Of a stretch of DNA of 38,382 nt, positions 1 through 38,382 are shown piece after piece. Numbering within the stretch: position 1 is the first letter of the stretch; every line of letters begins with the position of its first letter. Origin of the DNA: a virus; the IMG/VR virus record IMGVR_UViG_3300046007_006748, positions 1-38,382 of that record; one strand, given 5' to 3'. The notes beneath the pieces are model-generated. The model ran no database searches. It was not told the DNA's origin and worked only from the letters and a program-made list of their open reading frames with translations. Made by a program: the position numbers and the translations under genes.

Positions 1-283
1 AAAAGGAGTTCCCTATGGGCTCACCTTCACAGGTGTATAAGGGAAGGACCCAAGCGTTTTTTAGGGAGAGAAGATGAGGTTAGGTATGCAGTAGGCTTAC
101 AGAGGAGTTAGGTATATATAAAGGTAATTCATTCAATAATTCATTTATTCACTAGATCCTATTTTTGGAGTTGTTAGGGTTTTGTGTAACTTTGCTCTCT
201 CCCCCTTTACACAGCCCCTAGTGAAGAAATTGAACAATTGAAGGTGAAATTGGGTCAAACAACGCTTGAACAATTGAAGAAAT
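1..283. other. AT-rich eukaryote-like left flank
   Basis: This stretch is clearly AT-richer than everything from 284 on and holds no phage-like gene. It contains a TATA-box-like TATATAAA near 114-121. A pyrimidine-rich run ends in TTTACACAG at 206-214, which resembles a 3' splice site. After it, 217-283 stays open on the plus strand and encodes a Lys/Glu/Gln-rich, helix-prone peptide (PSEEIEQLKVK, then TTLEQLKKF). Composition changes abruptly at about 284-290, exactly where the phage primase gene ends. Eukaryotic origin is an inference from these signals; no gene was recognised. Confidence 0.6.
7..21 (+). repeat. 15-bp direct repeat, left copy
   Basis: AGTTCCCTATGGGCT at 7-21 is repeated exactly and in the same orientation at 38362-38376. 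Each copy lies six bases from an end of the window, and both are in AT-rich flank, not in phage DNA. It is probably a repeated element of the flanking genome that stopped the assembly. It does not look like an attachment site, because the integrase and attP are in the middle of the window. Confidence 0.7.
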
Positions 284-2551
284 TCAGGCGAGCCGGTAGG
301 TCGTTAGGGGTCGTCCGGCACCCGCATGGCCGCTCACATCCATCACCACGCGGTTCGCCTGGGTCAGGTTGGCCAGCACCTCGTCACGTTCGCGCACGCT
401 CATGCTCTGCGTCGCCCTCGTCAGTTCGCCCTTCGTCGGATTCCCCAGCCGCTTGATCGCCCGCAACACCTCGCCCTGACGCTTCGCGAACGGGGTATCC
501 GCGATCCAGTCGTCGGCCATCATCAGCACCCGGCGGGTCAGGTGGAGCACGACGTCCGCCGCCCATCGCGCCGCAGGCTCGTCGATGACGGGCTGCTGGC
601 GGTCAGCGGAGCACGCATAGATGAGGGCGAGGCGGAGGGCCTTCTCTTCGGCGCGAGCCCACACGGGGCCTCCGGGCTGATTGGGGCGGGCCTGCTCGGC
701 GTCGGCGATGGCCACCAACTCATCGAACACCCGCTCGGCCTCGGGTGTCGTCGGCACCTCACGCGGCGTGGGGTACTGCGATGCCATCGCCGTGGGGTAT
801 CCACCCCCCGATGCGTCGGTCCACCACCTCGCGGCCTCGGCGATGCTTGCCGGCGGTTCGCGGTGGGGGGCCTTCTGTCGCTCGGGCTTCTCGGCGGGTG
901 CGTTGAACACCAGCAGCCGCCCGATGAAGCCGTCGGCCAGGTTGTCGGCGGTCAGCGCCGAGAAGAACGTCTCGGGCGTGGTCGTTCCGTGGAGCACGAC
1001 GCACGGCTGAGCCACCTCGCGGTTCCGCTTGGCGTCGCTGTACGCCTTGCCCTTCCAGAGCCCGCGGGCGGCGCTGTAGAGTTTCATCAGGCTCGACACG
1101 ATCTCAAACAGGTGCGGGTTCCGCGACTGGTCGCCGCTGTTCTTCAGGAACCGCCCGAGTTCGTCGACCTGAAACATGATCGCGGGGTTCTCCTGAACGC
1201 TCGACGCGAGCCCGGCGGCGCTGGCGATCTCTTCGCCGCCCTCAAGCTCGACACACCCCGCGGCGATGAGCACCTGCTTAGATACGTGCCGCGCGTGGTC
1301 CTTGCCAGCGCCGGACGGGGCCAGGCCGACGATGTAGACGTTCGGGGCGTTACCGCGGTACTCGCGGACCTTGCGCCCGGCGAGCACGGCCTGAAGGGCG
1401 ATTGCGCCCGCCAAGGCGAGCACGGGTTGCGGTCGCGTGGCGGTCGCGAGGTTGTAGGCGACGACTTCGCCAATGAACCCCGGGACGTTGAGCAGGTGCT
1501 CGGGGAACGGCTCGACCTTCGCCGCGGGCGCGGGTTCGTCGATCGGCTTGCCCCACTGGGAGAGGTCGACGCCGTAGTCGGGCTCGGAGCCCATGCCGAG
1601 TGACGCGAGGGAGCACGCGGCGGCGTGGTAGTCGCCACCGTGCTCAAGGATGGTGAAGATGGCGAACGGGCTGTACGCGCGATTCGGTTCGAACGGGGGT
1701 GCGTTCGACGAGAACACGTACAGGGTGCGATGCGTCGGGCTGAACGTGGCGGACATGCCGTCGGACTTGCCGGGGCGTCGCCAGTGTTCGTTGTTGCCGG
1801 CGTTGCGGATGTGCGTCCACCCATGGCGCTCGAGCACGCCACGCCACTCTTCGAGCCCGTTGTAGACGTCGCCCGGCCGCTCACCCGTCGCCTGAATGAT
1901 CGGTGCGTGACGCTCGGGGGCGACGGTGGGGCGGGCCTCGTCAAGGGCGAGCGCCGACTCCAGCAGGATGACCCGCTCGGCTTCGGTGATCGTCGCGAGT
2001 TGGTCGAGTTGCCCGTGGATGAGTTCGTACCCCGGTGTCGGGGCACACAGGAAGAACCCACCCTCGCCGCGCGTTTCGATGAGGCACGTCTCGGCGAACC
2101 ACTGACCATCGACCTGACGCGGGCGGAGGGTCTTGCCCGCGACGACGACCGAGTCGCCGTCGGGGCAAGGGATCGACCTCGCGGCGAGTTTCTCATTGCC
2201 GCAGACGGCGACCTGACATTGGTACACCACGTGCTTCCCGCCGCTGGGGGTGGACTCGATGACGAGCCGCTCCAGCAGGCCGGGGGCGCGTTCGTTGACG
2301 ATGGAGCACCACGGCTCGAACGCTTCGCCCGCGGTGTCGAAGTCGATCATCTCCAAGTTGCCCGACACGCGGCCGCAGATCAGGCCGATTGCGGTTGCGG
2401 CGGGGAACCAGTTGGCGACCTCGTCGGGTGACGGTCGGAGTTCCTGGTACGGTCGCCACGAGCGGAGGCTCGGGCGCTTGGCGGTCTTGTCCGCCGGCAC
2501 GACCGAGAGCCCCGCGGCGAGATAGGCATTGGCGCAGTCGATCAGTGGCAT
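284..2551 (-). CDS. Bifunctional primase-polymerase / helicase-like replication protein
   Basis: The 755-aa protein has an N-terminal prim-pol-like part: a VVPA..K.P start, acidic IDFD at about 70-73 and STPSGGKH at about 100-107, the pattern of the archaeo-eukaryotic primase families of phages and plasmids. The centre (about 235-320) resembles a primase C-terminal region. The C-terminal half carries a P-loop, GLAPSGAGKD at about 409-418, as in DUF3987/D5-like ATPases. Inferred role: primer synthesis and DNA unwinding at the phage origin. It is the last gene of the early transcript, 24 bases after dnaN. Its TGA stop (284-286) coincides with the change to AT-rich flank, so the natural downstream sequence is missing. 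Confidence 0.85.
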   Translation of the reverse strand: MPLIDCANAYLAAGLSVVPADKTAKRPSLRSWRPYQELRPSPDEVANWFPAATAIGLICGRVSGNLEMIDFDTAGEAFEPWCSIVNERAPGLLERLVIESTPSGGKHVVYQCQVAVCGNEKLAARSIPCPDGDSVVVAGKTLRPRQVDGQWFAETCLIETRGEGGFFLCAPTPGYELIHGQLDQLATITEAERVILLESALALDEARPTVAPERHAPIIQATGERPGDVYNGLEEWRGVLERHGWTHIRNAGNNEHWRRPGKSDGMSATFSPTHRTLYVFSSNAPPFEPNRAYSPFAIFTILEHGGDYHAAACSLASLGMGSEPDYGVDLSQWGKPIDEPAPAAKVEPFPEHLLNVPGFIGEVVAYNLATATRPQPVLALAGAIALQAVLAGRKVREYRGNAPNVYIVGLAPSGAGKDHARHVSKQVLIAAGCVELEGGEEIASAAGLASSVQENPAIMFQVDELGRFLKNSGDQSRNPHLFEIVSSLMKLYSAARGLWKGKAYSDAKRNREVAQPCVVLHGTTTPETFFSALTADNLADGFIGRLLVFNAPAEKPERQKAPHREPPASIAEAARWWTDASGGGYPTAMASQYPTPREVPTTPEAERVFDELVAIADAEQARPNQPGGPVWARAEEKALRLALIYACSADRQQPVIDEPAARWAADVVLHLTRRVLMMADDWIADTPFAKRQGEVLRAIKRLGNPTKGELTRATQSMSVRERDEVLANLTQANRVVMDVSGHAGAGRPLTTYRLA

Positions 2552-2575
2552 TCAGTCACTCACAATATGGTCGTG

Positions 2576-3658
2576 CTAATGGGACAGGGGCATCACAACG
2601 GCGATGTACTCGTGCCCACGGATGGCGACAGGCTTGCTGGCCGACACGATCTCGATGACCGTCTCGACGTTGGATGCGGGGATCGCATCGCGAATGAACT
2701 TGGCGTTGACCTTGACCGAGCCCTTGCCCTCGGACTTCGCGTCAGTGACGACCTCGGCCGATCCGACCTCGGGCGAATCGGCACGCACTTCGACGTGGTC
2801 GCCGACGTTGATCGTCACGCCGGGGTTCTCGTCTTCGGCGAAGATGCTCGCGGCCTTGATCGCGGCCAGGAGTGAGCCGGTGTCGCCGCTGATCGTGCAG
2901 GTGGGCTTGCCGAGCCCCTTGATGATGTCGGCGTAGGGCGGGAACGCGCCGGCGATCTGCGGACCCGAGATGCTCCAGTCGCCGACGTCGAAGCCGATCC
3001 GGGTCGGGCTCACGCGAACCGTGACGCGGTCGGAGGGGTCCGCGGCGCTGGTCGCACGGATGACCTCGGCGACAAGGTTTGCGGGGATGAGCGACTGGGC
3101 GGCGTCGTTCACCTCGGGGCCGACGACGACCAGCCGCCGGCCGTCGGTCGCGACGGTGCGGACCTCGTCCGGGCCGAACATGGCGAGCATGCCGTGGATG
3201 GCGTATCGGCTGTTCTCGGTGGACATCGCGTGCCGTGCCGACTTGAGGGCGTGCTCAAGCGTGCCCGCGGCGATAGTGATCGGCTCGGCCTTGTCGTCGG
3301 GGGGGAGTGTGGGGTAGTCGTTCGCGTCCATGCTCGCGTTGATGCGGAACCGGGAACCGCTCGCGGTGATCGTGGTAATCGTGTCGTCGACCGCCAGTGT
3401 GAGCGTCGGCGTGGCGATCGTCTTGACCGTGGCGGCGAGCCTGTCGGCATTGAGCACGGCGACGCCCTTCTGATCGACGAGGGCGGGGATCGCCTGCTCG
3501 GCCCACGTCTCGCCGTCGAACGCACGGACGGTCAGGGTGCTGCCCAGGGCGTGAATGCGGAGCGATTGGTGGAACGGATGCGGGGATCGGCTCGGGCAGG
3601 TGTGCGCGACGGCGGCGATCGCGGTGTTGAGTTGCTGGGTGTCGACAGTGATCTTCAC
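2576..3658 (-). CDS. dnaN: DNA polymerase III beta subunit (sliding clamp)
   Basis: The 360-aa product is close to the usual 365-aa length of bacterial beta clamps and matches the family along its length: an N-terminal KITVDTQQLN strand-helix, the central SRYAIHGMLAMFGPDEVRTV region with ATDGRRL, and a C-terminal end IAVVMPLS like the family's MPMRL. It should form a dimeric ring that tethers polymerase to DNA. The GTG start at 3658 is supported by AGGAG upstream and by a GTGA overlap with the preceding gene. A phage-encoded clamp is uncommon; no polymerase gene accompanies it here, so it probably serves the host polymerase. Confidence 0.92.
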   Translation of the reverse strand: MKITVDTQQLNTAIAAVAHTCPSRSPHPFHQSLRIHALGSTLTVRAFDGETWAEQAIPALVDQKGVAVLNADRLAATVKTIATPTLTLAVDDTITTITASGSRFRINASMDANDYPTLPPDDKAEPITIAAGTLEHALKSARHAMSTENSRYAIHGMLAMFGPDEVRTVATDGRRLVVVGPEVNDAAQSLIPANLVAEVIRATSAADPSDRVTVRVSPTRIGFDVGDWSISGPQIAGAFPPYADIIKGLGKPTCTISGDTGSLLAAIKAASIFAEDENPGVTINVGDHVEVRADSPEVGSAEVVTDAKSEGKGSVKVNAKFIRDAIPASNVETVIEIVSASKPVAIRGHEYIAVVMPLSH

Positions 3659-3915
3659 TTCTTGCTCCTGATGTGATCGAGGTAGCCGCTCACGACGGCG
3701 GCGGGGATTGCGTACGCCAACACGGCGACGATGATGGGTGTCTCTTTCAGCACGGCCGACACACCGGCGGCGACGAACAGCACGCGGAGGATGCACACGG
3801 CCAGCGTGCTGGCGAACGTGCCCGCGAACCGATGGGCTAGCGATGCCCGATAGCGCCAGACGAACGCGACGGCTTCGAGGATGCCGATGAGTGCGAGGGT
3901 GAGGATGGGGATCAT
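3655..3915 (-). CDS. Small membrane protein
   Basis: This 86-aa protein is almost entirely hydrophobic: segments at about 2-20, 33-52 and 60-78 could each span the membrane, followed by a basic tail ending RSKK. It overlaps dnaN downstream (GTGA) and the next membrane-protein gene upstream (ATGA), so the two small membrane proteins are made from one coupled message. Function is not recognised. A holin-like or superinfection-exclusion role is possible from size and topology, but its place among replication genes argues against a simple lysis gene. Confidence 0.7.
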   Translation of the reverse strand: MIPILTLALIGILEAVAFVWRYRASLAHRFAGTFASTLAVCILRVLFVAAGVSAVLKETPIIVAVLAYAIPAAVVSGYLDHIRSKK

Positions 3916-4226
3916 GGGTTGAACGCTCCCATCCTCTTGGCGACAAGGTCTGGGGCGATGTAGGTGTCAATGACTCCGTTTGCGGCGAGGGTCGCCATCG
4001 AACCGGCAAACGCGGCCACGATAGTGGCGGTCGCCAAGATCGGTGCGAAACGGTCAAAGGCGTTCGGCTTGGTGTCCTTCCACCAGAGATACCCCGCCAC
4101 GGCCACCACCATCAGTGCAATGGCAAACGGGACAAAGAACACCCCGAAGATCATCACGTTGTCGATCCTCTGCTCAAGAACGATCTGCCGAGCAATCTCG
4201 GCCTGTTCGATGGTGTTCGTCTTCAC
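3912..4226 (-). CDS. Small two-helix membrane protein
   Basis: The 104-aa protein starts at GTG 4226 (VKTNTIEQAEIARQ), with AAGGAGG upstream and a GTGA overlap with the preceding stop; an upstream ATG in the same frame lies inside the neighbouring gene and is less likely. A charged amphipathic N-terminus is followed by two likely transmembrane segments (about 25-46 and 60-80) separated by the charged loop WWKDTKPNAFDRF. Function unknown. With the following gene it forms a pair of small membrane proteins between the DUF6378-like gene and the clamp. Confidence 0.65.
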   Translation of the reverse strand: MKTNTIEQAEIARQIVLEQRIDNVMIFGVFFVPFAIALMVVAVAGYLWWKDTKPNAFDRFAPILATATIVAAFAGSMATLAANGVIDTYIAPDLVAKRMGAFNP

Positions 4227-4897
4227 TTCACCACCTCCTTCGCCAACTCCGCCAGGGCCGCGGGGTCGATCTCGACAACATCCTTGTAGTCGACGCCCCA
4301 CCCGCCGCGGTCGCGGAACACGTTTACCCGCCACGCTAGTGGCCGTTTCGTATTAGGCCACTCGACGAACACCACAACAGTGCCCCATTGGTACTTCTTG
4401 GCGATGTGCTCGCTCGCATACTCAATCGCGGCCGCACACGGGCTCTTCGATTGCACGCAAACGCCGGGTGACAGGGTGTCGGCGGCCAGCACGTTGCATA
4501 CCCGCCACCCACTCATACTTCGTGTGGCGGCGAGGTTCTTTCGCGTCATCTCCCTGTCGATGATCGGCGCATACTCCACCTTCGCCGCGACCGGCTCCGC
4601 CTCACCGTTCGCCCCGCCGTCGAGTTCCTCCTGCCAGTCGTGCGCGAACTGCAACAGGTACACCGCCGCGTCGTCGTAGTTGTCGGCGTGAAACTTGAGC
4701 CGCATGCGGCTGATCTTCAGCAGCGCCATCATCATGGCGACGACGTGAGGCGGCAACGGCTTCTGGTCGCGGATTCGCTCCCAGTGCGGCTCAAGGATGC
4801 TCGCCCACATCTGGGCGATGCCCTCGTGGTTCTTCTTCGGGTCGCCGTACACCTTCTGTCGTTCGGCCTTGATGTTGTCGAGATGCTGGGGGTTCAT
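4223..4897 (-). CDS. DUF6378-like phage protein
   Basis: The first 90 or so residues of this 224-aa protein follow the DUF6378 pattern: R..VYGDP..NH.GIAQMW near 13-31, then MMMALLKISRMR and H.DN.DDAAVYLLQFA near 54-84. The family is common in phages and has no firm function. The remaining 130 residues, with several Trp residues, are not recognised and may be a second domain. It lies 10 bases after the helicase gene and overlaps the next gene by GTGA. Confidence 0.6.
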   Translation of the reverse strand: MNPQHLDNIKAERQKVYGDPKKNHEGIAQMWASILEPHWERIRDQKPLPPHVVAMMMALLKISRMRLKFHADNYDDAAVYLLQFAHDWQEELDGGANGEAEPVAAKVEYAPIIDREMTRKNLAATRSMSGWRVCNVLAADTLSPGVCVQSKSPCAAAIEYASEHIAKKYQWGTVVVFVEWPNTKRPLAWRVNVFRDRGGWGVDYKDVVEIDPAALAELAKEVVK

Positions 4898-4907
4898 CTG
4901 TCACTCC

Positions 4908-6605
4908 TTAGAACGGGATTTCGTCCTCGGGGATCGACGCACCGTCAATCGCCCCGGGCGTGTTCAAAACCTGCTGCAACTTGCTCGGCTCGGCGTCGTC
5001 TTCGCCGGGCTCGCGTTCAACCTGGAAGCCGATGATCTCTGGAAACTTCGAATCGCCCTTCGTCCGCGTCTTGATCGCGACGACCTTGCGGAGTTCGCCC
5101 GTGCGGCTCAGGGCCTCTTCGACCGTCGCCGGGGCCGGATACCCGCCGCCGTGGTCACGCCACCAGCCCTCGGCCTTGCGGCGTGGAAAGCCGGAGTGCT
5201 CGAAGCACACCCACTCCTTCTGCCACCATGCGTAGTTCAACTGATACTCGACACGCATAGTCGGAGGTGCCGACGGATCGGCCTTCTTCTCGTGGCGGTG
5301 GTACGTCACGCCCATCACCGGGTGCTCTTCGTCGACGACCTCGGTTGTCATTACCGGCGTGCTGTCGGCTTTGGGTGTGTGCGCCTTCTTCTCGGGCGGG
5401 GGGAACTCGTGACCACACTCGGGGCACAGACGGAACCCCGCGGCGACGACCTCCATACACCCCGGGCACTCCTTCGCCGGTGCTTCGCCGCCCGCGCCGG
5501 GCGTTCGCATTCGCAGGCTCATCGCGTCGATAGGTCCGTGCCGGAGCACGTTGCCGCCAAAGTCGAGCACGAGGCACTCGGCCTTGCCGGGTGAGAGCCG
5601 GAACCCGCGCCCGACCATCTGGTAGTACAGGCCCGGGCTCATCGTCGGGCGGAGCAACGCCACACAATCAACGTGCGGGGCGTCGAAGCCCGTGGTCAGC
5701 ACGTTCACGTTCGCCAGGTACTTTGTCTGGCGGGCCTTGAAGCGCTCGAGGATCGCCGCGCGTTCGGCGTCGGGGGTGCTGCCCGTGACGACTTCGCAGA
5801 CGTGGTCGCGACGCTTGAACTCGTCGGCGATATGCCCAGCGTGAGCAACGCCGGCGGCGAATATGAGGCACCCGACACGATCGGCGGTGCGTTGGAGGAT
5901 CTCGTCGACGGCCGATTGGACGAGCACCGCGTGATCCATCGCGGCCTCAACCTCGGAGGCGATGAACTCGCCTGCGCGGATGCCGATGCCGTCGGCGTCG
6001 ACCTGTGCGAGTCCGCGCTTGGATCGCAGCGGAGAGAGGAACCCTTCGTTCACAAGGTCGCGGACACCGACCTCGTAGCAGATGTGATTGAGGATGTTCC
6101 CCGGCCCACAGATCAGCCCGTCCTTGAGGCGGTAGGGTGTCGCGGTCAGTCCGACAACGCGGACGTCGGGGTTGACGGCCTTTGCGCCGGCGATGAAGGT
6201 TCGATACATCCCGTCGTCTTCGGCGGGCACCATGTGGGCTTCGTCGATGATGATGAGGTCGAGCCGTCCGAAGTCGCACACCTTGCGGAAAACACTCTGG
6301 ATACCCGCCACGGTGACGGCGTACTCCATCTCTCGGCGTCCGAGCCCGGCCGAGTAGACGCCGACGGGGAGTTGCGGGGCGACGGCGCGGAGTTTGTCAA
6401 CGGCCTGCTCCAGCAGTTCCTTGACGTGCGCGACAACCATGATGCGAGCGGCGGGGCTGGCGTCGCACACTTCGCGGCAAATCGTGGCGATGATCGGCGT
6501 CTTGCCGCCGCCGGTGGGGATGACGACGAGCGGGTTGTCGGCACGCTCGCGAAGGTGGTTGTAGACCGCGTCCACGGCGCTGCGCTGGTAGGGGCGGAGG
6601 TTCAT
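4908..6605 (-). CDS. SF2 DEAH-type helicase with zinc ribbon
   Basis: The 565-aa protein has ordered superfamily 2 motifs: Walker A PTGGGKT at about 30-36, DEAH at 121-124, GLTATP at 152-157 and motif VI QMVGRGFR at about 329-336. A four-Cys zinc ribbon (C380/C383, C394/C397) follows the helicase core. The C-terminal 150 residues are acidic and less conserved, ending EDEIPF. It probably unwinds or remodels DNA during phage replication or recombination. Its ATG overlaps the methyltransferase stop (ATGA). Confidence 0.9.
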   Translation of the reverse strand: MNLRPYQRSAVDAVYNHLRERADNPLVVIPTGGGKTPIIATICREVCDASPAARIMVVAHVKELLEQAVDKLRAVAPQLPVGVYSAGLGRREMEYAVTVAGIQSVFRKVCDFGRLDLIIIDEAHMVPAEDDGMYRTFIAGAKAVNPDVRVVGLTATPYRLKDGLICGPGNILNHICYEVGVRDLVNEGFLSPLRSKRGLAQVDADGIGIRAGEFIASEVEAAMDHAVLVQSAVDEILQRTADRVGCLIFAAGVAHAGHIADEFKRRDHVCEVVTGSTPDAERAAILERFKARQTKYLANVNVLTTGFDAPHVDCVALLRPTMSPGLYYQMVGRGFRLSPGKAECLVLDFGGNVLRHGPIDAMSLRMRTPGAGGEAPAKECPGCMEVVAAGFRLCPECGHEFPPPEKKAHTPKADSTPVMTTEVVDEEHPVMGVTYHRHEKKADPSAPPTMRVEYQLNYAWWQKEWVCFEHSGFPRRKAEGWWRDHGGGYPAPATVEEALSRTGELRKVVAIKTRTKGDSKFPEIIGFQVEREPGEDDAEPSKLQQVLNTPGAIDGASIPEDEIPF

Positions 6606-8407
6606 TGGGGGGCCTCCACGCGGAAAAGTGGGGGGAAGCCGACGGTGTAGGACTCGGCGATGCGAGCCTCTGCAATCTTGACGTACTCGGCCTCGCGTTC
6701 GATGCCGACGAACCGGAACCCCTCGAGAATCGCCCCGCGCCCTGTCGAGCCCGAGCCCATGAACGGGTCGAGCACGATCCCGCCGGGCGGCGTCACCAGC
6801 CGGACCAGATACCGCATCAGGTCCGTCGGCTTGACGGTGGGGTGCTTGTTGTCGTCGCCATCGTTGCGGTCGGTGCGGCTCGCCTTGGCGCAGTAGAAGA
6901 ACCGCGCGGCAGAGCCGGAGTCGGCCCCGCGCAGCGGGCCGACAACCCCGGCCATTTTGCCGTGCGTTTGCCCGTTGCCGCCGTCCGTGCTTCGCTCGTG
7001 GTGCGCACAGATTGCCCCGCTCGCCGTCTCCGGGAACCGCTCCAGCACCTCTCCGCTCCCATCGTGGATCAAATTACTGGGCCATCTTCCGGCGGGCGCG
7101 GCACTCACGCTGCTGCTCTGCGCGTGCTGCAAGTTCCTCTTGTTTGCTGGCGTACTTCCGCTTGTGCATGGATCGGTGATCTCTGATCCGCATACATCGC
7201 AGGTTGGCAAGCCGGTTGTCGAGTTTGTCTCCGTTGACGTGGTGGATCTCGTACCCGTCTGGTATCGGGCCGTTGGCATCTTCCCACACTCGCCGGTGTT
7301 CAAGTTGGTAGACGTACCGCCCGCCGTCGTTCCATCGCAGCATGACGTACCCGTTTTGCACGTAGCGGCACGGGGACTCTCGCCCCTTCCGTTCGCTGAC
7401 AGACTTGCATCCCCTTGAACAAAAGATGCCCCGGTTGCCGGTGTTGCTTGTTTGTGCAGGCTTGCCGCATCCGCGACACACGAACTGCAACGGTATTGGT
7501 CTTGTACCCATGCTCCCATTGTAGGCCGCTGGCCCGCCACTATTCTACATGCGTCTATGTTTATCGCCCCCGTCCCGTGCGTCAGCACGTTCTGCGCGAC
7601 GGTCCCGATCAGCGGCTTGCGCGCCACCGTGATCGGCTCCATCGCGGGCTTGAGCGCCGTGCCCCATCCGGACCACTTTCGCGCCGCGTCGGTCGCGGGG
7701 GCGGTGATCGCTACCAATCTTCTGCTGCCGTCATACTCAGGCGAATGGGTCGGGCCTGAGAACCCGGCCCGGGCCTTTGAAGTGTCCGTCATTTCTCGCC
7801 GCGTAACCACCTCCCGCATCAAGAAGTTACGACTTTCAACGCTGCGGATGTCCGCCTCCTGCTCGACCCACGTCGGAACTTCGCCCAGCAGGTGCCGGCA
7901 GGCCTCTAGGTGCTCGCGCGTCATAATCGCCGGTTGGCTGCTGGCCGTTGTGTAATGCCCGCCCATGTTGCTTCCGGTGGCTTCATCAATCTGCCGCGCC
8001 GTGACTCCCGTGGACCGCACCCACGCCGTAAACCGAAGCCGACGCCGCTCCTGCTCTTCGCCCGCGTCCATCTTGTCGATCGCCTTGCTCACGTCCAGCG
8101 ACTTCGGGAACCCCGACCCGTACACCCACGCGATCATGTCGCGGATCTCAAAGCCCGCATCCTCGATCCGCACCGCCATCCGGTGCTGCGTCCGCGTCCC
8201 CGCGAACGCCAGCAGGTGCCCGCCAGGCTTGAGCACCCGCAGGCACTCGGCCCACACCTCCACCGTCGGCACGTCGTAGTCCCACTTCTTGCCCATGAAC
8301 GCCAGCCCGTACGGCGGATCGGTCACGACGGCATCCACGCTCGCATCCCCCAGCGTGCGCAGCACGTCCAGACAGTCCCCATGATGAATCGTGTACGGCT
8401 TGCTCAC
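6602..8407 (-). CDS. DNA methyltransferase (N6-adenine/N4-cytosine type), interrupted by nested HNH gene
   Basis: The 601-aa ORF begins at GTG 8407 (VSKPYTIHHGDC, GTGA overlap). The N-terminal DPPY motif VTDPPYGLAF at about 32-41 is the catalytic motif. The C-terminus has HPTVKPTDLMRYLVRL, then LDPFMGSGSTG, the AdoMet-binding motif, so the order is of the beta type. The family segment INIDACRI...GRWPSNLIHDG is split by about 147 residues rich in Ser, Thr, Gly and Cys (nucleotides about 7090-7535) that match no methyltransferase. The extra DNA holds the HNH gene at 7074-7511 in another frame, yet the methyltransferase frame has no stop across it. Whether the enzyme still works is unknown. Confidence 0.85.
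   Translation of the reverse strand: MSKPYTIHHGDCLDVLRTLGDASVDAVVTDPPYGLAFMGKKWDYDVPTVEVWAECLRVLKPGGHLLAFAGTRTQHRMAVRIEDAGFEIRDMIAWVYGSGFPKSLDVSKAIDKMDAGEEQERRRLRFTAWVRSTGVTARQIDEATGSNMGGHYTTASSQPAIMTREHLEACRHLLGEVPTWVEQEADIRSVESRNFLMREVVTRREMTDTSKARAGFSGPTHSPEYDGSRRLVAITAPATDAARKWSGWGTALKPAMEPITVARKPLIGTVAQNVLTHGTGAINIDACRIVAGQRPTMGAWVQDQYRCSSCVADAASLHKQATPATGASFVQGDASLSANGRGESPRAATCKTGTSCCDGTTAGGTSTNLNTGECGKMPTARYQTGTRSTTSTETNSTTGLPTCDVCGSEITDPCTSGSTPANKRNLQHAQSSSVSAAPAGRWPSNLIHDGSGEVLERFPETASGAICAHHERSTDGGNGQTHGKMAGVVGPLRGADSGSAARFFYCAKASRTDRNDGDDNKHPTVKPTDLMRYLVRLVTPPGGIVLDPFMGSGSTGRGAILEGFRFVGIEREAEYVKIAEARIAESYTVGFPPLFRVEAPQ
7074..7511 (-). CDS. HNH homing-type endonuclease nested in the methyltransferase gene
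   Basis: This 145-aa protein has an N-terminal zinc-binding set (C12/C15, C31/C35), then the HNH_3-type core EHRRVWEDANGPIPDGYEIHH (HH at 90-91), GDKLDNRLANL and a basic tail. It should be a site-specific double-strand DNA nuclease. It lies in a different frame inside the 6602-8407 gene, and its last codons (ending KMAQ) overlap sequence coding for the methyltransferase GRWPS motif. The region is lower in GC than its surroundings, which suggests recent arrival. GGGAG is one base from the ATG, so the ribosome site is poor. Confidence 0.88.
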   Translation of the reverse strand: MGTRPIPLQFVCRGCGKPAQTSNTGNRGIFCSRGCKSVSERKGRESPCRYVQNGYVMLRWNDGGRYVYQLEHRRVWEDANGPIPDGYEIHHVNGDKLDNRLANLRCMRIRDHRSMHKRKYASKQEELAARAEQQRECRARRKMAQ

Positions 8408-8814
8408 TGGACCCACCCCCGCGTCTTCCACACCCGCCCCCGCAGTTCACACGTCGCCCGCGCCATCACCAGCCGATAGATGCCCGCCACCATCGGACGA
8501 CACTCGGGGCGATTGGTGACGCCGTCGAGGCTCATCCACGCCGACACCGTCGTCGAGTGCCCGACACCACCACCACGGATGGCGACGTTGATCTCTGGGA
8601 AGCTCGACGTCCGCCAGCGCCGCATGAGGTAGATCGCCACGCGGCGTGCGAGAATGAAGTTCCAGTCGCGGTAGTCGGACTGCACGTCACCGAGCGTGCA
8701 CCCGCAGGCCTTCGCCGCGGCTTCGACGCACATCCGGTCGGTGACACGCGGGAGGGGAAGCGGGCGACGACCGCCACCGTGCGGGGCGCGGGGCTTGAGA
8801 GAGGTGGCGATCAC
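8404..8814 (-). CDS. DnaA domain-IV-like DNA-binding protein
   Basis: In this 136-aa product the segment from about 24 to 95 matches the DnaA C-terminal DNA-binding domain: VEAAAKACGC..GDVQSDYRDW, then ILARRVAIYLMRRW, SFPEINVAIRGG and the signature GHSTTVSAW (about 85-93). No AAA+ domain is present. Inferred role: recognising a DnaA-box-like sequence at the phage origin, or competing with host DnaA. The GTG start at 8814 is set by a GTGA overlap with the ASCH-like gene. The last 40 residues have no recognised fold. Confidence 0.75.
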   Translation of the reverse strand: MIATSLKPRAPHGGGRRPLPLPRVTDRMCVEAAAKACGCTLGDVQSDYRDWNFILARRVAIYLMRRWRTSSFPEINVAIRGGGVGHSTTVSAWMSLDGVTNRPECRPMVAGIYRLVMARATCELRGRVWKTRGWVQ

Positions 8815-9533
8815 GCCGCACCTCCCACACGCCGGAACTCGATCACGTGCACCCACGGGTTGCTTGCCCACGAGCCCGGGCCGTTGATCTTGTTCCAAAG
8901 AGACGCATATTCCTCAATCGCCGCTGAGGCGTCGGCAGGGCACGGACGCGACGACTTGTGGCACACATCACACGTGCAGCGCGTGATTGTGACGCCCTCT
9001 TCTATCGCGTCCTCTCCGCTGATCTCCTGCAACCGCTCCACGCGCACACCGACGACTTCGAGCATGATCCGGCTGGCCCAGCGGGGCATGTGGATCGAGG
9101 GCGTGAGCTTTTGGGTTCCGAGCTTCAATCGCTCGCGACGAAGCTCTGGGGTCCATGAAGTGCCGGGCTCCATGCCCGTGGTCATCCCCATCACCCCGTC
9201 CTCGAACCGCACAAAGCCATCATCAAAGAACGCGCGGCGGAGCCGTCCTCGATCTCCAAAGTCGATCGGTTCGCGGTCGATCCAGCATGTCTCCTTCACC
9301 CACAGCCGATCACCGGGCACGCCGTAGGGGCAGCGAAGATACCCGGCCGGGCCGGGCAGAGTCACCGCATTGAAAATTGCTTTCCGAGTTTCTCCCTGAC
9401 CACACCAACCGGTAAAGACCGTCGTGTCGGGGTCGATGCCGCCGAGATTCACCACCCGCCGCGTCTGCGTCTTTCTGCGATCGAGGATCGCCCGCACCAT
9501 CTCGGAACTGAACAGAATCGGTCGCTCTTTCAC
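8811..9533 (-). CDS. ASCH-like phage protein
   Basis: The 240-aa protein starts VKERPILFSSEMVRAIL and continues with RRKTQTRR, YGVPGDRLWVKETCW, the IHMPRWASR signature and VERLQEISGEDAIEEG, ending NPWVHVIEF. This is the pattern of a widespread phage protein with an ASCH-type beta-barrel, thought to bind RNA or nucleotides. Two Cys pairs (CTCDVC near 192-197) are inserted before the C-terminal strand. Function unproven. GTG start at 9533 from a GTGA overlap with the nuclease gene. Confidence 0.75.
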   Translation of the reverse strand: MKERPILFSSEMVRAILDRRKTQTRRVVNLGGIDPDTTVFTGWCGQGETRKAIFNAVTLPGPAGYLRCPYGVPGDRLWVKETCWIDREPIDFGDRGRLRRAFFDDGFVRFEDGVMGMTTGMEPGTSWTPELRRERLKLGTQKLTPSIHMPRWASRIMLEVVGVRVERLQEISGEDAIEEGVTITRCTCDVCHKSSRPCPADASAAIEEYASLWNKINGPGSWASNPWVHVIEFRRVGGAA

Positions 9534-9877
9534 GATGTAGTCTCCACGTTGCCGCGGGGTGTGTTCACGACGGCGAGTGCGAACATCCACACATCCTCTG
9601 CGTCGATGGTGATGAGCCATGCCTTGCCGTTGCGCCGATGGGCGACGTACGGCACGCTCCCCGCGGGGGCCTCGGTCTTCGCCTGGTCGATCGCCGCGTG
9701 GATGTTCAACTTCTGGCGGCGCTTGACCTCACAGTGTGTGCGTTGCCATCCGCCGATAACATCGGGCGAGTCCGCACCGCCCCGGTTCTGTTGACCTCGT
9801 CGTGCGTCGAGCCCGCGATTGCGGAGCCACTCCGCCCACTCGCGTTCGCCAACTTTGCCTTTTTCTCGTGAGTTCAC
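9530..9877 (-). CDS. PD-(D/E)XK nuclease, Hjc-like Holliday junction resolvase
   Basis: The 115-aa protein shows the compact archaeal-type resolvase fold: SREKGKVGEREWAEWLRNRG with a Glu near position 11, RGGADSPDVIG with Asp39, and HCEVKRR with Glu50 and Lys52 as the E-x-K pair. It should cut branched DNA intermediates before packaging or during recombination. The GTG start at 9877 comes from a GTGA overlap with the upstream gene; the in-frame ATGs further upstream would intrude on that gene. Confidence 0.75.
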   Translation of the reverse strand: MNSREKGKVGEREWAEWLRNRGLDARRGQQNRGGADSPDVIGGWQRTHCEVKRRQKLNIHAAIDQAKTEAPAGSVPYVAHRRNGKAWLITIDAEDVWMFALAVVNTPRGNVETTS

Positions 9878-10212
9878 ATCGCCTCCAGTTCGTGTTCGAT
9901 TCGTTCCCATCGCGTGCCCGTCAGTCCGTCCGGGTTCTCGCGACGCATCTTCAGAAGCCATTTGCACACGGCGTTTCGATCTGCGTTCGACACGTGCGGG
10001 CCGATCTGTTTCGTGTCAAGGCCGCACCACTTCGCCAGCAGGTACGCCGAAACGGAGCGTGCGATCCGCGTTGCTTTGGTGCGATGACCACCACGCAGCA
10101 GAGCCTTCGTCGGCTCGTCAATCTCGGCAACGACCAGTTTCAGCACCGTGACAACGTCGCGACGCATGTACTCGGGGACGGGTTGCGGCCAGTCTGATTT
10201 CACGAACGGCAT
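9874..10212 (-). CDS. Small helix-turn-helix protein, weakly DnaA domain-IV-like
   Basis: The 112-aa protein starts at ATG 10212 (MPFVKSDWPQP) with GGAG six bases upstream. Its middle, R.KATRIARSVSAYLLAKWCGL..KQIGPHVSNADRNAVCKWL, has the spacing of the DnaA domain IV helices (aR..a.YL......IG......D...V) but lacks the GHSTT signature. It may be a second, diverged DNA-binding protein of the same kind as the 8404-8814 product. The similarity is by eye and could be a generic helix-turn-helix. Confidence 0.5.
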   Translation of the reverse strand: MPFVKSDWPQPVPEYMRRDVVTVLKLVVAEIDEPTKALLRGGHRTKATRIARSVSAYLLAKWCGLDTKQIGPHVSNADRNAVCKWLLKMRRENPDGLTGTRWERIEHELEAM

Positions 10213-10249
10213 GGGTGCTCCAGGGTGATGATGGGTGTTGGGTGTTGGG

Positions 10250-11401
10250 TCACAGGTCACACTCCCTCATCACTTCTTCAACGGCTCGGAGGAACGTCGC
10301 CGCGATTTGCGGCACGATGGCATTGCCGAAACCGCGCAGTCGCACCACGCGGGCGGGTACCCCATCAACCAGCGGGCGAGTGCCGGGTTCAATACGCCGC
10401 GTTTTCCCGTCGGCGCATGGGACGAGGATGTAGTCATTCCAAGGGCCGTGGTTTGCAGGTCCACGCCCCCCGATCCCCGCTTGTCCTTGCTCGCCTGTGA
10501 TTCGGGGCCGCGCTCGGAGAGGTTGGGCGTCGGGTAGCCCGCGAGCAACTGCGCCACCTCGCCCAGAATCGACCGCCCGTGCCCCTTGGCAATCTGTGCG
10601 GCCCGGCTCGGTCGATCGAGATTGACACCGGGGCCTGCGTCCCGCACCGTTGCAGTCGGATACCCCGCCAGCAGCGCGTGCGTGACCAACGTGGTCTGAT
10701 GTGTCGCTGGGGAGTGCTTGTCCGAGTCTCCCCGCAGCGGCGTCGCCCACCCCGCCGTGCCCTTCGCAGTTTGGGCATCCGTACTTGCCGAGCAGATCGT
10801 GATCGAAGGGGTACCCGCAAGCAACGCATGCTCGCTCAACTGCCCGCGGCGTTGCCCGGGCTGTGTTGAGCCCTTGTGGTCGCTGGCCTGAGGCGATCCC
10901 CACCCACCACAGGCGTTGTCGAATGTGCGGCGCGCCGACGCTCGCAGCGCACAGATCGGCGGCGACGACGACATATCCCATCGCTTCCAGGTCAGTGCGT
11001 ACTCCGGCGAGCCATCCACGTCCAGCAGCAGACGCAACCTGCTCTCCAACAACAACTGAGGGCCGACGCTCGGCGATGAGCCGCGCGAACTCGGGCCACA
11101 GGTGCCGCTCGTCAGCGATGCCCCGTCGCTTCCCGGCGTCGCTGAACGGCTGGCACGGGCATGATCCTGACCAAATAGTAAGCCCTGAACTTCCATTCCA
11201 GATACCTCCTGCCATCTTGAATGCGAGCGGCCAGCCGCCAATGCCCGCGAAGAAATGAACCTGTTCGTACTCGGCCACGTCGGCCAGGGTGAAGGACTCG
11301 ATGCCAGCCGTGCGAACATCAGCGGCGGGAAGGTGCCCGGCCTTGACAAGTTCGCTGAGCCACGCACACACCTTGTCGTCGTGGTCGGTGTAGAGGTTCA
11401 C
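10250..11401 (-). CDS. C5 cytosine-specific DNA methyltransferase
   Basis: The 383-aa enzyme carries FAGIGG (motif I) at about 51-56, GSCPCQPFS with the catalytic Cys (motif IV), a diverged motif VI (VGEQVAS in place of ENV), HIRQRLWWVG (motif VIII) and RGFGNAIVPQIA near the C-terminus (motif X). Between VIII and IX a four-Cys zinc knuckle (CVACGYPF...GCPNC) sits in the target-recognition region. It methylates cytosine in the phage genome, probably against host restriction; no partner nuclease is seen. GTG start at 11401 from a GTGA overlap. Confidence 0.9.
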   Translation of the reverse strand: MNLYTDHDDKVCAWLSELVKAGHLPAADVRTAGIESFTLADVAEYEQVHFFAGIGGWPLAFKMAGGIWNGSSGLTIWSGSCPCQPFSDAGKRRGIADERHLWPEFARLIAERRPSVVVGEQVASAAGRGWLAGVRTDLEAMGYVVVAADLCAASVGAPHIRQRLWWVGIASGQRPQGLNTARATPRAVERACVACGYPFDHDLLGKYGCPNCEGHGGVGDAAAGRLGQALPSDTSDHVGHARAAGGVSDCNGAGRRPRCQSRSTEPGRTDCQGARAVDSGRGGAVARGLPDAQPLRARPRITGEQGQAGIGGRGPANHGPWNDYILVPCADGKTRRIEPGTRPLVDGVPARVVRLRGFGNAIVPQIAATFLRAVEEVMRECDL

Positions 11402-11637
11402 GCAATCACTCCAAACAGATTCGGTTCCTCCACCCTCTCCACCCTCGGCCTCCGCCTCGCCAGCGTGTCGGCCGCGTCGCCGTAGGCTCGGGCTGCGGCC
11501 TCTACACCGTCCTCGCCCCACCCGTAGCCGCCGATCCAGTCGGGCTTGCCCTTGAGCGTGTAGCCGATGATGACGTGAACGCCCATGCGTCCGTCGTGGT
11601 GGGGGCTGGGGAGGGTCTGGAGGAGGGAGATGGTCAC
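11398..11637 (-). CDS. Hypothetical protein
   Basis: This 79-aa protein is not recognised. The middle, VHVIIGYTLKGKPDWIGGYGWGEDGVEAAARAYGDAAD, suggests a small alpha-beta fold. It starts at GTG 11637 and is joined to both neighbours by GTGA overlaps, so it is part of the coupled early message upstream of the C5 methyltransferase. Confidence 0.55.
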   Translation of the reverse strand: MTISLLQTLPSPHHDGRMGVHVIIGYTLKGKPDWIGGYGWGEDGVEAAARAYGDAADTLARRRPRVERVEEPNLFGVIA

Positions 11638-11918
11638 GCCGCACCACCATCTGTTGAGAAGGGCAACGGCGCGGGAATCTCACGCTTGCGTCGAACCGGT
11701 CCCTTTGCCAGTGCCTCTAAAAACAGCTTGGCCCGCATCTTCCTGATGTGTTCGGCCGCGGCCGTCAGCGGGCTCGCGGCCTCGGCGATCGCGGGCTTGA
11801 TCTTGGCGATGATGCGATCCGCCGCGGGAATGTCACGCTTGAGCAGAAGCTCGACGACCAGCTCCGCTTCCTTCACGGTCAACCGTCGAGACCGACGCAG
11901 ATCGACGAACCTTTTCAC
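11634..11918 (-). CDS. Hypothetical basic helical protein
   Basis: The 94-aa protein starts at GTG 11918 (VKRFVDLRRSRRLTVKEAE). It is rich in Arg, Lys, Leu and Ala and predicted almost all helical. No family recognised; the basic helices fit a nucleic-acid-binding or scaffold role. GTGA overlaps on both sides. Confidence 0.5.
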   Translation of the reverse strand: MKRFVDLRRSRRLTVKEAELVVELLLKRDIPAADRIIAKIKPAIAEAASPLTAAAEHIRKMRAKLFLEALAKGPVRRKREIPAPLPFSTDGGAA

Positions 11919-12325
11919 GCTCCACCACCGGCCTTCGCGGCGGCTTGGGCGGCTTCGGGGGTGGAGTAGCACTCGTCCATCGCAAAGTACTTAGACAGCA
12001 TTCCGCTGTTCTCATTGAACGCGACGACTTGCCTACCAAACCGAATAACAACTTCGCCTGTGCAGCCCATCGCTGGAACCCAAACCCGATCCGCCACGGC
12101 TGGCAACGTGCCGTCTTTGGTGAGAAGTCCTTGACTTCGGGCGGCGGTCTTGATGCTGTTAAGCCGCCCGAGTTCGTCCACCATCGCGTTGACTCGCTGC
12201 CAGTCGCTCAGCCCGTCAATCGGCGACGTTTCGGTGCCGTATTCACCAGCACACATACACACGCCGCTTGGGCATTGAATCGCGTGCTTGCCGGGACCGA
12301 CCTTGACGATCCTGTACTTGTTCAC
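11915..12325 (-). CDS. Hypothetical protein
   Basis: The 136-aa protein begins MNKYRIVKVGPGKHAIQC and has a Cys cluster (CPSGVCMC) near 18-25, then VWVPAMGCTGEVVIRFGRQVVAF, which looks like a small beta-rich domain. Function unknown. GTG start at 12325 by GTGA overlap; it ends in a GTGA overlap with the next gene. Confidence 0.55.
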   Translation of the reverse strand: MNKYRIVKVGPGKHAIQCPSGVCMCAGEYGTETSPIDGLSDWQRVNAMVDELGRLNSIKTAARSQGLLTKDGTLPAVADRVWVPAMGCTGEVVIRFGRQVVAFNENSGMLSKYFAMDECYSTPEAAQAAAKAGGGA

Positions 12326-12720
12326 TGCTTTGTCTCCTTCGCGGCGGCTTCGATCGCGGAGCGTGCGGTGGGGTTGGCGTTCACTTCATCGCTGGCGCAG
12401 TTGATCCACTCATTACCGTTGACGTGGCGGCACATTGCGTACTCGGCCAGGTTCTTCGCCAACACCCGCACGGCCTCGCGGAGTTCGGCGTTCTGCTTCT
12501 GGGTGCTCGCGGTGTCAAGATGATCCTCAAGCTTCCGCTCGCCGAGTTCCCGCTCCAATTCCCTCACCCGCTTGTTCGCGGCCTCAAGCGGGGCGGCGAG
12601 GGCGGCGATACAGGTGCTGCTCACGTCAACGCCGTCGTCGCATCCATACAAAGACAGGTCGCTGATGGCGTTAGCAATGATCGCGTCTATCTGCCAGTAT
12701 TCAGGTGTCCGCTCTTTCAT
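12322..12720 (-). CDS. Hypothetical coiled-coil protein
   Basis: This 132-aa protein has a probable coiled coil at about 45-95 (LEAANKRVRELERELGERKLEDHL, then NAELREAVRVLAKNL). The C-terminal part includes CRHVNGNEWINCASDEVN, a pattern seen in small phage proteins of unknown role. ATG start, ATGA overlap with the preceding stop. Confidence 0.55.
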   Translation of the reverse strand: MKERTPEYWQIDAIIANAISDLSLYGCDDGVDVSSTCIAALAAPLEAANKRVRELERELGERKLEDHLDTASTQKQNAELREAVRVLAKNLAEYAMCRHVNGNEWINCASDEVNANPTARSAIEAAAKETKQ

Positions 12721-13109
12721 TGCCCGGCCTCCTTCAGTTTCGCCAGCATGCCGAGTGTGAAAAGGTCGCGGATCATGTCGCCGGTGTCGGTTACAAACGT
12801 CGTTCCTCCCTCGCCCGTTCTTCCGGCGCAGTATTCAAGCCCTCGCGGCGTTTCGTGGTACTTGTGCCACCACCACCCCTCCGGCAACGCGGACGCGGCA
12901 CCGTCGAGGGTGGCGGGGAAGGGGTGGCTCAAGCCACTCTGCTTGTTCTTTTTTCCGTGCTTATCCAATCTTCGGCAGTGCCTGTAATCGAAAAACTGCA
13001 AGGCCCATGTCATTTCAGACAGCGGCTTGCCGAGTTCGGCCAACGCCTTGCGTCGATAGTGCCAGTCGCGGATTGCGTCGAGGGGCATGGTGTGAGGGTC
13101 AATGGTCAT
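12717..13109 (-). CDS. Hypothetical protein
   Basis: The 130-aa product starts at ATG 13109 (MTIDPHTMPLDAIRDW), overlapping the stop of the 40-aa membrane protein (ATGA) with AAGGA upstream. It is rich in Trp, Tyr and His and ends in a helical tail, DTGDMIRDLFTLGMLAKLKEAG. No family recognised. Confidence 0.55.
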   Translation of the reverse strand: MTIDPHTMPLDAIRDWHYRRKALAELGKPLSEMTWALQFFDYRHCRRLDKHGKKNKQSGLSHPFPATLDGAASALPEGWWWHKYHETPRGLEYCAGRTGEGGTTFVTDTGDMIRDLFTLGMLAKLKEAGQ

Positions 13110-13228
13110 TCTCGGTCCTTGTTCCTCTTGTGCAGCCACTCGTTGACGGCCCACTCAACTTTGACGAACACCCACACCGCCAACACGCACGTCACAACCC
13201 ACACAATCCCGATCACCCACGGGCTCAC
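13106..13228 (-). CDS. 40-aa single-pass membrane protein
   Basis: This short gene runs from GTG 13228 to TGA 13106 and encodes about 40 residues: MSPWVIGIVWVVTCV at the start, a continuous hydrophobic helix to about residue 23, then a charged tail ending KRNKDRE. It is joined by GTGA to the gene before and by ATGA to the gene after, which strongly supports translation although it is short. Function unknown; such phage mini-membrane proteins can act in exclusion or lysis timing. Confidence 0.65.
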   Translation of the reverse strand: MSPWVIGIVWVVTCVLAVWVFVKVEWAVNEWLHKRNKDRE

Positions 13229-13458
13229 GCCTTCACTCCCTTGCGTTTCGCCCTGATCGCCTGGCGGTGGTGGTTATCCGCACGACCGAACGCCTCGGTG
13301 AGGTTGTCGTGATCCGTCTCCGACTCGTCAGGCTTGATGAGCACGTACAACTTCGCACGCTTGACAACGCGGTAGTGCAGCACCTCGCCGCGAACCCTCG
13401 CCGTCGCGGACCAGACCAGCCGTCCGCGTGCTTCTTCCATCGCAAACTTCAACATCAT
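13225..13458 (-). CDS. Hypothetical protein
   Basis: The 77-aa protein starts at ATG 13458 (a second ATG follows directly) after CTGGAG. It reads as beta strands in the first half (RGRLVWSATARVRGEVLHYRV, then KLYVLIKP) and a basic helix at the end. No family recognised. It opens a coupled run of small genes after a 141-base gap that holds only short hairpins (for example GCCCG/CGGGC at about 13485-13500). Confidence 0.5.
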   Translation of the reverse strand: MMLKFAMEEARGRLVWSATARVRGEVLHYRVVKRAKLYVLIKPDESETDHDNLTEAFGRADNHHRQAIRAKRKGVKA

Positions 13459-13599
13459 CGACTCCAGAGAAAAGGTGCCCGTCTTTCCGGGCTGTCACAG
13501 GTTTGCTCACGTTTCCGCCCGGGCCTGTCGGTGCGTTTAGAAAGGTCGCCGTTGGCGATGAGCCCGGCGACCGCGACACGAGCCTGCGCGACTCATTCG

Positions 13600-14085
13600 T
13601 CAGCGTGCGCCGGGCGGCTTCCATGCCGCTGCGGCCGGGGGCGCACCCGTGGGCTTGAACGGCGGGGGTGCCGTCGGTGCCGTGCTCGTCAGCGTGCCGC
13701 GGGCCTTGAAGTCGGCGATGTCGTTGCTGAAGTCGCCGGGCTTGTCGTCACGCGGCTTGACCTTCACGGCGATGTCGAGGCTCGCATTCAGCAGATCCTG
13801 CGGGCCGCTGGGCTTCAACACCTTGACGGCGTGGCAGATGGCCGAGAGTTTGCCCTGGGCGATCCGCACGGCCTCGGCGCTGGGGTTCTCGAGCGCGAGG
13901 TACGCGAACACCTTGCGGCCGTCCTGACCGCCGCCGGTGATCGTGAACTCCAGCTTGAGGTTCCTTCCCGTGCCGGCCTTATTGGGGGCTTCCTCCGCGG
14001 CGGTGACGACGGCGGTGTAGTTGCCGGCGGGGATCGGGGACGAGCCCGTGTCAGGGGCGACTTGCGTTGCGTCGAACCAGGTCAT
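13600..14085 (-). CDS. DUF669-family phage protein
   Basis: The 161-aa protein starts at ATG 14085 (MTWFDATQVAPDT) and has the DUF669 pattern: SSPIPAGNYTAVVTAAEE, NLKLEFTITGG..GRKVFAYL, then IAQGKLSAICHAVKV. The C-terminus is a Pro/Ala-rich tail. DUF669 genes usually sit beside a phage RecA-like ATPase, as here, and are suspected ssDNA-binding recombination partners. ATGA overlap with the ATPase stop. Confidence 0.8.
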   Translation of the reverse strand: MTWFDATQVAPDTGSSPIPAGNYTAVVTAAEEAPNKAGTGRNLKLEFTITGGGQDGRKVFAYLALENPSAEAVRIAQGKLSAICHAVKVLKPSGPQDLLNASLDIAVKVKPRDDKPGDFSNDIADFKARGTLTSTAPTAPPPFKPTGAPPAAAAWKPPGAR

Positions 14086-14849
14086 GCATTCTCCTTGATC
14101 GTGTGGCCAGCGTTGATGTAAGCCTGCAGCGCGGGCCACTCCAGCGGCAGTTCGTCCGGCAAACGGAGCCGGTTCTTTGCTTGATGCGTGGGCTTCTCGG
14201 TCGTCTTCAGCAATCGCTCACCGCGGCCCATGGCGCGGGTGCGGGTCTTGTTGAACCCCTCATCCTCTTTCTTGATCGCGACCAGGTACGACGCGAAGAG
14301 AACCTCGCTCGCCCACTCGATCACCATCGGCCCGGTTGTCTTGTGGAGGTCGAGCGTGTAGCGGTCGTACGGCTCGGTCTCGGGGTTGTTGAACCGCTCG
14401 ACCTTGGCATGGGCCAGCAGGATGAGCGTCACGCCGCGGCGAGCCCTCAGAGCGTCGAGCCCCTCGAAGAACTGCGACCAGTACCGACCGGCGAAGTTGT
14501 ACCCCTTGCCGTAGCCGATCTGCTCGAGCGCGTCGACCTTCTGGTCCGCGCACACTTGGGCGAAGATGAGGCGTTCAAGCCAATCGACCGTATCGACGAC
14601 CACCGTCTGAAAGTCGTGCTGCTCCTCGTAGAGCGTGCCGACGTACCCCATCACTTCGGCGAACGACTTCGCCAGCGGGAAGCGGGCGGTGTCGATGTCG
14701 TTGGTGCCATCTTCGGTCGGGATGAAGATCGGGCTCGGGGCACTGGCGGCGAAGGTGCTCTTGCCGATGCCAGGCGTGCCGTACAGCACGATCCGGCGAG
14801 GGCTCGGCGCTCGGCCGCGGGTGATTGTCTTCAGCAGTTCACTGGTCAT
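14082..14849 (-). CDS. Phage RecA-like NTP-binding protein (AAA_24 / Sak4 type)
   Basis: The start at ATG 14849 (MTSELLKTI) is preceded by AAAGGAGG, a better site than the in-frame GTG upstream. The 255-aa product has Walker A LYGTPGIGKST at about 22-32, Walker B-like TVVVDTVDW near 82-90 and VTLILLAHAKVERF near 140-153, typical of AAA_24 proteins. With DUF669 it probably forms the phage single-strand annealing or recombination module. Confidence 0.85.
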   Translation of the reverse strand: MTSELLKTITRGRAPSPRRIVLYGTPGIGKSTFAASAPSPIFIPTEDGTNDIDTARFPLAKSFAEVMGYVGTLYEEQHDFQTVVVDTVDWLERLIFAQVCADQKVDALEQIGYGKGYNFAGRYWSQFFEGLDALRARRGVTLILLAHAKVERFNNPETEPYDRYTLDLHKTTGPMVIEWASEVLFASYLVAIKKEDEGFNKTRTRAMGRGERLLKTTEKPTHQAKNRLRLPDELPLEWPALQAYINAGHTIKENA

Positions 14850-14866
14850 CTGTCCTCCTTTGGTTG

Positions 14867-15400
14867 TCACTGAACTCGCAGGTGCTCACCGGCCTCGGTC
14901 AACACCACACCCTCGATCGCCACACCGGCGACGAGTGCGGTGCGAATGGCGACGCGATCGGCCTCAACCGTGACGCGGCGGTACTTCTCGGGCAGCGACT
15001 CGGGCGCGACCACGATGTCGAGGCCCGGCTGCGGGTTGCGTTGACGGCGGAACACAAACAGCGGCGTGTCGATCCGCTTCTTGTCCTGTCGCTGCATGTA
15101 GTCGAGCACGCGCCCCCTGAGGCGATCGACGCCATTCTCGCGGACCTTGGCGAGTTGTGCGAGCCGCTGTGCCTCTTCCTTCGCGGTGACCGCGTCACCG
15201 GCAAGCCGCTTCAGCACGACGCCGATCCGCTGGAGCACGTCCTGCTCGTTGGCTTCCATCTCGCCGATCCATTCGTTGATCGTCGCCTCAACCTGGGCGT
15301 CGGTGACGTCGCCACCAATCTCACAGAGCAGGTCGTGCAGCGTCTGCTGCTCTTGCGTGAGGGCGAACAGGTTGATTCGGGGCTTGGTTTCGGATGACAT
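14867..15400 (-). CDS. Siphovirus Gp157-family protein
   Basis: The 177-aa protein has the Gp157 layout: LFALTQEQQTLHDLL at the start, a long helical coiled coil (GEMEANEQDVLQRIGVVLKRL, EEAQRLAQLAKV), then RLRGRVLDYMQRQDKKRIDTPLF with R.QRNPQPGLDIV and a C-terminal IRTALVAGVAIEGVVL. In streptococcal phages the family is linked to phage resistance; its role here is probably in recombination or DNA-end handling next to the RecA-like ATPase. Confidence 0.85.
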   Translation of the reverse strand: MSSETKPRINLFALTQEQQTLHDLLCEIGGDVTDAQVEATINEWIGEMEANEQDVLQRIGVVLKRLAGDAVTAKEEAQRLAQLAKVRENGVDRLRGRVLDYMQRQDKKRIDTPLFVFRRQRNPQPGLDIVVAPESLPEKYRRVTVEADRVAIRTALVAGVAIEGVVLTEAGEHLRVQ

Positions 15401-15479
15401 TCAGACACTCCAAAGATGTGCGTGGTTCGGGAAACCCGGGCGAGGCTGTCGAGCCGTCACCCGGGGGAGAGAGAGATGT

Positions 15480-16178
15480 TCAGGTGGTCATCGCGTCGAT
15501 CTTCGCGCGGAGTTCGGCGTTCGCGGCGTGGATCTCGGCGAGCTTGGCGGCGAGCGATTCGAGGGTGGGGGCGTCGGGCTCGGCGGACCTCATGTGCATT
15601 CTGACGATGTGCGGGCGGTGATACTCACGCTTGTGGGCACGCTCCCTGTCCCACTTGAGGTGCTGAATCGCCTGCTCACGGGTCGGGAACGCCATTGCGC
15701 CAGGCCCCCATTCGCCGTCGATCCAGTTCTTCCTCATGTAGAGCAACACCCACACACTCTCAGGCATTGGCGGCACTTCGCACTTCGGCTCGGGCACGGG
15801 CTCAGCGACGACGGGGGCGACGGTAACGGGTTCGGTGTTCATTGGTGGTCTTGTCCTTGAAACTGGCGGCGGGCCTGGTGGTGGTCGGTTCGGATTGACG
15901 TTGATGCAGCGGGATCCGCGGGGGTCTGGCGGTGCGGGTGGCGGGACAGGCTCGCGGCCACGAAAAACGCGATTGAAGATGCGTTCTCTGACTTCGGCCT
16001 CATCAAATCCAGCCTTTATCCGAATGGTCAGGAAGTTCGCCTTCACCCTGCCTACGCCGCAAAGCCTGATCCACCGACCTTTGCGGCTGGCCTCGACGAG
16101 TGGTCGCCAGCGTCGGATGCGGCGGACTCGTATGGCCGAGTTGATTCGGCCCACGATGAGTCGCCACGCTCGGCTCAT
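15480..16178 (-). CDS. Hypothetical protein with Pro-rich linker
   Basis: The 232-aa ORF from ATG 16178 overlaps the upstream stop (ATGA). It has a basic N-terminus (residues 1-75), a Pro-rich stretch (about 76-115) and a C-terminal domain with SVWVLLYMRKNWIDGEWG, FPTREQAIQHLKWDRERAH and a helical tail. The C-terminal part looks like a self-contained small domain and could be a separate gene from ATG 15842 (120 aa, AAGGA upstream). Function unknown. The next 79 bases hold a CCCGGG-based hairpin (about 15437-15467). Confidence 0.5.
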   Translation of the reverse strand: MSRAWRLIVGRINSAIRVRRIRRWRPLVEASRKGRWIRLCGVGRVKANFLTIRIKAGFDEAEVRERIFNRVFRGREPVPPPAPPDPRGSRCINVNPNRPPPGPPPVSRTRPPMNTEPVTVAPVVAEPVPEPKCEVPPMPESVWVLLYMRKNWIDGEWGPGAMAFPTREQAIQHLKWDRERAHKREYHRPHIVRMHMRSAEPDAPTLESLAAKLAEIHAANAELRAKIDAMTT

Positions 16179-16477
16179 CGTCCACCCCCACGCATGGCCT
16201 GCCTCTCAAAGTCGTTCACACGCTCCCACAGTGCCGCATTCGCGGCCTTCAGTCGGTCGATCTCACCCTTGAAGGTGTGAGCGTCGCGGGCTCGTTGAAC
16301 TTCAGACGTTTCGAGCACGTCTAAATGAGAGGCCGTGAGCTCCTCAATCTCTTCACCGTGACGCCGGCGCTCGGCCCTGAGCCGGGCCTGAGCGATGCGT
16401 GCGCCGCTCCACCCCGCGGCGGGGACCAGGACGATGAGCAAAGCAAAGCAAACGGCAAGCATGGCGTACAACATCAC
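16175..16477 (-). CDS. Membrane-anchored coiled-coil protein
   Basis: The 100-aa protein has one N-terminal transmembrane helix (MLYAMLAVCFALLIVLVPAAGW) and a long charged coiled coil after it (about 30-95). This is the topology of inner-membrane spanins (Rz), but the gene lies in the early region, so lysis is only one possibility. GTG start at 16477 in a GTGA overlap; the stop overlaps the next start. Confidence 0.6.
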   Translation of the reverse strand: MMLYAMLAVCFALLIVLVPAAGWSGARIAQARLRAERRRHGEEIEELTASHLDVLETSEVQRARDAHTFKGEIDRLKAANAALWERVNDFERQAMRGGGR

Positions 16478-16710
16478 AGGACACCTCCCTGAAACGTGGC
16501 GAGCGCGGCAGCGACGGCGAGACGGCCGTCGGCGGTGTCATCAACGATGACACTCAGACACTGACAATGGGCGCGGAAAGAAGCCAGATCGGCGATCGCG
16601 GCCTCGTACTTCGCCTCAAGATCGGGGCGGGTCAGCACGACGGCGGCGAGCACGACCTCCAACTCAGTCACACGGACGCCCGAGAACTTTTCGGCACAGA
16701 CGGTCTTCAT
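16474..16710 (-). CDS. Hypothetical helical protein
   Basis: The preferred start is ATG 16710 (MKTVCAEKFSGVRV, 78 aa) with AAAGGG eight bases upstream; an in-frame ATG about 36 bases earlier would add MSEYHPKGPT. The product is Ala- and Leu-rich and mostly helical with a few Cys. No family recognised. It is the first early gene after the integrase; the 104 bases between them show no clear structure. Confidence 0.5.
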   Translation of the reverse strand: MKTVCAEKFSGVRVTELEVVLAAVVLTRPDLEAKYEAAIADLASFRAHCQCLSVIVDDTADGRLAVAAALATFQGGVL

Positions 16711-16814
16711 CGTTGGCCCTTTCGGGTGATACTCAGACATCCGCAAGGTCGGCGAGCGAATGCCCGCGACTGAGCCTTGCGAGTTTGTGGTGGTCAGTCG
16801 GCGGAGCAGAACGC

Positions 16815-17747
16815 TCAGGCCGGAACGCGAGATGCACGGGCGAAGCGGTCGGCGATGGCCTCGGCAGCCATGCGGCCCGATTCGATCGGGACGGGGGCGT
16901 AGTGGGCGGTCATCGTCGGCGACTTGTGGCCGAGAAGGGCCTGGGCGGCGTCGATGCCGAACGCTTGGCGGACCTCGCGGGCGACGGCGTGACGCAGGGC
17001 GTGGGGCGAGAACAGGCGGGTGCCCTCAGTGTCACACGCCTTGGCGAGCGCCACGCGGAGGCGGTTCTTCGACCGAACCACGCCGCCGGCCCGAAGGGGC
17101 GGGAACAGACGAGCACCCGGCACGTTGTTGGCCTTGTCGCAGCGTCGGCGGATGATGGCCTGGGCCTCACCCGCGATCGGGATGAGTCGAAGGTGCCCGC
17201 GGTGTGCGTTCTTGTGCTGCGTCAGCCGCAGGTGATCGGCGGCGACGTCACGCACGCGAAGGTCGATGATCTCGCCGAGCCGAGCGCCGGTGAGGGCAAC
17301 CAGTGTGAGCACCTCGCGGTGCTCACGGGGCATGCGTCGGATGACGCGCCACGCGTCGGCAAGGCTGGGGACGTGACGCGGCTCGGGCTCGCGAGCACCA
17401 CCGCGGACGGGCTGGACGCAGGGGACGTTCAGCAGCGGGGCGACGGCCTCGATGCCGATCATCTCGCGGTCGAGTGCCGCCCACCTGAGCATGTGCTTCA
17501 CGCGGCGGAGTTGAGCGTTGGCGTAGCCGCGGCTCCAATCGTGGTCGCGGATGCCCGCGTCGATGAAGTCGACCAGGTCGCGGCGGTGAAGTTTGTTGAG
17601 GGCGGTGTGTCCACCGACGCGCTCGAGAAGGAATCGGAGCGTGCAGCGGATGTTCGCAGCCTCACCACTCTGTGAGCGGTCAGCGCGAACGTAGTACCTC
17701 GTCGCGTGTGCCGTGTATTCGGCGCACAAACGCATGAGCGTTGTCAA
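16815..17747 (-). CDS. int: Tyrosine-family integrase
   Basis: The 310-aa recombinase has a SAM-like core-binding domain (about 1-95) and a catalytic domain with Arg156 (TGARLGEI), Lys179 (HKNAHRG), His249 and Arg252 (HALRHA), His274 (LGHKS) and the nucleophile Tyr283 (TAHYAP). All active-site positions are present, so it is probably functional. The start is TTG 17747, seven bases after a perfect AGGAGG (17755-17760). It is transcribed from the promoter at 17836-17863 and lies beside the tRNA-derived attP, the usual arrangement for a temperate phage integrating into a tRNA gene. Confidence 0.93.
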   Translation of the reverse strand: MTTLMRLCAEYTAHATRYYVRADRSQSGEAANIRCTLRFLLERVGGHTALNKLHRRDLVDFIDAGIRDHDWSRGYANAQLRRVKHMLRWAALDREMIGIEAVAPLLNVPCVQPVRGGAREPEPRHVPSLADAWRVIRRMPREHREVLTLVALTGARLGEIIDLRVRDVAADHLRLTQHKNAHRGHLRLIPIAGEAQAIIRRRCDKANNVPGARLFPPLRAGGVVRSKNRLRVALAKACDTEGTRLFSPHALRHAVAREVRQAFGIDAAQALLGHKSPTMTAHYAPVPIESGRMAAEAIADRFARASRVPA

Positions 17748-17835
17748 GGGCCAGCCTCCTGTCGCGGTCTGATTCGGATGGTAGGGCAGCCGCGTTTCAG
17801 CCCCAGTCCGGTCGGGTAGTTAGGCCGACGGGTTG

Positions 17836-17863
17836 AGTGTAGCAATCGTCCGTGGTGCGTCAA
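17836..17863 (-). promoter_or_regulatory. Integrase promoter
   Basis: Minus-strand -35 TTGACG (17858-17863), 16-base spacer and -10 TACACT (17836-17841) stand 80-90 bases before the integrase TTG. The same -10 and the same 16-base spacing occur in the operator-bearing promoter at 35662-35689, which supports a common phage promoter type. Confidence 0.6.
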
Positions 17864-17950
17864 GGGGCTTCGGCGTACTATTCCGCCGTCCAGACGTCAC
17901 AGACGGAACCGTCGCGTGACATTCTCGGGCCTCGGACAGATCCCGGTGTT

Positions 17951-17996
17951 CAGATTCCCAAGCTGAATGTCGTCGGTTCGATTCCGATCGCCCGCT
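17951..17996 (+). other. attP core: 3' part of a tRNA-Gly(CCC)-like gene
   Basis: From CAGATTCCCAA on, the sequence reads as a tRNA 3' part: anticodon loop TTCCCAA with anticodon CCC (17955-17961), 3' anticodon stem GCTGA, short variable loop, T arm GTCGG-TTCGATT-CCGAT (17972-17988), acceptor strand CGCCCGC and discriminator T (17996). It closely resembles the 3' part of bacterial tRNA-Gly(CCC). The matching 5' half (GCGGGCG and D arm) is absent. A lone tRNA 3' end beside an integrase is the hallmark of attP; integration would restore the host tRNA. Confidence 0.85.
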
Positions 17997-17999
17997 CTC

Positions 18000-18028
18000 G
18001 CAAAACCCCTTTCCAGCAGGGGTTTTGC
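18000..18028 (+). terminator. Perfect 11-bp hairpin after the attP core
   Basis: GCAAAACCCCT and AGGGGTTTTGC form an uninterrupted 11-bp stem with loop TTCCAGC, four bases after the tRNA-like 3' end. There is no separate T run, but the 3' arm contains TTTT. After integration it could end the host tRNA transcript. It may also be an integrase or accessory-factor site. Confidence 0.6.
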
Positions 18029-18083
18029 ACGCATATCGCCCATGCGGCATCCACTGAGTGCATCGCGGCGAACCGCCGACCAA

Positions 18084-18118
18084 AGCCCCGGGCTAGTTAC
18101 CCGGGGCTCGGCGTTTTT
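18084..18118 (+). terminator. Rho-independent terminator
   Basis: AGCCCCGGG/CCCGGGGCT (9 bp, loop CTAGTTA) is followed after CGGCG by TTTTT. The outer CGCCGA...TCGGCG can extend the stem past a bulge. It is oriented to stop plus-strand transcription coming from the attP/tRNA side, which would otherwise run antisense into the tail genes. Confidence 0.75.
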
Positions 18119-18144
18119 GGAGTCAACGGGGGCGGACGATTTCT

Positions 18145-18156
18145 AGGGGTACCCCT
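18145..18156. promoter_or_regulatory. 12-bp perfect palindrome
   Basis: AGGGGTACCCCT lies in the noncoding stretch between the last tail gene and the attP terminators. It may be a regulator or recombination-accessory site. The rest of 18157-18236 shows only a weak TGGCC/GGCCA hairpin (18204-18221). Confidence 0.3.
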
Positions 18157-18236
18157 CGGAAGAAGCGGCGTGCGGTCGGTGGACAACTCACGAGTCGGGG
18201 TCATGGCCTAACCATCGGCCACAATCGCGGGTGAGT

Positions 18237-18689
18237 TCAGCCGATTCGCGGTGCGTGCTTTCGGCGTGGACCGAGAACCCTCCACCACAGATCAAGGTCG
18301 AGCGCCTGCCGCGCCCGCCGCTTCAGGCGGACGATGCACCCGCACCCGGGCACGCGGAAGAATCCTCGCAGCGTCATCCCGCCGCGCGAGAGCAACCACA
18401 GTCGCGACCACATCGGCGAGTGGTGCGTCACCACCGCGTGACCGGCGATCGTCACCGTGACCAGCCCGTGTCGGTTCGGGTGTCGGCCACGCGGGCAATG
18501 CGCGCCCGTGAGGATGTGACGATCGGACCTGTGCCCGGTGATCGCACACACGCCGTCGTCGTGCCGCTTGCCGCGTCGCTCAAAGTCCGGGCACGTCGCA
18601 CACATGATCGCCCGCGTGACGACGAGCGGATGCACGACACCACGCGAGCACGCCACGCCGCCCTCAACCTTGCCGCAGCGACACGTCAC
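18237..18689 (-). CDS. Cys-rich zinc-ribbon-like phage protein
   Basis: The 150-aa protein starts at GTG 18689 (VTCRCGKVEGG), overlapping the preceding stop (GTGA). It contains several Cys/His groups: CRCGK at the start, CATCPDFERRGKRHDDGVC, HCPRGRH, and VPGCGCIVRLKRRARQ at the end. The CxxC spacing suggests one or two zinc sites. It is the last gene of the structural operon, just before attP, and a tail-tip, assembly or regulatory role is possible. Function not recognised. Confidence 0.6.
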   Translation of the reverse strand: MTCRCGKVEGGVACSRGVVHPLVVTRAIMCATCPDFERRGKRHDDGVCAITGHRSDRHILTGAHCPRGRHPNRHGLVTVTIAGHAVVTHHSPMWSRLWLLSRGGMTLRGFFRVPGCGCIVRLKRRARQALDLDLWWRVLGPRRKHAPRIG

Positions 18690-19483
18690 GGAATGAACCC
18701 CCCGCCCGCGGCCGGATCGCACAGCCTCGGCGTGCGGCACGTGTCGGGCGAATACGTGATCTGTGCGAAGGCTTGCGTTTCGCCTTGCAGCCGGTATCCG
18801 TCGGTTCGCACTTCATCTGACGTGGCCGCGAAGTACCCGCGTCGGCAGTCGGAGTAGCCGTTCTGCGTTCGCGTCAGTGTCGTGCCGCCGCCAGTCGATG
18901 TGTCCGTGGTGCTGTACGCGCCGTGACACGTTCGCGATGGCGTGCCACCGTTGACGCCGGTGAATGCCTGTCCAAAGTCCGCCGGCACGGGGCACTCGTT
19001 CTCGGGCAAGTCCAGCGGCGTTGTGACATCCAGCACCGTCGTAGCGCCTTCGGTTCGCACCAGCCGATACGTGGCCGTGGTCGTGTCGCTCACGCCCGGA
19101 ACGATCGTCCGCACGCCGCTCCACGTGTACGTTTCAACAAACAGCGGGCTGCCGATCACGTTGATCTCGATCCGCAGCGACCCCGCGACGTTGATCGTGA
19201 TCGTGTCCGGGTCTTCGGGCGAACAGCACCGAATGCTCAGTCCGTCGGAACGCGGATCGCACGGCGTGCGGCAATCGCTGCACGCGACACATCCGCTCGG
19301 GCATTCGCCAGAGGCGGGCGATGGCTCAGGGTTCGGGTCCATCCACTCGGGCTCGTCACCGGGCGTCCACGGCGGGAACGGCGACGAGGGGCAACACTCT
19401 TCGGACGGCGGGCACTCGGGCGTGAGCAACCGCCCCGACGAGTCCACCAGCGTCTCGCCCGTGCTCTTCTGATAAACGGTCAT
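18686..19483 (-). CDS. Cys/Pro-rich probable tail-tip protein
   Basis: The start at ATG 19483 (MTVYQKSTGETLVD) gives an ATGA overlap; a GTG two codons earlier is possible. The first 90 of 265 residues are rich in Pro, Cys, Glu and Ser (TPECPPSEECCPSSPF, then SGECPSGCVACSDC), and the rest is Thr-rich and beta-like (TITINVAGSLRIEINV, TTTATYRLVRTEGATT). Its position after the tail genes suggests a surface-exposed tail-tip or adhesion protein, possibly with disulfides or metal sites. Confidence 0.55.
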   Translation of the reverse strand: MTVYQKSTGETLVDSSGRLLTPECPPSEECCPSSPFPPWTPGDEPEWMDPNPEPSPASGECPSGCVACSDCRTPCDPRSDGLSIRCCSPEDPDTITINVAGSLRIEINVIGSPLFVETYTWSGVRTIVPGVSDTTTATYRLVRTEGATTVLDVTTPLDLPENECPVPADFGQAFTGVNGGTPSRTCHGAYSTTDTSTGGGTTLTRTQNGYSDCRRGYFAATSDEVRTDGYRLQGETQAFAQITYSPDTCRTPRLCDPAAGGGFIP

Positions 19484-20688
19484 GCGCACTCCGTCACGTC
19501 GAGGCGCTCGCGGATGAGGGCGTACCAGGTCATCGCGACGTTGTCAGAATCCGGCGCACGCACAAGGATCACAGTCGAGCCCACGTCGGCGGCGATGATC
19601 TTGCCCGTCTCCACAACCGGCGTCCCCCAGTGCGGACGAACGCCGGTGATGGTCTGGTTTCGCCCGTGCACCTTGACCGAGTACGTCACGCTCGAAGCCG
19701 TCACAAGCCCGCTGGCGCTCGCCGCGCTGATGCGACCCGTGAGGATCTGCGGAGTCGGCTCGTCGAACACGAACAGCGTCCGCCCGATTGAGTCGAGTTC
19801 CGGCCACGCCCGAACAATCGTTCCTTCGGGGATCGGTTCCCACGGTTCCGTCGCCGCGTGCGTCGTGTCGCTGTGCAGGGCCTCAGAGAGGTTGACCGCG
19901 CGGTAGGCGGGAAAGTCGGTCGAGTTGATCCCTCCCGGCTTGACGATCCACGTTCCGATTGTGCCGCTCGCCGGTGTCGCGTCGAGCCACGCCTCCGCGA
20001 ACTCGTAGACCCGGCGATACGGTCGCGTCTCGGCCGGGTCCGTCTCGGGCTTGGGCCACACGGCGGACGTGCCGATGCGAACCGTCAGGGCGTGCTGGGG
20101 CGGTGGGGCGAGATGCACCCACGCCCAGAGCGGGAGCGGGGCCTCGGGCGGGCCGTGCCCGGTGCCCGAGTCACCGCTGAAGCCCGACTCACTCGTGACG
20201 ACCGCGAACTCGCCGACGTGCCCGGAGTGCAGCACGCGCGAGCCCGCCCGCGTGGTCGCGCGTGTGTCGCCCTCGCGGTACTTGAGCATCTGGACCGGGG
20301 CGTAGCCGTAGACGATCACCTTGCCGATCTTGCCAGCGCCGATCGGTTCCGCGACCACGCACGCCTTGCCCTGCAACGCGGCCGTCGGCTCGCCGATGCT
20401 GAGCACCGGGCGGTTCTGAAACAGGTTCGACTTCGGAACGCTGATCGGGCTGCCCGAGCCCTCACGCACGGGAGCCCATCCCGTCCCGTTGATGCACATG
20501 ATGTGCCCGACCTGTGCGAGCGTGCCGGTCGAGTTCTTCGCGAACACCATCCGCGGCGACTCGAACGCACCGAACGGATCGGCACCGCTCGCCGCGCCGC
20601 GTGCGGCGCGTGTGGCTTCCTGCCAGCCGTTGAGCGTGTCGGCGTCGAGTCGGTACGCGGTGCCCTTGCGGAAGAACGTGCTGCTCAT
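19480..20688 (-). CDS. Minor tail protein (putative)
   Basis: The 402-aa protein, beginning MSSTFFRKGTAYRLDADTLN, has no recognised catalytic motif. It is rich in Gly, Thr, Val and Pro, with many beta-like segments (KGKACVVAEPIGAGKIGKVIV, ILTGRISAASASGLVT). Such proteins in siphovirus tail operons are usually baseplate or fibre-connecting parts. ATGA overlap with the upstream gene. Confidence 0.6.
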   Translation of the reverse strand: MSSTFFRKGTAYRLDADTLNGWQEATRAARGAASGADPFGAFESPRMVFAKNSTGTLAQVGHIMCINGTGWAPVREGSGSPISVPKSNLFQNRPVLSIGEPTAALQGKACVVAEPIGAGKIGKVIVYGYAPVQMLKYREGDTRATTRAGSRVLHSGHVGEFAVVTSESGFSGDSGTGHGPPEAPLPLWAWVHLAPPPQHALTVRIGTSAVWPKPETDPAETRPYRRVYEFAEAWLDATPASGTIGTWIVKPGGINSTDFPAYRAVNLSEALHSDTTHAATEPWEPIPEGTIVRAWPELDSIGRTLFVFDEPTPQILTGRISAASASGLVTASSVTYSVKVHGRNQTITGVRPHWGTPVVETGKIIAADVGSTVILVRAPDSDNVAMTWYALIRERLDVTECA

Positions 20689-21500
20689 CCTGGGAGCCCC
20701 AGAGAGGCGAACGAAACGCGGCGATGCACCCGCTCAACGTGCGCGAGGTTCGGCACGACCTTGATGTACTGGCCCGTGCTGTCGGGCTCGCGGATGTACG
20801 ACACCCAGAGGTAGTCCCACCCCTCTTTGCTCGGCACGGTGATGACGCCGCCAACGTCGATGCTGGTGCGGTTCTCACTGACCGCGAACCGGCTGGTGAT
20901 CTCATAGTCGAGTTTGTCGGCCCGGTATTGAAACTGCGAACCGAGGTAGAGCAATTCGCCGGCGGAGAAGCCGCGGAACGTGTCGGAGTTAACAGAGCCG
21001 GTCGCGCGGGCGAGCGTGCGAAAGTACGACGTCGTCGCCGTCGATGCGAGCACGTACCCCGTCTCGACAAACTGCAACGATCCCGTCTTGACCGCGACAC
21101 CCTCGGGCTCGCCGTCATCGTTGACGTTGATCGCACCGAGGTATGGCGTCGAAACTGATCCGGCCGATCCCCACGTGCCGATGTGTGAGATGGCCTGCGT
21201 GAGCGTCACCTCTTCGCCGGTCGTGTCGCCACTCAGGAAGAACGTGTTCGTTTCGGGCTGCACGGACAGTGAGCCGCCGCTGTCCGATGCCCACGTCACG
21301 CGGGCCTCGTACAGGTTCGGGGCGATGTGTTGGATGATCGGAGCACCACGCTTCAGCGCCCGAACCGTTGTCGGCGCTGCCGCAAGCACCGCATTGATGA
21401 TGTCCAACTCAACATCGGAGCCGGTCACCTGATAGACGCGATCGGTACGCTCGGTGCCGAACGTCGCGCCGTCTCCGAGTTCTGTCACGACGATTGGCAT
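20685..21500 (-). CDS. Minor tail / distal tail protein (putative)
   Basis: The 271-aa beta-rich protein (MPIVVTELGDGATF) directly follows the tape measure gene, the usual place of the distal tail or hub protein. It ends SYIREPDSTGQYIKVVPNLAHVERV..RVSFASLGLPG. No sequence signature ties it firmly to a known Dit family, so the role rests on position. Confidence 0.55.
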   Translation of the reverse strand: MPIVVTELGDGATFGTERTDRVYQVTGSDVELDIINAVLAAAPTTVRALKRGAPIIQHIAPNLYEARVTWASDSGGSLSVQPETNTFFLSGDTTGEEVTLTQAISHIGTWGSAGSVSTPYLGAINVNDDGEPEGVAVKTGSLQFVETGYVLASTATTSYFRTLARATGSVNSDTFRGFSAGELLYLGSQFQYRADKLDYEITSRFAVSENRTSIDVGGVITVPSKEGWDYLWVSYIREPDSTGQYIKVVPNLAHVERVHRRVSFASLGLPG

Positions 21501-21503
21501 GAT

Positions 21504-23324
21504 TCACCCCGCGATGATGTAACCGGGCTCGGTGTCGTCCACGCTCCGCTGAATCCGCTCCGCGACCTTGGCGATGCGCTCGAGAAGTTGTGCGGTCGGA
21601 CCACCGCGAAGGCTCGCGAGTGCCGCGTCGGACGTCGCGAACGTGCCGCGAGAACCGCCGGGACCGAGGTTGGCGAAGACTTCTTCAACGGCTTGATCGG
21701 CGGCACGCGCCGCGGGGATTGCCGGCGACGTTGCACGCGATGGGCCGAACGGGTTGGACCCGCCGTTCTCGTAGAACGCCGCGAACGCATCGGCCTGAGC
21801 CTTGGCGAGCCGCTCCTGCGCCTTGGCGAGGTTCGTCTCCGCGTCGACGAGTGAGGGCGAGCGGTTGCGGTCGATCGCGTCGAACTGCCGAGCAAGGTCG
21901 GCGTCGGCACGCTGGACGATTGCCGACGGGCTGTCCGGTGTGCGGCGGTTCGCCGATTGCTGCAACGTCGTCGCGAGACTGCGAACGGAACCGTCGGCGA
22001 TGCCGATCGCCGCGAGTCCGTCGGCAACAAGTTCAAGCCCCGCAGCGAACGTCTCCATCAGCGCCGAGATGACGCCGCTGATCTCGTTCATCGCGAGGTT
22101 GCCAGTCAGTTTGAGTGTGTTCCAGAGGTAGGCCCACCCCTTCGCAAGCCCGCCCATCAGCGAATCCCACACGCCGAGAATGCCAACCGACGCCCGGCGG
22201 AACTGGATCTCAACCGCGGCCAATCCGACCTCTGCGGCGAGTGCCATGTCGCCACCCGACAGGGCCTGATTGATCGACTCCAGCACGCCCGACACCCATG
22301 TGAAGGCGCTGCCGAATGCGTCACCGATCGCACCCGCGACCGTGCCCAGCGTGCCCGTGAAGTACAGCACCGCCAGCGCCGCCGCGGTGATGCCGCCGAC
22401 GATGAGGAACACCGGGCTGGTCAACAGTCCAACCGCGATCGCCGCGACCTTGGCGGAGATCGCCACGGCAATCAGCCCGGCACCCAAAGCCGCCGCAGCA
22501 CTGGCGGTTGCGCCAACGGCGAGCACGAGGGCGGGGTTCTGTGAGATGAACCGCCCGACCTGCACGATGAGCGGCGTGGTCGCGTTGAGAACCATCATCA
22601 ACGCCGGCGCGAACGCCTCGCCGATCTTCTGTGTCGCGCGGGCGGTCACCATTGACAACTCGTCGAGCCGGTCGGCCAGTTGTGCGCCGCCCTTGGCGCT
22701 GGCCGTGGTCATCGTCAGCCCGAGTTCGCGGGCTCGGGCTCGCATCTCGGCGAGCCCCTTCGAGCCGTTGGCGAGCAACGGGATGAGGTTCGCACCCGAG
22801 CGCCCAAAGATACCCATCGCCGCCGACGTCCGCTGAGCGGGGTCAGAGATGCCCGCGATGCCGTCGGCGATCGCCGCGAACTGGTCATCAGGGTTCATTC
22901 GCGACAGGCTCTCGACGCTCAGCCCGATCGCGTCAAGGGCACCGACCGCGCCCGAGTCGCCGTTCGTCGCGGCTGCGATGACCCGTTGCATGCGGGCAAC
23001 GCCGCCCGCCAGGTCGTCCATTGAGATGTTCGCCTGCTTGACGCCGAGCGACAACTCCGACAGGGCCTCAACGCTCATGCCGCTTTTCGTCGCCATCGTG
23101 TCGAGGTCGTCGGCGGCATTCGCGAACGCGCGAGACATCGCGGCGAGTCCGCCGGCAACTGCTGTGCCCATCGCCAGCGACGCGGCTCCGACCTTGGCGA
23201 CGCCCGACGCGAAAGCGTTCATCCGCTTCTCGGCGTCGCCCATGCCCTTCTTGAACTTGGCGTCCTTGACGCCGAGTTCGACGAACGCGCGACCGGCGCG
23301 AATGGCTCCAGAGGAAACGCTCAC
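21504..23324 (-). CDS. Tail tape measure protein
   Basis: The 606-aa protein starts at GTG 23324. It has an N-terminal LGVKDAKFKKGMGDAEKRMNAF segment and MATKSGMSVEALSELSLGVKQA, typical of tape measure proteins, then hydrophobic helices at about 265-320 and a C-terminal Ala/Arg/Gln-rich coil. It sets tail length and lines the tail lumen; at about 0.15 nm per residue it predicts a non-contractile tail near 90 nm. It is the largest gene of the tail operon. Confidence 0.9.
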   Translation of the reverse strand: MSVSSGAIRAGRAFVELGVKDAKFKKGMGDAEKRMNAFASGVAKVGAASLAMGTAVAGGLAAMSRAFANAADDLDTMATKSGMSVEALSELSLGVKQANISMDDLAGGVARMQRVIAAATNGDSGAVGALDAIGLSVESLSRMNPDDQFAAIADGIAGISDPAQRTSAAMGIFGRSGANLIPLLANGSKGLAEMRARARELGLTMTTASAKGGAQLADRLDELSMVTARATQKIGEAFAPALMMVLNATTPLIVQVGRFISQNPALVLAVGATASAAAALGAGLIAVAISAKVAAIAVGLLTSPVFLIVGGITAAALAVLYFTGTLGTVAGAIGDAFGSAFTWVSGVLESINQALSGGDMALAAEVGLAAVEIQFRRASVGILGVWDSLMGGLAKGWAYLWNTLKLTGNLAMNEISGVISALMETFAAGLELVADGLAAIGIADGSVRSLATTLQQSANRRTPDSPSAIVQRADADLARQFDAIDRNRSPSLVDAETNLAKAQERLAKAQADAFAAFYENGGSNPFGPSRATSPAIPAARAADQAVEEVFANLGPGGSRGTFATSDAALASLRGGPTAQLLERIAKVAERIQRSVDDTEPGYIIAG

Positions 23325-23869
23325 AGGTCACCCCCTCGGTGCAGAATGTCGCGGAACTCTTGCGGAACCCTCTCGATGCCCGTGCGGAACGCGGGGGCCA
23401 TGAATGGTCGCGGGGCGATGCGTGCCTGCTTTGTCTCTTTCACACGCACACGCTGGCCCGAGCGGTAGACGTTGCGGGTCGATGTGATGGTGACGTTGCC
23501 GCCCTTCTCCAGCACCACCTGAGCCCCGCCGCTGCCGTTGAGCGGTGTGTTGCCCGCAACGCCGCTCTCCGTCCGCGTGTCGTACGCGGCGAACAGAAGC
23601 CGCTTGAGCGGGCTCGAAGAACCGCGAACGGTGGGGGGTTGACCAGGGCGCGAGTATCGCGTCCGATCGACCCGCACATCCTGTCCGCCACGCTTGATCG
23701 TCACCACCCGGCGCGGACGCACGCGGAGTGATCGCTTGGCGATCGTCCGCGTGAGCAGCATCACACGTCGAATCGCACGCCCACGCTCGGTGGCCATGCG
23801 TTCGAGGATGCCGGCGCGGTCGAAAAAACCACGCTTCATCTGCTCAATGGTGACGGTGGGGGTAATCAT
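23321..23869 (-). CDS. Minor structural protein (HK97 gp10-like, putative)
   Basis: The 182-aa basic protein contains FFDRAGILERMATERGRAIRRVMLLTRTIAKRSLR, the HK97 gp10/tail-component pattern of a helix followed by a beta-rich part, and RPGQPPTVRGSSSPLKRLLFAAYD, as in proteins that process to 'minor tail/neck' roles. It lies between the membrane/coiled-coil protein and the tape measure, later than gp10 genes usually do. Overlaps both neighbours. Confidence 0.55.
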   Translation of the reverse strand: MITPTVTIEQMKRGFFDRAGILERMATERGRAIRRVMLLTRTIAKRSLRVRPRRVVTIKRGGQDVRVDRTRYSRPGQPPTVRGSSSPLKRLLFAAYDTRTESGVAGNTPLNGSGGAQVVLEKGGNVTITSTRNVYRSGQRVRVKETKQARIAPRPFMAPAFRTGIERVPQEFRDILHRGGDL

Positions 23870-24198
23870 CGGCGTGAAGGCTCACCAGTCAAAGCGCCCT
23901 CAAGCCCCGACAGACGCTCGCGGGCGTCGGCGAGATTCGCCTGAATCTGGACAATGCCCGCCCGCGTCTCGGCGCGGAACTCGCGGAACTCTGAGAGCAG
24001 CGTGTGAAGTTCAGGGGCCGGTGCTGCCGCCGACAACTGGTTGCCACCACCACCGGCAACGCTGAGCGTCAACCCGCCGCCCGTGGCGAATGCACCGAGT
24101 GCAATGGCGATCGGCTTCAGCCATTCGCGGGGCACGCGGATCGTCCCGGCATCATCGGCGCGAACCCTTCGCGTCGGGGTTGCATTCATGGTCGTCAT
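23866..24198 (-). CDS. Membrane/coiled-coil protein, possible holin or spanin
   Basis: The 110-aa protein has a polar N-terminus, one hydrophobic Gly/Ala-rich segment (about 30-52), then a charged coiled coil (LLSEFREFRAETRAGIVQIQANL). AAGGAG precedes the ATG. Directly after a lipoprotein gene, it could be a holin or an inner-membrane spanin partner. No lysis family signature is visible, so the role is inferred. Confidence 0.5.
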   Translation of the reverse strand: MTTMNATPTRRVRADDAGTIRVPREWLKPIAIALGAFATGGGLTLSVAGGGGNQLSAAAPAPELHTLLSEFREFRAETRAGIVQIQANLADARERLSGLEGALTGEPSRR

Positions 24199-24228
24199 CG
24201 GTGCTCCTTCGGTGAGGGGAACGAATGG

Positions 24229-24816
24229 TCAGGGAACGCCAGAAGCGGTGCGGAGGGCCTGCCCGAGCAAGTCGCCGAGCGTCTTGCCGATCTCGCCCTG
24301 CGTCTCAAGTTGTGCCAGAACCCCGGCCCGCTGGTCGGCACTGAGCGCCGTCCAGTAGGTCACGAGCCGGTCGTAGGCTTCGTTCTGTGCGCGGATGGGC
24401 GTGCTCGCGTCGGTGCCGAACTGCACGTTCTTCATGGCGATCTTGCGAGTCGCTGGGTCGAAGTTCACGCTCTCGGCCTTGGCCGTCACGTCCTTACCGC
24501 TGCTGCTGTTGAGCGACACGCGGCCGTCGGGGTTGAGCAGCAGCGATACCTCGGTGCTCGCCTGACTGACCCGCCACGATCGGCTCTCACCGTCCGTGGT
24601 CACGGTGTAACTCGCCGGGCCGACGCCCCCGCTGCTGATCCGCTCGCCGACGTCGGCCGAACCGGCATCGAACTGGAGCGTGTTCGGGCTCGCGTTGTCG
24701 ATGCGGGTGCCCGCACCGTCGATCGTCGCCCGCGTTCCCGGCGCGAGTTCAGTCTGGACGCACGCGCCCAAGACAGAGAAGACAAACACGGACACCAGCA
24801 GGATCGTCAGTTTCAT
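24229..24816 (-). CDS. Phage lipoprotein
   Basis: The 195-aa protein begins MKLTILLVSVFVFSVLGACV, a lipoprotein signal peptide with lipobox LGAC (Cys19). The mature part is Ser/Thr/Gly-rich and beta-like, then turns helical (YDRLVTYWTALSADQRAGVLAQL). It would be exported and anchored to a host membrane. Possible roles are an outer-membrane spanin, superinfection exclusion, or an adapted host lipoprotein. Its place in the tail operon is unusual. ATGA overlap with the tail chaperone frame. Confidence 0.65.
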   Translation of the reverse strand: MKLTILLVSVFVFSVLGACVQTELAPGTRATIDGAGTRIDNASPNTLQFDAGSADVGERISSGGVGPASYTVTTDGESRSWRVSQASTEVSLLLNPDGRVSLNSSSGKDVTAKAESVNFDPATRKIAMKNVQFGTDASTPIRAQNEAYDRLVTYWTALSADQRAGVLAQLETQGEIGKTLGDLLGQALRTASGVP

Positions 24817-25085
24817 AGTGTTCCCTTCGTTGCGAGTGACACAAACTCGTGCATCGTCAGTTTCATGCGATTCGATTTCTTACCAGGCATGAAGTCTTCA
24901 GGCTTCGCCCGCTTGTTCCCGGCACACCGAGCGACCAGAGCCATGAGGCTGGCCGTGTGCCCCCACGCTGCCTCTCTCACGCCGTCGGCGAACTCTCGGA
25001 GTTCCCAGAGTTGGAAGGGGCCGGGATCGACTCCGGCCGCTCCGGCGAGTCGGTAGATGTGCCGCCAGGTATGAAGGTGCTCAAC
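24813..25085 (-). CDS. Tail assembly chaperone, downstream (T) frame
   Basis: This frame carries TWRHIYRLAGAAGVDPGPFQLWELREFADG and MALVARCAGNKRAKPEDFMPGKK, the pattern of the second frame of tail chaperone pairs. It overlaps the end of the 24977-25462 gene in the -1 frame and has no start codon close before the conserved part. The likely product is therefore a fusion made by -1 frameshifting, as in lambda gpG-T. The start given is only where the conserved frame begins; the shift point is unknown and no canonical X-XXY-YYZ heptamer was found. Confidence 0.6.
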   Translation of the reverse strand, partial: VEHLHTWRHIYRLAGAAGVDPGPFQLWELREFADGVREAAWGHTASLMALVARCAGNKRAKPEDFMPGKKSNRMKLTMHEFVSLATKGTL

Positions 25086-25462
25086 GGCGCAGCGTCGATC
25101 TGATCCGCCAGCGCCTGCGCCTGAGCCGCGATCGTCTGATGGACCTGCTCCAGCTTCTTGCCCAGCGACCGGAGCAGCGGGCCGTGGGCCGTTGAGAAAT
25201 CCGTGAGGGCTTCGATGAGTGCCCGCTGCGCCGCGACGACCGACTCCTCGGAGTCGAACATCTCGGCCCATTGCTCGGGGGTAATCGCCGACGGCGCGAT
25301 GATTGCGTACGTCGCCGTCACCGATCGCACGGGGTCTTCGGTCATCTTGAGGATGGCCGAAGGACCGCCGAGCAAGTCCACGCCCGCATCCCTCGCGCGT
25401 GCGAGAGATGCGACCGTGGCCCGAACCGTGAACGTCTGCCCCCCAAGCCTGAGCGTCGCCAT
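24977..25462 (-). CDS. Tail assembly chaperone, G-like frame
   Basis: The 161-aa protein starts MATLRLGGQTFTVRATVASLARARDAG, a small beta hairpin, followed by a helical region (PEQWAEMFDSEESVVAAQRALIEAL) and a Pro/Ser-rich tail. It sits right after the tail tube gene, the usual place of the G-type chaperone that coats the tape measure during tail assembly. It should share its N-terminus with the frameshifted G-T product. Confidence 0.7.
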   Translation of the reverse strand: MATLRLGGQTFTVRATVASLARARDAGVDLLGGPSAILKMTEDPVRSVTATYAIIAPSAITPEQWAEMFDSEESVVAAQRALIEALTDFSTAHGPLLRSLGKKLEQVHQTIAAQAQALADQIDAAPLSTFIPGGTSTDSPERPESIPAPSNSGNSESSPTA

Positions 25463-25484
25463 TGTGCAGACTCCGTTGATTGTG

Positions 25485-25955
25485 TTAGGCGATGACCGTC
25501 TGCCAGCCAGCGGTGAAGCCGGTCATCGTCGCGGGCTTCGCCTCGACGGCGATCGTTACGACATTGTTGAGCGGCTCGGACTGGCTGTATCCCGTGATGA
25601 CAAAGCCCATGCGGAACCACTCGACGCCCGCCACGCCGCCGGATGCGACGGTGCCGCTCGTGCCGATCGCCCCAGTCGAGACGATCAACTCCATCGGCGT
25701 GCCGGCGATGTGCGCGTCGCGGATCGTGGTGCGGTCGGTGTCGCTGGCGTTGAGCACCAGGTTGAAGGTCAGGCTCACATCGACCATGCCCGATGCGTAG
25801 GTGCGGAACCGGCTCGCCCGGGTCGATGCCTCGGCCGCGTCCGCCGACGACGAGAACTCAACGTCCGCCACGTTGGCGATGACGTCGTAAACCGGGCTCG
25901 CGCCGGTGCCAGTGTTGCGGGAGAGAACGTGGCTTTGGCCGATGCGTGCGGACAT
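25485..25955 (-). CDS. Major tail tube protein
   Basis: The 156-aa protein (MSARIGQSHVLSRNTGT) has the tail tube pattern: ADVEFSSSADAAEASTRAS, then VDVSLTFNLVLNASDTDRTTIRDAHIAG and VEWFRMGFVITGYSQSEPLNNVVTIAVEAKP. It is Thr/Ala/Ser-rich and beta-sandwich-like, and stacks as rings to form the tail. AGGAG precedes the ATG. Confidence 0.8.
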   Translation of the reverse strand: MSARIGQSHVLSRNTGTGASPVYDVIANVADVEFSSSADAAEASTRASRFRTYASGMVDVSLTFNLVLNASDTDRTTIRDAHIAGTPMELIVSTGAIGTSGTVASGGVAGVEWFRMGFVITGYSQSEPLNNVVTIAVEAKPATMTGFTAGWQTVIA

Positions 25956-25968
25956 GGAAATGCTCCTG

Positions 25969-26409
25969 TCAGATGGTGCTGATCTGGTACGTGGCGGTCA
26001 TGTAGATCGCCCCGATGTTCTGTTCGCGGAGTGCGGTTGCGTCGAGTGCGCCGGCGAAGTCCGTCGACACGTACGACGCGACGCCCTCAGACGTGGTCAT
26101 GTTCTTGCGTGAGAGGTACCGGCGAACGTCGTCGGCCTCTTTGCCAAGATCCTCGGACGCGGTAAAGTCGTTGGCGATCCGTTTGAACAACGCGATGCCA
26201 ACACCCACAGTGTGAAGGTCGGTGGTGCGGGTCAGGGGCTCGACGGCGTACGTCGCCGGAAACACAATGCACACGGTGCCCGCTGGCATCGCGTCTGCGG
26301 CCTCGATGTCCGGCGCGGCCTTCAGTCGCATCTCGAATGCGTTGCCGGGCGTCGCCGCGACGAGGTCGCGGCATGCCTTCGTCACGATGTGGGGGATGCT
26401 CACGCTCAC
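25969..26409 (-). CDS. Tail terminator-like / head-tail joining protein
   Basis: The GTG start at 26409 (VSVSIPHIVTKACRDLV) is chosen from a GTGA overlap with the preceding gene; the longer in-frame ATG lies inside it. The 146-aa alpha-beta protein (GTVCIVFPATYAVEPLTRT, VGVGIALFKR) matches size, position and general character of gpU-type tail terminators. Assignment is mainly positional. Confidence 0.55.
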   Translation of the reverse strand: MSVSIPHIVTKACRDLVAATPGNAFEMRLKAAPDIEAADAMPAGTVCIVFPATYAVEPLTRTTDLHTVGVGIALFKRIANDFTASEDLGKEADDVRRYLSRKNMTTSEGVASYVSTDFAGALDATALREQNIGAIYMTATYQISTI

Positions 26410-26786
26410 GCCTGCCCCCTCAGCGCCGTGCGCACTCGCACCGATGCACGTTCGCTGCTGGTGTAGGCCCAGCACGGAAGCCCGCTGTTCGGCATCACGC
26501 GATACGTCAACGTCACGCCGCCGATCGTCGTGGTGATCTCGTCGGCGGGTTGCGGGTCGAACCGCACACCGCCGAACACGAGAAGGCTGGTCAGGATGAT
26601 GAAGTCGTGCGAACGCTTCTCGGTGACGACGCCCGACTCGCCTTGCTCGGTCCAGTCGGTGCGTCCCGACGTTGCACGCACGGTGAGCGTGTTGCCGTTG
26701 AAGCGGCGGTAGGTGGCCGTCGACGCCATCTCGGCGTTGCGATCATTCGCCAGTGCGTTCAGGCCGTCGGCCAGAAGGTTGCTCAT
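26406..26786 (-). CDS. Head-tail connector protein (putative)
   Basis: The 126-aa protein begins MSNLLADGLNALANDRNAEMA and continues with YRRFNGNTLTVRAT and SHDFIILTSLLVFGGVRFDPQPADEI, a beta-barrel pattern like that of gpFII/HK97 gp9-type head-tail joining proteins. Placed between the capsid cluster and the tail terminator, it probably closes the neck. No strong signature. Confidence 0.55.
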   Translation of the reverse strand: MSNLLADGLNALANDRNAEMASTATYRRFNGNTLTVRATSGRTDWTEQGESGVVTEKRSHDFIILTSLLVFGGVRFDPQPADEITTTIGGVTLTYRVMPNSGLPCWAYTSSERASVRVRTALRGQA

Positions 26787-26843
26787 TGGGAAACCGCCTC
26801 CGCGACTCTCGTCACGGGCGGCGGCGGGCTGGGGCGGTGTGAC

Positions 26844-27551
26844 TCAGCGGTTCGGCAGAAGCTCGACAACCAGCGTGCCGGCGGGCGGGTTGGCGGTCGA
26901 GCCGTTGGTGATGCTCAGGCGGAACGTCTCGCCAGCGGTGAGCAGCGAGTGTGTCGCGTCAGGGATGCCGCACGTGTTGTAGCCGTTGTTCGTCGGCACG
27001 GTGACGGCGTTGTACGTCGTCGTGCAGATCGTGTTGCCCGCGCCGTCGGTCAGGGCGAGCACCATCGTATTGGAACCGTCGACGCCGGCGAACGAGCCGT
27101 TGGCGACGAACCCGGCGGAGACGATCTGGCCGCCGCGGGGCAGAGCCGCGAGAACGCGGTCGGCGATGTCAGCGCCGGCGGCGAGGTCTTCGACCGCGAA
27201 CGTCAGCACCGTGGGGGACGCGGCGTTGACCATGCGGGTGCGAACCAGGGTGTCGGTCGTCGCAGCCGCACGCGTGCAGATCCCGGCGAAGGGCTGCGCG
27301 GGGTCGCGGGTGGCCTGATTGGTGCTCGTGTTGTAGCGGACGATGTCACCGACCGCGAACGCGGTGCCCGCGCCCGTGGCCTTGGCGATGTCGAACGTGC
27401 CGTCCAGACGGAACGAACCGAGTTCGCTCGCGGCGACGTCGGCCTCGGCGAAGCCGATCAGCGGGCCGGCGACGGTCGGGCGACCGGCGCTGATCGCGGA
27501 TGCGGGGGCGGTGTTCAAGTAACTCGGCGTGGCAATGTGGGTGGCGCTCAT
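26844..27551 (-). CDS. Capsid decoration-like protein (DUF2190-type N-terminus)
   Basis: The 235-aa protein starts at ATG 27551 (MSATHIATPSYLN) with AAGGAG upstream. The first half (VAGPLIGFAEADVAAS, TGAGTAFAVGDIVRYNTSTNQ) resembles DUF2190 proteins, which follow the capsid gene in many phages and decorate the shell. The second half is beta-rich and Thr/Asn/Gly-rich and may be an added surface domain. Confidence 0.65.
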   Translation of the reverse strand: MSATHIATPSYLNTAPASAISAGRPTVAGPLIGFAEADVAASELGSFRLDGTFDIAKATGAGTAFAVGDIVRYNTSTNQATRDPAQPFAGICTRAAATTDTLVRTRMVNAASPTVLTFAVEDLAAGADIADRVLAALPRGGQIVSAGFVANGSFAGVDGSNTMVLALTDGAGNTICTTTYNAVTVPTNNGYNTCGIPDATHSLLTAGETFRLSITNGSTANPPAGTLVVELLPNR

Positions 27552-27626
27552 TCTACGGGCTCCTTGGCGGCGTCGTGCGGACGCCATTGGTTGCGATGCA
27601 AGGGCCTCGCCCTCGCCTTTGGAATC

Positions 27627-27654
27627 CCACCGGGCCGACTTCTCGGCCCGGTGG
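27627..27654 (-). terminator. 12-bp hairpin between capsid and decoration genes
   Basis: CCACCGGGCCGA and TCGGCCCGGTGG form a perfect stem with a four-base loop, 22 bases after the capsid stop. No T run follows on the minus strand, so it is more likely a processing or partial-termination structure that separates the levels of capsid and later gene products. Confidence 0.55.
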
Positions 27655-27675
27655 TTTGGTTCACTTCACTCAGGC

Positions 27676-29685
27676 TCAGGCCCCGGTGATCTTCACAGCA
27701 CCGCGGGGATCGGCCGCGATCGCACCGAACTCGTACGTGCCGCGGAAGCCCATGCCAAGCTGGTTGGCGTCGGACTCGACGGCCTCGATGGTCGGGGTCC
27801 GACGACCCTGGACATAGACCACCTCGAGCGCCGCAACTTCGGCGGGGTTGGCGAACAGGTACCACGCCGTCGTGCTGTTGCCGGTGATCTTGGAGTTCTG
27901 GAGGAACGGGGACACAACCGGCGCGAACATGCCGACGTGCGGGTTGCCGGCGGGGGTGCCAGCGCCAGCCGTGGTCGTCTCGTTGACGTAGCGGTCGGCG
28001 AACAACTGACCGGCGAGGACCGCATTGCTGGGGCCGACGAGCAGCGTCTTGGGCTGGGCGGCGATCGGCTCGCCGTTGGTGTCGGTGAACAGCAGGAACT
28101 GCTGCCATGCCGCGGTCAGAGCGTCAACGCTCAGCACGTTGCTGGAGCCGGTCAGGTAGTTGCCGTTCGCGGTCGTGAACAGGCCGGAGCCCGACGAACC
28201 GGCGATGATGCCGATAACGGCCTTCTCGCGGGCGAGGAACGCCGAGCGGGCGATGCCGCGGGGGATGGCTTGGAACGCACCGAGGTCGTCGTTGACGATC
28301 TGCTCGCGGGTGAGCATGACCAACTGACCGCGGGTGCGGGCGCGGTTGGTGTAGGACTCCTCGGTCAGCGACACCTTCGGGAGTTCGCCGTTCTGCGGGA
28401 CCAACTCGGCCTCGCCCGTCATCGTCAGGCGATAGCTGGTGGTGTTCTTGAAGTCGGGCACGTCACGCTCGAGCGCGATGCTCGGGACCACGGACGCGAA
28501 GGACAGGAACGAATCGAGCAGCACCTTGTTCGCGGCGTTGCCGAGCAAGCCCGACAGGCCGATGGTCGAGAAGCCGCTGGACGCCTGAATCGTGCCGGCG
28601 CGGATGCGGGCATCGAGAGCGAACGCGGCCTTGACCTCACGCTCGCCGACGTTGGAGCAATCCTCGCCGTTGGCGCGAAGGAACGCGGCGACGATGTCGC
28701 GGAGGCCCATCGTGCCACGCTTCTCGGCGGCTTCGAGGGTCTTCTCGCCGTACGCCTTGAGCATGGTCTTTTCGCGGTTCGGCGAGCCGTTCATCGCGTT
28801 GAACGCGAGATTGGCCTCGATCACCTTCGCCTCGTCGCCGTCGTCGCGATGCACGCGACCGGCCGGGGCCTTCGCACGCTCGGCGCGGAGCACGGCGAGC
28901 TCGGTCTGCTCGGGGCTCCAGCCGTTCTCGATCGCGTCGGCAACGATCGCCGGGTGACCCTTGGCCTTCTCGCTCACCGCGGCGATGCGGCGGTACTCGG
29001 CGGCCTCAGCCTCGCGGCGTGCCTTGATCGCGGCATCGTTGGAAGCGGTGATGGTGGCGGACGGTTCGGCGATTGGGGCGTCGGCGGTCTTCACGTCGTC
29101 GGGCATGCGGTTCTCCTTGTTTGCCGCACGCATGGCGGCGAGTGTGTTCGTGTTGTCGTCAGCCCCAAGGGCGACGATGGATGCTTCACTGAGTTGGACT
29201 TCGCGGGCCACGTACAACGGGCCGGTCATCTCGCGGCCGTTGACGGTGACGTTTGCACCGGCCTTGACGTATTCCTCGCGGGTCACGTCAGCGCCGATGC
29301 TCGATTGAAACTGATACCCGGCGTCGATCATCGCGCTGATCTTGGCGACGAGGTCGGGAGCGCCGTTGAGTGTGGCCTCAACATGCACGCCCGTTGCATC
29401 GACGCGGATCGAGTCGGTCATTCCCGCGATGGAGTCGATGTCGGTGCTGTGATTGAACAGCACTGGGCGGGGCTTGTCGGTGAACTTCACACCGTTGAGG
29501 TCGATGATGACCGGGTCGGACCACGAGTACTGGCGGATCGGCTCGCCGGTGTAGAGCGCCATCTTGATCTTGCGTGCGCCGGAGGGCTTGTCGCCGTCCA
29601 TCGCAACGATCGACAATCCGCCCGTGCTGGTGCGGATCGACTTGATCTCGGCGGGGCGATTCTGGTTGCGTCGACTGTTGCTCAC
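27676..29685 (-). CDS. Fused prohead protease and major capsid protein
   Basis: The 669-aa protein has an N-terminal U35-type protease (RPVLFNHS with His79, QFQSSIG with Ser128/129, then VQLSEASIVALG). A charged helical linker (about 205-330) takes the place of a scaffold domain. The C-terminal capsid domain includes SGLLGNAANKVLLDSF, FKNTTSYRLTMTGEAELVPQNGELP, GIARSAFLAREKAVIG and AWYLFANPAEVAALEVVYVQG, resembling Mu-like and HK97-fold capsid proteins. One polypeptide therefore carries protease, scaffold and shell. ATGA overlap with the portal. Confidence 0.88.
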   Translation of the reverse strand: MSNSRRNQNRPAEIKSIRTSTGGLSIVAMDGDKPSGARKIKMALYTGEPIRQYSWSDPVIIDLNGVKFTDKPRPVLFNHSTDIDSIAGMTDSIRVDATGVHVEATLNGAPDLVAKISAMIDAGYQFQSSIGADVTREEYVKAGANVTVNGREMTGPLYVAREVQLSEASIVALGADDNTNTLAAMRAANKENRMPDDVKTADAPIAEPSATITASNDAAIKARREAEAAEYRRIAAVSEKAKGHPAIVADAIENGWSPEQTELAVLRAERAKAPAGRVHRDDGDEAKVIEANLAFNAMNGSPNREKTMLKAYGEKTLEAAEKRGTMGLRDIVAAFLRANGEDCSNVGEREVKAAFALDARIRAGTIQASSGFSTIGLSGLLGNAANKVLLDSFLSFASVVPSIALERDVPDFKNTTSYRLTMTGEAELVPQNGELPKVSLTEESYTNRARTRGQLVMLTREQIVNDDLGAFQAIPRGIARSAFLAREKAVIGIIAGSSGSGLFTTANGNYLTGSSNVLSVDALTAAWQQFLLFTDTNGEPIAAQPKTLLVGPSNAVLAGQLFADRYVNETTTAGAGTPAGNPHVGMFAPVVSPFLQNSKITGNSTTAWYLFANPAEVAALEVVYVQGRRTPTIEAVESDANQLGMGFRGTYEFGAIAADPRGAVKITGA

Positions 29686-31178
29686 TGCTGAGGCTCCTGT
29701 GTGTCGGTCGGATCAGCCGCGGGCTGCGTGACGTTGGCGTACGGGGCGACCATCCACTGCGGCGTGAAGCCCGTCTCGCCGACGCGGAGCATCTGCTCCT
29801 TCATCATCAGAAGGTGGTCGTCGATGTCGCGGTCGCTGTTGAGTTCGTCGCTCAGAAGTGCCGTGCCGTTGCGGAGCCGTTCGCCCTGGGCCTTGGCTTC
29901 CTTCTCTGGGTCGAGCGCCGCAAACTTGTTCCAGCCCCATGCGTACGGCACGTCCTGCGTGCGGAACACGAGCGGGAACTGCGCCGGGCCACCGCCCCAC
30001 AGTGACGACAGAAGCATGGCCTCGCGCATGAACTCAACGAACATCGGGGCGAGCACCATCTCGTTGAAGCGTTCACGCTCCACGTTGACGTGCTGGCCAT
30101 ACCGCATGTGATCGAATCGGGCGCTCGAGTAGTTGTAACCGCTCGCGTCGCCGCTCGCGTGAGCCATCGGCATGAGCAAGCATCGAGCACCCTCGCGGAG
30201 AAGGTTGTTGCTGAACTCCGAGTGCGTCGCCGTGGGCTGCTTCGCGTCGACCTGCTTCAGGTGCCATCCGCCCGGAAGCGTGACGATCTGGCCGGAGGGC
30301 AGGTCGAAGGTATCGCCGGGCTCACCGTCTTCAGTGCCGTTCGGCGCGGTGTCCGTCTCAAGCACCGCGGCCATGCTGGCGACAGTCTCGGCGGCGGTGA
30401 CCGTCGCCTTCGTGTACCGGCGGCGCGCGGCCATCAGCCCGAGCATGGTCGCGACTTCAGAGAAGCCGCGGACCTGTCCGGGGCGATCCATGCGGAAGAT
30501 GTGGAGCATCTTGCCCGCGTCGATCTTGTCGGCGTCGAGCGGATTCGCACCCATGAACTTGTCGCCCGGATGCCACTTGAGCACGTAGTACTTCGTGACG
30601 TTGCCCCACTCGTCGAACTCCAGACCGGAGTTGCGGGTCGGGGACTCGTCGAAGTTCTGCGGGTGCTCGACCTGGTCGGACTCGACGAGGCGGACGTCGA
30701 GCTTCACGGGGTGCGGCGAGCGTGGGTTGTTCGTGAACAACAGGAACGCTTCGCCGTCAACCTTCCACGCCTTGTAGGCGCAGCGGAGTTTTTCATTCAG
30801 TTTGGTCGCGATGACCCATCGCTTCCAGAACATCTCAAGACGCCGGGCCGCGGCTCGCTGATCGGGTGAGGTTGTGAGGATCTGGAGCCGCGGCCCGGTG
30901 CCGATCACATCTTCGCACAACGACTCGATCATGCCGCGCAGCACCGACGAGTTACCGACCTCGTATCGGGCGCGGCGGCGTGCCAGGTCGCGCACGTTGA
31001 AAGACAGGGAAGCGGTCGGCGAGAGCGTGTCAGCGCCGGCCCAATGGTTGCGATTCTCGGGGGTGCCCTGCGCGATCTCGTAGCGAACCGCCGACACGCG
31101 ACGGCCAGCCTTGGCCTGCGGTGCCGGGGTGTCGGTTCCGGCCCACGCCGGGAGCGAGATGGAGGTCGCGACGGTCAC
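29682..31178 (-). CDS. Portal protein (lambda gpB-like)
   Basis: The GTG start at 31178 (VTVATSISLPAWAG) is set by a GTGA overlap with the gpW-like gene and gives 498 residues. Features include RYEVGNSSVLRGMIESLCEDVIGTGPRL, AYKAWKVDGEAFLLF, WGNVTKYYVLKWHPGDK, ILHIFRMDRPGQVRGFSEVATML and MPMAHASGDASGYNYSSAR, all typical of lambda-type portals. It forms the dodecameric gate for DNA entry. The order GpA, W, portal, protease/capsid follows lambda. Confidence 0.92.
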   Translation of the reverse strand: MTVATSISLPAWAGTDTPAPQAKAGRRVSAVRYEIAQGTPENRNHWAGADTLSPTASLSFNVRDLARRRARYEVGNSSVLRGMIESLCEDVIGTGPRLQILTTSPDQRAAARRLEMFWKRWVIATKLNEKLRCAYKAWKVDGEAFLLFTNNPRSPHPVKLDVRLVESDQVEHPQNFDESPTRNSGLEFDEWGNVTKYYVLKWHPGDKFMGANPLDADKIDAGKMLHIFRMDRPGQVRGFSEVATMLGLMAARRRYTKATVTAAETVASMAAVLETDTAPNGTEDGEPGDTFDLPSGQIVTLPGGWHLKQVDAKQPTATHSEFSNNLLREGARCLLMPMAHASGDASGYNYSSARFDHMRYGQHVNVERERFNEMVLAPMFVEFMREAMLLSSLWGGGPAQFPLVFRTQDVPYAWGWNKFAALDPEKEAKAQGERLRNGTALLSDELNSDRDIDDHLLMMKEQMLRVGETGFTPQWMVAPYANVTQPAADPTDTQEPQQ

Positions 31179-31387
31179 GAGTGCGTCATCCCCTTGTTCT
31201 CGACCGTGCGGCGCTTGAGACACTTGAACGGGTTGGCGGACACGGTCTGCCCGGCAAGGAACCGGAACGCCTCGACAAGTTGAGTGACCGACATGCGGGT
31301 GACGCTGCCCTCGTCACCGGACGCGGACTGCACACCGCTGGCGGCGTTCGTCGCGATCTTGTCCTTGATGTCGTCGGTCGTTGCCAT
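31175..31387 (-). CDS. gpW-like head-tail connector
   Basis: The 70-aa product from ATG 31387 (MATTDDIKDKIATNAAS) has the small gpW-like layout: an N-terminal helix, SGVQSASGDEGSVTRMS as the beta hairpin, and VTQLVEAFRFLAGQ as the second helix. Placed directly before the portal gene as in lambda. The ATG has no ribosome site and starts at the predicted transcript end (see 31395-31423), so translation may be leaderless. GTGA overlap with the portal. Confidence 0.6.
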   Translation of the reverse strand: MATTDDIKDKIATNAASGVQSASGDEGSVTRMSVTQLVEAFRFLAGQTVSANPFKCLKRRTVENKGMTHS

Positions 31388-31394
31388 TGTGAAT

Positions 31395-31423
31395 AGTGTT
31401 GCGAATGTCTGAGTGCGCGTCAA
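31395..31423 (-). promoter_or_regulatory. Possible promoter of the head genes
   Basis: Minus-strand -35 TTGACG (31418-31423) and -10 AACACT (31395-31400) are 17 bases apart; the predicted transcript would begin at or next to the ATG of the gpW-like gene. The -35 equals that of the integrase promoter and the -10 differs by one base from TACACT. Confidence 0.4.
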
Positions 31424-31803
31424 CGGATAATCATGCCCCGCGGTGCAATGCTCTCAGGGGGTAAGCGCAGGTATCCGATTTGCCATGCCGAGCCCGGGCG
31501 ATCCTCGCGAAACTTCACGCGGCGGACCTGTCCCGACCGGATGAGATCGCTGAGGGCCATGCTCACCGATCGGTGCGTGGTGTGCGTGTGAAGTGAGATG
31601 CTGAACGCGGTCATCGGTGTCTCTTCGTCGAGCACGTCGAGTGCCAGTTCTCGCACCGTGCGATCGGCGGCGATGATGAATGTGACAGCTTTGGCCTCAA
31701 GGCGGGGGCTCGTCTTCTTCGGGCTGGGGCTCGGGCGCGGGGATGATCCAGTCAGGGACGAAAGCCCAGAGCGACCATCCGTGCTGCATGGGGTGGTCCT
31801 CAC
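31420..31803 (-). CDS. Winged-helix-like protein
   Basis: The GTG start at 31803 (VRTTPCSTDGRSG) is set by a GTGA overlap. After about 40 disordered residues, the 127-aa protein has VRELALDVLDEETPMTAFSIS, RSVSMALSDLIRSGQVRRVKFREDRPG and WQIGYLRL, a likely winged helix-turn-helix. It could be a transcription factor for the head operon that begins just downstream, or a packaging DNA-binding protein in place of a classical small terminase. Neither is proven. Confidence 0.5.
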   Translation of the reverse strand: MRTTPCSTDGRSGLSSLTGSSPRPSPSPKKTSPRLEAKAVTFIIAADRTVRELALDVLDEETPMTAFSISLHTHTTHRSVSMALSDLIRSGQVRRVKFREDRPGSAWQIGYLRLPPESIAPRGMIIR

Positions 31804-32654
31804 GTGCTGAGCCTCCGGGTCCACGGTGTCACGGTCGGGAGCCCGCTGTCGTCGCGGCTTCCCCAGTCGATGATGATCGCGCCGACCTGCACCTCGCCCG
31901 GAATCATCAAACGGTGCGTGTATCGCGTCGGGCCTTGCCATGCGGGCGTGACGAACGCGATCGCCGGGCCGGCACTCTCATCGCGATAGACGCGGCAGAC
32001 GTGCGAGTGAGCAAGCCCGAGAAGCCGCGTGGGCTTGTGCCCGGCGCGGGCGCGGGCGAGTTGATACTGAGCGAGTGCCGTCCCGAGCGGTGTGGCCTTG
32101 AGCCATTCGCGGCTCGTCGTCGGCATGTGGTGTGAAAACGCACACGGGACGTCGGCTTGCGTGAGCATCAGACGATCGGACGCGAGCAACTTCTCTCGCG
32201 TCGCGCTGCACGCCCGGTAGTGCTTGGCGAGCCCATCCTCACTCGCGGCCCCGGTGTGTGCCTCAGTTCCGCGGATGAACCAGAGCCGGTTCGCCTCTTT
32301 GGCGATCGGGTCGAACGTCTCCATGAACATCTGAACGTGATCGGCAACGGTCGTGCCGTTGATCTGCGTGGCGCGGTGATGGAACCCCTCGATCGCGTCG
32401 CCGTTGACGATCACATCGTGCGTGCCGGGCAGTGCGTGAACGTACGCCCACAGGTCCGACCATTGCTTCCACAGCCACTTCTGAAAGTCGTTCTGCCCGA
32501 TAGGTCCAGTCTCGGGCGACTCGAACTCCGGCGGGAGCAGGCCCATCGACGAGCCGCAGTGCGTGTCGGAGATGACGATTGTCCACCGCCCCGGCGGCGG
32601 TGCGTCTTCCCACTCGGTTTTGTTCTTCGGACGCCAGGCCCTGGTGTCGCGCAT
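31800..32654 (-). CDS. Calcineurin-like metallophosphoesterase
   Basis: The 284-aa protein has the metallophosphatase motif set: ISDTHCGS (D..H) at about 29-36, VNGDAIEGF (GD) near 82-90, RGTEAHTG in place of GN(H/D), and FSHHMPTT and LGLAHSHVCRV (GH.H-like) later. It should hydrolyse a phosphoester or nucleic-acid bond. It is unusual between a spike-like gene and the head genes; modification of host nucleotides or envelope components is possible. Confidence 0.8.
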   Translation of the reverse strand: MRDTRAWRPKNKTEWEDAPPPGRWTIVISDTHCGSSMGLLPPEFESPETGPIGQNDFQKWLWKQWSDLWAYVHALPGTHDVIVNGDAIEGFHHRATQINGTTVADHVQMFMETFDPIAKEANRLWFIRGTEAHTGAASEDGLAKHYRACSATREKLLASDRLMLTQADVPCAFSHHMPTTSREWLKATPLGTALAQYQLARARAGHKPTRLLGLAHSHVCRVYRDESAGPAIAFVTPAWQGPTRYTHRLMIPGEVQVGAIIIDWGSRDDSGLPTVTPWTRRLST

Positions 32655-32661
32655 TCGTTGC

Positions 32662-34812
32662 TCACAAGATGGGAGGTGACGAGCCGGTGATCGTGTTCAC
32701 TCGCGGCAGCGTCGATGCTGGCGACGGGCCGACGATCGGCGCGGCCAGTGGTCGTCCGTCGATGTCAACTTGTGCGGTCATCCAGTCGATGTGCGGCGTT
32801 GACGCTGGGACCGCGGAATAAATCAGCGGAGCACCGAGCGTGGTCGGCGATGCGGATGCCGAGTAGCCCCACGATTCGTTCGTGTTAGGGGTCGTCGTGC
32901 GCGTCACCTCGCGGAACCCGTAGAACGCGCACCCCCGCATCCCGCCCGTGCCGCCGACAACCGGCGTGCGGTTCGGCAATGCGACGAGCGACTTGTCGGT
33001 GCCACTGACCGAGGGCAGGGCACTGGTCGTGAACACGCTGTTGATGCCGATGCACGTCTGGAACCCGTCCAAGGTGCGGAACCGGTTGCACACGCCGACC
33101 TGCTGGTTGGGCTGCTGGACGATGTGAACGTGCGAGCTGACGAACCCAAGGAACGGCGACGATCCAGTGTTGCAGGTGAAAATGTCAAGGTAGGTCGTGC
33201 TGGTCGTCGCGCGGTTCGTCACGTCCCATTCGAGGTAGGTGGACTCGAACAACATGTTGTGGTTGCTGCTCGCAAGACTCACGGCGATGGTTCCGCTGAT
33301 CGGGAACGTCGCGCGAATGTCGCACGACACGTACGCAGTGTCCAGTTTCGCGCTGAACGCGCTGAGCGTGCCCTGCGGCTGTCGGCACTGGATCAGTCGC
33401 GACTTGTTCCACGACGTCACGAGTTCGGCGTTCGGGCGAGTCTGCCCGTCGCCGCGACCGTCAGCGCCGCCGAGGGCGACGTTCGATCCACCGTCCAGCA
33501 TCGCGGCGCGGTCGATCGTGCAGCGGAACAGGATGCACAGGTCGGGGGCGGGACGGCTCGCGCCGGCGTGGGCGTACCAGCCATCGCAAACGCCGCGGGG
33601 CGCGGTCGTCGTGCCGGTGCCGGTGCTATTGGTGCCGAGGTTGATGCTTTTGAGGTTGCCGTAGACCAGACGCTCGCCGACGTACAACACCTCGTTGAGC
33701 CCGGCCTGTGCGTACGCGACGGCGGTTGTAGAGTTGCCGCTGTTGTCGCCCTGCGTGAACCCGCACACGTTGCCAGAGAACAGCGTTGTGCCCCCGGCGT
33801 CGCCATCCGTGGTGACGAGTTGCCCGTAGGCGTGGTGGCCTGAGTAGCCGATGACGCAGTTCGTCACCGCCCCGAAGTTCTGATCCTTGTGCGTGCCGTG
33901 GATGCAGTACGCCTGGCTGACACCGACGTCGGAGTTCATCCCCCAGCCGTTTACGGCCAGCGAGTCAATGCGCCAGCCGGTGATGTTAGGGATGCTGATG
34001 CCGCGCGTGTTGCTGATAACCGCCTCAATGCGGCTCGCCGTGTTGAACGTCGCCGTGCGAGCCGATCGGCTACGAACGTGGAGCCTCGCGTTCGTCGTGT
34101 CGTAGACCGCCGCGTCCTCGTCGATCGCGTCCATCGAGGTGAGCGCCGCGGTGATCGTCGGTGATGTGCCCGTGCCGAGCCGCCCGTACCACCGGATCGT
34201 GCGAGTTCCAAAGCCGAACGCCGCGCCGTCTACCTGGTCGTCCTCGCTGAACAGAACGTGATACACGGTCTGCGACACCGCGCGGTGGAACAGGTTGGCG
34301 CTGTACCCGGCGTAAGCACCGCCGAGCGTGTTGCTCACGGTCCACGAGCCCGAGAACGGGGCCAGCGTGCCGCGGAACTGAGGCAGTCGCCACAGGCTCC
34401 CGACGTCGTCAGCGCCTGCGTTGGCTGAGCCGCGATAGGCACCGAGCGTGACGTTGGCGAACGCGGGAAGGTTGACTTGTGAGTTGGTCGGGTCTGCCGA
34501 GTCGCAGCAGAAGATGTCGCCGCGACGGAACAGCACGGCGATGTTCGGGGCGGTCACGATCGACGCGAGCAGGGTGTTGAGATCCTTCGTGTGACGAACG
34601 CCCATCGCGGTGGCGATGGTCAGCCCGTCGCGGGCGACACTACTGATCGCACCCGTCGCCGATCCGTTCGCATCTTGCTGCACGTAGTACGTCGTCGCGC
34701 GTGCGACGGGGCACTCGGCCAGCAGGTGCGAGTATGCGCGGTCGACCCATTCAATCTCGGCCGGAGTGCCGGGCGCGGGCAGGGCACCAAATCGGCTGGT
34801 CAGATACCCCAT
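32662..34812 (-). CDS. Probable beta-helix tail spike / receptor-binding protein
   Basis: The 716-aa protein begins MGYLTSRFGALPAPGTPAEIEWV and then shows repeated short strands and Asn/Gly/Thr/Ser turns (ISIPNITGWRIDSLAVNGWG, NFGAVTNCVIGYSGHHAYGQ, TLFSGNVCGFTQGDNSGN), the pattern of right-handed parallel beta-helix proteins. The early phrase TYYVQQDANGSATG resembles the 'YV...G.D.N.G' opening of such domains. It probably forms a trimeric spike that binds or cleaves a surface polysaccharide. Its place between terminase and head genes, not after the tail genes, is odd. Confidence 0.65.
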   Translation of the reverse strand: MGYLTSRFGALPAPGTPAEIEWVDRAYSHLLAECPVARATTYYVQQDANGSATGAISSVARDGLTIATAMGVRHTKDLNTLLASIVTAPNIAVLFRRGDIFCCDSADPTNSQVNLPAFANVTLGAYRGSANAGADDVGSLWRLPQFRGTLAPFSGSWTVSNTLGGAYAGYSANLFHRAVSQTVYHVLFSEDDQVDGAAFGFGTRTIRWYGRLGTGTSPTITAALTSMDAIDEDAAVYDTTNARLHVRSRSARTATFNTASRIEAVISNTRGISIPNITGWRIDSLAVNGWGMNSDVGVSQAYCIHGTHKDQNFGAVTNCVIGYSGHHAYGQLVTTDGDAGGTTLFSGNVCGFTQGDNSGNSTTAVAYAQAGLNEVLYVGERLVYGNLKSINLGTNSTGTGTTTAPRGVCDGWYAHAGASRPAPDLCILFRCTIDRAAMLDGGSNVALGGADGRGDGQTRPNAELVTSWNKSRLIQCRQPQGTLSAFSAKLDTAYVSCDIRATFPISGTIAVSLASSNHNMLFESTYLEWDVTNRATTSTTYLDIFTCNTGSSPFLGFVSSHVHIVQQPNQQVGVCNRFRTLDGFQTCIGINSVFTTSALPSVSGTDKSLVALPNRTPVVGGTGGMRGCAFYGFREVTRTTTPNTNESWGYSASASPTTLGAPLIYSAVPASTPHIDWMTAQVDIDGRPLAAPIVGPSPASTLPRVNTITGSSPPIL

Positions 34813-34821
34813 GCTCGCTCC

Positions 34822-35124
34822 TTACTTGCCGTTGAGAATCCATGTGGCGGTCGCGGTTCCGCCGCTGCCGGCGAGCGTCATCGAGCCGATGCCCGGGATG
34901 CGCGTCGATCCGAGTTCGCGGTTGGCCGTGAACGTGAGCCCTTGGCCGGGGCGAAGCGTCGCCGCCTCCGCGCCGTGAAGTTCAGGGATGGTCACCAGCA
35001 GGTTCGCGGCACTGGTCACGGCGCACTCGACGTAGAACGATCGCGCACGCCCACCATCGGTGACGTGGTCGAAGACGACGGTCGGTGTAGTGCTGATCGC
35101 CTGCGAGAATCCGTTGCGTGCCAT
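34822..35124 (-). CDS. Hypothetical small beta-rich protein
   Basis: The 100-aa protein (MARNGFSQAISTTPTVVFDHVTD) is Thr/Ala/Gly-rich with likely beta strands (NLLVTIPEL, GLTFTANRELGS, TATATWILNG). Nine bases separate it from the spike gene, so it is probably co-expressed and may be a spike partner or virion decoration. GGAG precedes the ATG. No family recognised. Confidence 0.5.
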   Translation of the reverse strand: MARNGFSQAISTTPTVVFDHVTDGGRARSFYVECAVTSAANLLVTIPELHGAEAATLRPGQGLTFTANRELGSTRIPGIGSMTLAGSGGTATATWILNGK

Positions 35125-35174
35125 GATCGACTCCGGTGAGGGTTCGTCGATCAGGTTCTATCGCAGCGAAAGCA

Positions 35175-35206
35175 ACAACGCCAGCCCGAGATGGGGCTGG
35201 CGTTGT
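35175..35206 (-). terminator. Strong bidirectional-type terminator
   Basis: ACAACGCCAGCCC and GGGCTGGCGTTGT form a perfect 13-bp stem with a six-base loop, followed by TTGCTTT on the minus strand and GTTTGTCTT on the plus strand. It ends the regulatory two-gene operon before the spike cluster. Confidence 0.75.
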
Positions 35207-35212
35207 GTTTGT

Positions 35213-35225
35213 CTTAGGGCCTAAG
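35213..35225. promoter_or_regulatory. 13-bp palindrome CTTAGGGCCTAAG
   Basis: CTTAGG-G-CCTAAG lies between the stop of the HTH gene and the terminator. It may be a second regulator site; no other copy was noticed. Confidence 0.35.
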
Positions 35226-35236
35226 CGCGAGAGCGG

Positions 35237-35455
35237 TCAGCGTGTGAGCTTTATGGAGTGCTGAAGCCTGAGCCCGACGGCGCGGGCGAGGGCTTCGAGG
35301 TCGCGCATCGGGAGTTCGCGACGACCGGCGAGCCAATGGTGAAGCGACACACGATGCACGCCCGACTCGCGGGCGGTCTGTGAGATGCCCTTGGCGCGGA
35401 TGAGCGGGGTGAGTTGGTCTCGGAGGGAGGGGGTGGGTGGTGGGGTGGTGGTCAC
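35237..35455 (-). CDS. XRE-family helix-turn-helix regulator
   Basis: The GTG start at 35455 (VTTTPPPTPSLRDQL) is supported by a GTGA overlap. The 72-aa protein is little more than an XRE/Cro helix-turn-helix: LRDQLTPLIRAKGISQTARESG, then VHRVSLHHWLAGRRELPMRDLEALARAVG. It has no oligomerisation or cleavage domain like that of CI. It is the best candidate for the lysogeny regulator in the window and is expressed from the operator-bearing promoter at 35662-35689, which it may repress. Confidence 0.8.
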   Translation of the reverse strand: MTTTPPPTPSLRDQLTPLIRAKGISQTARESGVHRVSLHHWLAGRRELPMRDLEALARAVGLRLQHSIKLTR

Positions 35456-35655
35456 TTGGCCCACTCGTACCCGGCGGCCTCCATCTTCGCCGCGTCAGCA
35501 AGGCAGACGACGTAGTAGGTGCCGTGCTCACCGAGCATCACCGCTCCGGCGCGGCTGCGAGCGGCACACAAGGTCGCCAGCCGCAGGGAGCGGAACGCAT
35601 CGGGGCAATACTTGAGGCCGAGGGTGGTCTGAATGTTCTTGGCGGTGGTGTTCAT
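35452..35655 (-). CDS. Small protein co-expressed with the HTH regulator
   Basis: The 67-aa protein begins MNTTAKNIQTTLGLKYCPDAFRS and ends MLGEHGTYYVVCLADAAKMEAAGYEWAK, a small alpha-beta unit of unknown family. The ATG lies at the predicted transcript start with no ribosome site, so its message is probably leaderless. Being first in the operon with the HTH gene, it may be a cofactor or antirepressor. Confidence 0.6.
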   Translation of the reverse strand: MNTTAKNIQTTLGLKYCPDAFRSLRLATLCAARSRAGAVMLGEHGTYYVVCLADAAKMEAAGYEWAK

Positions 35656-35661
35656 GCATAG

Positions 35662-35689
35662 AGTGTAGCGCCACCGCTACATATGTCAA
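35662..35689 (-). promoter_or_regulatory. Strong promoter with palindromic operator
   Basis: Minus-strand -35 TTGACA (35684-35689), 16-base spacer and -10 TACACT (35662-35667). The spacer holds GTAGCGGTGGCGCTAC (35665-35680), with perfect six-base arms that reach into the -10. A bound regulator would block RNA polymerase. The first transcribed base falls at or beside the ATG at 35655. Confidence 0.75.
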
Positions 35690-35726
35690 GCCCCTTGCCG
35701 AATATCTCGGGGAACCCCTGGGCCGC

Positions 35727-35924
35727 TCACTTTGGGAACACCTTTGGGAACGTGACCTCCCACGAGTAGAGGTCAAGCCCGCGGCACAGCCTGTCGGACT
35801 TGTGGCAGCGGTAGACCGTGTGCGTCATCGCGGTCTCAAGGTCAATCTTGCGGACCCGCATCATGCGGCACACGATGCACCAGTTACGCTCACGCTCGGC
35901 CTGTTCCTTCGGCGTCGGCTTCAT
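35727..35924 (-). CDS. Small Cys-containing protein
   Basis: The start at ATG 35924 (MKPTPKEQAERERNW) follows AGGAG. The 65-aa product has WCIVCRMMRV, then YRCHKSDRLCRG, a likely four-ligand zinc site, and a C-terminal WEVTFPKVFPK. No family recognised. It lies between the NrdR-like zinc ribbon gene and the regulatory cassette. Confidence 0.55.
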   Translation of the reverse strand: MKPTPKEQAERERNWCIVCRMMRVRKIDLETAMTHTVYRCHKSDRLCRGLDLYSWEVTFPKVFPK

Positions 35925-35965
35925 GCTCGGGCTCCTCTCGGGGTCACGGGGTCCACTCGGCACGA

Positions 35966-36226
35966 TCAGCCCATCCGCTCCTTCGTCGAGAACTTATGCC
36001 CGCAGTGGTGGCATCGTCGCTGTCGGCGTGTGAACGCGCCGAGCCGGTCGCGACCCTTGACCGTGAACACCGCCGGGCAGTGGTCACACCCACACTTGCG
36101 GCAGTGCACACCCTCGCGTTCGTCGGGCTTCGGCGGCGGTGGCGATGCCGCCGGCAACGTCGCGGGCGTGAGTTTCGCCACCGGCACAAGCACGGTCGGC
36201 AGCACCTTCGGAACTTCCCTGTTCAT
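35966..36226 (-). CDS. NrdR-like zinc ribbon protein
   Basis: The start at ATG 36226 (MNREVPKVLP) overlaps the terminase stop (ATGA) with AGGAG upstream. After a Pro-rich linker, the 86-aa protein has HCRKCGCDHCPAVFTVKGRD, then RRQRRCHHCGHKFSTKER, very like the NrdR zinc ribbon (RRRR.C..C..RFTT.E) but with no ATP-cone domain. It may bind DNA as a packaging accessory or as a regulator of later genes. Confidence 0.65.
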   Translation of the reverse strand: MNREVPKVLPTVLVPVAKLTPATLPAASPPPPKPDEREGVHCRKCGCDHCPAVFTVKGRDRLGAFTRRQRRCHHCGHKFSTKERMG

Positions 36227-38319
36227 TTCCGGCTCCTGTTCATGCGTTCGGAGAACTTCACACGCTGGCGGACTTCGACAACCCCGCCCGTCTGGTCGAA
36301 CAACCGCACACCTTCGATACTCGCCGCGGTCGCGCACCCCACAACGCAGTCCCACCAGTGATTGTCGCGACCGGCAACCGGGCTTGACCACTCATCAACG
36401 ACGCGACCCTTCGCCTCCACGCGGGTTGGGCGCTCCGAGCAGATGTGGTCGACGAGCATGTCGTGCAGGGTGGCCTGTGCACCGAGCCGCCCGAAGAACG
36501 ACAACGCCCCGCGGTCACCGATCGCCGTCCGCATCCGTGCGGCGACGAACGTCTTCCAGAAGTTGGTGTCCATCATCACCGGCGCGGTGCCCCGCTTCTG
36601 TCCGCCCGTGATGATCCACCCCGGCCCGCGGCGCTCGCCCACCTTCACCGCCCACCGCTCGATCGGTGCGTCACTCGCCTTGATGCCACGCCCCGCTCGC
36701 GGCGTGAGCACCGATGCGTGTGTGCTCACGCGGCACACCTCGTGCACAACGTCGGTCGAGATGCCCCACTGGGCATCGATCAGGCAGCGGGCGATGCGAG
36801 CTTCGAGCCCGTCCTCGCGCCGCCACGCACGCGAGCACAGGTCGTCGGTGAGTTCGATGAGCCCCGATCGGAGTCGGGCCTCAAGCCCCATGCCGGGATA
36901 CTTGCGGCTCAGCGTCTCGCGCATGTCGCGGAGGGTGTAGTACCGATCCGTCTGTGCGGGCCAAGTGCCGTAGGCGATGACCGAGCCCGAGAAGTCTTCA
37001 CCCCATGCGCACACGGCGTACCACAGCGATTCCTCCTGCACGTCGACCATCGCCGTAAGCCTGGTCGTCGAGAGCGGCATCACCGCGACGTCAAGCCCCG
37101 AGAGTCGCGTCTTGAGTTCCGCCGGCTTGAGCGTGTCGGTGTTCTCGGCCTCGTGGTCGATCGGGTCGTTCTGGAACTCCGACTGGAACGCATCCTCGCC
37201 ACGCTCGACGCGCAGGTTGTACGCGTGCTGAATCGCCGACAGGTCGTCTTCGAGTTTCCGCTCCGGCCACGCGACCACCGCGCCGGCGTCCATCGCCTCG
37301 CGGTGCTTGGCGTAGTGGTCACGCGCTCGAGTCCCGCACGGCGACTCGGCGACGTCCTCGCGGCGGAGGTCACAGTACAGCCGCCACAGATCCTCACGAT
37401 CGGGCCACGAGTAGATGAGCTTCATCCGCTCGCCCTTCCATTGGGGCGACGTCTTCGGGTCGAGCACCTGGTCCGCGGCGTCGCCACGTTCGATGACCGT
37501 CACCGCGGCGAACCCGGCGATGGATTGCCCGGGACCGGCGAGGCCCAAAATCGCGCCGTTGATCGTCTTGATCCGGTCACGGCACTGCGTCACCGAGCGT
37601 GCCGATTCCTCGGTCTGCGGGTCGTCGATGAGAACGCAGTCGGGGCGGATGCTCGTGCCGTCCGCCCGCGTGTGCTTCATGCCGCGGATGCGTCCGGTGA
37701 TCCCCGCGACGCGAACCGTCGCTCCGCTCGACTTCGCGCCCGGGATCGTGGGCAGAACGATCGCGTCGCCAGTCCATCCGATGTGCGTCGGCGAGCCTTC
37801 GAAGAGTTGGCCCTTGGCCCGCTGGGCGATTCGCTCCAAGGCGCGGATCGGGTGGCACACCTCGGGGAAGTCGCCGGCGAGCGTGTCGTTCGTTTCCAGT
37901 GCCGACTTGATCGACTCCAGCGAGTTCGTCGCCGAGCCCGCGTCAGCGCCCACGAGCACGACGAACGACCGATGCCCGTAGACCAGCACCCACACGGTTG
38001 CGGCTTCCAGCAGCGATGTCTTGCCTGAGCCGCGGGGCATCGCCAGAGCGAACAGCCCGCCGTCGATCGCCGTGGTCTGGATCTTGGCGATCGCCCGCAG
38101 GTGGTCGAGTGACCATGCCAGGCGGAAGCGGTCGGCGAAGTACGACTCCAGAAACAGCCGCAGGTCCAGACGGCACGCCTCGCGAAGGTCGGGGTTCACA
38201 ACCTTGGGAAGTTCCCCAATGTCGCGGCCAGTCCGGGCGAGTTCCGCCGCCCGGTCGCGAGCACGTTCCTTGACTGCTTCGTACCCCTTGAGGGGGGTGG
38301 TGTCTTTTGGCTTGCTCAT
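36223..38319 (-). CDS. Terminase large subunit, GpA family
   Basis: The 698-aa protein has the GpA-type ATPase: Walker A MPRGSGKT at 94-101 and Walker B CVLIDDPQ at about 228-235. The nuclease part follows (about 420-680), with LTAMVDVQEESLWYAVCAW carrying the first acidic residue of the RNase H-like fold, then RCLIDAQWG. It cuts concatemers, usually at cos, and pumps DNA into the prohead. The ATG at 38319 has no clear ribosome site because AT-rich flank begins right upstream, so the natural leader and any small terminase gene are missing. Confidence 0.92.
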   Translation of the reverse strand: MSKPKDTTPLKGYEAVKERARDRAAELARTGRDIGELPKVVNPDLREACRLDLRLFLESYFADRFRLAWSLDHLRAIAKIQTTAIDGGLFALAMPRGSGKTSLLEAATVWVLVYGHRSFVVLVGADAGSATNSLESIKSALETNDTLAGDFPEVCHPIRALERIAQRAKGQLFEGSPTHIGWTGDAIVLPTIPGAKSSGATVRVAGITGRIRGMKHTRADGTSIRPDCVLIDDPQTEESARSVTQCRDRIKTINGAILGLAGPGQSIAGFAAVTVIERGDAADQVLDPKTSPQWKGERMKLIYSWPDREDLWRLYCDLRREDVAESPCGTRARDHYAKHREAMDAGAVVAWPERKLEDDLSAIQHAYNLRVERGEDAFQSEFQNDPIDHEAENTDTLKPAELKTRLSGLDVAVMPLSTTRLTAMVDVQEESLWYAVCAWGEDFSGSVIAYGTWPAQTDRYYTLRDMRETLSRKYPGMGLEARLRSGLIELTDDLCSRAWRREDGLEARIARCLIDAQWGISTDVVHEVCRVSTHASVLTPRAGRGIKASDAPIERWAVKVGERRGPGWIITGGQKRGTAPVMMDTNFWKTFVAARMRTAIGDRGALSFFGRLGAQATLHDMLVDHICSERPTRVEAKGRVVDEWSSPVAGRDNHWWDCVVGCATAASIEGVRLFDQTGGVVEVRQRVKFSERMNRSRK

Positions 38320-38382
38320 GTTTCAAAACTTTCTGAAAGTAAGTGACACCACGTTTTGGGTAGTTCCCTATGGGCTTCTCCC
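38320..38382. other. AT-rich eukaryote-like right flank
   Basis: Directly before the terminase start the composition changes. TTTCAAAACTTTCTGAAA is followed by GTAAGT (38338-38343), a perfect 5' splice-site hexamer, and then by GACACCACG. Joined to the end of the left flank, it extends the same reading frame (LKKF then QNFLK). A 13-bp palindrome ACTTTCTGAAAGT lies at 38328-38340. Eukaryotic origin is inferred. Confidence 0.5.
38362..38376 (+). repeat. 15-bp direct repeat, right copy
   Basis: AGTTCCCTATGGGCT, identical to 7-21 and again six bases from the end of the window. In the flank model it would lie in the intron after the split exon. Confidence 0.7.

Follow-up and report, generated by a model that had tools for sequence, protein, structure and literature searches.

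The virus record analysed here (38,382 bases; the window) encodes a lambda-type portal, a gpA-type terminase and a tyrosine integrase. Family scans (Pfam, PHROGs, NCBIfam and PADLOC) covered a subset of the minus-strand ORFs, and all family matches lay on that strand; searches of the record with Rfam (gathering threshold) and tRNA scans gave no matches. The interval between the terminase and portal genes (31223–36226) contains, in order on the minus strand, a gene for a zinc-ribbon-like protein at the left border (zn86, 35966–36226, with weak Pfam matches below cut-off), p65 (35727–35924), p67 (35452–35655), a gene for a helix-turn-helix (HTH) protein (35237–35455) and, at the right border, p100 (34822–35124). 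A candidate promoter lies between p65 and p67, and a stable hairpin (35175–35206) separates the HTH gene from p100. We refer to the promoter, p67 and the HTH gene as the cassette. Its neighbouring genes are co-directional and no divergent partner gene was found, in agreement with the original prediction that the usual divergent CI/Cro pair is missing.

The candidate promoter is a consensus match of the host type, reading on the minus strand from 35689 to 35662, in which a TTGACA −35 element (35684–35689) and a TACACT −10 element (35662–35667) are separated by a 16-nt spacer and match the consensus at 10 of 12 positions. No other site within 34700–38382 matches the consensus this well, where 0.2 would be expected, and the pattern TTGAC..TANNNT occurs only twice in the whole 38.4 kb, here and in front of the integrase gene. 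The palindrome that had been claimed for the spacer and −10 of this promoter is exact on the minus strand (GTAGCG-GTGG-CGCTAC, 35665–35680), and with its flanking bases the arms reach 7 bp (TGTAGCG-N4-CGCTACA, 35664–35681), so that this putative operator takes in most of the spacer and the TAC of the −10. The exact palindrome is present once in the record. Allowing up to two mismatches gave five matches against 2.07 expected, a number reached in 7 of 100 shuffles, and neither the exact nor the two-mismatch search yielded a convincing second operator. The whole record holds 40 perfect inverted repeats whose arms are 7 bp or longer and whose gaps are 0 to 8, nested repeats being counted repeatedly. 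Because GC-rich DNA gives such repeats by chance at about 0.03 (arms of at least 7) to 0.11 (arms of at least 6) per 28-bp promoter, the palindrome taken alone is only modestly unlikely; it is suggestive, not decisive, and could be fortuitous.

The second near-consensus promoter of the record, TTGACG-N16-TACACT (17836–17863, minus strand), has the same −10 and spacer length as that of the cassette and precedes the integrase gene, which has an AGGAGG Shine-Dalgarno (SD) sequence and a TTG start. It contains the GCTACA of the right half-site of the operator and has no left half-site. Next to the integrase gene, a stretch at about 17940–18000 on the plus strand, which looks like the 3′ portion of a gene for a tRNA of the tRNA-Gly CCC type, is perhaps the attP core; no complete tRNA was detected in the record with ARAGORN.

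The p67 gene runs from an ATG at 35655, 6 nt beyond the −10 element, to a stop at 35452. Because the frame has an in-frame TAG within the palindrome and none of the codons ATG, GTG and TTG occurs from there to the ATG, the start is pinned and an earlier one is impossible. The p67 mRNA is thus predicted to be leaderless if the cassette promoter is used, and with this condition the earlier claim of a 67-aa protein made without a leader agrees with the sequence. No SD precedes p67, and the genes around the cassette have one (AGGAG for p65 and zn86, GGAG for p100 and AAGGAG for p716). However, a GGAG- or AAGG-type match was found at just 14 of the 31 listed phage starts, some of which are perhaps mis-set, so the missing SD is no special argument for leaderless translation. 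The HTH gene starts with a GTG whose GTGA overlaps the p67 stop by 4 nt, although the ORF listing also offers a start at 35464, and there is no SD ahead of the GTG, as coupled translation would predict.

The HTH gene encodes a single-domain protein of 72 aa that belongs to the XRE/HTH_3 family, with scores above the curated cut-offs for PF01381 (HTH_3; 28.2 bits, cut-off 23) and PF13560 (HTH_31; 28.9 bits, cut-off 27), in agreement with the minimal HTH proposed to follow the 67-aa gene. Its predicted structure (pLDDT 85) was nearest to C.AhdI, HipB, C.Esp1396I and 434 Cro in Foldseek (E values of 0.035 to 0.07, probability 1.00). In a second structural comparison, C.AhdI, C.Esp1396I and HipB gave Z scores of 7.3 to 7.5 over 60 to 66 residues and 434 Cro a score of 6.6, tied with many other XRE proteins; values below 8 may reflect merely a common arrangement. 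Sequence searches against PDB gave no match at an E value of 0.1, and in a phage database seven Escherichia coli phage records, mostly annotated as cI or repressor, matched weakly. A defence library returned no match for seven proteins of the cassette and its neighbours. The nearest homologue (46% identity) is encoded in a prophage of genome G130, in an operon behind an SD, and a search for the promoter of that operon identified none.

The cassette had also been predicted to end in a strong terminator, and this part of the prediction is doubtful. The hairpin at 35175–35206 folds stably on the minus strand (−28.5 kcal/mol; z = −5.1) but lies downstream of the span 35237–35689 to which it had been assigned, and the terminator scan accepted it on the plus strand only, where it has a T-rich tail, opposite to the cassette. 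Since the G130 prophage, the one prophage that allows this comparison, has a hairpin at the same place without the cassette, the element more likely belongs to the p100 side than to the cassette as its terminator. We also considered whether such a hairpin is a generally conserved element of the gap between terminase and portal genes and rejected this, as hairpins were found in 21 of 49 such gaps and in 16 of 49 control stretches; a T-rich tail accompanied 4 of the 21. Another strong hairpin, at 27627–27654 (plus strand), likewise has its T-rich tail on the plus strand, against the direction of the structural genes.

Thirty-six terminase relatives came from named genomes, mostly bins assigned to Phycisphaerales, Phycisphaeraceae or other Planctomycetota, and because of this distribution the Phycisphaerae (Planctomycetota) are most likely the host group of the phage. 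The exceptions were five loci (L076, L079, L080, L084 and L088) in bins named Vicinamibacteraceae, Leptolyngbya and Fimbriimonadaceae, which nevertheless carry a Phycisphaerae-type terminase and are probably misnamed or mixed. Two further terminase loci (L010 and L025) lie on one 90-kb viral contig (IMGVR_UViG_3300048930_001424), which represents either tandem prophages or a misjoin. When p67 and the HTH protein were used as single queries against other viral contigs, one record was recovered, identical to the phage over 9135 bp.

By its position the cassette looks like cargo. The distance between terminase and portal genes could be measured in 87 of 92 terminase loci and was 234 to 644 bases in 77 of them and more than 1 kb in 10; in our record it is 5.0 kb. 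The larger gaps have varied inserts; by eye, one (L026) holds a PIN-like gene behind an HTH-peptidase-like one and another (L051) an HTH gene with further cargo, and these two were the loci among the 92 in which the HTH profile detected other XRE proteins. A tblastn search (1e-3) of the 92 other terminase loci found no homologues of p67, the HTH protein, p65, p100 or p716. With a short gap in most relatives and varied inserts in the others, the interval between terminase and portal is a cargo hot spot. A zinc-ribbon-like gene behind the terminase is conserved in relatives. The G130 prophage has a minimal HTH gene, a second, convergent minimal HTH gene, the terminase gene, a short cysteine-rich gene (zinc-ribbon-like by eye, with no tblastn match to zn86), a hairpin and then syntenic homologues of p100 (34% identity over 62 aa) and p716 (52%). 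Because p100 directly follows the short cysteine-rich gene there, p65, p67 and the HTH gene appear to be extra in our phage. The two minimal HTH genes of G130 face each other directly before the terminase gene (L138, 10268–10706). The GC content over the cassette (0.61 to 0.68) shows no shift in base composition relative to 30000–38199 (0.61 to 0.69).

p67 belongs to a small family of Phycisphaerae phages and prophages. A search of 397 genomes of the class (E ≤ 0.01) found relatives in 9, four of which were strong matches; overlapping draws from the order and the phylum gave 10 of 400 and 3 of 392, and the p67 profile recovered four further viral contigs, none of which contained the cassette HTH by tblastn. 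The protein had no match in the phage database or in Pfam, PHROGs, NCBIfam or PADLOC, and its predicted model (pLDDT 86) gave no fold match at E ≤ 0.001. PrimPol, the best hit of a second structural comparison, was discarded as meaningless at a Z score of 4.4. Judged by eye, most relatives have a GGAG-type SD and non-coding-looking sequence in front and other small ORFs behind; L215, in which the sequence in front looks coding, is an exception. In 4 of 10 larger neighbourhoods (L133, L135, L295 and L297) a p67-family gene has a related terminase gene no more than about 2.5 kb away, and the relative in L139 has homologues of our record's primase, helicase and Sak-like genes nearby. The cassette HTH gave no hit in 38 overlapping p67 loci or in L294 to L297, and p67 gave none in 96 HTH loci, 40 of which are less than 600 bases long; the pairing was thus not seen in relatives and recurs elsewhere only in the one identical record. 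Because its relatives lie near terminase- and primase-type phage genes and the HTH is not beside them, we regard p67 as a gene of the phage pool. In our view its role is likelier directed at the host or at superinfection than regulatory. One relative (L294) is followed about 2.2 kb downstream by a different, 76-aa XRE-like ORF (by eye). Eight loci (L205, L206, L210 to L214 and L216) share a similar CTTGC(A/C/T)TGTG..CATG..TGATGTG stretch within about 100 bases upstream of their p67-family genes, which is unlike a sigma-70 promoter and may be a phage early signal.

Signs of leaderless starts are also present in the host class. In 0.8 Mb of a Phycisphaeraceae chromosome (G001), 20 of 2488 candidate ATG starts have a −10 box 5 nt upstream and 22 have one 6 nt upstream, compared with 1 and 2 of 4853 control ATGs; distances of 8 and 9 nt show a smaller excess, with 11 starts each against 0 and 1 among the controls. 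A weaker peak was seen in 0.4 Mb of another chromosome, G275, with 5, 9 and 8 of 1257 starts at 5, 6 and 7 nt against 0, 2 and 2 of 2677 controls. The strict combination TTGAC plus TANNNT gave 15 sites in G001, with 4 ATG starts at 5 to 7 nt, and 6 sites in G275, with no ATG start at 5 to 8 nt and 4 at 9 to 10 nt. As demanding the −35 as well left too few sites for a clear leaderless peak in either sequence, the host signal is that of the −10 box. The sole planctomycete analysed in PMC5397173 shows a nucleotide bias that is ascribed there to leaderless mRNA and/or ribosomal protein S1.

The main support for reading the palindrome as an operator comes from a comparison with minimal XRE genes of the class. 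A profile built from nine minimal XRE proteins matched 193 of 395 Phycisphaerae genomes (E ≤ 1e-5), and we assembled 70 minimal XRE genes, 30 from loci found in the search and 40 more taken mostly by rank, passing over some with long frames, stops or contig ends or already in the set. In 39 of the 70, a −10 box lies 5 to 7 nt before a candidate start; the counts are 21 for 6 nt, 19 for 7 nt and 0 to 5 for each of the remaining distances up to 20 nt, counted from 0. A −35 with at most one mismatch accompanies 17 of these 39 promoters, against 3 of 89 control leaderless promoters. Ordinary host genes often have a palindrome upstream too (at 14% and 11% of their starts, and at 8 of 58 and 4 of 31 of those that look leaderless), and for this reason both shuffles and control promoters were used as references. 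A perfect inverted repeat with 6-bp arms and a gap of 2 to 12 was present in 12 of the 39 promoters, relatives being counted equally, and single-base shuffles of the same promoters gave a mean of 1.5 and a maximum of 6 in 300, none reaching 12. Minimal XRE and control promoters differed at p = 0.0013 (Mann-Whitney, related genes not down-weighted).

The commonest geometry in these genes, a 6-4-6 repeat with at least 5 of 6 pairs, was found in 9 of the 39 promoters, centred at −22 relative to the end of the −10, where the left arm includes bases of the −35; shuffles gave at most 4 in any cell, and control leaderless promoters showed no peak (2 of 89 at this position). Five of the nine genes belong to one cluster of related proteins, and with only the first member of every 60%-identity cluster counted, 4 of 28 remain at −22 and 3 of 28 at −21. 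Since it partly rests on one related cluster, we consider a fixed dyad position in minimal XRE promoters moderately supported. One XRE cluster (L256, L265, L268, L281 and L283) combines a GTTGC/GCAAC-type repeat at the −35 with a TACACT −10 and a start 6 nt further on. With its −10 6 nt before the start and a gap of 4, the phage cassette fits the leaderless-XRE grouping (a −10 5 to 7 nt before the start together with a 6-4-6 repeat) and departs from it in having p67 as the predicted leaderless gene and a dyad centred at −11, which is 11 bp, or about one helical turn, nearer the start. The phage operator also differs in sequence from those of the other minimal XRE genes. Our literature searches found no description of a leaderless, operator-in-promoter design in Phycisphaerae, and those on leaderless XRE repressors with palindromes returned matches from Deinococcus only.

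Taken together, these observations are probably best explained by a moron-like accessory cassette of a temperate Phycisphaerae phage that is repressed by its own HTH protein. A host-type sigma-70 promoter would start transcription within about 1 nt of the p67 start codon, p67 would be translated from a leaderless mRNA, and the overlapping HTH gene would be translated by coupling. An HTH dimer on the 16- to 18-bp palindrome over the spacer and −10 could then block RNA polymerase and keep the yield of both proteins low and self-limited; the two could be produced from the prophage at a time when the late genes are silent. The original prediction described a compact autoregulated switch. Self-regulation remains the best reading, but a switch is not supported, as there is one exact operator and no divergent partner was found; the unit looks like inserted cargo and not like the decision circuit of the phage.

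In an alternative view, the HTH protein is the lysogeny repressor of the phage and acts also on the integrase (early) promoter. It is the sole significant match of its family profile (A1) among the 613 ORFs of the record, and the integrase promoter shares the −10, the 16-nt spacer and the GCTACA half-site. However, that promoter has only the right half-site, the protein has a single domain and one exact operator, and its gene lies behind the terminase in a cargo site, with no homologue by tblastn in the 92 other terminase loci. Moreover, the A1 profile may overlook a distant repressor, and two ORFs of the record have weak, below-cut-off matches to DnaA_C-type HTH domains. We therefore judge this explanation unlikely. 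It is quite unlikely that the cassette consists of ordinary co-directional small phage genes with a fortuitous palindrome and an HTH protein that acts elsewhere or not at all: such a palindrome is by itself only modestly improbable and minimal XRE genes are common in the class, but here a near-consensus promoter coincides with a palindrome that overlaps the −10 and with a pinned start 6 nt further on, and a like design recurs in many minimal XRE genes. A toxin-antitoxin pair in HigBA order, with p67 as toxin and the HTH protein as antitoxin, is very unlikely despite the gene order, small size, overlap and palindromic promoter, a weak match of the HTH protein to the addiction module antidote family TIGR02684 (23.8 bits, cut-off 53.7) and the presence of HipB and HigA2 among its structural matches, since p67, although it could be a new kind of toxin, matched no family in the libraries searched and no fold at E ≤ 0.001, and its relatives precede other small genes with the cassette HTH not beside them.

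We also offer, tentatively, a broader and more doubtful idea: Phycisphaerae and their phages may share a promoter grammar of leaderless single-domain XRE genes with an operator in the core promoter, its left arm often doubling as the −35, which phages modify by placing a cargo gene ahead of the regulator, behind the promoter, and by moving the operator one helical turn so that it lies on the −10, giving a portable self-limiting cassette whose HTH might tune the integrase promoter too. The cassette offers a testable example of leaderless, operator-in-promoter control in Planctomycetota, a phylum for which our searches found no paper mapping transcription starts. Because the minimal XRE profile matches 193 of 395 genomes and 39 of 70 genes have the leaderless layout, many small Phycisphaerae regulators could be given a candidate operator straight from sequence, and, if confirmed, such units could supply small self-limiting promoters for Planctomycetota genetics.

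Among known systems, the C proteins (C.AhdI, C.Esp1396I and C.Csp231I) are likewise HTH-only, self-regulating proteins of about 70 to 80 aa and are among the best structural matches. They act at paired C-boxes, in contrast to the single palindrome over the spacer and −10 of the cassette, in which the HTH gene is also second and not first and beside which no restriction gene was recognised. Passages of PMC4824078 describe the C transcripts of restriction-modification controllers as leaderless. In our record, no curated family matched p65 or p100, and methylase-like ORFs (by inspection) lie at least about 23.5 kb away. Lambda cI is translated from a leaderless repressor mRNA when transcribed from PRM, and phage operators lie inside promoters. 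The cassette shares with the lambda cI and 434 Cro operons the general HTH fold and, putatively, an operator in the promoter, but it has one exact operator, no C-terminal domain, p67 as its predicted leaderless gene and no divergent promoter pair that we could find, and thus differs from a CI/Cro switch with its divergent repressor pair and several operators. HigBA-type operons have a small gene first, an HTH gene second and a palindrome at the promoter, an order like that of the cassette, but p67 matches no recognised toxin, and none of its relatives was seen in a pair with the cassette HTH. DdrO of Deinococcus is also an XRE-type HTH protein, like that of the cassette, and has an additional C-terminal domain. 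According to passages of PMC5552922, this repressor, from a genus in which leaderless mRNAs occur, governs a regulon and undergoes cleavage by IrrE, and its 17-bp palindromic RDRM motif is also found upstream of ddrO. Like prophage morons, as portrayed in passages of PMC7067206, the cassette has its own promoter match and is inserted between genes that are adjacent in relatives; unlike them, it has its own regulator, a doubtful terminator and no shift in base composition. The best-supported account is a moron-like accessory unit with negative feedback, which would work like controller-protein and phage-repressor operons and is neither a CI/Cro switch nor a supported toxin-antitoxin pair.
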